DNA of 50,388 bases from Actinomycetota bacterium (GCA_947455705.1 CANGPO010000011.1:1-50388); one strand, 5' to 3'; counted from the stretch's first letter, positions 1-50,388 are shown. Notes: generated by a model not told the origin, from the letters alone. Program-made: numbers and translations.

Positions 1-16
1 TGACAAGGAGGCGTCG

Positions 17-724
17 ATGTCGTCTATCAGCATTCCGACCAGCGTCGGACCCGTACAGGGTCACTTAGCCGTGCCCGTTACTCCGGGCCCGTGGCCTGCC
101 GTCGTCGTCGTCCATCAGGTGTACGGATTGGACGACGATATCCGACATATCGCCGACAAGTTCGCTGGCGACGGATACCTCGCGTTCGCGCCCGACTTCC
201 TTGCCACCGGTAACAAACTCGGTTGCCTTGTCAGCCTCGCCAAGGCAATGTCCAGCGGTGAAGGCGAACCAGTTGTTCAGCTCACCGCCATTCGCAATTG
301 GCTGGCAGCTCGCGATGACTGCACCGGAAAGGTTGGCATCACAGGCTTCTGCCTTGGTGGCGGCTTCGCAATTGTCATGGCAAACAAAGGTTTTGATGCG
401 GCCGCGCCAAACTACGGACAACTACCACGACATCTCAACGCGGCGCTTGAAGGCGCTTGCCCCGTTGTGGCTTCCTACGGCGGACTTGATAAGAGCTTGA
501 AGGGAGCTGCGGCCACGCTTGAGGATGCTCTTACCGCTGCGGGAATCGAGCATGACGTCAAGGAGTATCCCGCTAGCGGGCATTCGTTCATGAACATCTC
601 CGAAGGCCCGGCCTGGATGAAGCCAGTTCAGAAACTCGCCGGTCTCAACGTCGGCTACGTCGACACCGACGCCGAGGACGCGTGGCAACGCATTCTCGCG
701 ATGTTTGCCACCGCCTTGCACTAA
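17..724 (+). CDS. Dienelactone hydrolase family protein
   Basis: This 235-residue alpha/beta hydrolase has the dienelactone hydrolase layout. The nucleophile is Cys112 in GFCLGG, the acid is probably Asp158 in SYGGLD, and the histidine is His189 in SGHSF. A cysteine nucleophile instead of serine is typical of the family, which opens lactone or ester bonds (classically carboxymethylenebutenolide in chloroaromatic breakdown). There is no signal peptide, so it should be cytoplasmic. An AAGGAGG ribosome site five bases before the ATG supports this start. No aromatic-degradation genes lie next to it, so the real substrate is open. It converges on the next gene with almost no gap. Confidence 0.88.
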   Translation: MSSISIPTSVGPVQGHLAVPVTPGPWPAVVVVHQVYGLDDDIRHIADKFAGDGYLAFAPDFLATGNKLGCLVSLAKAMSSGEGEPVVQLTAIRNWLAARDDCTGKVGITGFCLGGGFAIVMANKGFDAAAPNYGQLPRHLNAALEGACPVVASYGGLDKSLKGAAATLEDALTAAGIEHDVKEYPASGHSFMNISEGPAWMKPVQKLAGLNVGYVDTDAEDAWQRILAMFATALH

Positions 725-725
725 C

Positions 726-1298
726 TCACGACGACAGTTGTTCCGTTGGGACCTGCGCGCGGCGCCACTCTGGCTCGGTGATGGCGTAGATGATCTCGTC
801 ATTCCATTCACCCTTGACCCATTCGTTCTGGATCAGATGAGCCTCCTTACGCATACCCAAACGCTGTAGAACGCGCTCCGACGCAGCATTGCGTGCCTCG
901 ATGCGACCAACCACTCGATGCACGCCCAATTCCTCGAATGCGAGCTGCATCATGCGGGCAGACGCCTCGGTGGCATAGCCATGGCCATTGGCCGTCGGAT
1001 GAAGGATGTATCCGATTTCCGCCTGCCGATGTTCGGCACTGCGAAAGCAAAGGGATGCTTGACCAACAAAAGTCCCGTCATGCTCCATAGCCAGTGACAA
1101 CCATTGGCCATCGACCGGCACGGTGTCGGTGTACCCAGCCAAGCGCGTCGCGATGGCGTCGCGTTCGACAACATCGTCGTACAGATAGCGCACGACATCC
1201 GGGTTCCCATACAACGCGAAGAGGTTGTCGACATCCTCGGCACCGAAGCCGCGCAGGGTCAATCGGTCGGTCATCAGCGGCAGCGCAAATTCGGACAT
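726..1298 (-). CDS. GNAT family N-acetyltransferase (RimJ/RimL-like)
   Basis: This 190-residue protein starts with the TDRLTLRGF pattern common in RimJ/RimL-type acetyltransferases. It carries the acetyl-CoA loop as IGYILHPTANGHGYATEA, followed by the RNAASERVLQRLGM segment, which is typical of the family C-terminal half. It probably transfers acetyl from acetyl-CoA to an amine on a protein N-terminus or small molecule; the target cannot be read from sequence. It is divergent from the LacI regulator, with 92 bases between the starts. The start could instead be the internal Met nine residues in, because neither has a well-spaced ribosome site. Confidence 0.85.
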   Translation of the reverse strand: MSEFALPLMTDRLTLRGFGAEDVDNLFALYGNPDVVRYLYDDVVERDAIATRLAGYTDTVPVDGQWLSLAMEHDGTFVGQASLCFRSAEHRQAEIGYILHPTANGHGYATEASARMMQLAFEELGVHRVVGRIEARNAASERVLQRLGMRKEAHLIQNEWVKGEWNDEIIYAITEPEWRRAQVPTEQLSS

Positions 1299-1364
1299 TC
1301 CTCAAGGCTATCTCAGGGGCCTATTGCCGCTCGCGCTGTTACATGTACGCTACGCAACAATCTA

Positions 1365-1376
1365 GTAAGCGTTTGC
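1365..1376. promoter_or_regulatory. LacI-type operator before the regulator gene
   Basis: The imperfect palindrome GTAAGCGTTTGC is centred on CG, as LacI/GalR family operators are. It ends 14 bases before the regulator start and resembles three sites upstream of the binding-protein gene (4055-4139). This suggests that the regulator represses its own gene. Confidence 0.55.
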
Positions 1377-1390
1377 ATGAGGGAGTATCC

Positions 1391-2401
1391 GTGTCAGCCA
1401 CAATCCGCGAGGTAGCTGCGGCTGCAGGTGTATCCACGGCGACTGTTTCACGCGCCCTACGGGGGCTTCCGTACGTCGACGAGGTCACCCGAAAGCGAGT
1501 CGTCGAAACAGCACAACGGCTCGACTACGTCGCATCACCCAGTGCCTCTCGCCTCGCCAGCGGACGCACCGGCACAATCGCAGTGTTGACGCCCTACGTG
1601 GCACGTTGGTTCTTCGCCACCGTAATTTCCGGCGTCGCCATGGCGCTGACCGAGGGGCCTTTGGACCTACTGCTCGTCGAAGTTGGTAATCCAGATCGGC
1701 CATCAACAGTGCCACTCGAGCAACGCCTGAGGTCGCGAGCAGATGGTGCCGTGGTCGTGGCATTACCTGATACGTACCCCGAGATCTCTCAGCTGATCGA
1801 ACACGACTTTCCGCTAACCCTCGTCGGCAGTCTGAGCGATCGAGTTTCCAGCGTGGCCATTAACGATGCTGAGACGGGTCGCCTTGCCACTCAACACCTC
1901 ATCAACTTGGGCCACCGCGAGATCGGACTGATTTCCGGGGCCACCAGCGACGAATCATTCACTGCACAAGATGACCGCACCAACGGCTACCACGACGCAT
2001 TGACGCGCAGTGGAATTCCAGCGCACCCAGCGCTGACGGCCTATGGCGCCTTCACCAGGGAAGGTGGTGAACGCGCCATGGTTGAGTTGCTGAGCCGCGA
2101 GGTTCAACCTACAGCTGTGTTCTGCCTTTCTGACGAAATGGCATTTGGAGCAATGATTGCGATGCGACGCCACGGCCTGACCCCAGGAATCGATATCGCC
2201 CTCGTCGGCGTAGACGGTCATCCGCAAAGTGAACTTGCAAACCTCACAACGGTTGCTCAGCCCGTGGCCGAGATGGGACGCCTTGCGGCTGTTGCACTTC
2301 AGGACAGGCTCAACAACGCCGAGAAGTACGAACCCCGCCAGACGGCAATGTCAGTCGAACTCGTTGTTCGCAGTTCGAGCGCTCCCCCGAAAGGTAACTA
2401 A
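1391..2401 (+). CDS. LacI family transcriptional regulator of alpha-glucoside genes
   Basis: This 336-residue regulator begins with a LacI helix-turn-helix at residues 3-24 (TIREVAAAAGVSTATVSRAL) and a hinge near residues 47-57. A periplasmic-binding-protein-like sugar-sensing core follows, including the NDAETGRLATQHLINLGH segment. The GTG start is preceded by GAGGGAG six bases upstream; longer in-frame upstream sequence reads antisense to the acetyltransferase and is rejected. It lies 5 bases before the alpha-glucosidase gene, so the two are probably cotranscribed. Operator-like palindromes before this gene and before the binding-protein gene are its likely targets, with release by an alpha-glucoside or its product (inference). 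Confidence 0.9.
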   Translation: MSATIREVAAAAGVSTATVSRALRGLPYVDEVTRKRVVETAQRLDYVASPSASRLASGRTGTIAVLTPYVARWFFATVISGVAMALTEGPLDLLLVEVGNPDRPSTVPLEQRLRSRADGAVVVALPDTYPEISQLIEHDFPLTLVGSLSDRVSSVAINDAETGRLATQHLINLGHREIGLISGATSDESFTAQDDRTNGYHDALTRSGIPAHPALTAYGAFTREGGERAMVELLSREVQPTAVFCLSDEMAFGAMIAMRRHGLTPGIDIALVGVDGHPQSELANLTTVAQPVAEMGRLAAVALQDRLNNAEKYEPRQTAMSVELVVRSSSAPPKGN

Positions 2402-2406
2402 CTCGG

Positions 2407-4047
2407 ATGTCATCAACCTGGTGGCACGATGCCGTCATTTACCAAATCTATCCTCGCTCGTTCCGCGCCTCGGGGTCACAAACGCAGGGTGATTTACAGG
2501 GTGTTATCGCAGGCCTTGCATCGATTGCAGCTCTCGGAGTGGACGCCGTTTGGCTATCTCCGTTCTACGCGTCTCCGATGGCCGATTCCGGGTATGACAT
2601 CTCTGATCATCGGAACGTCGATCCGCGGTTTGGCTCACTCGACGACGCCCGCGCTTTGATCAACGCAGCACACGAGTTGGGATTACGCATCATCGTTGAC
2701 TACGTACCCAACCACGTGTCGGACCAACATGTGTGGTTCCAAGAAGCATTGAATAGTCCGATCGATTCCATGGAGCGCAACCGATTTCACTTTCGCGATG
2801 GCAAGGGATCTGACGGATCAGAACCACCCAACAACTGGATTAGCGTGTTTAACGGCCCGGCGTGGACGCGGACCACGAACGCTGACGGCTCGCCTGGTCA
2901 GTGGTATCTGCATCTGTTCGCTCCCGAGCAACCCGATGTGAATTGGACCAATCCACAGGTACAACAGGACATGCTCGACACGCTGCGTTTTTGGCTCGAT
3001 CAAGGTGTCGACGGTTTCCGAGTAGACGTTGCTATGGGCATGGCCAAGGACATGGCCTACGCCGATCAAGATGACGCCCAAGGCCTCATCGACGCGATAC
3101 GTCTGGACTTATTTGATGGCAGTCCCGAGTCATTCGAACGACGCGAACTTGTCAACAACTCGCGCATTTTCGACCGCGATGAACTACATGAGTATGTCCG
3201 AATGATGCGCGCAGTACTCGACTCCTATCGCGACGATCTCGTCAGTGTTGCTGAAGCGTGGGTGTACCCGCCAGAGCGAGCTCATCGCTACATTCGGCCC
3301 GACGAGTTCCATCAGATTTTCAACTTCGACTTCCTTGTCGCACCGTGGGATACCCAGCATCTCGGCGATGCCATCAGTCGCACACTCGCCGATATGACCG
3401 CAGGTACGCCCACCTGGGCTCTCGATAATCACGACACCCCACGTGTTGCCACTCGACTTGGTGGCGGTCCCGAAGGTGTTGCCCGCGCCAGGGCGCTGAT
3501 GTGTCTAACCTTGGCGCTGCCAGGTTCGGTCTACATCTACCAAGGCCAGGAACTGGGTCTTGAGGATGTCAATGTGCCGGACTCAGAGCGTGACGATCCC
3601 GTGTGGCATCGCTCTGGTGGAGCCCAACTCGGTCGCGATGGAGCTCGGGTGCCTCTGCCTTGGGCTGGAGACGCCCCAAGTTTCGGTTTCAGTACGTCCA
3701 CGACGACCTGGTTGAGTCAACCGCATCAATGGGCATCGCTAACCCGCGAGGCCCAGCAGGCCGACGAACAGTCGACCCTCAATCTCGTTCGACGCGCCCT
3801 TGATATCCGACACGACCTTCGCGATACGTCACTGGCACAACATCCGACCGTAACGATTGACGGCGAACTTCTGATCCTTCGTCGCGATGACATCACCGTC
3901 GTAACCAACACCGGGCAGGACCCACGTCCGATCTCCACCACCGGTGACCTGCTGCTTTGCTCCCGCCGGGTCAGCGCAGATCATGCGCAAGGATCGATTC
4001 CGGGCAACACCACGTGGTGGTTGACGGGTTCCGTTTCTCGTCCGTAA
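2407..4047 (+). CDS. aglA: GH13 alpha-glucosidase
   Basis: This 546-residue protein is a cytoplasmic GH13 enzyme of the oligo-1,6-glucosidase/alpha-glucosidase type. Region I is DYVPNH, the nucleophile is Asp207 in GFRVDVA, the acid/base is Glu283 in VAEAW, and the transition-state stabiliser is Asp343 in LDNHDTPR. There is no secretion signal, so it hydrolyses imported alpha-glucosides (maltose, sucrose or trehalose-type sugars; exact bond not decidable by eye). It sits between the LacI regulator and the importer genes, as the glucosidase does in agl operons of other bacteria. The gene symbol follows that family resemblance and context. Confidence 0.9.
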   Translation: MSSTWWHDAVIYQIYPRSFRASGSQTQGDLQGVIAGLASIAALGVDAVWLSPFYASPMADSGYDISDHRNVDPRFGSLDDARALINAAHELGLRIIVDYVPNHVSDQHVWFQEALNSPIDSMERNRFHFRDGKGSDGSEPPNNWISVFNGPAWTRTTNADGSPGQWYLHLFAPEQPDVNWTNPQVQQDMLDTLRFWLDQGVDGFRVDVAMGMAKDMAYADQDDAQGLIDAIRLDLFDGSPESFERRELVNNSRIFDRDELHEYVRMMRAVLDSYRDDLVSVAEAWVYPPERAHRYIRPDEFHQIFNFDFLVAPWDTQHLGDAISRTLADMTAGTPTWALDNHDTPRVATRLGGGPEGVARARALMCLTLALPGSVYIYQGQELGLEDVNVPDSERDDPVWHRSGGAQLGRDGARVPLPWAGDAPSFGFSTSTTTWLSQPHQWASLTREAQQADEQSTLNLVRRALDIRHDLRDTSLAQHPTVTIDGELLILRRDDITVVTNTGQDPRPISTTGDLLLCSRRVSADHAQGSIPGNTTWWLTGSVSRP

Positions 4048-4054
4048 TCAAATC

Positions 4055-4066
4055 GTAATCGTTTAC
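4055..4066. promoter_or_regulatory. LacI-type operator 1 upstream of the binding-protein gene
   Basis: GTAATCGTTTAC is a near-perfect palindrome (one mismatched pair) with a central CG, just after the alpha-glucosidase stop codon. It belongs to the same motif family as the site before the regulator. Confidence 0.5.
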
Positions 4067-4083
4067 ATGCAACATTTCCCCTT

Positions 4084-4095
4084 GAAAACGCTTGC
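4084..4095. promoter_or_regulatory. LacI-type operator 2 upstream of the binding-protein gene
   Basis: GAAAACGCTTGC is a weaker copy of the CG-centred motif. It overlaps a possible -35 hexamer (TTGCAT, 4092-4097), which is 17 bases from a possible -10 (TTGTAT, 4115-4120). Binding here would block that promoter. The promoter call itself is tentative. Confidence 0.4.
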
Positions 4096-4113
4096 ATCCG
4101 CGTGCTTTTAGGT

Positions 4114-4139
4114 GTTGTATGACAGCGCTTACATACAAC
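4114..4139. promoter_or_regulatory. LacI-type operator 3, 26-base palindrome
   Basis: This is a 26-base palindrome with 11 of 13 pairs matching; the outer arms read GTTGTATG and CATACAAC around an AGCGCT core. It lies 40 bases before the binding-protein start and covers the possible -10 hexamer. It is the strongest operator candidate of the set. Confidence 0.6.
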
Positions 4140-4179
4140 GCCGAACGGCGGAAGTATCCATGTTCCTAAGGGAGACAGC

Positions 4180-5571
4180 ATGAGTCTGAAGACCCGGGGC
4201 CGCTCAAGCGTCCTCATCGCGGGAGGCGTTGCAGCCGCATTCGCCCTCGCAGCATGTGGTTCATCGTCGGGTGGTGGCGGTACTGCCTCCACGAGCCCAT
4301 CCACCTCGGCAAGCGTTAGCGCCGAATGTCAGCCATACGCCGCCTACGGCACGTTCGCGGCCGGCACGACGGTTTCGGTGTTCACCTCGATCCTGCCGCC
4401 AGAGCAGCAGAAGTTCGAAGCTTCGTGGGCACAGTTCGCCAAGTGCACCGGAATCACCGTCAAGTACGAAGGTAGCGACCAGTTCGAAGCTCAGCTGCCC
4501 ACTCGTATCGCCGGTGGTAACGCACCTGACATCGCGTTCATCCCGCAGCCAGGTCTGCTCGCAAAGCTCGCCCAGGGCCAGAACCCACCGGTTGCAGCTC
4601 CGGCTACCGTAACCGCCAACGTGGACAAGTACTGGAACCCAGCATGGAAGAACTACGGCTCGGTTGACGGCACCTTCTACGCCGCTCCGCTTGGCTCGAA
4701 CATGAAGTCGTTCGTGTGGTACTCACCGAGCGTCTTCAAGGCCAAGGGCTACACCGTTCCCACGACGTGGGAAGAGCTCACCGCTCTCTCGGCCAAGATG
4801 GTCAAGGACGGCGTAAAGCCGTGGTGTGGTGGTATCGAGTCCGGTGGAGCCACCGGCTGGCCCGCCACTGACTGGCTGGAGCAGATCGTTCTGCGCACCC
4901 AGGGCGGCGACGTGTACGACCAGTGGGTCAACCACACCGTGAAGTTCAACAGCCCACAGATCAAGTCCTCGATGGACCTGCTCGCGGCCTGGATGAAGAA
5001 CCCGCTGTTCGTTAACGGTGGCCACGGCGACGTCAAGACCATCGCGACGACCGCTTTCCAGGATGCAGGTAAGCCGATCCTTGATGGCAAGTGTGGAATG
5101 CTCCAGCAGGCCTCGTTCTACGCGGCCCAGTGGGACACCTTCAAGAAGGGCGCGAAGATCGCTGAAGATGGCGACGTTTACGCCTTCTACCTGCCAGGTA
5201 TCAAGGCCGACATCCCAACCCCCATCGTTGGTGGTGGCGAGTTCGTAGCCGCATTCTCCGACAAGCCAGAGGTTCAGGCGTTCCAGACGTACCTGGCCTC
5301 AGGTGAGTTCGCAACGGAGAAGGTAAAGCAGGGTGGTTGGGTATCAGCGAATAGCGGCGTACCGCTGGACGCTTACACCGACAACATCAGCAAGCTCTCT
5401 GCGCAGTACCTCACGAAGAGCGACGCAACCTTCCGCTTCGATGCTTCGGACCTGATGCCAGCCGCCGTTGGTGCTGGTGAAGAGTGGAAGCAGCTGACGG
5501 CCTGGTTCGGCGAAGGTAAGCCAACCGACGAGGTCCTCAACGCAATCGACGCCGCATGGCCAGCGTCATAA
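4180..5571 (+). CDS. aglE: Alpha-glucoside ABC transporter substrate-binding lipoprotein
   Basis: This 463-residue extracellular sugar-binding protein has a lipobox LAAC with the modified cysteine at residue 26, then a Ser/Gly/Thr-rich tether and a family-1 solute-binding fold (for example PTRIAGGNAPDIAFIPQPG and the WPATDWLEQIVLR segment). It resembles AglE-type alpha-glucoside receptors and should capture sugars outside the membrane and pass them to the two permeases downstream. A GGGAGA ribosome site precedes the ATG. Its own operator-rich promoter region lies after the alpha-glucosidase gene. The exact ligand is inferred from the family and the neighbouring glucosidase. Confidence 0.9.
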   Translation: MSLKTRGRSSVLIAGGVAAAFALAACGSSSGGGGTASTSPSTSASVSAECQPYAAYGTFAAGTTVSVFTSILPPEQQKFEASWAQFAKCTGITVKYEGSDQFEAQLPTRIAGGNAPDIAFIPQPGLLAKLAQGQNPPVAAPATVTANVDKYWNPAWKNYGSVDGTFYAAPLGSNMKSFVWYSPSVFKAKGYTVPTTWEELTALSAKMVKDGVKPWCGGIESGGATGWPATDWLEQIVLRTQGGDVYDQWVNHTVKFNSPQIKSSMDLLAAWMKNPLFVNGGHGDVKTIATTAFQDAGKPILDGKCGMLQQASFYAAQWDTFKKGAKIAEDGDVYAFYLPGIKADIPTPIVGGGEFVAAFSDKPEVQAFQTYLASGEFATEKVKQGGWVSANSGVPLDAYTDNISKLSAQYLTKSDATFRFDASDLMPAAVGAGEEWKQLTAWFGEGKPTDEVLNAIDAAWPAS

Positions 5572-5604
5572 CCACAGCTCGACCTTGGCACTAGTTGCCA
5601 AACC

Positions 5605-5641
5605 GTGGGGCCCGCAGGGTAATTCTCCCTGTGGGCCCCAC
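5605..5641 (+). terminator. Stem-loop between the binding protein and permease genes
   Basis: A 15-base-pair stem (5605-5619 with 5627-5641, one G-T wobble) and a 7-base loop lie 34 bases after the binding-protein stop. There is no U-run, so it looks more like an mRNA-stabilising or partly terminating hairpin that keeps binding protein levels above permease levels. This arrangement is common in ABC import operons. Confidence 0.65.
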
Positions 5642-5711
5642 TCACAAGGTCCTACGATGTGACCTGATTTCAAGCTGCGATACCCGCCGACAAACGAAGG
5701 GGATGTGCGCC

Positions 5712-6692
5712 GTGAGTCCATTCCTGACCGAAACACTGAGTAAGTTCCAGCAAATGGGCACCGCCCTTGCGGCCTTCTTTGGTGTTCTGCTCATCGTCTT
5801 CTACCTTGGTTCGAAAACCTCGGGACGCATTCAAACCCCAACTGCCCGACTGGTGATGTTGGGGCCAGCTGTTGTGCTGCTGACGGCCGGTCTGGTGGTT
5901 CCTGCCGTTCTCACGACAATCTCAAGTTTCAAAGATGCCAACAACAAGAAGTTTGTTGGGCTGGCGAATTTCAATTGGGTGTTCACCAACCCAGACAATC
6001 TTGTGACCCTTCGCAACACCGTGCTCTGGGTCATCATTACTCCCCTAGTCTCGACGGGGCTGGGCCTACTTTTGGCCGTACTCATCGACCGTATGAAGCA
6101 CGAGTCCATTCCCAAATCGCTGATCTTCATGCCCATGGCTATTTCGTTCGTGGGCGCGAGCATTATCTGGGGCTTGGTCTACGAATACAGCGAGCCAGGT
6201 GGCGAGCAGGTTGGCCTGTTGAGCCAACTAGCCGCGCTCTTCCACGTCGCCGATCCACCGAACTGGATTTTGATTCCCTTCTGGAACAACTTCCTTCTGA
6301 TGGTGATCTTCATCTGGATTCAAGTTGGCTTTGCGATGGTTGTCCTCTCGGCCGCGATTAAGGCCATTCCCGTAGATGTCGTTGAGGCCGCCATGCTTGA
6401 TGGCGCAACCGGCGGTCGCCTGTTTCGATCCGTCACCGTGCCCATGATTCGCGGGACCTTGGTTGTAGTGCTGACGACCATCATGATCGGCGTGCTCAAA
6501 GTCTTCGACATCGTCCGCACGATGACGAACGGTAACTTCGGCACTCAGGTTTTAGCGAACGAAATGTACGCGCAGTCGTTCGTTCAGTTCGATGCTGGCC
6601 GTGGCTCCGCACTTGCCGTCGTATTGTTCCTCGGTGTCATTCCCGTGGTGATCTACAACATCATTCAGTTGCGAAGGGACCACGCACGATGA
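5712..6692 (+). CDS. aglF: Alpha-glucoside ABC transporter permease 1
   Basis: This is a MalF-type permease of about 326 residues. A first hydrophobic span (MGTALAAFFGVLLIVFYLG) precedes the standard six-helix core. The EAA loop that contacts the ATPase is VEAAMLDGATGGRLFRSVTVP. The GTG at 5712 is chosen because AAGGGG ends nine bases upstream; an in-frame ATG at 5703 is possible but overlaps the ribosome site's spacing. It follows the binding-protein gene after a strong stem-loop and overlaps the next permease by four bases (ATGA). It resembles AglF of alpha-glucoside importers. Confidence 0.88.
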   Translation: MSPFLTETLSKFQQMGTALAAFFGVLLIVFYLGSKTSGRIQTPTARLVMLGPAVVLLTAGLVVPAVLTTISSFKDANNKKFVGLANFNWVFTNPDNLVTLRNTVLWVIITPLVSTGLGLLLAVLIDRMKHESIPKSLIFMPMAISFVGASIIWGLVYEYSEPGGEQVGLLSQLAALFHVADPPNWILIPFWNNFLLMVIFIWIQVGFAMVVLSAAIKAIPVDVVEAAMLDGATGGRLFRSVTVPMIRGTLVVVLTTIMIGVLKVFDIVRTMTNGNFGTQVLANEMYAQSFVQFDAGRGSALAVVLFLGVIPVVIYNIIQLRRDHAR

Positions 6693-7636
6693 GCGCAACA
6701 ACGATTTCTGACGAGAAGGTTGCCGCACCCGAGAGCGTCTCCTCGGCGGTGCATCGCAATCTCAGCAGTCCGTGGGCCTCATTTGCGGTCATTGTGATCA
6801 CCATCCTGTGGACGATCCCCACGTTGGGGCTCTTCGTGACCTCATTGCGCCCGTCGGATAAGGCAAATCAGAACGGCTGGTGGAATGCGTTCATCGATCA
6901 CACGTTCACGGCGTCGAACTATTCCGAAGTTCTCACTGGTGGAGCGGTAATCCCGCAAGGGATTGCAAACTTCTTCATCAACTCGCTCGTCATTACGATC
7001 CCCGCCGTGCTCATCCCGCTGGCGATCGCAACCATGGCTGCGTACGCATTGGCGTGGATTCCCTTTCGTGGTGCAACGTTCCTGTTCGTAACGTGCTTCG
7101 CCCTGCAGGTCGTACCGCTTCAGATGGCATTACTCCCGCTGCTCCAACTGTTCAACAAGGGTTGGAAGGTCAATGGTGTTTCGATCATTCCCCCGATCGG
7201 CGGGCACGGAACGTACTACCAGCTGTGGATCGCTCACGCCATGTTCGCGCTCCCCCTTGCTATCTTCCTGATTCATAACTTCATGTCGCAGATCCCTAAG
7301 GATCTGATGGAAGCGGCCGTTATGGATGGGGCCGGCCACTTCAGGATTTTTCGTACGATCGTGTTGCCCCTTGCTGTACCTGCGATCGCATCTTTCGCGA
7401 TCTTTCAGTTCCTGTGGGTATGGAACGATCTGCTGGTAGCCCTCACCTTTGCCGGCGGCAACGATCAAGTGGCGCCCATGACGGTGTATCTATCGAACAT
7501 CAAGGGCACATACGGATCGGCACTGCATTTGGTGACTGCCGGCGCCTTCGTGTCGATTTTGATGCCACTGATCGTCTTCTTCGCATTACAGCGATTCTTC
7601 GTTCGAGGACTTCTGGCCGGTTCGGTCAAGGGTTAG
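6689..7636 (+). CDS. aglG: Alpha-glucoside ABC transporter permease 2
   Basis: This 315-residue MalG-type permease has six predicted membrane helices. Its EAA loop is MEAAVMDGAGHFRIFRTIVLP. It starts inside the stop codon of permease 1 (ATGA), which indicates translational coupling. It completes the membrane channel of the importer. No ATP-binding subunit follows; actinobacterial sugar importers of this kind often share one ATPase (MsiK type) encoded elsewhere, and that is the likely situation here. Confidence 0.88.
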   Translation: MSATTISDEKVAAPESVSSAVHRNLSSPWASFAVIVITILWTIPTLGLFVTSLRPSDKANQNGWWNAFIDHTFTASNYSEVLTGGAVIPQGIANFFINSLVITIPAVLIPLAIATMAAYALAWIPFRGATFLFVTCFALQVVPLQMALLPLLQLFNKGWKVNGVSIIPPIGGHGTYYQLWIAHAMFALPLAIFLIHNFMSQIPKDLMEAAVMDGAGHFRIFRTIVLPLAVPAIASFAIFQFLWVWNDLLVALTFAGGNDQVAPMTVYLSNIKGTYGSALHLVTAGAFVSILMPLIVFFALQRFFVRGLLAGSVKG

Positions 7637-7673
7637 TCGCTTCGGCGTTGCGCTCGCTGAACGATCCTGGTTG

Positions 7674-9011
7674 CTAGGCAGGAAGTTCCGCTGGTTCGTC
7701 CATCAATGGGTCATTGCTACGGATTGACTCGGGGAACCGCAGGTCGAAACCAACTCGGATTAAGTAGCCGATCACGGCGCCGTAGATGGCAAAGGGTGCA
7801 ACTGTCTGGATCGAGCTCATCAGCAAGAGTGTGGCCAGAAGTGCTGAGGTAGCAGGAAGCTTCATCATCGCGGCTGCGGTGCCAGCAATCCCGGCCGCCG
7901 CCATGGCGGTGATCGAAACCCCTAGCGTGAGCGAGGCTAAAACCCCAAGCGCAACACCGAGAAAGGTCGCCGGGAAGATCGCACCGCCTCGATAGCCACC
8001 GCCGAGAGCCACCGAGTAAGCCAGCAGTTTGCAACCGAGCGTCACAAGCACAGCCACAACGGAGGTCTGAGTCAACAGATAGGGAATCCCGCTGGAGCCG
8101 TTAAACAAGACCTGGTTAGCCGGTAACCCGAATCCCGTATTTGCAATCAAGAGCGCCATCAACGTAATTGCTGCAACCACGTAGAGAGTCACAATGGGAC
8201 GCCGCTTCGCTTGAACGTCAACGCGCAGGCCAATGCGCCGCGCAAGCACACCAATCAGGCCAGCCCCTGCAGCCACCGTCAAACCAAAAATGAGGTCCTT
8301 GGGAAGAATCTGCGGATACGCCGGGATTCCTGGCACTTCAAGATCGTGAACACCCAGCCCCGGCCAGCCCAAGATTCCAACTTGTACAAGGTAACCGCTG
8401 GCCAACGCCACGAACGTCGGCAAAATCAGGACGGCCGGCGCCATACCCATGGCAATGAACTCGAGCACCATGAAGCCGCTGATGAGCGGATTACCGAACA
8501 CGGAACCAATTGCCGCAATACCGCCCAGGAACATCGCGAGCTTGATTGCGTCCGGCTCCCGTTTGCGCATCAGAACTGCGCCCACTGCTGAACCCAGAAC
8601 AATGAGGGGCGCCTCAGGGCCCAGCGCAAAACCACATGCCAGCGTGGCGAATGCAGCGATCAACACCGATGGCGCAAGCCGTGCAGGGTTTGTGAAATGG
8701 AATCCAGTGAGCGGCCCCTCACCTGTCTCCCCCGGAAGTCGACGGGCAAGAGCAACCACCGTGGCCCCTACAAAAAGCACTGCGCCAGCCCACCAGGACG
8801 GAATGGAGGTCCAGCCAAAGTGAGCAGGTAGATCTTTGTAGAGGAACTTCTGGGCTTCTTCGAACGCCCCCGAATAGAACGCTGCGGCGAGGGCCGCAAT
8901 GATCCCGACGACGAGCGCGAGCCCAAGCGCTTTCAGCGCAGCAGGCCCCGTGGCACTGGAATTGCCCGCACCCGACGGTGAAACACCTGAAGCGGCCGAC
9001 ATCTCACTCAT
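7674..9011 (-). CDS. ClC family chloride channel or chloride/proton antiporter
   Basis: This 445-residue multi-spanning protein carries ClC signatures. GPEAP contains the gating glutamate (Glu133), and GGYRGGAIFPA matches the GxFxP pore motif. Retention of the gating glutamate fits either a gated channel or a proton-coupled antiporter. There are no C-terminal CBS domains. Its start overlaps the end of the upstream VOC gene by eight bases, so the two are cotranslated. It may help with acid tolerance or halide balance, which is a general family role and not shown by the sequence. Confidence 0.88.
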   Translation of the reverse strand: MSEMSAASGVSPSGAGNSSATGPAALKALGLALVVGIIAALAAAFYSGAFEEAQKFLYKDLPAHFGWTSIPSWWAGAVLFVGATVVALARRLPGETGEGPLTGFHFTNPARLAPSVLIAAFATLACGFALGPEAPLIVLGSAVGAVLMRKREPDAIKLAMFLGGIAAIGSVFGNPLISGFMVLEFIAMGMAPAVLILPTFVALASGYLVQVGILGWPGLGVHDLEVPGIPAYPQILPKDLIFGLTVAAGAGLIGVLARRIGLRVDVQAKRRPIVTLYVVAAITLMALLIANTGFGLPANQVLFNGSSGIPYLLTQTSVVAVLVTLGCKLLAYSVALGGGYRGGAIFPATFLGVALGVLASLTLGVSITAMAAAGIAGTAAAMMKLPATSALLATLLLMSSIQTVAPFAIYGAVIGYLIRVGFDLRFPESIRSNDPLMDEPAELPA

Positions 9012-9369
9012 TGATGAGACAGAACGGGTGCCCGGCGGGATCTAGGTAGACCCGGAAGGAGTCAGGTGCGGGCTGGAGTTCGTGTTTGATCGCACCGAGA
9101 GCGAGAACCTGTTGTTCTGCAGCATCGAGATCGCCTACCTCGAAATCGAGGTGCATCTGCTGCGGATGCTCCCCACCGGGCCAGGTCGGGGCGACATAGT
9201 CGTCGATCTGCTGAAATGCGATCCCTGCGCCCGTTTCCGCGACGAGCATCACCCAATCGTCTGAGCCTCCGTCCTGGATCTTGAGACCGGACACATCAGA
9301 GTAGAACTGAGCAAGACCGCGCGCGTCGGCACAGTCGATGGCGGTGTACGCAAATTGAGCAATAGGCAT
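9004..9369 (-). CDS. VOC family (glyoxalase/bleomycin-resistance fold) protein
   Basis: This 121-residue protein has the paired beta-alpha-beta-beta-beta modules of the vicinal oxygen chelate fold, beginning FAYTAIDCADARGLAQFYSDV and ending with YLDPAGHPFCL. The family covers glyoxalases, dioxygenases and antibiotic-binding proteins; the specific role is unknown. It reads into the ClC gene with an eight-base overlap. A short gap separates it from the decarboxylase end at 9429, so it might be the tail of a longer minus-strand transcript. Confidence 0.8.
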   Translation of the reverse strand: MPIAQFAYTAIDCADARGLAQFYSDVSGLKIQDGGSDDWVMLVAETGAGIAFQQIDDYVAPTWPGGEHPQQMHLDFEVGDLDAAEQQVLALGAIKHELQPAPDSFRVYLDPAGHPFCLINE

Positions 9370-9428
9370 GTACGCAGCCTAGCGCTGTCACAGGTGCGAA
9401 TCTGGAAGACGGACGCTTACGTTCACCG

Positions 9429-10811
9429 TTAAAGAGATCGGACGATACTGCTCAGACGCGCGTGAATATCGTCGATGACTTCGCTCGACTCGGGTTTCAT
9501 CACCACACTGCGCAGAATGCGGCCCGCATCGCGATCCACATGGACATCGTGACCCCGCCGAACGAGATCTGCACCTTTAACGTTGTAGGTCGCAAGGTGT
9601 ATTTGCTCTCGCGGATCACCGCCTGCCGCGTTCACAAACACAGCAGCACTCACTCGGTCTATCTCGCTTAACGAGCCACGCTGCGGCAGATAGGTGACTA
9701 TGTCGATCTCGGGCCGCTGGTATGCGGCGAATTCTTTCGAGTCGTTGAGTAGTTCTTCCCAATGAAGGGCGGCGCGACGATTAGCTCGCAAAACCTGACC
9801 AAGCCCAGCATCGGAAAGCGGGATCACTTCGAGAGTGAGCCATAGTGCCGCGGCCGCCGCACCCGCGCGGGAACACTCAAGTGAGATCTCACCGAGGTGC
9901 AACTCATCTGAACTGAAGTATGTATACGGCGAATCATGGACATAAAACCGACCGACACTTGGATCAGCGAACAGCACAGCGCCACACCCGTACGGCTGCA
10001 AACCATGCTTGTGCGGATCCACAACGACACTGTCAGCGTGCGCGATGGCCGCATATGGAGCGGATGCAACGCCGTCAACTGAGTCATCAGCAATCAACGT
10101 AAAGAAGCCGCCATATGCACTGTCGACATGGACTCGGACGCCATACGACTTGGCCAAAGTCACGATGTCGTGAAGCGGATCAAGGGCACCGAGACCAGTC
10201 GTACCAAGTGTCGCGACGACCGTGCCAATCCGACCAGTGTCAAGTAGGTGTTCAAGTTCGACAAGGTCGATCTGGCCACACGCATCGGTAGAGACGGCAA
10301 TCCCTTCCACGCCAATGACCTCACACATCCGACTATGCGTGTAATGAGCGTCAGCACTGTAGGCGATCGCCTTATGCGGATGGAGTTCGCGTGCGACCCA
10401 GAGCGCTTCGAGATTCGCCGTCGTGCCACTTGAGGTGAGATGACCCAGGTGATCGGCGAACCCAAACATGGTGGAGAGTCGATCTACTACCTCTTTCTCC
10501 ATCTGCGCAGTAGCTGGGCCGCCGTCTAGCGCATGGTTGTTTGGGTTGATGAGCATCGCCGTGACATAGCCCAGAGTTGCTACCGGGTGAGGTGGCTTGA
10601 GCATCTGACCTACGTAACGAGGGTGTCCGAAGGGGTAGTTCTCCCGAAGGCGTTCGGTCAATCGATCGAAAGCCACCGCCAGCACCTCATCGCTGACGCG
10701 CAGGCTCGGATGGATGTCAAAGGCGCCGAACTCGTTCTGCCATTCGCCGATCGCATCGACGCTGCGTGGTAGCCATGCTCGTAAGTCAGTCACAACCAGA
10801 TCCTCGCGCAC
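9429..10811 (-). CDS. PLP-dependent group II amino-acid decarboxylase
   Basis: This 460-residue enzyme has the aromatic-amino-acid/glutamate decarboxylase fold. The PLP lysine is Lys268 in VDPHKHG, the PLP aspartate lies in HVDSAYGG, and a ring-stacking histidine lies in DAHYTHSR. It would remove CO2 from an amino acid to give an amine. Aromatic substrates are plausible because a flavin amine oxidase and an EamA transporter gene lie just upstream on the same strand (inference). A gap of only 19 bases separates it from the EamA gene, which supports one transcript. Confidence 0.85.
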   Translation of the reverse strand: MREDLVVTDLRAWLPRSVDAIGEWQNEFGAFDIHPSLRVSDEVLAVAFDRLTERLRENYPFGHPRYVGQMLKPPHPVATLGYVTAMLINPNNHALDGGPATAQMEKEVVDRLSTMFGFADHLGHLTSSGTTANLEALWVARELHPHKAIAYSADAHYTHSRMCEVIGVEGIAVSTDACGQIDLVELEHLLDTGRIGTVVATLGTTGLGALDPLHDIVTLAKSYGVRVHVDSAYGGFFTLIADDSVDGVASAPYAAIAHADSVVVDPHKHGLQPYGCGAVLFADPSVGRFYVHDSPYTYFSSDELHLGEISLECSRAGAAAAALWLTLEVIPLSDAGLGQVLRANRRAALHWEELLNDSKEFAAYQRPEIDIVTYLPQRGSLSEIDRVSAAVFVNAAGGDPREQIHLATYNVKGADLVRRGHDVHVDRDAGRILRSVVMKPESSEVIDDIHARLSSIVRSL

Positions 10812-10830
10812 ACCATGGGCTCACGACACT

Positions 10831-11784
10831 TCATTCGGTCGAAACATGTGACGATTTCAGCGAGATGATTCCCTGAGCGATCGCTGCCCCGAGAACGACC
10901 AACACTCCCCCCACCGGTTCATTCCAGGTGATGTGTTCTTGCAGCAACACCGCACCGGCAATGACCGCGATTACCGGTGGCAGATACGTGACGGTACTGG
11001 CCGTCGTGGCGTCAGAGTTCTTTACCGTCGTGAAACTCAGGATGTACGCAACACCGCTACCCAGTACGCCGAGCCCAAGAATCCCCCACACTGCACCCGT
11101 CGTTAGCGCCGCGTGCACAACCCCAGCGAAAGGCAGCACAAACAACATCTGCAGGGCGCCGAATGTGAGCAGTCCTAGCGATAACGAGATCGGGTGCACA
11201 TTAGGGCCTCCCGGCTTAGCCGTGAGGTGACGTCGGTTGAACGGATACGAAACTCCGTAACAGGTAATCGCACCCAGACAGCACAGAATCCCCAGGAGAT
11301 TCGACTGACCCAGCGGCATCCATATTCCGATGACGATGAGTACGCCGATGAAACCCAGCAGGAGTCCGAGGATTCGTTGACGAGTGGGCCGCTCTTCGGG
11401 AAAAGCCAACAGAATCATCACCAGGGTCATCAGTGGCGTAGCCCCATTGATAACCCCAGCGAGCGCGGACGTTACGTAGGTTTCGCCGAGGCTGAATAGT
11501 GTCCACGGGATCGACGTCGCCAAGGCCGCATAGACAAATAATGCGCGCCAGGTTGAGCGTGGCGGAAAGGGAGTACGTGTGAGTCCCGCGATCACCACCA
11601 TCGTGATGAGGCCAAGGCTGATCCGTCCGAACGCAACTCCGATAGGTGTGAACGAGTCGAGACACAACTTAATGAAGTAGAACGAGAACCCCCAGATCGT
11701 GCCCAGCAGCAAGTACGCCGGTAGCCACGCGCGGACATGGCTCGTCGAGGAAGTCACACCTCTAACGTAGCGGCTGCCCGACAC
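10831..11784 (-). CDS. EamA/DMT-family transporter (first copy)
   Basis: This protein of about 317 residues has ten membrane helices in two EamA repeats, the drug/metabolite transporter layout. GTG codons at 11784 and 11757 are both possible starts, and neither has an ideal ribosome site; the longer form is given. It sits between the amine oxidase gene (13 bases upstream) and the decarboxylase gene (19 bases downstream). It probably moves an amino acid, amine or related metabolite handled by these enzymes. A second, divergent EamA gene lies at 13215-14156. Confidence 0.83.
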   Translation of the reverse strand: MSGSRYVRGVTSSTSHVRAWLPAYLLLGTIWGFSFYFIKLCLDSFTPIGVAFGRISLGLITMVVIAGLTRTPFPPRSTWRALFVYAALATSIPWTLFSLGETYVTSALAGVINGATPLMTLVMILLAFPEERPTRQRILGLLLGFIGVLIVIGIWMPLGQSNLLGILCCLGAITCYGVSYPFNRRHLTAKPGGPNVHPISLSLGLLTFGALQMLFVLPFAGVVHAALTTGAVWGILGLGVLGSGVAYILSFTTVKNSDATTASTVTYLPPVIAVIAGAVLLQEHITWNEPVGGVLVVLGAAIAQGIISLKSSHVSTE

Positions 11785-11796
11785 GACCCGACATCT

Positions 11797-13137
11797 TTAG
11801 TCGCGAGATTCAGACGAGTACCGCGCGGGGTACAGGTCGAAGTCGCGGCCAAGAATCGACGCAGCGGCGTGCCTTCCGGTGAGGACCGCACCTTCCATAT
11901 AGCCGGCTACCCAGTGGTCGGAGCCAGCAAGGTAGAACGGAGGCTCATGAGATCCGTGCAGCGGTCCAACGGCCGCCAGATCGCCCGGAGCCCAGTGCGA
12001 CACATACCCCTGCGTCCACGGATCGGTGCCCCAGTAACGCCAGAGCACCGTTGGATCACCAATGTCACCACAAACTCGGCGCAGGGTGCCAAGTAGTTGC
12101 TCATCGGCGACTCCTGGCGGTGCATTGCGGATCTGCCCAATGAGTTCGGGACCATTCAGGCTCGACAGCACAGAGCCCCCCTGCACCCAGAAGCCACCGG
12201 TATCGCGTTCAGAGGGGATCAACCCATTGCAGCCAACTCGCTCCCAGATCGGCTCGTCAAGCGGGACAACAGCCTTGAATGCGGGAATCTCTCGCTGACG
12301 ATGAAGTGATCGAAGTCGTTCCGCCGAGACTCCCACGATCTCAATGTCACGCAGTGGACCGACCGGAACCGCACACACAATGTTCGTTGCCGAAAGAACC
12401 TCACCGCTGTGCAGAGTCACCGTGCACGTTGAGCCGATCTCGATTCGGCTCACAGGTGATCCAAGTCGGATGCGGTCGGCCAAAAGGGCAGTCAAGGTAT
12501 CGGCAAGGACGCTCGAGCCACCTTCAACCTTGAGGTTTTCCCACATCCCGTAATCACGCATCGAGTGATAGCCGACCGCAGCCATCGCTCGAGCTTCGCC
12601 CAGCATGGAGAGTCGTTCGATAGACCCGCCACCGGTGTAGACCCACGACAACCGCAGGCTTCGCAGTGCACCCTGCGTCGCACCATTGGCCCGTGCGAAG
12701 TCCGCGATGGACATGGCGTCCAACGAGCGCCCCGTCTCAGTGTTTAACGGGTCGGCAGGATCGATCAGTTTGGCCAGACGGACCAGCTCTGCGTCCATCG
12801 ACTCCAGGCAAGCCTGGTCTTCAGCGGTGAGCCAGTCCTCGCCCAACACCACCCCGTCAACAAGGTCGTAGCCGGTGAGTCCTTCGGCCTCGGTGTAGCT
12901 CGGAACAATGTTCAGACCCAGTTCCGCGGCCAACTGTCGGTAGCCGTAGTGGATGGTTCCCACAATCTCGCCGCCCAGCTGGACGACCCGCCCATCGGAC
13001 AAAGTTTCAGACTCAACGCGACCACCCGTGCGGTCGCGAGCCTCAACCACCAGCACGTCCAGCCCTGCGTCAACAAGATCACGAGCCGAGGCGAGTCCGG
13101 CTAGACCGGCGCCGATAACAATCACGTCATGAGTCAT
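11797..13137 (-). CDS. Flavin monoamine oxidase family protein
   Basis: This 446-residue FAD enzyme has a dinucleotide-binding motif GAGLAG at residues 9-14, EARDRTGGR near residues 32-40, and a C-terminal flavin segment YLAGSDHWVAGYMEGAVLTGRHAA. The family oxidises primary or aromatic amines to aldehydes with release of ammonia and peroxide. Next to a decarboxylase it could oxidise the amine product, giving a two-step route from amino acid to aldehyde (inference). It starts 78 bases from the divergent EamA/cupin pair, so that gap should hold both promoters. Confidence 0.87.
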   Translation of the reverse strand: MTHDVIVIGAGLAGLASARDLVDAGLDVLVVEARDRTGGRVESETLSDGRVVQLGGEIVGTIHYGYRQLAAELGLNIVPSYTEAEGLTGYDLVDGVVLGEDWLTAEDQACLESMDAELVRLAKLIDPADPLNTETGRSLDAMSIADFARANGATQGALRSLRLSWVYTGGGSIERLSMLGEARAMAAVGYHSMRDYGMWENLKVEGGSSVLADTLTALLADRIRLGSPVSRIEIGSTCTVTLHSGEVLSATNIVCAVPVGPLRDIEIVGVSAERLRSLHRQREIPAFKAVVPLDEPIWERVGCNGLIPSERDTGGFWVQGGSVLSSLNGPELIGQIRNAPPGVADEQLLGTLRRVCGDIGDPTVLWRYWGTDPWTQGYVSHWAPGDLAAVGPLHGSHEPPFYLAGSDHWVAGYMEGAVLTGRHAAASILGRDFDLYPARYSSESRD

Positions 13138-13214
13138 GACCCTGATCCTGCCCCATCGAGCCCCGATGCCGCGCCTTTGACGGCACGAGCCTTGTTCGGT
13201 CTAGGCTCGGCTCC

Positions 13215-14156
13215 GTGACCACACCGCCCATGTCCAATGCTGATGCGGTTCTTGAGCGATCGTCAGCGGCGATGACTAATCAGGCTTATGCGCTATTCCT
13301 CGCCATGGGATTTCTCTGGGGTTTGCCGTACCTGTTTATCAAGATCGCGATTGTGGAGATCAATCCATTCGCATTGGCCGGGCTCAGGACCTTGATTGCC
13401 TCATGCGTTTTGGTGCCCTTGGCGATCCGCGCCGGCGCCCTCAAACCCACGTTGAAGCGGTGGCCCTGGGCGGTGGCCTTCGGCGTCATGGAAGTAGCTA
13501 TCCCATGGGTCTTGGTTGGGCACGCAGAATCCCGCATCTCGAGCGGGTTCGCCGGACTCATGATTGCAACGGTGCCGATCATCGGCGCAGTCACTGCCTA
13601 CATCGTTGGAGATCACCACGCACTGACTCGAGTGCGACTGATCGGCCTCGGCCTCGGCGTCCTCGGCGTGACCGCCCTCGTTGGGCTTGATTCACTTGCC
13701 GGTCAGGTTGACGTCCTCAGCGTGATCGAATTGCTGGCCGTCGCCACCTGTTATGCGGTGGCCCCCATGGTGATCAGTCGCAAGATGGGTGATGTGCCGA
13801 GCATCGGAGTCATCTCCGTCGCCATCGTGTCCGTCACGATCCTGTATCTGCCGGCGACCTTCAGTCAGGTTGGTCACGGATGGCCATCGCTGAACGTTAT
13901 CGCCTCCGTTCTGATTCTTGGCCTCGTTTGCACTGTGCTGGGATTCATCTTTTTCTTCAAGCTTCTCGAGACAGTAGGCCCATCACGCTCTACGGTCATC
14001 ACCTTCTTGAACCCAGCTGTGGCAGTCGCGCTCGGCATCATCGTGCTCGGTGAACCTCTCACCCTCGGCACCGCGATCGGTTTCCCACTTGTGCTTCTCG
14101 GCTCCTACTTCGCAACGAAAACACCCAAACCCACCAGCTACGAGGTTGCACCATGA
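13215..14156 (+). CDS. EamA/DMT-family transporter (second copy)
   Basis: This 313-residue transporter has ten helices and two EamA repeats, for example GFLWGLPYLFIKIAI at the start and LGFIFFFKLLETVGPSRSTVITFLNP in the second repeat. The GTG at 13215 is used; an in-frame ATG at 13230 is an alternative. It overlaps the cupin gene by four bases (ATGA), so the two are coupled. It diverges from the amine oxidase operon and so forms part of a locus with two exporters of one family. Confidence 0.85.
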   Translation: MTTPPMSNADAVLERSSAAMTNQAYALFLAMGFLWGLPYLFIKIAIVEINPFALAGLRTLIASCVLVPLAIRAGALKPTLKRWPWAVAFGVMEVAIPWVLVGHAESRISSGFAGLMIATVPIIGAVTAYIVGDHHALTRVRLIGLGLGVLGVTALVGLDSLAGQVDVLSVIELLAVATCYAVAPMVISRKMGDVPSIGVISVAIVSVTILYLPATFSQVGHGWPSLNVIASVLILGLVCTVLGFIFFFKLLETVGPSRSTVITFLNPAVAVALGIIVLGEPLTLGTAIGFPLVLLGSYFATKTPKPTSYEVAP

Positions 14157-14557
14157 CGAATGAATCACTCGTCTTTCACCCACGCGTGGACCTGCCGCTA
14201 GATGAGCGTGGATTGCGAGCAAGTTGCAAGGTCATGCCCGGATTCACCGGCAAGGCATGGACGGGAATCATGATCACCGAATGGGAGATGGAGCGTGAAG
14301 GTTGGGAAGACTTTCACCCACATGATGAGACGACGTACATGTTGGCCGGCGAGATGATCGTCGAATGCGACGGGGTTTCGATCACACTTGGTGCAGGAGA
14401 TGCGGCAACCGTCCGTGCCGGACATCTGGGCCGCTATATCGTCAAGGATTACGCACGCATGCTCGCTATCTATGGCCCCAATCCTGATGGTGAGAAGAGT
14501 TCTGGATTCAGGTCGTTCACGATCGACGAGTATGAGGCCGAATCACCGTCCGCCTGA
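14153..14557 (+). CDS. Small cupin-fold protein
   Basis: This 134-residue protein looks like a single cupin barrel. FHPHDETTYMLAGEMIVECDG holds the first cupin motif (His-x-His and a following Glu), and ITLGAGDAATVRAGHLGRY resembles the second, although the usual closing histidine is shifted. It may bind a metal ion and act on, or sense, a small molecule linked to the coupled exporter. It has no recognisable specific family name. Translational coupling to the EamA gene is its clearest context. Confidence 0.7.
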   Translation: MTNESLVFHPRVDLPLDERGLRASCKVMPGFTGKAWTGIMITEWEMEREGWEDFHPHDETTYMLAGEMIVECDGVSITLGAGDAATVRAGHLGRYIVKDYARMLAIYGPNPDGEKSSGFRSFTIDEYEAESPSA

Positions 14558-14575
14558 GGTTAGACGCTCTAACGC

Positions 14576-14617
14576 AACGAAGGACGGGCACGCGCCATTG
14601 CGCACCCGTCCTTCGTT
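14576..14617. terminator. Bidirectional terminator hairpin
   Basis: A perfect 13-base-pair stem (14576-14588 with 14605-14617) lies between two convergent genes, and the 16-base loop can itself pair through GCGC repeats. It has no long U-run on either side, but its place and strength suit a shared terminator for the cupin gene and the mtk operon. Confidence 0.7.
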
Positions 14618-14653
14618 CGTCAGCGCGAGAGCGCAGACGGATCGTGGCCCCCG

Positions 14654-15568
14654 TTAGATGGAGACGTACTTCTTCTTCGACGGCTTATTGGCAAGAGCCT
14701 CGGCCACCGCTTCACCGAGATGTGCCGGTGATTTTGCGACCGTCAGGCCCAGGGATCTCATGATCTCGGCCTTCTCAGCAGCCGTATCTCCGAATGCGGA
14801 GATGATGGCCCCCGCATGGCCCATTCGACGTCCGGGCGGGGCGGTAAGACCCGCGACGTATCCGACGACGGGCTTGGACATGTTTTCCTTAACCCACATT
14901 GCCGCCTCAGCTTCCTGCGGGCCGCCGATCTCACCAATCATCATCACTGCATCGGTTTCTGGATCCTCTTCAAACATGGCAAGAATGTCGAGGAAGCTAG
15001 ATCCATTGATGGGGTCTCCCCCAATTCCGACACTCGTCGAGACTCCGATTCCCAGGTCTTTCATCTGGCTTGCCGCCTCGTATCCAAGGGTTCCAGAGCG
15101 CGTCACCAAGCCCACGTTGCCTGGTAGATAGATATGCCCTGGCATCAAGCCCAGCATTGACTTACCTGGGCTGATCAATCCGGCGCAGTTCGGGCCAATG
15201 AGTCGGGTGCGCTTGTCCTTGGGATAGCGACGCAGGTAGCGCTTGACCATCATCATGTCCTGCGCTGGAATGCCATCAGTAATGCAGCAGGCGAGCTTGA
15301 TGCCGGCATCAGCAGCCTCCATGATTGCGTCGGCCGAGAACGGAGCTGGCACGAACACCAGGCTTGCGTCGGGATACACCGCATCGACGGCTTCCTTCAC
15401 CGTGTCGAACACCGGTAGACCCATGTGCATGGTGCCACCCTTGCCGGGTGTCACGCCGCCAACGACCTTGGCGCCAAACTCCATCATCTTCTGCGTATGG
15501 AAACTGGCCTTATCGCCGGTAAACCCTTGGACGATGATGCGCGTTAACTCGTTGATAAGGATCGCCAT
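14654..15568 (-). CDS. mtkB: Malate thiokinase (malate-CoA ligase) small subunit
   Basis: This protein of about 304 residues belongs to the succinyl-CoA synthetase alpha family. It has the CoA-binding Rossmann start, GGVTPGKGG, GPNCAGLISPGKSMLGLMPG and the phosphohistidine loop GRRMGHAGA. From memory it matches methylotroph MtkB (for example the YLRRYPK and HIYLPGNVG segments) better than SucD. With MtkA it activates malate to malyl-CoA using ATP and CoA. The start at 15568 lies one base after the mtkA stop; in-frame sequence further upstream overlaps mtkA and is rejected. It is the last gene of the operon before a strong terminator. Confidence 0.9.
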   Translation of the reverse strand: MAILINELTRIIVQGFTGDKASFHTQKMMEFGAKVVGGVTPGKGGTMHMGLPVFDTVKEAVDAVYPDASLVFVPAPFSADAIMEAADAGIKLACCITDGIPAQDMMMVKRYLRRYPKDKRTRLIGPNCAGLISPGKSMLGLMPGHIYLPGNVGLVTRSGTLGYEAASQMKDLGIGVSTSVGIGGDPINGSSFLDILAMFEEDPETDAVMMIGEIGGPQEAEAAMWVKENMSKPVVGYVAGLTAPPGRRMGHAGAIISAFGDTAAEKAEIMRSLGLTVAKSPAHLGEAVAEALANKPSKKKYVSI

Positions 15569-15569
15569 C

Positions 15570-16745
15570 TCAGGCCACCTTCCCGTTCTTCGACGCAGCA
15601 ACAACCTTGTGTGCGGCATCAGCCAGTGAATCTGCGGTGATGATGTCGAGCCCGGAGGCATCGATGATCGCTCGGCCTTCGTCAACATTTGTGCCGGCGA
15701 GTCGGACGACGAGCGGTACATTCACGCCAACTTCCTTGACGGCTTGAACCACACCTTCAGCGATCCAGTCGCATCGGTTAATGCCGGCAAAGATGTTGAC
15801 CAGCATTGCGCTGACCTTCTGATCCTGAAGAACAAGTTTGAAGGCCATTGCGACACGTTCAGGTGATGCGCCGCCGCCGACATCCAGGAAGTTCGCTGGT
15901 GTCCCACCGGCATGCTCAATCATGTCCATGGTTGCCATCGCCAGCCCTGCGCCGTTGATGATGCATCCAATCTCACCGTCTAGGGCAACGTAATTTAGGC
16001 CATGTTCGGCGGCCTGTGACTCGCGAGGATCCTCTTCGTTCTGGTCGCGCAGTTCGCTGACATTAGGACGACGGAAGAGCGCATTGTCGTCGAACGCCAT
16101 CTTGGCGTCGAGGGCAAGCAGCTGCCCGTCCGTGGTGAGTACGAGCGGGTTGATCTCCACCATCGTGGCGTCCAACTCGCGGAATGCGCGGTGGCACCCC
16201 ATCAACAAATTAACCATCCGATTCACCGCAGACGGCGGCAAGTCGAGCGCGAACGCGATCTCTCGCGCTTGAAATGCCTGCATACCAACTGCGGGCTCCA
16301 TCGTCTGGCGAATGATTGTCTCCGGCTCGCTGACCGCGATCTCCTCAATCTCCATGCCACCGTGCGGATGTGCGACGAGCATGATGCGTTCACTCTTGCG
16401 ATCGAGAACGAAACCGATGTACATCTCGCGCTCGATCGGTACCGCCTCCTCGATGTAGAGACGATGAACGACCTTGCCTTCGGGACCCGTTTGATGGGTA
16501 ACCAGAGTCATTCCGATCAGGTCAGCGGCAGCATCGCGCACCTCATCCTCGCTGTTGCACAGCTTGATGCCACCGGCTTTACCCCGAGCGCCAGAATGAA
16601 TCTGTGCCTTCACCGCGAAGCGAGTTCCGCCGATTTCAGTGGCGCGATAGACCGCCTGTTCAGGGTTGTATGCGATACCACCCTTTGGCACGGCAACCCC
16701 GAAATTCGCCAACAGTTCCTTGGCTTGATACTCATGAATATCCAT
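15570..16745 (-). CDS. mtkA: Malate thiokinase large subunit
   Basis: This 391-residue ATP-grasp subunit of the succinyl-CoA synthetase beta family starts [20 protein letters not shown] and contains [27 protein letters not shown] and [18 protein letters not shown]. These segments agree with methylotroph MtkA as I recall it, and the adjacent malyl-CoA lyase gene makes malate the expected substrate. It acts in the cytoplasm with MtkB: malate + ATP + CoA gives malyl-CoA. It lies 51 bases after mcl and one base before mtkB, so the three form one operon. Confidence 0.9.
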
Positions 16746-16796
16746 CTCGCACCTTCATTTCTCAAAACGACCGAAAGATTGGTTGTGTAGGGGCGT

Positions 16797-17738
16797 TTAG
16801 ACCTTCGCGGCGATTGCGGCGGCCATATCAACGACGTTCTGTGCCATGCGCGCACTTGCCGCATCAATGAGGCGTCCATCGAGTGAAGCCGCACCCTTAC
16901 CTTCAGCGGCTGCCTGCTCAAGTGCCTCTATCACGCGAACGGCCCGGTTAACTTCGGCCTCCGGGGGGCTGAAAACGTCGTTTGCCATGTCGATCTGGCT
17001 CGGATGAATAGCCCACTTACCTTCGATACCCATCGCTGCTCCGCGCTTGGCCGCATCGATGTAACCCTGCGGATCGTTGAAGTCGCCGAATGGGCCGTCG
17101 ATGGGGCGCAGTCCATACGCACGACAGGCCACGATCATGCGGGTGAGGGATGCATGCCACTGATCGCCGGGGTAATCAGGGTTGAGCCCACCGATGACGA
17201 CTGTGCGCGCACGCATGCTGGCCGCATAATCGGCGACACCAAAGTGCATCGCCTCGAGCCGATCGGAACTCGTTGCGATGGCTTCCACATTGGCCATGCC
17301 CAACGCCGTTTCGATCAGTACGTCCAAACCAATACGGTTCGGCAACTTCATGGCTGTCTCGATCTGCGTCAACAGGGCGTCAGTCATGTACACGTCGCCT
17401 GGCACGCCGACCTTGGGGATCAACACCACGTCCAAGTTCGCACCTGCCTGCTCTACGACGTCGACGATGTCCCGGTAGAAGTAGTGCGTGTCCAGACCGT
17501 TCACACGCACCGAGATCGTCTTACCGTGACCACGCCAGTCCATCGTGTTCAGCGCCTCAATGACGTTCAGCCGCGCCTGCTCTTTGTCGGCAGGTGCCAC
17601 AGCGTCCTCAAGGTCGAGAAACACGTAGTCAGCGTTCGATTGCAGTGCCTTTTCGAACATATCGGGATTGGAGCCGGGAACAGCTAGCTCACTTCGTTGG
17701 AGTCGTGGTGTTGCTGGTTCATAGCGGGTGAAACTCAT
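16797..17738 (-). CDS. mcl: Malyl-CoA lyase
   Basis: This 313-residue HpcH/HpaI (CitE-like) lyase starts MSFTRYEPATPRLQRSELAV. It contains FLDLEDAVAP with the metal-binding acids, LIETALGMANVEAIA and FEGKWAIHPSQ-like EGKWAIHPSQIDMAND. These are hallmarks of malyl-CoA lyase, which cleaves malyl-CoA to acetyl-CoA and glyoxylate and may also act on beta-methylmalyl-CoA. The loop after GGLNPDYPGDQW seems shorter than in the Methylobacterium enzyme as I recall it. A strong AGGAGG site precedes the ATG. It is the first gene of mcl-mtkA-mtkB. Confidence 0.9.
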   Translation of the reverse strand: MSFTRYEPATPRLQRSELAVPGSNPDMFEKALQSNADYVFLDLEDAVAPADKEQARLNVIEALNTMDWRGHGKTISVRVNGLDTHYFYRDIVDVVEQAGANLDVVLIPKVGVPGDVYMTDALLTQIETAMKLPNRIGLDVLIETALGMANVEAIATSSDRLEAMHFGVADYAASMRARTVVIGGLNPDYPGDQWHASLTRMIVACRAYGLRPIDGPFGDFNDPQGYIDAAKRGAAMGIEGKWAIHPSQIDMANDVFSPPEAEVNRAVRVIEALEQAAAEGKGAASLDGRLIDAASARMAQNVVDMAAAIAAKV

Positions 17739-17787
17739 GAATGCCTCCTGTGGCGCAGATGCAGGTATGTCTGACTACACCGACTCA

Positions 17788-17805
17788 CTCGCCCGGATGG
17801 GCGAG
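17788..17805 (-). promoter_or_regulatory. Perfect inverted repeat in the mcl leader (1)
   Basis: CTCGCCC and GGGCGAG form a perfect seven-base-pair stem with a four-base loop, 50 bases upstream of the mcl start. It may be an RNA hairpin in the leader or a protein-binding site. Confidence 0.45.
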
Positions 17806-17827
17806 ATGAGGGTGTGCGACATAGCGG

Positions 17828-17844
17828 CCAGATCCGTGATCTGG
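17828..17844 (-). promoter_or_regulatory. Perfect inverted repeat in the mcl leader (2)
   Basis: CCAGATC-CGT-GATCTGG is a perfect inverted repeat with a three-base centre, about 90 bases upstream of mcl. Its size and symmetry suit a dimeric regulator operator. A further pair, GACGT and ACGTC, lies at 17906-17920. Confidence 0.5.
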
Positions 17845-18106
17845 TCGCCGATAGTTGTGGTGGTGGCAGGCGGGGCTGGTGCTGCGCTGATGAGCAGGGC
17901 CCCTCGACGTGGTCTACGTCAAGAACCTGATCCGCCGTGCCTGAGGCATCGTGTAAACGCCTGCTGTCGCCATAAGTTGTGGCGGCACTGCTTGCGCAGA
18001 CGCTAGCGCACTGGATCAGAAAATGCGAGTTGCGTCACATTTGCTGAGTTGGCGGCGTGTCTCGAACGCTGGGACGAACTGAGGTTGACGTGCCAGAATC
18101 CTGATC

Positions 18107-18805
18107 ATGACTTCTGCATCTGATGTGATCTCGGGCCGCACATTCGTCGTTACTGAGCTCGGTGGCGTGGTGTTGTCGAACTATCGACCCACCATCAGCT
18201 TCGGGCCGGACAACAGCGTTAGCGGACAATCAGTGAACAACTTTCACGGCACCTATACGTCGGACGGCGCGGTTCTGACCATTGGCCCCATGGCAACCAC
18301 GCGAATGATGGGCATCCCCGAGGCCCAAGACATCGAAAACGCGCTGATGAGCACCTTGGCCCTCCCGCTCACCGTTTCCGTCGACCCTCATGGCTCCGTG
18401 CGCCTTGCGGGACACGCGGCCTCGCTCGTCCTGGCAGAGGGCTCCGCCGACGATTTTGAAGCGCACGCAACTGACACGATCACGGTCACGGGCAATGTGG
18501 TGTACCGCCAAAGGATCGCGCTACCTGAGAATGCGGAGATCACCGTTTCGATCATTGACGCATCGCTGGCCGACGCCCCAGCTCCGGTTTTGGCCAGTCA
18601 GGTGATCCATGGTGGCCAAGTGCCGATCCCGTTCGACCTTGAACTCAACCTCGGTTCGGTGCGACCAAACGCGCTGCTATCCATCGGCGCTCGCATCGAG
18701 TCCGACGGTCAACTCATCTGGATTACAGACATGGTGACTCCGCTCGATCCATCGTCTGACGTTCAGGATGTCACTCTGAACGTGATTCAGGTCGGCGCCG
18801 AGTAA
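18107..18805 (+). CDS. META (HslJ-like) plus YbaY-like domain protein
   Basis: This 232-residue protein has two parts. Residues 7-110 resemble a META/HslJ domain (GRTFVVTELGG, then TISFGPDNSVSGQSVNNFHGTY and LTIGPMATTRMMG). Residues 125-230 resemble the YbaY/YscW-like beta domain (TITVTGNVVYRQRIALPENAEITVSI). In other bacteria both domains occur in lipoproteins tied to stress or outer-envelope function, but no signal peptide or lipobox is visible here, so it may be cytoplasmic or exported another way. It is followed after 52 bases by a small membrane protein gene. Confidence 0.7.
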   Translation: MTSASDVISGRTFVVTELGGVVLSNYRPTISFGPDNSVSGQSVNNFHGTYTSDGAVLTIGPMATTRMMGIPEAQDIENALMSTLALPLTVSVDPHGSVRLAGHAASLVLAEGSADDFEAHATDTITVTGNVVYRQRIALPENAEITVSIIDASLADAPAPVLASQVIHGGQVPIPFDLELNLGSVRPNALLSIGARIESDGQLIWITDMVTPLDPSSDVQDVTLNVIQVGAE

Positions 18806-18857
18806 ATCTTCCCGAACGCACTGTCGGCCAAGAGGAATCGGCCGATACGCTCCGATC

Positions 18858-19499
18858 ATGTTTGACAACCTCACTTTGTATCCCTCGTTGCCTTCTGCAC
18901 GCCGACAACAGATAGTTCGCGATGTCCTCTCGCTGGCCCTCATCGCATTCTTCATCTGGTGCGGAGTGAAGGTTCATGACGTTGTTGCGGAGTTGTCCGT
19001 AATCGGTACTGCCGTTTACGATGCCGGCTCGAATGTTCAAAACTCATTCGACTCCGTCGCCGGCGCCGTCAACGGCATTCCGGTAGTTGGTGGCGCACTG
19101 GCCGATGCGTTCCACAACGCCGGTCAGGGCACGGGTGGGAATGTGGCCCAGTCTGCTCAGGCGAGTGTCGATGCCATCAACAAATTGGCCACCGTGCTCG
19201 GCGTGGTCACTGCTCTTCTTCCGATTTCCGTTCTGGTAGTAGCAGCGCTCCCCCGTCGTATCCGCGGAATCCGGGAGATGACGGCGGCGAACACGATGGC
19301 CAATCTCGACCTGAACGATCCTGAGCGTCGTCGACTTCTGGCAATGCGTGCGGCATTCGGTCTGCCTTTCCGCGAACTACTTCCCTACACCAGCGATCCA
19401 TTTGGCGACTTGGCGGCCGGTCGGTACGACGCGTTGATCGCCGCCGCACTTGCTGATGTAGGCCTGTGGCCGTCAACTCCAACGAAACCTCTGAGCTAG
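18858..19499 (+). CDS. Membrane protein with two predicted spans, unknown function
   Basis: I do not recognise this 213-residue protein. A helix near residues 24-40 (DVLSLALIAFFIWCGVKVH) and another near 113-132 (VVTALLPISVLVVAALP) flank a loop rich in Gly, Ala, Asn and Val. The C-terminal third is charged and probably cytoplasmic. It ends 27 bases before the ABC ATPase start at 19527, so it may belong to the same transcript and accompany that exporter, but no function can be stated. Confidence 0.7.
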   Translation: MFDNLTLYPSLPSARRQQIVRDVLSLALIAFFIWCGVKVHDVVAELSVIGTAVYDAGSNVQNSFDSVAGAVNGIPVVGGALADAFHNAGQGTGGNVAQSAQASVDAINKLATVLGVVTALLPISVLVVAALPRRIRGIREMTAANTMANLDLNDPERRRLLAMRAAFGLPFRELLPYTSDPFGDLAAGRYDALIAAALADVGLWPSTPTKPLS

Positions 19500-19526
19500 C
19501 GACGTAGGATGAAACGGGGGGAACGC

Positions 19527-20243
19527 ATGTTTGATGTCGCGGTTCGAGTTAGCGATCTTGTCGTCGAGCGTGGGCCTGTAGCGGCCCTTGCGGACATCTC
19601 TGTGAACATCGCTAGCGGTCGCATCACCGGACTACTTGGCCCATCGGGTTCGGGTAAGTCCACGTTGATGCGCGCAATTGTAGGCGTTCAGGTTGTGACG
19701 TCCGGTTCCGTTACCGTGTTGGGGCTACCCGCCGGCGAGGCGGAACTGCGCTCCCGGGTTGGCTATGTCACTCAAGCTCCGTCGGTGTATCGAGACCTCA
19801 CCGTCCGCGAAAACCTGTCGTATTTCCAGACGATTGTTGGTGCTGATCCCTCGGACGTCGACCGAGTCCTGGAGGCCGTGGATTTAGCATCGGTCCACAA
19901 GCGCCTCGTCAAAACCCTTTCCGGTGGTCAGGAGAGTCGCGTCTCACTCGCCACGGCTCTTCTCGGCAAACCCGAGTTGCTGATTCTGGACGAACCAACC
20001 GTCGGACTTGATCCCGTTCTGCGTCGCGACTTATGGGGGTTGTTCCATTCACTGGCTGATTCCGGGCTAAGCCTTCTGGTCTCGAGCCACGTCATGGACG
20101 AGGCCTCGCGCTGTCATGACCTGCTTCTCATGCGCGAGGGACGCCTGCTCGCACACGGCACCGAGAGCGAGTTGCTTACGAAAACCTCGGCCCCTGACAT
20201 CGAGTCGGCGTTCCTTTCCCTCGTTGACGGACATGCAGCATGA
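19527..20243 (+). CDS. ABC-2 type exporter ATP-binding protein
   Basis: This ATPase of about 238 residues has Walker A GPSGSGKST, Q-loop YVTQAPSVYRDLTV, signature LSGGQESR, Walker B LLILDEPTVGLDP and the switch histidine in SSHVMDEA. The ATG at 19527 is preferred because a G-rich ribosome site lies just upstream; an ATG at 19509 is in frame but poorly placed. It overlaps the permease gene by four bases. Members of this group export drugs, lipids or polysaccharides, and the substrate is unknown. Confidence 0.9.
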   Translation: MFDVAVRVSDLVVERGPVAALADISVNIASGRITGLLGPSGSGKSTLMRAIVGVQVVTSGSVTVLGLPAGEAELRSRVGYVTQAPSVYRDLTVRENLSYFQTIVGADPSDVDRVLEAVDLASVHKRLVKTLSGGQESRVSLATALLGKPELLILDEPTVGLDPVLRRDLWGLFHSLADSGLSLLVSSHVMDEASRCHDLLLMREGRLLAHGTESELLTKTSAPDIESAFLSLVDGHAA

Positions 20244-20971
20244 GTATTCGCAGAACGATGGCCACGGCCCGTCGTGTACTCACGCAACTACGTCACGACC
20301 CTCGAACGATCGCGTTACTCCTAGTGGTACCGGCGATGTTAATGACCCTCTTGGCGTGGATTCTCGACGATGCCAACTGGCAGCGGTATGCCCCCGGACT
20401 CTTGGGGATCTTTCCCATGCTCGTCATGTTCCTGGTGACCAGTGTGGCCACCCTACGGGAACGAACGAGCGGCACCCTCGAGCGGCTGCTGTCCATGCCG
20501 ATGAGTAAGGCCGATTTCGTTGTGGGCTACGCGCTTGCTTTTGGCATTCTCGCGACGATTCAAGGCATCATCGTCGGCGGGCTGTGCTTCACGTTGCTTG
20601 GGCTCTCCATGCAGGGACCAACCTCTCTGGTACTCATGGTCGCTGTTCTCGATGGACTACTCGGCACCGCGATGGGGTTGTTCGTTTCTGCCTTCGCGCA
20701 GACGGAGTTTCAAGCAGTGCAGTTTATGCCGGTGGCCTTACTTCCACAGTTTCTCCTGTGTGGGCTTATCGTTCCTACCGACCAGTTACCGTCCGTCCTG
20801 AAGTTCATTTCGACCTTGCTGCCCCTGACCTACGCATTCGAGGCGATGCAGAAACTTGCCCGCAACGCGACGGTCTCCTCTGGATTCTGGGCCGACGTGG
20901 CCATACTCGTTGCCATGGCCGTCGCACTGCTGGCTGCTGGTACGGCCACCTTGCGTCGGCGCACTGTGTAG
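20240..20971 (+). CDS. ABC-2 type exporter permease
   Basis: This 243-residue permease has six hydrophobic spans and the ABC-2 segment RERTSGTLERLLSMPMSKADFVVGY. It starts within the ATPase stop codon (ATGA), so the two subunits are coupled and probably form a homodimeric exporter. It converges on an acetyltransferase gene ten bases later. A small GTGTAG/CTACAC inverted repeat covers the junction and might help end both transcripts. Confidence 0.88.
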   Translation: MSIRRTMATARRVLTQLRHDPRTIALLLVVPAMLMTLLAWILDDANWQRYAPGLLGIFPMLVMFLVTSVATLRERTSGTLERLLSMPMSKADFVVGYALAFGILATIQGIIVGGLCFTLLGLSMQGPTSLVLMVAVLDGLLGTAMGLFVSAFAQTEFQAVQFMPVALLPQFLLCGLIVPTDQLPSVLKFISTLLPLTYAFEAMQKLARNATVSSGFWADVAILVAMAVALLAAGTATLRRRTV

Positions 20972-20981
20972 CGACCGATGC

Positions 20982-21491
20982 CTACACCTCGAGGTCAAGC
21001 TCCCAACGTTGCATGATTCCATCGTCATCGGTGTCCACCATGCGCACGAACTGAAAGCCAGTCGCGGAGGCCAGCCTCGCAGATGCACGGTTGTCAGGCG
21101 AGATAACTGCGACGACCTTGCGAATCCCCAATGCCGGCCACGTGGCAATGAGGCCGCCGACAGCTTCCCGAGCTAAACCACTACCGCGTGTAGATTCCGC
21201 GATGCCATACCCGATCTCGATCGAGCCCGCCGGATCCGGAGCGTGAATCGCCCCCACGCCACCGATCGCCGTTGCCGCCGCATCATTCAAACAAATTTGG
21301 AACGGCCCCCACGGAGTATCTGGGTCGTAGTGCGTGCCTGCCTCGAGAGCTATCGACGCAACGACTATGTCGCCTTCAGTCGGATACCCATCAGCCCACG
21401 ATCGGGTTCCCGGGTCACCGTCGACGATCGCTGCGCACACGTCTCTCGGAAGCGGTCGCAGGCGTAACCGTTCCGTCACGATCTCAACCAT
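20982..21491 (-). CDS. GNAT family N-acetyltransferase
   Basis: This protein of about 169 residues begins MVEIVTERLRLRPL and has the acetyl-CoA loop GYGIAESTRGSGLAREAVGGL, then SPDNRASARLASATGFQFV. The start at 21491 lies four bases after the stop of the upstream Nudix gene, which suggests coupled translation; longer in-frame starts overlap that gene. The acceptor molecule is unknown. It is one of two acetyltransferases in the window and is not a close copy of the one at 726-1298. Confidence 0.83.
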   Translation of the reverse strand: MVEIVTERLRLRPLPRDVCAAIVDGDPGTRSWADGYPTEGDIVVASIALEAGTHYDPDTPWGPFQICLNDAAATAIGGVGAIHAPDPAGSIEIGYGIAESTRGSGLAREAVGGLIATWPALGIRKVVAVISPDNRASARLASATGFQFVRMVDTDDDGIMQRWELDLEV

Positions 21492-21495
21492 GTGA

Positions 21496-22041
21496 CTAGG
21501 GCAGAACTCCGACATGGGCCAACGCGAGACGCAGTAGGCGATCCTGACCACCTGTCATCTCCTGCGACACGACATCCGATGCGGCTTCTTGCGGAGTCAT
21601 CCACACAAGGTCCAGAGCTGAGGTTGACGGCACGCAGTCACCGGATACGGGAACCACGAAGGCCAACGACACAGCGTGTTGGCGGGGATCGTGAAAACCC
21701 GAGACCTCTTGATGTGGGAAGTACTCGATCACCGTAAATGGTTGGGGTGATGCGGGGATCCGTGGCAGTGCCATCGAACCAAGATCCTTCTCCAGGTGAC
21801 GAATCAATGCATCCCGGATTCGTTCTCCATAAAGCACCCTGCCAGACACCGGAGCACGGCTGATACTCCCATCCGGCATTGCACGAAGCAGCAATCCAAT
21901 CGAGGTCACTACCCCGCGTTCATCAACGCGCACTGGAACTGCATCGATGTACACGATCGGGAGCCGCTCTCGAGCACCATCAAGCTCATCGCGCGACATC
22001 CAACCCGGTACTACCTGGGTCACATCGGTCATGTCGGTCAT
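21496..22041 (-). CDS. DUF4916 Nudix-fold protein with a degenerate Nudix box
   Basis: This 181-residue protein resembles the actinobacterial DUF4916 family of Nudix-like proteins (VPGWMSRDELDGARERLPIVYIDAVPVR at the start). The Nudix box region GRVLYGERIRDALIRHLEKD keeps the leading Gly and Glu spacing, but the catalytic REUXEE core reads RHLEKD, so normal metal-dependent hydrolysis may be weak or lost. Substrate is unknown. It is followed directly by the acetyltransferase gene. Confidence 0.75.
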   Translation of the reverse strand: MTDMTDVTQVVPGWMSRDELDGARERLPIVYIDAVPVRVDERGVVTSIGLLLRAMPDGSISRAPVSGRVLYGERIRDALIRHLEKDLGSMALPRIPASPQPFTVIEYFPHQEVSGFHDPRQHAVSLAFVVPVSGDCVPSTSALDLVWMTPQEAASDVVSQEMTGGQDRLLRLALAHVGVLP

Positions 22042-22120
22042 GATCCGAGATTACGACCTCCGGGCCACAAACACGGGGTAGACCCGCCTACCGAGGAATT
22101 CAAAAGACATTCACATGGCA

Positions 22121-22136
22121 TGTGGGGCACCCCACA
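22121..22136. promoter_or_regulatory. Inverted repeat upstream of the SRPBCC gene
   Basis: TGTGGGG and CCCCACA form a perfect seven-base-pair inverted repeat with a two-base centre, 37 bases before the SRPBCC start and in the gap shared with the divergent Nudix gene. A second, weaker repeat (GGTAG/CTACC) is at 22077-22092. It may be an operator. Confidence 0.4.
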
Positions 22137-22172
22137 GCGCCGTTTCGTCGAGAAGAGTGGAAGATATCCCCT

Positions 22173-22574
22173 ATGCGTTTAACTCTACGCGCCGACGGCG
22201 ATGCGGCAATTGCCTTGGTTTGGGATCGTTGCCTGTATCCCGATCAGTGGCCTACGTGGGCACCGCAGATTCGCCGGGTGGATTGTGACGCCGAGACGAT
22301 CGGAATCGGGGTCACCGGAACGGTCTTCGGCGTTGTACCCAACTTGGGAGCCACCTTCGAAGTGGTGGAGTTTGATCCGGCCAATCATCGCTGGCTTTGG
22401 GATGTCGTAGCTGGACCAGTCAAGATGCGTCTTGAGCACTCGACGGTGGAACGAATCGGCGGCGGTACGTCAACCACGCTCATCGCGGACGGTCCGGTAG
22501 CGGCCGTTCTTACCTACGCCCCAGTTGCCCGCATTTCCCTCGAATCCCTCGTGCGGCCAACGAGCTTGACTTAA
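22173..22574 (+). CDS. SRPBCC (START-like) family protein
   Basis: This protein of about 133 residues looks like a helix-grip SRPBCC domain: an N-terminal strand and helix (RLTLRADGDAAIALVWD), DQWPTWAPQIRRVD, then repeated strands such as GATFEVVEFDPANHRWLWDV. These proteins bind hydrophobic ligands or act as polyketide cyclases. The function is not known here. The ATG at 22173 follows a purine-rich ribosome site. It faces the thioesterase gene across 41 bases. Confidence 0.7.
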   Translation: MRLTLRADGDAAIALVWDRCLYPDQWPTWAPQIRRVDCDAETIGIGVTGTVFGVVPNLGATFEVVEFDPANHRWLWDVVAGPVKMRLEHSTVERIGGGTSTTLIADGPVAAVLTYAPVARISLESLVRPTSLT

Positions 22575-22615
22575 GCCGCGCTCGGACGTATCCGGCCGAG
22601 ACGTCTGGGCACGTA

Positions 22616-23080
22616 CTACTTACGTACGAGACGAAGCGTCCACAGAACGGTCATCTGACCTGTGATCAGCCGGTCAGCACCCTCACCTGTCGACAACTCA
22701 ATATTGATGGTGAACTCAGGACGTTGACCTTGGGATACCACGTCCATGATCTCGTCACGTGATGTCAGCATTGTGGCCACGGCCGTCACCGGACCCATCG
22801 CAACCTTGAGGTACCGAATTGTCGCCTCAACGGCCAGCGGGGTTACCACGTCTGGAATATCACCGAAATTAGCGAAGATCAGGGCACCGGACGCGGACTC
22901 GGCAAGCGTGAACATCGCTCCGGCATGTGGTCCGCCAATGTGATTGTGATACGGCGGCGTGCTTTGTAACACCATGACCGCGCGATCGTAGGTGAGCTCG
23001 TCAAACGTGAGCCCTAGGGTGCCCACCATGGGGACGGCAGTTGGCAGGGTGTCACGTACAACATCGAGATCAAGTGGCAT
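22616..23080 (-). CDS. Hot-dog fold thioesterase (DUF4442/PaaI-like)
   Basis: This 154-residue protein shows the hot-dog fold of acyl-CoA thioesterases, with HNHIGGPHAGAMFTLAESASGALI forming the central helix and active-site region, and a strand set such as RAVMVLQSTPPY. It probably hydrolyses an acyl-CoA thioester; which one is unknown. It is divergent from the HAD-like phosphatase gene, with 28 bases between the two chosen starts, so promoters must overlap or one gene lacks its own. Confidence 0.75.
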   Translation of the reverse strand: MPLDLDVVRDTLPTAVPMVGTLGLTFDELTYDRAVMVLQSTPPYHNHIGGPHAGAMFTLAESASGALIFANFGDIPDVVTPLAVEATIRYLKVAMGPVTAVATMLTSRDEIMDVVSQGQRPEFTINIELSTGEGADRLITGQMTVLWTLRLVRK

Positions 23081-23108
23081 ACCGTGAGCCTATGCGTAGG
23101 TGGACACC

Positions 23109-23648
23109 ATGACGAGTAACTCCCCGAGAGACTTTTCGACCGAAACCGACGAACCACCCCGTCAGTTTTCGGTCTTCGACATCGACGGCGTACTTGCCGA
23201 TGTTCGTCACCGCCTGCATTACGTGCAACGCGCCCCGAAGGATTGGGATGGATTCTTTGCGCATATGGATCGCGATCTGGCCCTCGAGGAAGGCCTCGCG
23301 ATGGTTCTTCTGCGTGTAAGCCAGGGCGACGAGATCGTGTACCTGACTGGTCGTAATGAGGGATACCGCGAGGTCACGGCCGTCTGGTTAGCAGCGCAAG
23401 GCCTACCTACTGGACGCCTCATCATGCGACGCGATTCGGATCGTAGACCCGCACGGTTTTTTAAACCGGAGGCACTTGAGCGGCTTTCCCAACAGGGGAC
23501 GATCAACATCGTCGTCGACGATGACGATGCCGTGGTCACAGCACTACGAGCCAAGAATTGGCCCGTGTTCCATGCCACCTGGATGCCGAGCGATAAGGAT
23601 GAGCAACAGAGTTTGTTCAACGCCCAGGAAGTGGATGGCCGCAACTGA
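23109..23648 (+). CDS. HAD-superfamily phosphatase-like protein
   Basis: This protein of about 179 residues carries HAD motif I as FDIDGVLAD, motif II as YLTGRNEGYR and an acidic C-terminal motif IVVDDDDAV. The layout matches the polynucleotide kinase 3-prime phosphatase-like and acid-phosphatase branch of HAD proteins, which remove phosphate with magnesium. The ATG at 23109 follows a TAGGTGG ribosome-site-like stretch; a GTG nine bases earlier is also possible. It converges on gcvP. The substrate is not evident. Confidence 0.75.
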   Translation: MTSNSPRDFSTETDEPPRQFSVFDIDGVLADVRHRLHYVQRAPKDWDGFFAHMDRDLALEEGLAMVLLRVSQGDEIVYLTGRNEGYREVTAVWLAAQGLPTGRLIMRRDSDRRPARFFKPEALERLSQQGTINIVVDDDDAVVTALRAKNWPVFHATWMPSDKDEQQSLFNAQEVDGRN

Positions 23649-23680
23649 CGTCCACGACCATCCACTAGGCGACGTGGGCG

Positions 23681-26632
23681 CTACTCGGCGAATGCTTCCG
23701 GTTCAGGACAGGCACAGACCAAGTTGCGATCCCCATAGGCACCATCAATCCGACGTACGGTTGGCCAGTACTTCGTCGAACGAAGTGATGGGGTCGGGTA
23801 GGCGGCCAATTCACGCGAGTATGGCTTATCCCACTCACCGAGCAGGCATTGGGCAGTGTGAGGGGCATTGCGCAGTGGTGAATCGTCGATCGGCCACACG
23901 CCTCGCGCCACGGAGTCAATCTCATTGCGGATGTCAATCATCGCGTCGCAGAACCGGTCGATTTCACCGAGGTCTTCGCTCTCGGTGGGCTCGATCATCA
24001 ACGTACCTGCGACTGGGAACGACATGGTTGGCGCATGGAAGCCGTAGTCGATGAGTCGCTTAGCGACATCGTCCACTGTGACACCTGTGTCCTTCGTGAT
24101 CTCACGAAGATCGACGATGCACTCATGAGCCACAAGACCTTCAAGGCCGGTGTAAAGAACCGGATAGTGGTCGCGAAGTCGGTGCGCAATGTAGTTCGCA
24201 TTGAGCACGGCGGTTTGGGTCGCGCGCGTCAATCCATCACCACCCATGAGTCGGATGTACGCCCACGGAATCGGGAGGATGCCTGCACTACCCCACGGCG
24301 CCCCGCTAACCGGTCCGATACCGCCGTTATCAAATCCGCGAGCCGTCGGGCCTGCCTCGGGACGCATGGGATGTGATGGCATAAACGGGGCTAGATGTGA
24401 ACGAACAGCCACCGGGCCAACACCAGGTCCACCTCCACCATGTGGGATGCAAAACGTCTTGTGCAGGTTCAAGTGCGAGACATCCGCACCGAACTTACCG
24501 GGCTTGGCCAATCCCACGAGCGCATTGAGGTTTGCCCCGTCGACGTACACCTGGCCACCTGCATCGTGCACCAAAGCGCAGATCTGCGTGATCGTCTCCT
24601 CGTACACACCAAAGGTGGATGGATAGGTCACCATCAATGCAGCAATCTGCGAACTGTGGGCGGCGATCTTGGCCCGCAGATCATCGAGGTCAACTTCACC
24701 TGTGTCTTTACAGGCCACGACGATGACTCGCATACCGGCCATGACAGCACTAGCCGCGTTGGTGCCATGTGCACTGGACGGGATAAGACACACGGTCCGA
24801 TCCAGGTCGCCGCGGGAACGGTGGTAGCCCCGGATCGCCATAAGCCCGGCGAACTCGCCCTGGCTTCCTGCGTTGGGCTGCAATGAAACCGCGTCGTACC
24901 CGGTAATTTCAACGAGGTAATCCTCCAGGCTGCGAATAAGTTCGACGTATCCGGCAGCCTGATGCAGCGGTGCGAATGGATGGATCTGAGCCCATTGCGG
25001 CTGAGTGATCGGCTCCATCTCGGTCGTCGCGTTGAGCTTCATAGTGCATGAGCCAAGCGGGATCATCGCCCGATCCAAAGCGATGTCCTTATCTGACAAC
25101 CTGCGCAGATAACGCAGCATGGCCGTCTCACTGCGATAGTTATGGAAGGTCTCATGCGTGAGGAATGCACTGGTACGCAACAACTCTAGAGGCAGCGAGC
25201 GTTCGGTCTTGAGTGCGAGATCATCAATGTCCGGTTCGTCGATGAGGTCCCGGCCGAGTACGTCGGCGAATGCTGCCCACACCTTCAGAAGGTCTGCACG
25301 CGTGGTTGTTTCATCAGTGCTGACACCCACGTGATCTTCATCGACGAGACGCAGATTCACTCCCAGCCGCTCCGCAGACGTGACGATCTCGCCTGCCAAA
25401 CCCGGGGTGCGAGCGGTCACGGTGTCGAAGAAGGCCGAGGTGGGAACGTCAACTCCGAGCCGTTCAAGACCGGCCGTCAGCGTTACCGCGTAACGATGCA
25501 CTCGGCTGGCGATCTGGTGCAGTCCATCTGGCCCGTGATACGCCGCGTAGAGGGCGGAGGTCACGGCCAGAAGTACCTGCGCGGTACAGATGTTGCTCGT
25601 CGCCTTTTCCCGCCGAATGTGTTGTTCACGGGTTTGAAGAGCCAGGCGGTATGCAGGTGCGCCATCAGCATCGACGCTCACACCAACGAGTCGTCCGGGC
25701 ATTGACCGCTCAAGCCCTTCGCGAACTGCCATAAAGCCAGCATGCGGACCACCGAATCCGAGCGGCACACCGAAACGCTGCGCCGAACCAACCGCGATAT
25801 CCGCTCCCAGTTCCCGTGGTGATGTGATCAGCGTGAGCGCGAGCAGATCGGTCGTTACCGCCACGACAGCATTGTCCGCGTGAGCTTGGTCAATAAAGGC
25901 GGCGATGTCACGGATCTGTCCACTGGAGCCGGGATACGACACCAAGGCACCGAAGAACGATCCACTCGGGACGGCGGCATCTACGTCAAACTCGACCAGC
26001 TCAATCCCCAACGGCTCAGCTCTGGTGGCCAACACCGCTTTTGTCTGGGGGTGAGTATCGCGATCAACGAGGAATCGCACCGAGTCACCCTTGCTCGAGC
26101 GGCGGGCTAACGTCATCGCTTCAGCAGCGGCCGTCGACTCATCAAGAAGGCTTGAACCCGCAATAGGTAGACCAGTGAGATCACTGATCACCGTCTGAAA
26201 GGTCAGCAGCGCTTCGAGTCGTCCTTGACTGATCTCGGGCTGGTAAGGCGTATAGGCGGTGTACCACGCAGGATTTTCAAGAACATTGCGACGGATCACC
26301 GCGGGTGTTGTCGTGTCGTAGTAACCAAGGCCGATCATTGAGCGAGCGACGGTGTTCGTCGACGCAAGTCGACGAAGCTCAGCAGCAACCTCAACTTCGG
26401 AGCCGGCTGTTGGGAGGTTTAGGCCATCGAGCCAGCGAATCGATTCCGGCACTGCGGCTTGGGCTAACTCGGACAGTGAGTTGTAGCCGACCTGGGCCAA
26501 CATGTGATCGATCGCGTCCCGGTTTGGGCCGATGTGACGATCAACGAATGGTGTTGCTCGATCGAGTGGTGAATGAACGGGGCTCTTACCTGACGGGGCC
26601 GAGGGACGCTGACCGGATGCGATCGGATTCAC
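23681..26632 (-). CDS. gcvP: Glycine dehydrogenase (decarboxylating), glycine cleavage P protein
   Basis: This 983-residue full-length P protein is the PLP enzyme that decarboxylates glycine and passes the aminomethyl group to the lipoyl arm of GcvH. The PLP lysine is Lys725 in [16 protein letters not shown]. The N-terminal half ([30 protein letters not shown]) and C-terminal half are both present in one chain. It starts at a GTG with a GGAGAG ribosome site, downstream of a tandem glycine riboswitch. gcvH is nearby (29755-30144); gcvT and the lipoamide dehydrogenase are not in the window. Confidence 0.97.
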
Positions 26633-26683
26633 GTGGTGCTCTCCAAAGGTCGGACGACCGCCACGTCAACAACGTGGCGCTAC

Positions 26684-26876
26684 GTCCCCCTCTGTTTTCG
26701 CGCGAGTTCGCGCGCCTGAGAGCTTCACCGCGTAACGCGGCTTTCACCGTCGGCGGGGACCACCAGATCCCACTTTCCAGAGACGCTTCCCGGACGGTCC
26801 ATTGTGCCTGAGAGGTTGGCGGGGAGTTGCTCCTTCGGCGCCCATCGCTGGCTGCGATGGAACTCTCCCGGCCGGG
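26684..26876 (-). ncRNA. Tandem glycine riboswitch upstream of gcvP
   Basis: Reading the minus strand, the first aptamer (about 26876-26777) contains CGGGAGAG, GCCGAAGGAGCAAC and CCTCTCAGGC. The second (about 26776-26684) contains GCCGACGGTGAAAGC, GCTCTCAGGC and ACAGAGGGGG. These are conserved core segments of the glycine riboswitch, present twice as in cooperative tandem forms. In other bacteria glycine binding turns on the glycine-cleavage genes. An eight-base-pair hairpin at 26659-26679 lies between the aptamers and the gcvP start and may be part of the expression platform. Confidence 0.93.
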
Positions 26877-26974
26877 TTTGTGCGCACTTTAACGATACGC
26901 CGCGAAAGGGGCCAAGTCTCGCTTATCGAGGCCCAGATCTCGCAATTACGGTGATCTCGATCACCTTGTGATTG

Positions 26975-27628
26975 CTACGCAAGTGCGCGGGCGGCCCTGC
27001 GGGCTGACAGCTCATCCATGACGGCCGCCTCGACCTCGGAGATCTCGCTGACATTCTCGCTGGGCAGATCTGCCAGACTGCCTTCAACTTCGCGCCAGAC
27101 ACGTCCTACGGCGATACCAAAGACCCCTTGGCCACCCTGGACCAAGTCGATGACCTCATCTTGGCTGCGGCACTCATAAACGCTGGCGCCATCGCTCATC
27201 AGCGTGACCTGAGCGAGATCGTCAACACCGCGCTCGCGCAAATGCTCGACCGCCGTACGAATGCTCTGGAGTGATACGCCGGTCTCAAGGAGTCGCTTAA
27301 TGACTTTGAGAACGAGAATGTCGCGGAAGCTGTACAGGCGCTGGCTACCAGAGCCGGCAGCCGTGCGAACCGATGGCTCAAGCAGGCCGGTGCGTGCCCA
27401 GTAATCGAGCTGGCGGTACGTGATCCCCGCGGCCGAGCATGCGATGGGGCCGCGGAAACCGACGTTCTCGGATCGGGGAAGGACATCATCGCCGAAAAGC
27501 AGCCCCTGTTGACCGGCGCGCTTCATAGCGTCCGCACGATCGGCTTGGGTGGCTGACTCAACGTGTGAACTGCTGAGCCCTTGACCCTCGTCTACACCAC
27601 TCACAGTGCTACCTCCGGCTGTCGTCAT
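26975..27628 (-). CDS. MerR family regulator (Rv1830-like)
   Basis: This 217-residue regulator has a MerR helix-turn-helix (AAGITYRQLDYWARTGLLEPS, then LYSFRDILVLKVIKRLLETGVSLQSIR) and a C-terminal part with VYECRSQDEVIDLVQGGQGVFGIAV. It fits the second MerR gene in the conserved actinobacterial gcvH-garA-merR-bfn-merR block. In mycobacteria related proteins affect growth and cell-division timing; the ligand here is unknown. The first 30 or so residues are low-complexity, so the true start may be later. It lies between the bfn gene and the gcvP riboswitch. Confidence 0.88.
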   Translation of the reverse strand: MTTAGGSTVSGVDEGQGLSSSHVESATQADRADAMKRAGQQGLLFGDDVLPRSENVGFRGPIACSAAGITYRQLDYWARTGLLEPSVRTAAGSGSQRLYSFRDILVLKVIKRLLETGVSLQSIRTAVEHLRERGVDDLAQVTLMSDGASVYECRSQDEVIDLVQGGQGVFGIAVGRVWREVEGSLADLPSENVSEISEVEAAVMDELSARRAARALA

Positions 27629-27778
27629 GCCGCGGATTGGGGGAACAACACCGCGAGAGTTACATCAACGACATTCACTATGAAAGGTAGGGGGAACCAT
27701 CGGCCGGGTCAACGCCCGAGGTCACGACACGCCGAACGGATACCTAAGTCTCAACTACCGATCGAGTGTTTCGACACG

Positions 27779-28276
27779 TTAGGAGTTGGCTCCACTGTCA
27801 CCCTCAGGTGTACCCCCGAGGAAGTCATCGGGTGAAATCTGGTCGAGGAACTCCCGGAACTTCTCAACCTCGTCCTCTTGCTCATCTGGAACCTCGATAC
27901 CGGCTTCCTCGAGAACACTTTCGGCGCCAAAGATGGGGGTACCTGTCCGCAATGCCAATGCAATCGCATCCGATGGACGGGCGCTGACCTCGGTGCCACC
28001 GGCAAATGCCAAGATCGCGTAGAAGACTCCGTCGCTGAGTTCGGTGATGCGCACCTGCTCGAGTTCGGCTCCCAATGCGCCGACTACGTCGCGTAAGAGA
28101 TCGTGCGTAAGTGGTCGCGCCGGGATCACGCCCTGCTGGGCAAACGCAATGGCCGAGGCTTCATTGGCCCCAATCCAAATGGGTAAGAACCGCTCACCAT
28201 CAATCTCACGAAGGAGCACGATGGGCTGATTGGAGGGCATCTCGACCCGAACCCCGACGACGTCCAGTTGGCGCAT
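27779..28276 (-). CDS. Bifunctional nuclease family protein (BFN/DUF151)
   Basis: This 165-residue protein matches the BFN/DUF151 family: MRQLDVVGVRVEMPSNQPIV, LPIWIGANEASAIAFAQQG, HDLLRDVV and ARPSDAIALALRTGTPIF. It corresponds to Rv1829 in gene order between the two MerR regulators. Plant members have nuclease activity, but the bacterial role is not settled. The C-terminal tail is acidic. A 150-base gap separates it from the second MerR gene and probably contains a promoter. Confidence 0.92.
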   Translation of the reverse strand: MRQLDVVGVRVEMPSNQPIVLLREIDGERFLPIWIGANEASAIAFAQQGVIPARPLTHDLLRDVVGALGAELEQVRITELSDGVFYAILAFAGGTEVSARPSDAIALALRTGTPIFGAESVLEEAGIEVPDEQEDEVEKFREFLDQISPDDFLGGTPEGDSGANS

Positions 28277-28391
28277 ACGCCCACCCTAACCGCGATCGGT
28301 GAGGCAAGCATCCGTAGCCGGAGATCTGATGAACGATTCGAGCGTCCCCCTCAATCGCACGATCCAGAACTGTGCCTGCCGAGGCGGGACG

Positions 28392-29123
28392 TCAGCGGCT
28401 GAGTTCGGCTGCCAAGCCGGCCTTCACCAGCGCCGAATGCAATCGAACGCTCAGGGCCGCGAGCTGACGAATAGCATCATCGGCCCGTTGCTGACTCTCC
28501 GGATCGCGCTGGCGCAGCATGGGATTGACGACCTGCTCGACCAGCCCAACTTCACGATCTGCGGCGATTTTGAACGTACGCATGTGACGCGGTTCGATTC
28601 CGAATGCGGCCATCTCAGCCACCGTTGAAGCCACCGCCAGCGCATCGGCGTCGTAGTGTGCCCCCCGCTTGGTAATCAAGCCATAGCCCTCAACCTGGGT
28701 GAGCAACTCCTCGTCGAGTTGAGACTCGGCAAGTAACTCCTTGCGAGAGAGCCGAACCTCGGCCGATGAAGGACGAAACGACTCAGACGAGGGAAGCCCA
28801 TCCGTCGACGCCAGCGCCCGCGGAACGCGCGGTCCCCCACCTGCGGCGCTGGGTTCAAGGCCTCGATCGATTGCATCGAGATTCTCTCGAATCACCTTCA
28901 ATGGCAGGTATTGATCACGCTGACAGGCCAAGATGTAGCGCAAGCGTTCCAGATCAGCATGACTGAATTTGCGGTATCCGCTGGCGGTTCGCTGTGGGTT
29001 GATAAGACCTTCAGATTCCAAGAATCGAATCTTGGAAATCGTGACGTCATCAAAATCTGGACGCAGAATCGCCAGGACATCACCGATGCCCATGAGCCCA
29101 CGCGATGAGGCAACCGCAGGCAT
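28392..29123 (-). CDS. MerR family regulator (Rv1828-like)
   Basis: This 243-residue protein has a MerR-type DNA-binding domain near residues 12-85 (MGIGDVLAILRPDFDDVTISKIRFLESEGL, RTASGYRKF, YLPLKVIRENLDAI) and a C-terminal helical domain. It is the first MerR gene of the conserved block and starts at an ATG that overlaps the garA stop by one base (TAATG), so the two are coupled; an ATG at 29093 is an alternative. A linker of about 30 residues rich in Ser, Pro and Gly joins the two domains. The effector is unknown. Confidence 0.88.
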   Translation of the reverse strand: MPAVASSRGLMGIGDVLAILRPDFDDVTISKIRFLESEGLINPQRTASGYRKFSHADLERLRYILACQRDQYLPLKVIRENLDAIDRGLEPSAAGGGPRVPRALASTDGLPSSESFRPSSAEVRLSRKELLAESQLDEELLTQVEGYGLITKRGAHYDADALAVASTVAEMAAFGIEPRHMRTFKIAADREVGLVEQVVNPMLRQRDPESQQRADDAIRQLAALSVRLHSALVKAGLAAELSR

Positions 29124-29635
29124 TAGGACTCCTGGCCGTCTGTAAGAGCCGATTCGAGGTAGACGAACCGATACTTACCGATTTGCACCTCGTCACCGCC
29201 TACCAGCGTTTGACGTTCGATTCGATGGCGATTGACGTACGTTCCGTTGAGGCTGCCCGCATCGGCAATCTCCCAGCCACCTGAGGTCGTGTGAAGTTCG
29301 GCGTGGTGACGCGACACCGTGACGTCATCGAGGAACAGTTCACATTCAGGGGTGCGACCAATAACGATGACGGGGTCGGCGGGGTCGAGGACGAATCGTG
29401 AGCCCTCTGACGGCCCGCGCAACACCACAAGCATTGCCTGCCCCGAGGACAACTGGCCGACCGTGGTTTCGGTGACTGGTGGCATGGGCGCTGAGTCACC
29501 CTCATGTGCCACTCGAAGGCCAAGCACTCCGGTGCTAAAGGCCGGATCGTCACCCGGCAGCGCTGACCCACAAACCGAGCAGTACAGCGCCGCGTCATCG
29601 GCCGCAAAACCACACCTCGTGCACGTCTGACTCAT
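29123..29635 (-). CDS. garA: GarA/OdhI-type FHA protein with an N-terminal zinc ribbon
   Basis: This protein of about 170 residues has a CxxC...CxxC zinc ribbon at residues 5-22, then a phosphorylation-type motif ETT at residues 56-58, and an FHA domain at about 70-165 (IGRTPECELFL, SRHHAEL, SLNGTYVN). GarA/OdhI proteins bind 2-oxoglutarate dehydrogenase and glutamate enzymes, and are switched off when a Ser/Thr kinase phosphorylates an ETT motif. That role is inferred from the motif and the conserved gene order. The ATG at 29635 has a GGGAGGG site upstream. It lies between gcvH and the MerR gene. Confidence 0.9.
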   Translation of the reverse strand: MSQTCTRCGFAADDAALYCSVCGSALPGDDPAFSTGVLGLRVAHEGDSAPMPPVTETTVGQLSSGQAMLVVLRGPSEGSRFVLDPADPVIVIGRTPECELFLDDVTVSRHHAELHTTSGGWEIADAGSLNGTYVNRHRIERQTLVGGDEVQIGKYRFVYLESALTDGQES

Positions 29636-29754
29636 GAACCCTCCCACATAGGTATGACGAGCGTACGATGACGCAGCCCGCAGCACAAGGGGTAACCCTC
29701 AACTAACGGTTTAGATTTATGGGGGACGATCGACGGCCGCGGACTGCGCCCGAC

Positions 29755-30144
29755 CTATGCGGAGATGATGCCCTCGTAACCGGCTGCCGTGAGCAGGTCT
29801 TCCACGAGCGCGGGATCGGCGTCAATCTCAACGAGCCAGCCACTGCCGTATGGATCGGAGTTGATCGTCTCTGGGCTGGTTTCAACAGCGTCGTTTCTGG
29901 CGACAACGGTTCCTGTCAAAGGCGCGTAGATATCCGACACACTCTTCGTCGACTCAACCTCACCGCAGGGCTCCCCCGCCGTCACATTGGCACCAAGGGC
30001 TGGCAACGTGACGTAGACGATGTCGCCCAATGCGTCCTGGGCGTGATCAGTGATGCCGAAGCGCACGTGGCCCGTCGGAGTGACGCTGACCCATTCATGC
30101 TCGGCGGTGTAACGCAGTTCCGACGGGACGGTTCCGGACATCAT
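29755..30144 (-). CDS. gcvH: Glycine cleavage system H protein
   Basis: This 129-residue lipoyl carrier has the lipoylation lysine at residue 67 in ESTKSVSD and the typical HEWV and YAPLTG segments. It shuttles the aminomethyl group between GcvP and GcvT. Two adjacent ATG codons follow an AAGGAG ribosome site; the second (30141) has the better spacing. The upstream phosphatidyltransferase gene stops directly before the start. It sits in the conserved pgsA2-gcvH-garA order. Confidence 0.96.
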   Translation of the reverse strand: MMSGTVPSELRYTAEHEWVSVTPTGHVRFGITDHAQDALGDIVYVTLPALGANVTAGEPCGEVESTKSVSDIYAPLTGTVVARNDAVETSPETINSDPYGSGWLVEIDADPALVEDLLTAAGYEGIISA

Positions 30145-30768
30145 TTACTCCTTGATCATGTGTTCGTCGTTACCGACATTACTCTTCACAATGCGTCGAG
30201 CTTGCTCAATATAAAGAAGCCCGGCCCACCAGTACAGCGCGGTCCCCCAGATTGCGAATGCCCATCCCAGCACTCGAGCAGCATCGGCGAGGGTGAGGCC
30301 AGTACCGGTAGCCGAGTCACCAAGCAGCAGGAACGGAAATCCCCACAGTAGGTTGAAGGTGGCAGCTTTACCGAGGAAGTGAACGGGCAATCCGGTGATC
30401 CCACGACGCTTAAGAACCGCCAAGACTCCCGCCAAGATGAGGTCGCGAGCTAGAAGTAGCCCCACCAACCACCACGGAATCGTCCCTCTGATGGCAAGTC
30501 CGAGCAACGTGGCTGCAATATAGGCGCGGTCCGCGAGCGGATCTAGTAACTGGCCTAGCCGACTGATTTGGCCGGTGGCTCGGGCGATTTTGCCGTCGAG
30601 CCAGTCCGTGATTCCGCTTATTGTCAGCAGGACAATCGCCCAGCCGTCTGCATGTGGCACGAGGATCAACCACAGGAAAAGCGGTACTCCAAGAAGCCTG
30701 GCAAATGACAGCATATTTGGGATCGTCAGGATGCGATCGGTCTGAACTTCGGTTTCCTGCACGTCCAC
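30145..30768 (-). CDS. CDP-alcohol phosphatidyltransferase (PgsA2-like)
   Basis: This 207-residue integral membrane enzyme carries the full CDP-alcohol motif: Asp55, Asp58-Gly59, Ala62-Arg63, Gly72, Asp76 and Asp80 (ITDWLDGKIAR, then LGQLLDPLADR). It joins a CDP-diacylglycerol lipid to an alcohol, forming a phospholipid head group. The gene order matches Rv1822 (pgsA2). The acceptor, whether glycerol phosphate or another, cannot be fixed. It ends directly at the gcvH start and follows the His-rich membrane protein gene by 11 bases. Confidence 0.9.
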   Translation of the reverse strand: MDVQETEVQTDRILTIPNMLSFARLLGVPLFLWLILVPHADGWAIVLLTISGITDWLDGKIARATGQISRLGQLLDPLADRAYIAATLLGLAIRGTIPWWLVGLLLARDLILAGVLAVLKRRGITGLPVHFLGKAATFNLLWGFPFLLLGDSATGTGLTLADAARVLGWAFAIWGTALYWWAGLLYIEQARRIVKSNVGNDEHMIKE

Positions 30769-30779
30769 AGTGCGTGACC

Positions 30780-31832
30780 CTACTCGCGCTCGACTGCGCC
30801 ATCAGGCGTGGGATCGACCGGAGCCGGGGCTGCGATCCAATCCTGCGACTCCCAAACCGGGACATCCACAGATTCCGATGCCGGCTCAGTGACAGCCACA
30901 ACGGCTTCACGTAACGTTTCTGGGCTCATAGCCGTTGGATCGGCAGGCGCTACAGCGGCCACTGGTGCAACCAGCACCTCAACATGTGTCCAGGGTGGAA
31001 CCAAACTCGGGTCGACCGGTGGCGCGGCTACTGGTGAGATAACGGGCTCGACAGTCGGCACGGTAACTGGCGCGGCCTCAACGTGCCCCTGCACATGAGA
31101 GTGGGGCTGCTCGGGCGCAGGCTCCTGCGTGGGGGCGTGCTCGTCGTGCAGCGCTTCACCATGGGACTCTGCGTGCTGGTGGGCGGCGGCATGTTTTCCA
31201 TGCTTGCGTGCAACGGCGGACCGCCAGATCGCAACACCCCCTAGCAGGATGCTCAAAACCCCCAGTCCGACGGCGATCCAACCCGCACGCCACACCCCTG
31301 GGACATCCAGTGACACGACAATGTTGGCCTCGATACCAGCCGTTCCATCGTCGTTCATCACCACACTCGTGTCGTGGCTACCTGTGGCCGCCGGGATTGA
31401 TGCATGTGCTCCACTGGCCTTTTGATGCCACATGGACTGACTACTCGGTGGCGGCGGCGTCTGACTGCCTGGCACCTGCCGGGTTCTGACCACCCCACCG
31501 GAGGTCAGATCCACAACGACGTCATAGGGCGCACCCGTGAGATAGGTGTCTACATCCGATGCCGCCGCCGATCCTATGAACAAGGACCGCCCCGTGGGGG
31601 AATTGGCGCTCAGATGAAGGGTGCCAACGGAGGCGGGAATCGGCATGTTGCTGGCATCTATCCGGATGTTCTCGATCAGGAGGGCGGCCCCTGTCACCTT
31701 GGTTGTGGCGGCCGGAGTTGATACCGACTCATCTGAGCCGAACAGGGAAAGTACGCCTGCACCTCCCGCTGAAACTGCCAGCCCGAGCAGGATCAACACG
31801 ATCCCCAGGAGCAAGAGCAGCCAGCGCTTCAT
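30780..31832 (-). CDS. Membrane protein with a His-rich cytoplasmic tail, unknown function
   Basis: I do not recognise this protein of about 350 residues. A first hydrophobic helix spans residues 4-25 and a second spans about 184-204, leaving a loop of about 160 residues outside. After the second helix, residues 211-250 hold many histidines (HGKHAAAHQHAESHG and further on), followed by a Pro/Val/Ala/Glu-rich tail of about 100 residues. The histidine cluster may bind metal ions. The ATG at 31832 begins the hydrophobic segment; longer starts read through a divergent promoter. It is 11 bases upstream of the phosphatidyltransferase gene. Confidence 0.75.
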   Translation of the reverse strand: MKRWLLLLLGIVLILLGLAVSAGGAGVLSLFGSDESVSTPAATTKVTGAALLIENIRIDASNMPIPASVGTLHLSANSPTGRSLFIGSAAASDVDTYLTGAPYDVVVDLTSGGVVRTRQVPGSQTPPPPSSQSMWHQKASGAHASIPAATGSHDTSVVMNDDGTAGIEANIVVSLDVPGVWRAGWIAVGLGVLSILLGGVAIWRSAVARKHGKHAAAHQHAESHGEALHDEHAPTQEPAPEQPHSHVQGHVEAAPVTVPTVEPVISPVAAPPVDPSLVPPWTHVEVLVAPVAAVAPADPTAMSPETLREAVVAVTEPASESVDVPVWESQDWIAAPAPVDPTPDGAVERE

Positions 31833-31901
31833 ACGCCCCACGTTAGTCGCGCTAGACCGCTGATGCTGCGCGCGACCCGCCAACCCCACTACGGTTGGAA
31901 C

Positions 31902-32228
31902 GTGATAGATGCAGCGACACTCAAGTCACGGTGGGTGGAAATCCTCGACGAACTTGAATCGGTGTCGCGCGCAGCGTGGCTCGCCATGTTCGATGGTCGA
32001 ATCCAGAGTGTTGAGGGCGGTGTTCTCACTCTCGATTTCTCCGACGCCACTAAATTCGCCGGCGTCCATGAGTATGAACGCGATAGTCGCAGCGCATCGT
32101 TTGTTGCCGCATTGGAGGCAAGTATCACCGCAGTCACAGGTGAACGTCTGAACATTGTCCTGTCGCATGCCCTCACCCATCAACCGCCCTATCCCGCTGC
32201 CTGCGCGCCGGATGAGTTCAGTGACTAA
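31902..32228 (+). CDS. Small protein resembling the DnaX (tau) C-terminal domain
   Basis: This protein of about 108 residues has LKSRWVEILDELESVSRAAW, then a strand pair (FDGRIQSVEGGVLTLDFSD) and a helix-strand end (ASITAVTGERLNIVL). This layout resembles the tail domain found in actinobacterial DnaX, where it occurs after the ATPase part. No dnaX gene is nearby, so it would be a free-standing copy. The GTG at 31902 is chosen; frames starting earlier overlap the divergent gene. Its stop overlaps the start of the flippase-like gene. The assignment rests on pattern only. Confidence 0.55.
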   Translation: MIDAATLKSRWVEILDELESVSRAAWLAMFDGRIQSVEGGVLTLDFSDATKFAGVHEYERDSRSASFVAALEASITAVTGERLNIVLSHALTHQPPYPAACAPDEFSD

Positions 32229-33444
32229 TGCTCATAACCGGTTAACTCGGGTGACGAGTTGGTCGTCGATAAGCCAAGCTGCATCTGCGGCAAGCAACGT
32301 CGTCATTGAGTTGGCAATCACCGTATTCATCGGGCTTGTCGGGCTCGGTCAATGGACCATCCGCTACGCGGCGCTCGTCACCGTGATGTACCTCGTGCGC
32401 TCAGCCCTCAGCGACGTCCTACTTGCCGATGATGCGCCGACCGGCGCTCTTCGCGATGACACCCGCACCTCATCGCTCATGGGCTTGGTCTTGACCATCG
32501 GCGTCACCGTCAGCATTGCATGTGCAACTCTGGCAGCAGCGACCCATGACGTCAGTTGGTTGATTGTTGGATTGGCTATGCCCGCGGTGTTGGCTCAGGA
32601 CTTGTTGCGATACATCGGTTTTTGGTCGCTCGAGCCCCGCCTTTCGGCCACCATGGATCTGATCTGGCTGGCTGTTTCACTCATCAGCATCGCCGTCATC
32701 GCGAACACGAAGTCGGTGACGATCGGAATCGCCGCGTGGGGTGTGGGTGCGCTGGTCAGCGCTGGATGGGGACTACTGCACACCGGAATACGGCCCTCAT
32801 CACCTCGTACGGCCATCGGCTGGTGGAGTGCGAACCGCTCACTGGGAGTTCCCACACTGCTAGATACGTCGATGTATTTGTTGGGCAATCAAGGCTTGTG
32901 GTTTTTTGTGGCGGCAGTCGCCGGGGCTCAGGTACTCGGTGAGTTGCGGCTGGCACTACTCCTGGCCAATCCAGCTCTGCTGGTGTATCTGGCGGCCCAG
33001 ACAATACTGGTACCGACCATCACACGCGACGGAGCGACTCGTCGTCATTTACTCACCTACGTTGGCATCGCCATCATTGCCGGTCTCGTGCTTTTCATCA
33101 CCGCAGCCGTCATCGTCTTGCCGATTCTGCGACACGTCGGTTCGATTACTGCGACGACCTCGTCCACGTTGGTGTGGCTCACAACCTGTTACGTGGTGGC
33201 TAGCGCGCCGTATGTCATCACCGCTTCGGTGTTACGAGCGAAACGACACGGCGCAGGATTTCTCACCATGCGGGCCATCACGACAACGATCACGCTCGTT
33301 GTTGCCATCATCGGTGTGTCGACATCGGGTGCACAAGCTGCGATGGCAGGGCTTGCCCTCGGCACCGCGTGCGCGGCCGCTGTTGGGTTATGGCTTGCGA
33401 CACGGTGGCTTTCCACGGCCAGCGCCAGCCAGTCAACGGTCTAG
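32212..33444 (+). CDS. Polysaccharide flippase-like multi-spanning membrane protein
   Basis: This protein of about 410 residues has roughly twelve hydrophobic helices, few charges and the general layout of Wzx/MATE-type lipid-linked glycan flippases. It would move an undecaprenyl-linked sugar chain across the membrane. The start is uncertain: ATG 32212 and GTG 32221 both overlap the end of the DnaX-tail-like gene. It converges with the GT4-methyltransferase gene after 26 bases. The glycan role is supported by the sugar-transferase genes that follow; no specific family was confirmed. Confidence 0.7.
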   Translation: MSSVTNAHNRLTRVTSWSSISQAASAASNVVIELAITVFIGLVGLGQWTIRYAALVTVMYLVRSALSDVLLADDAPTGALRDDTRTSSLMGLVLTIGVTVSIACATLAAATHDVSWLIVGLAMPAVLAQDLLRYIGFWSLEPRLSATMDLIWLAVSLISIAVIANTKSVTIGIAAWGVGALVSAGWGLLHTGIRPSSPRTAIGWWSANRSLGVPTLLDTSMYLLGNQGLWFFVAAVAGAQVLGELRLALLLANPALLVYLAAQTILVPTITRDGATRRHLLTYVGIAIIAGLVLFITAAVIVLPILRHVGSITATTSSTLVWLTTCYVVASAPYVITASVLRAKRHGAGFLTMRAITTTITLVVAIIGVSTSGAQAAMAGLALGTACAAAVGLWLATRWLSTASASQSTV

Positions 33445-33470
33445 CCAACGGCCGACCTCGGACGCTGCAC

Positions 33471-35357
33471 TTAGAGTTTGTGCGCCAACACAATAAAGGT
33501 CGGTGTCAGCGACAAGGCTGCATGCAACAGCTGATCTGGGACCCCCGCCAGCGATGACGCTTGTCCCGGTAATTTTGCTAGTTCGCGACGGGCCACGTCA
33601 CCGGTCACATCCGTCACCACCAATCCGGCTGATGAGATTGCGTTGAGAAGAGCGCCTCGACTCAAGGGATCAACGTCATACCACTCCCCCTTGCCCGTGG
33701 CCTTGACGAGCCGATCCGCGGTGCGTTGCGGAAGCCAACTCAACAAGGGCAGCCCGTAGTGCGCTTCTACAAGCCGGTACTTGTTCGGAATCGCGATGTA
33801 AACCCAGCCACCAGGCTTCAACACGCGATGAATCTCACGCAGATAGGCGCGCTGTTCGGCTGCATGGCCCACGTGTTCGAGCACGTGATTCGAAACGACG
33901 AGGTCGAACGTTCCATCCGCGTGCGGAAGTTGAGCGCTGTCTAACAGGACAAACTCATAGCCGTGCGTCGTTTGCCGTTCGTCGACACGATCCACCCCGA
34001 TGACAGCACCTGACGTGCCGACATAAGTGGCCAACTCTTGCGCGATGTAGCCAGACCCACATCCGTCGTCAAGAATCGTCGTCCCATCAAGCTCGACGAC
34101 GCCGCTCAGAACGTCCGCGATCGCCGCTGCCTTGGCCGCTCGACTCGCAGGATCGGAAATGACGTGGGCTTGGCGCACTCCCGGAGCGACGGCCCGCCGT
34201 GTCATCGACTCATCCTGGGACAAAGAACCGTCGCGCGATGCGACCGGGCGTAGAACTTCAGCAAGGTACTGATTCCACGCAAGGTCCGCGTCAACAGCCG
34301 TCACGGCTCGGCTCCAGCGGGTTACGTCTTCGGCCGTAACTGCGCTCAACGCCGTCTCCCACGCCCGCACGTCGCCGGCCGCAACAATCAACCCGTTGAC
34401 GTCGTGAACAACCCCAGCGGTTAACGCCGGAACATCACTGACGATGACTGGTAACCCGTATGTCTGCGCCAGCGCTGTGTTTTGCGATCCGGTCGCCTCT
34501 AGATACGGAAGCACCGCGGCATCATGGGTTGAGAACAGATGGGTTACATCCGAACCCGCAACGTATCCCGTTTCGTAATCGACCCGACCGCTCAGCGACG
34601 GCCGCTGAGCCATGAGGCGAAGTCGGGCGTCGAGATCGTCGTCCCAACACTCACCGCGGATCGTCACCGTGACCGACGTAGCGGACTCCATTGCGTCAAG
34701 CAGAAGCTCGAGACCCTTGTATGGCCGAATGAATCCGAACGCGAGGAGTCGCACGGATCCATCAGTTGCACGAGTCGCGCGAGAATCCGAATTACTCTGC
34801 TCCGACGAACGAGCCGGCCCGTGCGGTGCCAGTGGCACCAACCGAATCTCCGCGTCAGGTAAGTGCTTACGTGCCGAGGACTGTTCAGATTCGCTGTGCA
34901 CGATCACCGCATCGACGACCCCGCGAAAAGCATCGACGGCGCGATCCTGCAATGAACTCGACTCATGCGATGTGACGTTGTGGGCGATCAGCACGCGGGT
35001 TGGCGCCGTGGTAGCGCGCGATGCACTCGTCAACAGGCTCCGGTAGGCAGGGACCTGAAACGGGTTCGAATGAGCCACCACAATCAGATCAGCGTTACGC
35101 GCCTGCTTCCCCGCCCGCCACCACGAACTCGGGTCGTACCAGTTCAGCGACCGATGCACCGGTACCGACAATGGAACCTCCTGCGCCCCATCCGGAACCA
35201 CGAGTTCGCCGGGGTAAAGACGCGATGGGTACTGCGAGTCCCAGGAAATAACGGCAACGTCATGGCCGGCTCGGGACAGTTGTCCAGCCAGTTCAGTGGT
35301 GTGCTGGGCAATTCCACCCTTGAACGGGTGGGTTGGGCCCACGACGACGATTCGCAT
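33471..35357 (-). CDS. Fusion of a GT4 glycosyltransferase and a SAM methyltransferase
   Basis: This 628-residue chain joins two enzymes. Residues 1-370 form a GT-B family-4 glycosyltransferase (VGPTHPFKGGIAQHTTELA at the start, FIRPYKGLELLLDAM and TGSQNTALAQTYGLPVIVSD in the second half). Residues 400-628 form a class I methyltransferase with SAM motif ILDDGCGSGYIAQEL, then VIGVDR and SNHVLEHVGH. It may add a sugar and methylate it, or act at the ends of a glycan chain. A 30-residue linker separates the parts. It is divergent from the GT2 gene at 35476. Confidence 0.85.
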   Translation of the reverse strand: MRIVVVGPTHPFKGGIAQHTTELAGQLSRAGHDVAVISWDSQYPSRLYPGELVVPDGAQEVPLSVPVHRSLNWYDPSSWWRAGKQARNADLIVVAHSNPFQVPAYRSLLTSASRATTAPTRVLIAHNVTSHESSSLQDRAVDAFRGVVDAVIVHSESEQSSARKHLPDAEIRLVPLAPHGPARSSEQSNSDSRATRATDGSVRLLAFGFIRPYKGLELLLDAMESATSVTVTIRGECWDDDLDARLRLMAQRPSLSGRVDYETGYVAGSDVTHLFSTHDAAVLPYLEATGSQNTALAQTYGLPVIVSDVPALTAGVVHDVNGLIVAAGDVRAWETALSAVTAEDVTRWSRAVTAVDADLAWNQYLAEVLRPVASRDGSLSQDESMTRRAVAPGVRQAHVISDPASRAAKAAAIADVLSGVVELDGTTILDDGCGSGYIAQELATYVGTSGAVIGVDRVDERQTTHGYEFVLLDSAQLPHADGTFDLVVSNHVLEHVGHAAEQRAYLREIHRVLKPGGWVYIAIPNKYRLVEAHYGLPLLSWLPQRTADRLVKATGKGEWYDVDPLSRGALLNAISSAGLVVTDVTGDVARRELAKLPGQASSLAGVPDQLLHAALSLTPTFIVLAHKL

Positions 35358-35475
35358 TGTGAGGAGCCTATCCTGCGCTCAACTGGCGTGCCGGCAACGC
35401 TAGGTTCCCTGATCAACTGTCACGACAGGGGGCTGATGACCTACCCTGAATGCAATCTTGGCTTTGGAGTATCGC

Positions 35476-36525
35476 GTGACCACACTGATCATTCAGATTC
35501 CGTGTCTGAACGAGGAAGAGCAACTGCCGACCTTGCTGTCTGCGTTGCCTCGCCACATAGACGGATTCGACAAGGTCGAATGGCTCGTCATCGATGACGG
35601 CTCAACTGACCGCACCCTGGACGTCGCGCGCGAGTATGGGGTCGACCACATCGTGCGGTTAACCCACAACAAGGGGCTCGCTAGCGCTTTCCAAGCCGGC
35701 CTTGATGCGTGCCTGAAACTCGGCGCAGATGTCATTGTGAACACCGATGCTGACAACCAGTACGACTCGTCGGCGATCCCCGCTCTGGTAGCCCCCATTC
35801 TGTCTGGCGAGGCAGACATGGTTGTGGGCGATCGCGACGTGAGCAACGTTGCAGAGTTCAGCGCTATCAAGAAGTTTCTGCAGAAGGCCGGAACGCGCGT
35901 CGTCCAGTGGGCATCTGGCACGGATGTGCAGGATGCCACTAGCGGCTTTCGCGCGTACAACCGAGAGGCGGCGCTTCAACTCGTCGTCGTCACGAAGTTC
36001 ACGTACACACTCGAGAGCCTCATCCAGGCCGGTAAGAACCTTGTCGCGATTAGCAATGTGTCAGTTCCACGTAATGACGTGGCACGCCCTTCACGGCTGT
36101 TCAACTCGACCGGCTCGTATGTTCGCCGCAACTCGCTGTCGATCTTCCGGGTGTGGGCCGGCTACGAGCCGCTACGCCTGTTCTGGAGTGCGGCTCTCGT
36201 TTTAGTGATTCTGGCCGCGATTTGCTGGCTTCCGTTCATTGTTTCAGCCGTGACGAATTCGGGTGGGGGTCACCTTCAATCCGTGATTCTGGGATCTGTC
36301 TTCCTTATCGCCGCCGTTCAGATGTTTAGCTTGGGCGTCCTGGCCGACCTGATGGCATCTACCCGGGTCGTCAGCCAGCGCACCCTTGAGCGGGTACGGC
36401 GAATCGAGCTAACGCTCGGCGTCGAACCATCGCACTACGAACGTGTGGATCCCTCACTACACCGCGACGCTGCCAGAGGCAATTCGGGCGATCAACTTTC
36501 GAGTGAAACCACAGTGATTCGGTAG
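35476..36525 (+). CDS. GT2 family glycosyltransferase (DPM1/DpgS-like)
   Basis: This protein of about 349 residues has a GT-A domain at residues 1-220 (IIQIPCLNEEEQLPTLL, VIDDGSTDRT, and the metal motif NTDADNQ), followed by two membrane helices near residues 230-290. The form is that of a polyprenol-phosphate sugar transferase, which loads a sugar on the lipid carrier used by membrane transferases. The GTG at 35476 has GGAG six bases upstream. The last 34 bases overlap the end of the convergent large membrane protein gene. Confidence 0.87.
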   Translation: MTTLIIQIPCLNEEEQLPTLLSALPRHIDGFDKVEWLVIDDGSTDRTLDVAREYGVDHIVRLTHNKGLASAFQAGLDACLKLGADVIVNTDADNQYDSSAIPALVAPILSGEADMVVGDRDVSNVAEFSAIKKFLQKAGTRVVQWASGTDVQDATSGFRAYNREAALQLVVVTKFTYTLESLIQAGKNLVAISNVSVPRNDVARPSRLFNSTGSYVRRNSLSIFRVWAGYEPLRLFWSAALVLVILAAICWLPFIVSAVTNSGGGHLQSVILGSVFLIAAVQMFSLGVLADLMASTRVVSQRTLERVRRIELTLGVEPSHYERVDPSLHRDAARGNSGDQLSSETTVIR

Positions 36526-38585
36526 CTCTTCTCGAACGTCTTGTTCGGTGCAGAGTCCAAGGTTCGCCAGTAAAGAGGCGTGGTCTGGTTGATGACTGAA
36601 TCACGAACGACTGTCGACGGAACCGATGGTTCAACGTTGACGCTGATGATGTGCCAGCCCGTGCGGGCCGCCCAATCTTTCACATCCTCGATGGCTCGCT
36701 GTGCCTTCGGACCAGCAAAATCCTCGGTGCGAACCACGGGTACGTCACAGAACATCCGTAGCGTCGTCTGAAGTGATCCGGCGTAGCCACCGGTGATCAG
36801 GACAAATGTGTGGTCTCGATCGACCGTCTTCTTAGCGATCGCATCACATGTACGATCCAGCATCGTCCCGATCCCGTCATATTGACGCACCAGAGCAACC
36901 GGCTTCGTGGTCGTCGCCGTCGGGAAAACGAAGCAGGCGACGATTACAGCGGCCACGACGGAACGCACGACTAGGCCAAATCCGCTTCTGGGCACAAGGC
37001 TAGTGACGCGGGCCGCCGCGAAGGTGGCCAGCAGAATCAGAACCGGATAGCCGAGCATCAGCAAATGACGAGATGCCCACAACTGATCGGGTGTGATGTG
37101 CCACGCCCAGAAGTAGAGCGGTAACAGCACACCGAAACTCCCCAGCACTGGCGTCCACGCGTCTCGGTCTTCGGATCGTGAGCGCACCGCAAACCAGATC
37201 AGGCCAAGTACAGCCATCGCCAGGAGGAACCACCCGAAGTACCAGGCGGTTGAAACAGTGGTGAGTTCGTCATAGGTGCGCGCCTGATCAGGAACTTGCC
37301 CATTCATCACCTGGACGAGAGACACCTCGTGCTGGTAGCCGTCCTTGAGGTCAAGCGTGAGCCGAACCTTTTCCCACAACGGACGTGAGGTGAGAAAAAG
37401 AAAAGCAGCGACAAAGACCCACGTGACTGTCGAGTAGACAACATCCTTATGGGTCTTCGTGCGATCGGAAATCCAACCTCGGATGGTGATGACGTTATTC
37501 GCGCATCGCGTTACCACGAACGCGCCAATAATCAGGCCGACAGCCTCTGACATCGTTTCCCAGCGCAGCCGGTAGAGGTATTCCGGAGTGGTCACCGAAT
37601 ACACACAGATTGCGATCAAGGGCACGACGGCCGCGGGCAATGCAATGCGGTACGCGGCGTCACGTACCTGCCCGGGTTCATGATCTGATGCCACGACCCA
37701 TATCCCTGCGGCGAGAACGGCCACTAAACCGCCAACCGCGACGCCGTCGAGACGAGCGAAGGTCGTCGCACCCATCGTTGCAGCGGCAAGTGCTGCCAGT
37801 CTGGGATCCGCCTGCGATAGCGCTTTAGTCAGGAGGGCGAGTCCACCAAACAGCAGGATCATCGTGATGCCCTCGCTGAAGGCACTGCGCGCCACATACA
37901 GGGTCGGAAGCGCGATCGCCATCAACAGTGGTGGCACCACCGCCCACCACCCAGGTAGAAACCGACGCGCCCAGGCGAACAGAGCAACCAGCGCCAATCC
38001 CGTGAGAATCGCGTTACCCCACATCAGACCCATCGGTCCGAAAATGTGTTGGAAGTGTCCAAGCAGAATCGGCAGCAGCGGGCCACCCTGCGACAGAATG
38101 CTGCCGGGCCAGATTTGCACATACGCGTAGCCGGCCCCTGTGAGCCCCGGCACGGCTCTGGTTATGTCAGCCGTACCCGCGTCGAGCGGGAATGAATTAT
38201 GCGACCCGAACCATTTCGCTGTCGTTGAGTAGAAGCCTGGATCGCGTTCGACAACAAACCACTGCCCGGCTGTGATGCAGCAAAACACGGCGAACGCCAC
38301 CGCGCCGAGCCAGACCGAAACCACCACTGATACGTCGCGATCAGATGTCTTGTCAGCGCCAATCCGAGGCGCACATACGTACCGACCCACGAATCCAGCC
38401 GCCGCGATAGATGCAACTACTGCAAGCCAACCCGGAAGGTGAATCAGGGCGCATGCAATGGCTGTGACACCGTAGACGGCGATTCCGGGCGCAATGATGT
38501 CCGGCGATAGCGCAAGCCAACGCCGGATGCGACTCACTGAACGCTGCGCAGTGAGCGTCACATCGGCGGTTGAAGTGGCTGACAC
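36492..38585 (-). CDS. Large multi-spanning GT-C-like membrane protein
   Basis: This 697-residue protein has about eleven to thirteen hydrophobic helices and a soluble C-terminal part of about 140 residues. The first outer loop contains acidic residues (VVERDPGFYSTTAKWFG), as in GT-C transferases that use polyprenol-phosphate sugars. It could take the sugar made available by the adjacent GT2 enzyme. The assignment to GT-C is by layout, not by a named motif. The start is a GTG without a strong ribosome site. Convergent with the GT2 gene by 34 bases. Confidence 0.7.
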   Translation of the reverse strand: MSATSTADVTLTAQRSVSRIRRWLALSPDIIAPGIAVYGVTAIACALIHLPGWLAVVASIAAAGFVGRYVCAPRIGADKTSDRDVSVVVSVWLGAVAFAVFCCITAGQWFVVERDPGFYSTTAKWFGSHNSFPLDAGTADITRAVPGLTGAGYAYVQIWPGSILSQGGPLLPILLGHFQHIFGPMGLMWGNAILTGLALVALFAWARRFLPGWWAVVPPLLMAIALPTLYVARSAFSEGITMILLFGGLALLTKALSQADPRLAALAAATMGATTFARLDGVAVGGLVAVLAAGIWVVASDHEPGQVRDAAYRIALPAAVVPLIAICVYSVTTPEYLYRLRWETMSEAVGLIIGAFVVTRCANNVITIRGWISDRTKTHKDVVYSTVTWVFVAAFLFLTSRPLWEKVRLTLDLKDGYQHEVSLVQVMNGQVPDQARTYDELTTVSTAWYFGWFLLAMAVLGLIWFAVRSRSEDRDAWTPVLGSFGVLLPLYFWAWHITPDQLWASRHLLMLGYPVLILLATFAAARVTSLVPRSGFGLVVRSVVAAVIVACFVFPTATTTKPVALVRQYDGIGTMLDRTCDAIAKKTVDRDHTFVLITGGYAGSLQTTLRMFCDVPVVRTEDFAGPKAQRAIEDVKDWAARTGWHIISVNVEPSVPSTVVRDSVINQTTPLYWRTLDSAPNKTFEKSYRITVVSLES

Positions 38586-38656
38586 GCGCCAAGACTACGT
38601 CCTGAACCGTCCACGATTGGCTACGACTCGACAACGATCCCGAGCGTGCACGTGGA

Positions 38657-39634
38657 CTACGTGATGAGCGGCACCGTTGGGTAACGCACCAACACCTTGT
38701 GCTTGGACGATCGAGGTGCGAACCACCGATTGTTCGACCACGTGTTCGTGGGTCTCGACCACGACGCCACGGGGCCGTAGAGACCGCAATTCGCGTGATA
38801 TTTCACGCCGAATGTGTTGTTGATGAACCGAATACTGGTGTTGGGGCGTTCGGACGGCAGATTGCCTAGGTAGACGCAGTACGAGCCACCGTTGAACTGG
38901 TTCGAATCAATGATCCAATCCGAGTTTCCGCCATAGGGATTTTGTGGATACACAGACAGAGCCGATGAGCAGTTGTGCGTACCACAGCCAAAGACGTTGT
39001 TGATGAGGCGAACACGACGGGTACCGCCGAGAGTGCCTGCCGCCGACGCATGATTCGACGTGCTGTTAGAAAAACCGTCGAAGTACGAGTTAGTAACCGA
39101 CATTCCGGTAGTGATGACGATGCCGCGTTGCGTGCTGTGGACGTTGACGTGGTCTAGACGCACTCCCGTCCCGCCATAGAACGCACGGTCAGGATGTTTG
39201 CCGGGCAGAGCTCCGATCTCAACGTACTGGAGCTTGAGCCCCCTAAATTTTGTACTCTGCCGGACGGCGTAGAAGTCATTGCCAGCAAGGATTCGCGAGC
39301 GCCGAATGGTCACGTTGTTGGCCATGATCGTCAGGGCGTGGTTGATCGACTTTCCGTCAATCACCGTTCCGCTTCGTGTAATCGTGTACGGACCTTTGTA
39401 GACCGTGAGATGACTGATCCCTGAGGCGGCCCAACCGGTAGAGCGTGTGGTTGGGAGGACCCGTGCGACGACAACCGCTGGCGCAACGACTGCGCGACTA
39501 GCGATCGCAGCAGATGTTGACGGCGAGGGCGACACCTGCGCATTGGCGACAGATGAACCCGATAGTGCAATGGTGGAAAGGGCGATGATGGACGCCCCAC
39601 TGACAATGGCCGTTCTCGTTAATGCACGGTGCAC
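38657..39634 (-). CDS. Secreted beta-helix-type protein, paralogue 1
   Basis: This 325-residue protein has a signal peptide (cleavage probably after SSVANA near residue 32), then about 280 residues shared with the next two genes. Landmarks are STGWAASGI, VIDGKSI, NNVTIRRSRIL, HSTQRGI, NHASAAGTLGG, GCGTHNCSSA, FNGGSYC and CGLYGPVASWS. Repeated short Asn/Ile/Val strands suggest a right-handed parallel beta-helix of the pectate-lyase type, which often binds or cuts polysaccharide. No catalytic residues can be fixed by eye. A GTG start follows a GGGGG site. It is the shortest of three tandem copies. Confidence 0.8.
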   Translation of the reverse strand: MHRALTRTAIVSGASIIALSTIALSGSSVANAQVSPSPSTSAAIASRAVVAPAVVVARVLPTTRSTGWAASGISHLTVYKGPYTITRSGTVIDGKSINHALTIMANNVTIRRSRILAGNDFYAVRQSTKFRGLKLQYVEIGALPGKHPDRAFYGGTGVRLDHVNVHSTQRGIVITTGMSVTNSYFDGFSNSTSNHASAAGTLGGTRRVRLINNVFGCGTHNCSSALSVYPQNPYGGNSDWIIDSNQFNGGSYCVYLGNLPSERPNTSIRFINNTFGVKYHANCGLYGPVASWSRPTNTWSNNRWFAPRSSKHKVLVRYPTVPLIT

Positions 39635-39731
39635 GGACTACCCCCGACTCAGACGAACGTTTTGGCACGTGGCCACCTTCAGCCTCTCACGGAAACGCAG
39701 ATGCTCGGTTACATACCAGTGCAGGCCGCGG

Positions 39732-41144
39732 TCATTTACCCGGAACAACGAGCACCCCGTCCCGAGGCTGCCCTGGGTCAGCCCAACGATTGTTCGACCA
39801 CACATTGCCCGCGCTCCATGACCATGAAGCCAAGGGCCCATACACCCCACAATTCGGGCTGTATTCGGTGCCAAAGTAGTTACCCGTCACGTTCAGATTC
39901 GTATTGGGCGATTCACCCGCGGCTGCATTAAAGCCCATGTAAAGGCAGTAACTTCCGCCGTTGAATCGATTCCCCGTAATGATCCAGTTGGTGTTCGGAC
40001 CTTGCTCGGGATAGAGACTCATTGCAGACGAACACAGGTGAGTCCCACAACCCAAGACGCTGTTACTAATGACCACGTTATGCACGTTTCCCGAGGAGCC
40101 AATGGCCGATGCGTGATTCGCTGAGGGATTATCGAAATCGTCCACATACGAATTCACCAGCACCATCCCGTCGGCTGCAGACACGCCACGCTGTGTGCCG
40201 TGAATGAACACGTGATTCATCACAAGATTCGGCGCAGGATGCACCGCTCGATCTGGATGGGCACCAGCTACCGCAGTGATCTCGACGTGATCAAGTGTGA
40301 GACCACAGCCGTCGGCCGTTTCGTACAGAGCAAAATTGCCCGTCGGCGCCTCGATCCGTGAACGAGTGATCGTCACATTCGGAGCATCGATGACCAACGC
40401 CCCTCGAATGAGTTTCCCGTCGATGACGGCTCCGGGTGTAGTCACGGTCAGTGGTCCGTTGAACAACGACAGAGCGGACAGCCCCGCTCCCATCCACCCC
40501 GTAGTTTGCGTCGTGGGCAACGTGGATGGTCGGCCACTCACGGCCACGAGACCGAGGTCGCTAGGAGGCGAGGACGCGCAACCGCGACCTGGCAAAGCCT
40601 CAGGTGTTGGAACGACAGCCGGTGGCGCGGATGGAGACGACCGCGAGGGGCTCGGCTGCGGCCATGTAGCTGGTGGCGGATTCACCCATGGAACTGCGCT
40701 AGCTGTGGCAGCTGGTGTCGGTTGAGTGAGCTGTTGCCCTTGCGTTTCCTGCACGGCCACAGTCGATTGCTCGTTCACCGAACTATCGCTACGTGATCCC
40801 AAAATACCGGCTACGGCGTTTCTCACTGCCTTCGCGACGTGCACGATCGCCGTCTTAACCTTCGAAACGAGGCTTATGCCGTTGGTCTGCGCAATGGGCG
40901 TCGGAATCTGAGTTGCAGACGTGTCCGGCACCTCAGAGCTACCCACCTCCGGTGTTGGTTGAGCAACACCCGGCTGGGTCGTCGCCGAACTACCAGATTG
41001 AGCCTGCGCCACCGAGTCGTCGTTGGGGGCGAGGACTGCGAGAGCAACCACCCAGGTAAGGGCCAAAACAGCGACGGTCACAAGCGAGACAACGACGATT
41101 GGCCTACCGGAAATGGACGCATACCACCCACGCATGCGATCCAT
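39732..41144 (-). CDS. Membrane-anchored beta-helix-type protein, paralogue 2
   Basis: This 470-residue protein has one membrane helix at residues 17-40, an outer Pro/Ser/Thr/Ala-rich stalk at about 45-190, and a C-terminal beta-helix-like domain matching its neighbours (TTGWMGAGL, VIDGKLI, NVTITRSRI, TQRGVSAADGMVLVNSYVDD, GCGTHLCSSAMS). The N-terminal helix is not obviously cleaved, so the domain may stay tied to the membrane on a flexible stalk. The last 154 residues are about 80 percent identical to paralogue 3 by hand alignment. The same likely polysaccharide role applies. Confidence 0.8.
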   Translation of the reverse strand: MDRMRGWYASISGRPIVVVSLVTVAVLALTWVVALAVLAPNDDSVAQAQSGSSATTQPGVAQPTPEVGSSEVPDTSATQIPTPIAQTNGISLVSKVKTAIVHVAKAVRNAVAGILGSRSDSSVNEQSTVAVQETQGQQLTQPTPAATASAVPWVNPPPATWPQPSPSRSSPSAPPAVVPTPEALPGRGCASSPPSDLGLVAVSGRPSTLPTTQTTGWMGAGLSALSLFNGPLTVTTPGAVIDGKLIRGALVIDAPNVTITRSRIEAPTGNFALYETADGCGLTLDHVEITAVAGAHPDRAVHPAPNLVMNHVFIHGTQRGVSAADGMVLVNSYVDDFDNPSANHASAIGSSGNVHNVVISNSVLGCGTHLCSSAMSLYPEQGPNTNWIITGNRFNGGSYCLYMGFNAAAGESPNTNLNVTGNYFGTEYSPNCGVYGPLASWSWSAGNVWSNNRWADPGQPRDGVLVVPGK

Positions 41145-41236
41145 TTTTCAACATTAACACGGCTTCCGCCGGTTCACCTCGAGTGAAGATCCACCGTGGC
41201 CAACACCTGCGACATGCCGTTACCTCGGGCCTACGC

Positions 41237-42727
41237 TCAGTTACCCGGAACGACCAGTGTGCTGTTCTGCGATCGCCCGGGAGCTACCCAGCGATTATTC
41301 GTCCATACATTTCCGGCGCTCCACGACCACGACGCCAATGGTCCGTATACACCACAATCTGCGCTGTACTTCGTCCCGAAAGTATTGCCGGTCACGCGGA
41401 TGCCGGTATTCGGAGATTCGCCAGCTTCAGGGGTGTAACCGAGGTAGAGGCAATAACTTCCCCCGTTGAAACGGTTACCCGCAATCGTCCAGTTGGTGTT
41501 TGGACCCTGCTCTGGGTAGGCACTCATCGCCGACGAACATAAGTGCGTCCCGCATCCCAGCACATTGTTGCTAATGATCACGTTGTGAACATTGCCTGAC
41601 GAGCCGACTGCGGACGCATGATTGATCGACGGGTTATCAAAATCGTCGACGTAGGAATTCACCAGGACCATGCCGTTCGAAGCTGAGACACCACGCTGCG
41701 TTCTATGAATCAGAACATGATCGGCTGTGAGATTTGCCCCAACAGCAACCGCACGATCTGGGTGTTGACCGGACTGTGCAGCGATCTCGACATACGAAAG
41801 AGTCACGCCCGAGTAGTTGGCCGGTTGGTGAAGCGCGTAATCAGTTGATGTGGCTAGGATGCGAGATCGTTTGATAGTCACGTTATTCGCCTCGATGAGC
41901 AGCGAACCCCTGATGTCATACCCGTCGAGGACGACCCCGTTGGTGGTGATGGTGAGCGGCCCGCGATACGGCCGCAGGGATTCGATGCCCGACGCAACCC
42001 AGCCCGTCGTGCTTGGCGACGGCAATACGCCAGTCGAAGCCGGCACGGAGCGAGACCTCAACGAGGAGCCGACCGCGGCCACGAAGTTCACGTCCACGAG
42101 ATAGCTCGTCGACGTTGATCGCGTGGGTCGTTGTCCGTGGTTGAAGCCGTACTTGCCGGCCCCCGCCACGGTCACGATTGGACCGTGAGCCTGGGTGCGA
42201 ACAAACGCTCCTCTGACCACGGAAAACGGACCGCTGCTAACTCCGTACGTAACGGTCAAAGTTGTGTTCGGTTTGACTGCGAGGGAATCGGCAAGCATCG
42301 CGATCTGCCATCCATGCGTGGACTCGCGGGTAAACGTGACCTGCCGCAGCAGTGTCCCGGAACTCGACCACAAACGACCAACATGCTTGTTCGACGCGGA
42401 ACCGGACGCTTTGTAGAAGCGAATGGCGCTGATCCGACCGCTCGTTCGGACCGTGAATGTGGTGCCCAATTCCGCCGACGTGTGAGTGGAGCCGCGGGAC
42501 ACCGACGCCGGTACCACGGCACCGTACATGGAAACACCCGCGGGTTGGAAAGTCGCCGCGGACACCCGCGCCGCTGTCTGCACCCCGCGGCTGACCTGTG
42601 TAGCGTCAAGGGCGGACCTGCTAGACACCGAAACGGTCGATGCGAAGGTTGGCGACCCTAGAGTCACGAGCGACGTCGCCAGAATGCTTGACGCAATCAC
42701 CGAACGGCGTAGCGAGCGGATGTTCAT
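41237..42727 (-). CDS. Secreted DUF4082 plus beta-helix-type protein, paralogue 3
   Basis: This 496-residue protein has a signal peptide (cleavage near GSPTFAS), a DUF4082-like beta-sandwich at about residues 65-175 (LGTTFTVRTSGRISAIRFYKA, then HVGRLWSSSGTLLRQVTF), a linker, and the shared beta-helix-like domain from about 215 to the end. DUF4082 modules occur in secreted proteins beside carbohydrate-active domains and may bind glycan. It is the first gene of the tandem set on this strand and follows a structured leader (42778-42828). The C-terminal part is very close to paralogue 2. Confidence 0.82.
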   Translation of the reverse strand: MNIRSLRRSVIASSILATSLVTLGSPTFASTVSVSSRSALDATQVSRGVQTAARVSAATFQPAGVSMYGAVVPASVSRGSTHTSAELGTTFTVRTSGRISAIRFYKASGSASNKHVGRLWSSSGTLLRQVTFTRESTHGWQIAMLADSLAVKPNTTLTVTYGVSSGPFSVVRGAFVRTQAHGPIVTVAGAGKYGFNHGQRPTRSTSTSYLVDVNFVAAVGSSLRSRSVPASTGVLPSPSTTGWVASGIESLRPYRGPLTITTNGVVLDGYDIRGSLLIEANNVTIKRSRILATSTDYALHQPANYSGVTLSYVEIAAQSGQHPDRAVAVGANLTADHVLIHRTQRGVSASNGMVLVNSYVDDFDNPSINHASAVGSSGNVHNVIISNNVLGCGTHLCSSAMSAYPEQGPNTNWTIAGNRFNGGSYCLYLGYTPEAGESPNTGIRVTGNTFGTKYSADCGVYGPLASWSWSAGNVWTNNRWVAPGRSQNSTLVVPGN

Positions 42728-42777
42728 GACGTCCCAACTTTGAGAGTGAAGATGGGAATAGCGTCGACACCACGTTG

Positions 42778-42828
42778 GGCCGTCTTGACGAAAGCACCCC
42801 GCGCGCGATGACTTTCATACGAACGGCC
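42778..42828 (-). promoter_or_regulatory. Structured leader before the DUF4082/beta-helix gene
   Basis: A hairpin with GGCCGT/ACGGCC at the ends and ATGAAAG/CTTTCGT inside spans 51 bases in the 5-prime region. A competing long-range pair, GTTGGGC (42774-42780) with GCCCAAC (42861-42867), overlaps the first stem. The two pairings exclude each other, as in a switch. It does not match any riboswitch class I can name. Confidence 0.45.
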
Positions 42829-42941
42829 GACCTCGTGGTCGTTACGGGTTAACTCACTCAGCCCAACAACTCAAAGGGGGTAGTCACCCTCGGTCATTCC
42901 CTGGCCAGGGAGCTTGGAAAGTTCGTTCGCCTGAACCGCGG

Positions 42942-44798
42942 TTACGACGTGGCGAACTCGCGTTCCATATCGGCACTTTGCTTGATCACGTTGGCGATGA
43001 CGATCAGATTCGTCAGCAGATTCGTGGACGCAGATGTGGGATTGATCGCCCCGGCACCGATCTGGTCGATGGCGGCTACATCAATCCACTCGAAGGTCAA
43101 CACTGGCTCGAGCAAGCTCGGTTCTTGTCGCCACTTCTGCGCTACCGCGCTGGCAAGATCAAGGGCTCCCGCAGGCGGTGCTTCCTTTCCCGCATTTACT
43201 CGTTGATCGATCTTCCTACGGGCACCTTTGGCAAAACTCTTTGCCCTTTCGAGCCGAGCCAGCGAAGAAGGATAAGCCAACGATGCAGGCGTTCGATCCG
43301 GGTCCACGATGGAACCGTGAGCCAGACCCATCGCTGCCAGCGAGGGCTCCATGCGCTGAAGCACTCTGGAAAAAATGCGCGAATCCCGCCTTTGCTCGAA
43401 GGACAGTCCGCGTCCCCACTCCAAGTAGGGCAGCGATGCGAATGGCAGCAGGATCGGCCTGTGGTGAGATGAAACAGAGAAGTCGGCACCAGCCCATCGC
43501 TGGAAGCGGCCAAAACAGTAGAAATCTGCCAGTGATCGTCGCCAGTTGCTTCCGTAAGACAGCAACTCCTGGTAAATCCGCTCATCGGTGGCCGAGCGGG
43601 CTTGGTCGAGAGCACCTGGCACAAACAGAGCCGGTTGAACGCTCTGATTGGAAAAGACCCAAAAGCGACTCACGATGGATGTGCGCTTGCGGGTAACTGA
43701 TCCGGACACAGCCACTGGGCCGTACAGCGGTCGCCCATACTCGCCATTGTTACCGTTGAAACGGGGCCTCGGCTCGGTTTGAGCCTCGACCCAATCCAAG
43801 ACCGCAGTTGCTACGGGTCCTGTGAGCGCATCATGCGCATTCGCTGATCGCAACACATTCGACCAAGCTTCGTCGATCCCGATCTGGCGGATGTCACGCA
43901 AGTCGACAAAGTCGTGTTCTGTGCCGATCGTGTGCGCAATGTCGTCAGCGATGATCCAGTCGGGATCTGTCGGCTGACCAATGGTGAACATGCGGGATCT
44001 CAGTCGATTCTCGGCGGAAAGTGCCGAGACCAAGCCTCGACTATCCAATCCGCCGCTCATCTCAACGCTCAAGGTTCCGCCATGACGATCGGCAGCACCG
44101 TTAACGAGGCTGCGCATCACGTCGATTCCCTGCTCGACGGCCAACTCATCTGATACTGGCGCGGCGGTGTGGATATGGATCACGCGTTGCATGTCCAGGT
44201 GCCCGTCCCGCAATTCGGCGCGATGGCCTTCAGACAACTTGCGCACCTCAAGGTAGGGCGATCGGGCGCTGTCAAAGTTGCCCACGAGCGAGAACCCTTG
44301 AACAGCTTCGTGATCGACCGACACTCGCTCGAGCAAAGCAAGTGCCGTAACGCTATTCGACACCGCAGCCCCGAATGACGTACGACGAACATAAAGTCCC
44401 GACAGGCCACACACGTCGGTGTATGCCTCGATCGGTGCGCCCAGCGTCCGTCTCACGACAATCGCCAACGGCGAGGCAAGCTCGCGAAGGACTGAATCCC
44501 CACTCCTAAGGCGTGCGAGCAGGCTCGGCCCGTCTACCGAATCCCCATTGAGATAGGCCGGCGACATGGACAGTAGAAAGGCGAAGGTTCCCTCGGCACT
44601 CGGGGCAAGGTCGTACTCATGGGAGATCCCCGCAGCTAAGACCGTCTCGTTACCCGATTGGTCAACGAGCACATCGCTCGAATCGAGCGCGAGATCCTCA
44701 GAGGTAGAAACGAGTGCTTTCGTAGCTCTCGCGACGATCGCTGCGCGACGATCCGGCGTCACTGCCGGATCGAACGTGAGCGCAAGAGTCCGTCGCAT
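42942..44798 (-). CDS. Asparagine-synthetase-like ATP-dependent ligase without glutaminase cysteine
   Basis: This protein of about 618 residues has the ATP pyrophosphatase loop SGGLDS at residues 248-253 and an asparagine-synthetase C-terminal half. The N-terminal half resembles the class II glutaminase fold (for example TDVCGLSGLYVRR) but lacks the Met-Cys start that releases ammonia, so it probably uses an amine donor directly, as lasso peptide cyclases and beta-lactam synthetase do. Genes of this type also occur in polysaccharide clusters. The start is uncertain (ATG 44798 or an upstream GTG at 44873). It precedes the beta-helix genes on the same strand. Confidence 0.78.
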   Translation of the reverse strand: MRRTLALTFDPAVTPDRRAAIVARATKALVSTSEDLALDSSDVLVDQSGNETVLAAGISHEYDLAPSAEGTFAFLLSMSPAYLNGDSVDGPSLLARLRSGDSVLRELASPLAIVVRRTLGAPIEAYTDVCGLSGLYVRRTSFGAAVSNSVTALALLERVSVDHEAVQGFSLVGNFDSARSPYLEVRKLSEGHRAELRDGHLDMQRVIHIHTAAPVSDELAVEQGIDVMRSLVNGAADRHGGTLSVEMSGGLDSRGLVSALSAENRLRSRMFTIGQPTDPDWIIADDIAHTIGTEHDFVDLRDIRQIGIDEAWSNVLRSANAHDALTGPVATAVLDWVEAQTEPRPRFNGNNGEYGRPLYGPVAVSGSVTRKRTSIVSRFWVFSNQSVQPALFVPGALDQARSATDERIYQELLSYGSNWRRSLADFYCFGRFQRWAGADFSVSSHHRPILLPFASLPYLEWGRGLSFEQRRDSRIFSRVLQRMEPSLAAMGLAHGSIVDPDRTPASLAYPSSLARLERAKSFAKGARRKIDQRVNAGKEAPPAGALDLASAVAQKWRQEPSLLEPVLTFEWIDVAAIDQIGAGAINPTSASTNLLTNLIVIANVIKQSADMEREFATS

Positions 44799-45193
44799 AT
44801 CGTCGAGTGTAACGGGGAGGGCTCGTTCACCCCACCGGTGCAGACCATAGGTTAATGACTCAAGTGTCAACACTTATGCACCAAATCGGCAGCGCAGGAG
44901 TCGGCAAAAACCGCACTCCATGCACCCGATTACCGCGTCCGGCCCGGGTAATCGACACTGCAAACATTTCAGACTTTGAAACGTACGATGATCATGATGT
45001 GCGCGCATCTCGGCAAATGCACTGCGCTACAACGTCTTTCAGCATTTCTGTCAAACTAATGCTGACTCGCCTAACATGCGGATTGGACGAGCGCCTAAAC
45101 ATGTCAACAAATCTTCCTCATATGGAGACACTTCACTCTCATACTGATCCACATCATGAGTCGACCATGACTCATCCGAGAAAGGATCCCCCC
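44799..45193. other. Non-coding region between divergent genes
   Basis: This 395-base gap separates the ligase gene from the DUF1097 gene. It contains no supported gene; in-frame upstream codons for the DUF1097 frame lack ribosome sites. A possible promoter for the plus strand is TGTCAA near 45050 with TAACAT near 45074. The rest shows no clear repeat or stem. Confidence 0.4.
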
Positions 45194-45706
45194 ATGGGTG
45201 AGAAAATCAAAGGCCTCCTGCCGCTAGCGCTTGTAGCGGCTGTCCTTGTTTTCATCTGGATTATGTTCACTTCAAATGTCAGCCTCGGCGGAGACTTCAT
45301 GTGGGTCACTCCCGCAGCGTTCGTGACCTGGGGTTTCTACTTCGCCGCCGGAACGGGTACACCCGGGTTGGTTAAGTCAGCGGCAGGCGGCGTGATCGGC
45401 AGCATCTTCGGTCTGGCCCTGATGCTGATTGCTCCCAACCTTTCCAGCATGCCGAGTTCAAGCGGCCTGTCTCTCACCGCTGCGGTTTTGGCCTTCCTTC
45501 TGGTGGTCGGAATTGCACTTGGCGACTGGTGGTACGTACCCGCAGCATTCGGTGGCTTCGCTTGCACTGTCTTTGCCTGGGCACTTACTCAATATGCAGG
45601 AGCCCCAGTCATGGTCTGGATTTCGACCGCCGTAGCTCTTGTCCTGGGCAGTGTCTTCGGACTCGTCCACACCAAGGTAGCCGGAATGATGTCACCGAAG
45701 TCGTAA
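45194..45706 (+). CDS. DUF1097-family membrane protein
   Basis: This protein of about 170 residues has about five to six hydrophobic helices and the DUF1097 form: GEKIKGLLPLALVAAVLVFIW, then WVTPAAFVTWGFYFAAG, VKSAAGGVIGSIFGLAL and GDWWYVPAAFGGFACTVFAW. It is an inner-membrane protein of unknown role. The ATG at 45194 has AAAGGA seven bases upstream; the longer frame has no ribosome site. It is a single gene with its own 395-base upstream region. Confidence 0.78.
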   Translation: MGEKIKGLLPLALVAAVLVFIWIMFTSNVSLGGDFMWVTPAAFVTWGFYFAAGTGTPGLVKSAAGGVIGSIFGLALMLIAPNLSSMPSSSGLSLTAAVLAFLLVVGIALGDWWYVPAAFGGFACTVFAWALTQYAGAPVMVWISTAVALVLGSVFGLVHTKVAGMMSPKS

Positions 45707-45764
45707 CCCGATTTACGCGTGATCTATCGGGGCACACCACTTCTGCGTTTCGGCGACCCTCCGG

Positions 45765-46277
45765 TCAGCCAATATCGAGGCCATACATCGTCATCAGCGG
45801 ATCACTGATGAGTTCGAGGCGTTCTCCGTCGGGTCCGCGAAAGTACAGTGACGAGCCTGACTCGTGCATGTACTCCACACCCGCCGCATCAAGACGTTGT
45901 CGAGCCGCTTCCCACTGCTCTGGAGCGATCGCTATTGCAATGTGGTGAATGCCACCGAGCACCTCTTGATACTCGCCCAATGGAACACCTGGTAGATCGA
46001 AGTAGGCGAGCGTATTGCCGTTGCCGAGGTCAAAGAAGAAGTGCGACGAGCCGCGGTAGTCCCGGTTTTCGTAGATCTCAAGCACCGGGAACCCAAGTAA
46101 TCCGTCATAGAACTGGATCGTGCGCTCAACATCTGAACTGATAAGTGCGACGTGATGGACCCCACGGCTCGTGCCAGCAGGTCGCTCAGATCGCGGCTTT
46201 ACGTACTCAGCGATGAGCTCACGACGACGAGTGGTCAATCGCTCAAGTTCCTGGCCTTGAACGCCATGTTCCGTCAT
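45765..46277 (-). CDS. VOC family dioxygenase-like protein
   Basis: This 170-residue protein has a helical N-terminal extension of about 38 residues and then two VOC modules (VHHVALISSDVERTIQFYDGLLGFP and GIHHIAIAIAPEQWEAARQRL), ending with RGPDGERLELIS. The His and Glu ligands typical of the metal site are present. The substrate is unknown; family members open aromatic rings or detoxify methylglyoxal or antibiotics. It differs from the VOC protein at 9004-9369 by the N-terminal extension. Confidence 0.82.
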   Translation of the reverse strand: MTEHGVQGQELERLTTRRRELIAEYVKPRSERPAGTSRGVHHVALISSDVERTIQFYDGLLGFPVLEIYENRDYRGSSHFFFDLGNGNTLAYFDLPGVPLGEYQEVLGGIHHIAIAIAPEQWEAARQRLDAAGVEYMHESGSSLYFRGPDGERLELISDPLMTMYGLDIG

Positions 46278-46365
46278 TGGACACTCCTATTTCGGTCGTG
46301 GATGAAAACCAGAATCCTTCGGTCACGCCGTACCAGCAGAGCAAGAACAACGGAGCCAACAGGCA

Positions 46366-46809
46366 TCACATTCGCGGGCTGTAGTCCCAGGAAGAAACGC
46401 GTAGATCACAGATGCGTACAGCGACCTCACTATCGATCCGACTGGCCAGCCACGTGGCTAGTGGTGTGTCTGACTGTCCGTAACGCTGGACCAGCCGGTT
46501 AAGAACCAACTCCACCCGGGACCGGTCGTTGACGAGCTCTGCGCGACCCGTTCCACGCACTCCCCTATAGGGCGGCGCGTCTGGCGAAACCTCCCAACCA
46601 ACCTGGTCATCGCGGCGAATCCTCTTAGCCAGCACTGACTGATCTTGTGTGGCGCACCAGAGCGCTCCGTCGTCGTACTCAAACCAGACAGACTGAACCA
46701 GCGGACCGCTGTTCCCAGAAGTAGCCAGCCGCAAGGGCACAACGGTGTTGGTAAACCACAACTCAATGTCTGGCGTGGCCCATGGTCCTGAAAACACGTC
46801 GAAGGTCAT
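46366..46809 (-). CDS. Pyridoxamine 5-prime-phosphate oxidase-family protein
   Basis: This 147-residue protein has the split-barrel fold of PPOX-type flavin or F420 proteins, with LVQSVWFEYDDGALWCATQDQSVLAKRIRRDDQVGWEVSPD covering the strand-turn region that binds cofactor in relatives. It could use FMN or F420, both possible in actinobacteria. The substrate is unknown. It has an ATG start and lies 85 bases upstream of the DinB-fusion gene end on the same strand. Confidence 0.75.
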   Translation of the reverse strand: MTFDVFSGPWATPDIELWFTNTVVPLRLATSGNSGPLVQSVWFEYDDGALWCATQDQSVLAKRIRRDDQVGWEVSPDAPPYRGVRGTGRAELVNDRSRVELVLNRLVQRYGQSDTPLATWLASRIDSEVAVRICDLRVSSWDYSPRM

Positions 46810-46894
46810 GGGACGAGCCTGCCAGACGGACGCCGTTTGGACATCATCAAACCCACACTCAGACGAAGTCGATTGAAAGATCTCGGCTCTGAAC

Positions 46895-47623
46895 TCAGCT
46901 CACGCGCGCGAGATCGCGTCGGGTATACCGCAGATGTGCCCATTCCTCTTCCACAATCACGCGGATGCAGTCGCCGACGGTGGGGCGCCATTCGCTCCCC
47001 CATGGGTCCTGCCGCTCCGCGGCAAGCAGTTCCGGCGTGGCAGAGGCTAGGAAGTCTGTGACCATCTGCTGGCGCTCGGAGCGTACGACGAGAACTTCTT
47101 CATACGTTGGAACATCCACGCGAAAGATCGACATGTCGAAGCCCATACCCTCGGCACCGGTGAAGATCTGGCCAATCTCATGGAAAGGCTGAGCAATGCC
47201 GAGTATCGCCCCGCGCAGCCATGCATCGGTAGCCAGGATGAGGTGCCGCAGAGTCTGAGCTAGCGACCACTCGTCCTCAACGTGCACATCCACAAGTTCG
47301 ATGGGCGTGCCGTCAATCGTCGTCTGCCACGCAGCCTGCACAGCGACCCAGCCCTCACGCAGGCCCTCTGGTGTCTGGGCCTTCTGCAATTCACGTCCGG
47401 GGAACTGACGGTTGAGTTCGGCGTCAACAAACGGGACGACGTCGACACCGTTGACGAACAGGCTGCCGAAGAACAGGTCGTGACTGTCAATGTCGAGCCC
47501 TTGCACATCAACACTGCGCATCGTCACACCTGTGAGATCGGAGTATCGAAACGAAGCATTCTTGAAGCTTGTTCTCGCGAAGGACGCGCCTTCGAACTCA
47601 TCTGTGCCGGAATACGTTGTCAT
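46895..47623 (-). CDS. Pentapeptide-repeat plus DinB-like domain protein
   Basis: This protein of about 242 residues starts with a short pentapeptide-repeat coil at residues 8-50 (FEGASFARTSFKNASFRYSDLTGV) and continues with a DinB-like four-helix domain at about 85-240 (DEWSLAQTLRHLILATDAWLRGA and CIRVIVEEEWAHLRYTRRDL, with metal-type histidines). DinB proteins often act as thiol-dependent metalloenzymes, for example with mycothiol. The ATG at 47623 is preferred; a longer reading frame upstream is not supported. The combination of domains is uncommon. Confidence 0.75.
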   Translation of the reverse strand: MTTYSGTDEFEGASFARTSFKNASFRYSDLTGVTMRSVDVQGLDIDSHDLFFGSLFVNGVDVVPFVDAELNRQFPGRELQKAQTPEGLREGWVAVQAAWQTTIDGTPIELVDVHVEDEWSLAQTLRHLILATDAWLRGAILGIAQPFHEIGQIFTGAEGMGFDMSIFRVDVPTYEEVLVVRSERQQMVTDFLASATPELLAAERQDPWGSEWRPTVGDCIRVIVEEEWAHLRYTRRDLARVS

Positions 47624-47717
47624 CGATCCATTATCACCAACATGGTCTCGCAACTGGTGATCGACATCCATCCATGGAGAGCGCCGACCGAGATCGCTGA
47701 TTGAGGTTCTTGCGAAC

Positions 47718-47978
47718 TTACTGGGGCTTGGATTGATTGGAGCGACGGTACAAGAAGTACGAGATTCCACCCATCACAGCCAGTCCTGCAGCCAGTCCTG
47801 CGAGCGCAGCAAACGACGCATCTTTAGTGATGAACGTCTTGACCGCCTCGTAGCCAAAGAATCCCGCCAACAGCGGGCCCACGTTCTTGTTGCCCATGAC
47901 TGAATCCGGATGTTTCGTCGACCAGTACACCAGGACGCCCGCGATAACGATGCAGATGAGCGATAAGAGCATGTACAT
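47718..47978 (-). CDS. Small membrane protein, unknown function
   Basis: This protein of about 86 residues has two hydrophobic helices: YMLLSLICIVIAGVLVYW near the start and FAALAGLAAGLAVMGGISYFL near the end, with a short basic tail. The ATG at 47978 follows an AAAGG site; the longer frame continues into non-coding sequence. I do not recognise the family. It ends 95 bases upstream of the pentapeptide-DinB start. Confidence 0.6.
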   Translation of the reverse strand: MYMLLSLICIVIAGVLVYWSTKHPDSVMGNKNVGPLLAGFFGYEAVKTFITKDASFAALAGLAAGLAVMGGISYFLYRRSNQSKPQ

Positions 47979-48142
47979 ACTTCGCTTACCTTTCAGATTT
48001 CGCGTTAAAGCCGAATAAACGCAATTGTGACGACCATACTTGTACGTAACTGCCGCAGATGACCGGAGGAGCAATCTCCGACTGCGTCAACCCCTACGGC
48101 GGTCAGCAATTTTCAGCGACGGATCCCGACGAAACGAACACA

Positions 48143-48188
48143 CCAAGTGACAAACCCGCGGGAACAAGCCCGAGTTCTTCACTTGGTC
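48143..48188 (-). terminator. Terminator-like hairpin 1 beside the IS
   Basis: Arms ACCAAGTGA and TCACTTGGT, with partial C/G pairing inside, form a hairpin. It is followed by TTGGTCGGCTGACAG, which recurs after the stronger hairpin at 48252-48299. Confidence 0.5.
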
Positions 48189-48309
48189 GGCTGACAGGAC
48201 CCGTCGACTCGCTCACGCGAGTCTCCTCCCAAATCCTGACGACCCACACGTGACCAATAGAAAAACCCGGGGGATCAACCCCGGGCTTTTCTATTGGTCG
48301 GGCTGACAG
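48183..48309. repeat. Direct repeat flanking the terminators
   Basis: TTGGTCGGCTGACAG at 48183-48197 recurs as TTGGTCGGGCTGACAG at 48294-48309, directly before the IS. On the minus strand the sequence resembles a tRNA 3-prime end with CCA, but no tRNA body is attached. It may be a remnant of a duplicated tRNA tail and terminator unit. Confidence 0.5.
48252..48299. terminator. Strong bidirectional terminator hairpin 2
   Basis: A 21-base stem (20 matched pairs) with a six-base loop holds a CCCGGGG core flanked by an A-run on one side and a T-run on the other, so it can act in both directions. It ends ten bases before the IS left end. It probably served as the terminator of the initiator tRNA gene before the IS entered (inference). 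Confidence 0.85.
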
Positions 48310-48345
48310 TGTGCTGTTTCAGGACATATTTATCGCATGTTTCAC
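48310..48345 (+). repeat. IS481-type left inverted repeat
   Basis: Starts TGTGCTGTTTCAGGACAT and includes TTATCGCATG. It matches the right repeat at 24 of 36 positions, including the shared blocks GGACAT and TTATCG. Confidence 0.75.
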
Positions 48346-48391
48346 GTCATCCTTATCACTTTCGAGGCACGGTTGGGCCAGCCTGCCAAGC

Positions 48392-49597
48392 ATGTCCAAG
48401 CAGCGCGTCATCGTCGAAGCAGTCCTAGCCGGCAAGTCTCAACGCGAGGTCGCCCGCCTCTACGGCGTCAGCCAACCTCGCGTTAGCCAGCTCGTTGCAG
48501 CATGGCGAACCGGAGGCTGGCCAGCCCTAGAACCCCAATCCAGACGACCCAAAACCAACCCCAACACAACACCACAAACAACCATCGACCACGTCCTTGC
48601 CCTACGCCAAGAACTCCTCGACTACGGCGCCGACGCTGGCCCCCACTCCATCGCCAACGCACTAGAAGACACCATGGACCAGCCACCCTCAGTAACCACA
48701 ATCTGGCGGATCCTCACCCGAGCCGGCGCCATCACACCCGAACCACGCAAACGACCCAAACGCTCCTGGACCCGCTTCCAAGCTGACCTACCCAACGAAT
48801 GCTGGCAAGCAGACTTCACCCACACTCCCCTAGGCAACGGCACCGACGCTGAAATCCTCATCTGGCTCGACGACCACTCCCGATTCATCATCTCCGCCAC
48901 CGCACACAAACCCGTCACCGGAAACATCGTCCTGGCAACCTTCCGAGCCGCCTGCAACCAACACGGCACACCCCAATCCACGTTGACAGACAACGGATTA
49001 GTGTTCACCACCCGTTTCCGAGGCGGAGCCAACGCATTCGAAATTGAACTACTCAACCTCAACATCACACAAAAAAATGGCAGCCCCAACCACCCCCAAA
49101 CCCAAGGCAAAGTCGAACGCCTCAACCAAACCCTCAAGAAATGGCTCAACGCTAGATCACAAGCACACAACCTCGACGAACTTCAAACCCTGCTCAACGA
49201 ATTCGTCGACTACTACAACCACCGACGCAAACACCGATCACTACAACGACAAACCCCCAACACCCTCTACACCGCCCGAGCCAAAGCCACCCCCGAACAC
49301 AACCGCGACGGCCACTACCGCATCCGACAAGACACCGTCCACAAGACAGGCTCCGTCATGCTCAGACGCGCCGGACGCACCCACCACATCCAACTCGGCA
49401 CCGCACTCGGCGGCACACCAGTACGCATGCTCATCCACGACCTCGACGTCACCATCATCAACCGAGAAACCGGAGAAATCCTCCGCGAACTCACCATCAA
49501 CCCCGACAAAGACAGCCAACCCCGCGGCCTCAAACCAGGACCCCAACCAGGCAACAAAAAAGGCGGCATGCCCAAAGGATTCAAGTTCAAAAAATAA
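48392..49597 (+). CDS. IS481-family transposase
   Basis: This transposase of about 401 residues has an N-terminal helix-turn-helix (QREVARLYGVSQPRVSQLV) and an integrase-type catalytic core with the acidic triad Asp141 (CWQADFTH), Asp200 (LTDNG) and Glu242 (QTQGKVERLNQ). It cuts and joins the ends of the IS. The ATG at 48392 is preferred to the GTG at 48311, which lies in the inverted repeat. The reading frame is intact, so the element may still be active. The C-terminal tail is rich in Lys and Gly. Confidence 0.93.
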   Translation: MSKQRVIVEAVLAGKSQREVARLYGVSQPRVSQLVAAWRTGGWPALEPQSRRPKTNPNTTPQTTIDHVLALRQELLDYGADAGPHSIANALEDTMDQPPSVTTIWRILTRAGAITPEPRKRPKRSWTRFQADLPNECWQADFTHTPLGNGTDAEILIWLDDHSRFIISATAHKPVTGNIVLATFRAACNQHGTPQSTLTDNGLVFTTRFRGGANAFEIELLNLNITQKNGSPNHPQTQGKVERLNQTLKKWLNARSQAHNLDELQTLLNEFVDYYNHRRKHRSLQRQTPNTLYTARAKATPEHNRDGHYRIRQDTVHKTGSVMLRRAGRTHHIQLGTALGGTPVRMLIHDLDVTIINRETGEILRELTINPDKDSQPRGLKPGPQPGNKKGGMPKGFKFKK

Positions 49598-49604
49598 GAA
49601 TGTC

Positions 49605-49640
49605 CCGGGACATCCGATAAGGATGTCCCGGGACATTACA
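49605..49640 (-). repeat. IS481-type right inverted repeat
   Basis: On the minus strand it starts TGTAATGTCCCGGGACAT and includes TTATCGGATG. The doubled CCCGGG palindromes could also form hairpins that stop transcription entering from the tRNA gene. Confidence 0.75.
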
Positions 49641-49644
49641 ATAG

Positions 49645-49718
49645 TAGCGGGGACAGGATTTGAACCTGTGACCTCTGGGTTATGAGCCCAGCGAGCTACC
49701 GAGCTGCTCCACCCCGCG
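49645..49718 (-). tRNA. Initiator tRNA-Met (anticodon CAT)
   Basis: This 74-base tRNA folds as a cloverleaf with anticodon CAT at 49682-49684. It has three G:C pairs at the bottom of the anticodon stem (GGG and CCC) and a mismatch at the end of the acceptor stem (C1 opposite U72), both marks of initiator tRNA. The CCA end is not encoded (the next bases are CTA), so it must be added by enzyme. The IS right end lies only four bases beyond the 3-prime end. Confidence 0.95.
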
Positions 49719-49814
49719 CCGTTCGGGCTTGCCCGACGCTGTGCCTCCACACTACGTCCGTACAGCCCTCGTGAGCAAATCTGCGCATCAGCCCAGCACG
49801 TGAAACCATCACGT

Positions 49815-49958
49815 GTGACCACGCGAACGGCCCAGACAAAGAACGGGCACCCACCTCGGACGTGTGAGCGATGTGGCCGCCCATTTGAATGGCGCAAGAA
49901 GTGGGCCCGCGATTGGGAGCAAATTCGCTACTGCTCAGAGCGGTGTAAACGCGGATGA
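49815..49958 (+). CDS. DUF2256 zinc-ribbon protein
   Basis: This 47-residue protein has two CxxC-type pairs ([14 protein letters not shown], then CSERCKRG), matching the DUF2256 family. The function is unknown, but the family is commonly found next to photolyase-related genes, as here. Its start is a GTG, and its stop overlaps the next start (ATGA), which indicates coupled translation. It is too short for most reading-frame tables. Confidence 0.85.
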
Positions 49959-50388
49959 AGCGGCTCATCTTCATCCCCTACGACCAACTCAGCCTCAACA
50001 GCGGAATCATGCGCGAGGCTGACATCGCCACTGACGCGATTGTCATGATCGAAAGCCGCCAGATGCTGACGTCGCGCACCTGGCAAGCCTCGCGATTACA
50101 TCTGCTGATGTCAGCAGCCGCCCACCATGCCGCGTTCCTACAGGCACAGGGCTTCACCGTTCATAGCCTGGTCTCCCCATCGGTCACAGCCGGTCTGACG
50201 GAGATCAAATCAGCGCACCCCGACCACTCGCTCTGGGCCACCGCTCCCCGCTCTCGTCCACTTCACGACTCGCTCACCGCACTCGACGTCAATCTCGTGC
50301 CAGATGATTCGTTCCTGACTCCACGATCGACCTTCGACACATGGTCGGCCAACAAACTGCCGATCATGGAGTCGTTCTACCGCCAGCA
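49955..50388 (+). CDS. Photolyase/cryptochrome-related (DPRP, FeS-BCP type) protein, partial
   Basis: The first 144 or so codons of a deoxyribodipyrimidine photolyase-related protein are present, cut by the window end. It begins [13 protein letters not shown] and contains [17 protein letters not shown] and [11 protein letters not shown], as in the iron-sulfur bacterial cryptochrome/(6-4) photolyase group. In complete proteins later cysteines hold a 4Fe-4S cluster and FAD; they cannot be checked here. It starts within the DUF2256 stop codon. It would repair UV (6-4) photoproducts in light. Confidence 0.85.

Follow-up and report, generated by a model that had tools for sequence, protein, structure and literature searches.

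Three tandem genes in the window (the whole stretch of 50,388 nucleotides of Actinomycetota DNA that was analysed) encode exported paralogues, c1 to c3, that share a C-terminal domain with a predicted right-handed parallel beta-helix fold and differ in their tethering signals. They belong to an unnamed protein family that is linked to exopolysaccharide genes in many genomes, and, together with a ligase gene, they form one block that is present at this site and absent from the equivalent site of a congener. On balance, we favour the view that, outside the membrane, the three proteins act on the Wzx/Wzy-type exopolysaccharide that the bacterium itself produces, or hold it.

Three paralogues with different N-termini

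A sequence-only reading of the window had proposed three tandem paralogues at 38657-42727, and the open reading frames were found there, on the minus strand in the order c3, c2, c1 (Table 1). The domain common to all three is shorter than the about 280 residues first read, at 262-266 residues. The N-termini differ in the manner described in that reading: by hydropathy and Pfam, c1 has a signal-peptide-like start, c2 has a hydrophobic anchor (residues 16-40) followed by a stalk of about 165 residues that is rich in Pro, Thr, Ser and Ala, and c3 has a signal-peptide-like start followed by DUF4082 (PF13313, E 1.4e-31, 109.8 bits with a gathering cut-off of 28.4). A search with DUF4082 against PDB sequences returned nothing usable.

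The shared domain is 68% identical between c2 and c3, 55% between c1 and c3 and 51% between c1 and c2. In searches of its own genome, c3 matches the other copies at E 1e-84 to 1e-121, values that exclude chance similarity. Over their last 154 residues, c2 and c3 are 79.9% identical, just as the initial estimate of about 80% had it. Within the c2/c3 domain, identity is 74%, 85% and 41% at codon positions 1, 2 and 3, respectively, indicating an old duplication with the protein retained by selection; a recent duplication is ruled out by the low identity at the third positions. A fourth copy, also with DUF4082, is encoded on a separate contig of the same genome (C24), where it adjoins a glutamine synthetase gene and not glycan genes. 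Promoter and terminator scans gave no higher signal than in shuffled sequences.

Table 1. Positions of genes, domains and the variable block in the window
Feature	Coordinates	Strand	Description	Evidence
c1	38657..39634	minus	325 aa, GTG start, signal-peptide-like N-terminus and helix domain only	ORF, translation
c2	39732..41144	minus	470 aa, hydrophobic anchor, stalk and helix domain	translation, hydropathy
c3	41237..42727	minus	496 aa, signal-peptide-like start, DUF4082 and helix domain	translation, Pfam
DUF4082 domain of c3	42095..42514	minus	residues 72-211	Pfam PF13313
Beta-helix domain of c3	41240..42025	minus	residues 235-496, including His370	AlphaFold2 model, conservation in 80 sequences
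Beta-helix domain of c2	39735..40520	minus		HMM match, alignment
Beta-helix domain of c1	38675..39457	minus		HMM match, alignment
Ligase	42942..44873	minus	643 aa, Asn-synthetase-like, ATP-dependent	PF00733 E 1.1e-4, 22.4 bits vs cut-off 21
13-TM membrane protein	36492..38585	minus		hydropathy; NF047440 E 0.003, below its cut-off; no Pfam match
GT2 glycosyltransferase	35458..36525	plus		PF00535 E 2.1e-23
GT4 glycosyltransferase fused to methyltransferase	33471..35357	minus	67% identical in G007	PF13692/PF08241
10-TM protein	32155..33444	plus		hydropathy; no Pfam match
Block of c1, c2, c3 and ligase	38586..45139	.	~6.5 kb; ~0.3 kb at G007:C20	blastn/tblastn, edge comparison

Predicted fold and candidate active site

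The AlphaFold2 model of the c3 domain, built from an alignment of 24 sequences (the window proteins and relatives from other loci), has a pLDDT of 91.1, a pTM of 0.90 and short, evenly spaced strands; we regard the right-handed parallel beta-helix that it predicts as settled, and the helix fold first suggested from sequence features is thereby borne out. A single-sequence fold of c1 reached a pLDDT of 37 and was set aside. The best solved match to the c3 model is the alginate epimerase/lyase 8ja4 (Foldseek, VIA-align; Z 20.5, rmsd 2.8 over 213 residues), and PL6, AlgE/AlgG, GH87 glucanases, GH136, phage tailspikes, NosD and the adhesin PfbA come so close to it, within about 2 Z units (VIA-align Z 18-20), as to be practically tied; polysaccharide enzymes make up the majority of the nearest folds.

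No Pfam or NCBIfam model covers the helix domain of c1-c3: there are sub-threshold similarities, NosD being the one sensible hit, and none of the lyase, hydrolase or epimerase family models in these two databases matches. The Pfam Beta_helix model (PF13229) has no match in c1-c3; of the 61 full-length members of the family, it matches 27 with E<=0.01, the best of them at 5e-13. A helix profile of 59 members found no match among PDB sequences.

One residue, His370 in c3 numbering, is invariant in all 80 family sequences. An Asp that completes an HxD motif near this histidine is present in 74% of the members and is replaced by Ser or Gln in the clade of the window proteins; other conserved polar positions lie on turns neighbouring His370, and polar positions on these turns differ in the window's clade too. 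The fold neighbours, the genomic setting and the invariant histidine favour enzyme action; the replaced Asp, the differences at the polar positions and the lack of a match to any enzyme family model or solved sequence speak against it. Taking both sides together, we rank enzyme action of the predicted helix proteins slightly above pure binding.

An unnamed family with recurrent tandem copies

With about one in five sampled genomes of the class (78 of 395 in a domain profile search) encoding it, the family, which has no name, is common there, and many of its members form tandem pairs or triples. It is rare in a wider sample of the phylum (7 of 296 genomes). Named relatives are from Aeromicrobium and Planosporangium, which together with the gene content points to an actinomycete as the source of the window; others are encoded on rhizobial plasmids, and one rhizobial relative lies within an exopolysaccharide cluster with a sugar transferase, glycosyltransferases, a CpsD-type kinase and wecB. 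Family members are also found on phage contigs (IMG/VR), some adjoining an endolysin gene; tblastn against phage records identified no relative.

A phylogenetic tree of 80 domains groups c1-c3, the C24 copy and three close copies of the congener G007 in a single clade (100/100). The nearest relative of a copy is, in many tandem loci, its tandem partner, which indicates repeated duplication, or repeated homogenisation of the domain, in the family; in one genus, a triplet is kept between two species. A recurrent feature of the tandems is that the copies have different N-termini, one copy being short with a lipobox or TM anchor and another longer with a stalk rich in Pro, Thr and Ser, these classes being assigned by simple rules (hydropathy, lipobox pattern and self-assigned ORF starts) and not by a trained predictor. 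DUF4082 was found in 17 family proteins, and one relative has a carbohydrate-binding malectin module ahead of the helix.

Glycan genes beside family members

Foremost among the 193 genes located within three genes of family members are 23 of GT2, 12 of Wzy_C and about 8 of Wzx. In a control set of 120 genes drawn from these genomes, the 25 commonest families include none of the three, a listing with which up to 2 genes per family in the control are compatible; with a control count of 2, the GT2 excess has a p of 5e-4, and Wzx taken by itself shows no significant excess. At the level of loci, relatives of Wzz/Wzy, Wzx, GT2 or GT4 are present in 29 of 37 family loci (eight have no glycan genes) versus none of 20 control stretches; the corresponding p of 3e-9 is optimistic, as the clusters were picked because they recur near the family and the loci are not independent. 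There are no carbohydrate-uptake genes among the commonest neighbour families listed. A lack of recurrence with glycan genes was to have counted against the sequence-only reading, and tandem sets do recur there in other genomes; what is not conserved is the exact set of three modules.

In the window itself, the set is flanked by glycosyltransferases and by membrane proteins with no Pfam matches. The immediate neighbours are the two that had been named, a glycan-type membrane protein and a ligase: we found a 13-TM protein with a weak NF047440 match and a protein with an Asn_synthase domain. The 13-TM protein is probably a GT-C-type glycosyltransferase and is conserved in the genomes G007 (69%) and G005 (48%). 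The 10-TM protein, possibly a flippase, has a relative in G007 that is 70% identical and likewise has no Pfam match. There is no Pfam match to Wzx or Wzy in the window's own neighbourhood; the Wzx/Wzy locus of this genome is on another contig.

The translated ligase carries an SGGLDS loop (PP-loop SGGxDS). Its predicted start reads MLTLE and has no Cys2, the glutaminase nucleophile; thus, judged from its sequence, a glutaminase function is unlikely. The ligase is 40% identical to one encoded in the exopolysaccharide locus of G007. Of the genomes searched, only the window's and G007 encode it, and close helix relatives occur in this same pair.

Reciprocal presence and absence in two congeners

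The exopolysaccharide locus of G007 (contig C64) encodes a GT4, an Asn-synthetase-like ligase, a sugar transferase, Wzx, a DUF4082-helix protein, a polysaccharide deacetylase, GT2s, Wzz and Wzy. The helix gene lies between the wzx and deacetylase genes, and its product and c3 share 46.5% identity over 417 residues. In the window's genome, the equivalent locus is on contig C8 (about 70-90% protein identity) and lacks the helix gene: here, the gap between the wzx and deacetylase genes is just 124 bp. The reverse is found at the site of the window, which is syntenic with G007:C20 from 28.4 to 47.0 kb except for positions 38586-45139, the block of c1, c2, c3 and the ligase. In G005, a secreted DUF5122 propeller-repeat protein is encoded upstream of the same 13-TM membrane gene. 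A mobile element with terminal repeats was considered for the block, and inspection of its edges showed no such repeats; no phage genes were identified beside it. With paired present and absent sites in two congeners, the role of these genes is directly testable by gene removal.

Relation to known systems

Beta-helix proteins of exopolysaccharide systems are a known kind, with RbmB and Bcam1339 as precedents. RbmB of Vibrio cholerae cleaves VPS and has been compared with PL6 (PMC11637428); like the proteins proposed here, it is a parallel beta-helix protein acting on its producer's own exopolysaccharide, but it has no sequence-family match to the window set, which is tandem and includes a membrane-tethered copy and a DUF4082 module. 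Bcam1339 of Burkholderia cenocepacia, a hypothetical beta-helix-repeat protein with one TM segment, is encoded in the Wzx-containing exopolysaccharide cluster Bcam1330-1341 (PMC3584217); it is a single copy with a match to TIGR03805, whereas the window proteins have no TIGR03805 match at E<=1 (NCBIfam). The PL6 alginate lyases and the AlgE/AlgG mannuronan epimerases resemble the window domain in fold (Z about 18-20), and AlgG is also tied to exopolysaccharide synthesis, but sequence identity is 10-17% and there is no family-model match. Tailspike depolymerases (Dettilon, CBA120, Sf6) have the beta-helix fold at similar Z; they are, however, parts of virions, while the window set consists of exported proteins whose genes adjoin bacterial glycan genes. 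For the ligase, the nearest precedent is WbpS, an Asn synthetase of a polysaccharide cluster that makes uronamides (PMC3684757): the window ligase is also an Asn_synthase-domain ligase in a polysaccharide setting, but differs from the WbpS type in having no Cys at position 2.

Literature searches on DUF4082, or on tandem beta-helix sets with exopolysaccharide, found no description, which is weak evidence of novelty with most subscription papers outside their scope. The suggestion of an undescribed system holds in part: fold and setting are known and have the precedents above, while the family is unnamed and, in the literature searched, neither the tandems of tethered and released copies nor their block with the ligase appear to have been described. 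The data point to a common family of exported beta-helix proteins tied to exopolysaccharide loci.

Proposed role and alternatives

That the set may process or display a surface polysaccharide, as the sequence-only reading had it, fits the predicted proteins. In the arrangement that we propose, c2 would be tethered to the membrane on its long stalk, c1 would apparently be released, and c3 would apparently be released with its DUF4082 module, so that one glycan-facing domain would be set at several distances from the cell; the differences in tethering between the copies would then predict the site of polymer processing. The likeliest action would be that of a lyase, a hydrolase or an epimerase which processes the polymer in the helix groove. 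The ligase may introduce an amide on a sugar acid, either in this polymer or in its precursor, and, having no Cys2, would depend on ammonia or another amine supplied from elsewhere. A role as exopolysaccharide accessories is supported by the fold, the linkage to glycan genes, the G007 locus, the co-occurrence of ligase and helix genes, the rhizobial cluster, the recurrent tethered and released tandems and the malectin-containing relative; it is weakened by the lack of Wzx and Wzy near the window set, by the fourth copy beside glutamine synthetase and by the eight loci without glycan genes.

Possible, if less probable, is that the helix domains are non-catalytic and bind exopolysaccharide to retain or link it at the surface as matrix or adhesin, with c2 as the anchor and c1 and c3 as matrix parts. 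The replacement of the HxD Asp in the clade of the window proteins, the stalks and tethers, the non-enzymatic adhesin PfbA and NosD among the structural matches and the malectin module of one relative are all consistent with binding, but the invariant His370 and the conserved polar positions around it indicate more constraint than a pure scaffold needs, and the nearest folds are mostly polysaccharide enzymes. As enzymes, the proteins would be candidate new lyases or epimerases of exopolysaccharide; as non-enzymes, they would be candidate matrix anchors. As the fold is common to pectate and alginate lyases, the proteins might also be catabolic depolymerases for foreign (plant or algal) polysaccharides that lie near glycan genes by chance; we consider this the least probable reading, since the neighbours are genes of synthesis and export (Wzx, Wzy, Wzz, GT2) and carbohydrate-uptake genes are missing from the commonest neighbour families listed. 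It is also very unlikely that the genes are phage-linked cargo, namely surface depolymerases or receptor modifiers swapped between phages and hosts and kept for defence or exclusion. Family members on phage contigs, in part next to an endolysin gene, the presence or absence of the block at a conserved site and the other secreted protein that G005 encodes upstream of the 13-TM gene would agree with such an origin, but neither phage genes beside the block nor terminal repeats at its edges were identified, and in the tree the window copies group with bacterial relatives in a clade of their own. A more far-reaching version of the exopolysaccharide reading, which we hold to be doubtful, is an undescribed cassette that diversifies exopolysaccharide: an amide ligase and tethered and released tandem helix proteins, of a family also found in phages, would move as a block between glycan loci and provide strain-specific tailoring of the self polysaccharide.

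Helix-family proteins elsewhere and a possible variable slot

Three phage contigs encode members of the helix family (exported right-handed parallel beta-helix proteins) with an export signal or an anchor; it is unusual for a phage to encode an exported surface-glycan protein. In one further family member (L085:9293-11305), the helix is preceded by a malectin carbohydrate-binding domain (E 4.5e-47).

The fourth family copy of the window's genome is adjoined by a glutamine-synthetase-like gene and has no glycan genes beside it, and its neighbourhood is common to both congeners, G000 (the window's genome, C24) and G007 (C68). In G005, a further genome, the position upstream of the membrane glycosyltransferase-like gene is taken by a secreted DUF5122 propeller-repeat protein; the window has the helix block (the three copies and a ligase gene) at this position, which suggests a variable surface-protein slot.

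Helix-family regions and the DUF5122 protein
Feature	Location	Remark
Phage contig	L098:6383-8711	endolysin gene shortly before
Phage contig	L099:6238-8729	endolysin gene shortly before
Phage contig	L097:317-16727	head genes on one side, tail genes on the other
Fourth copy, window's genome	L073:7940-11130 (G000:C24)	
Counterpart locus of the fourth copy, G007	L054:1311-6107 (G007:C68)	
Secreted DUF5122 propeller-repeat protein	L167:1394-3427 (G005:C32)	

Other features of the window

A single protein (33471-35357) combines a GT4 glycosyltransferase with a class I methyltransferase, and this fusion has a relative of 67% identity in G007. The DinB-domain protein at 46895-47770 has a pentapeptide-repeat match at its N-terminus. 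At 48311-49718, a tRNA-Met gene adjoins an integrase-core transposase gene, and GC and AT skew shift strongly at the window end.
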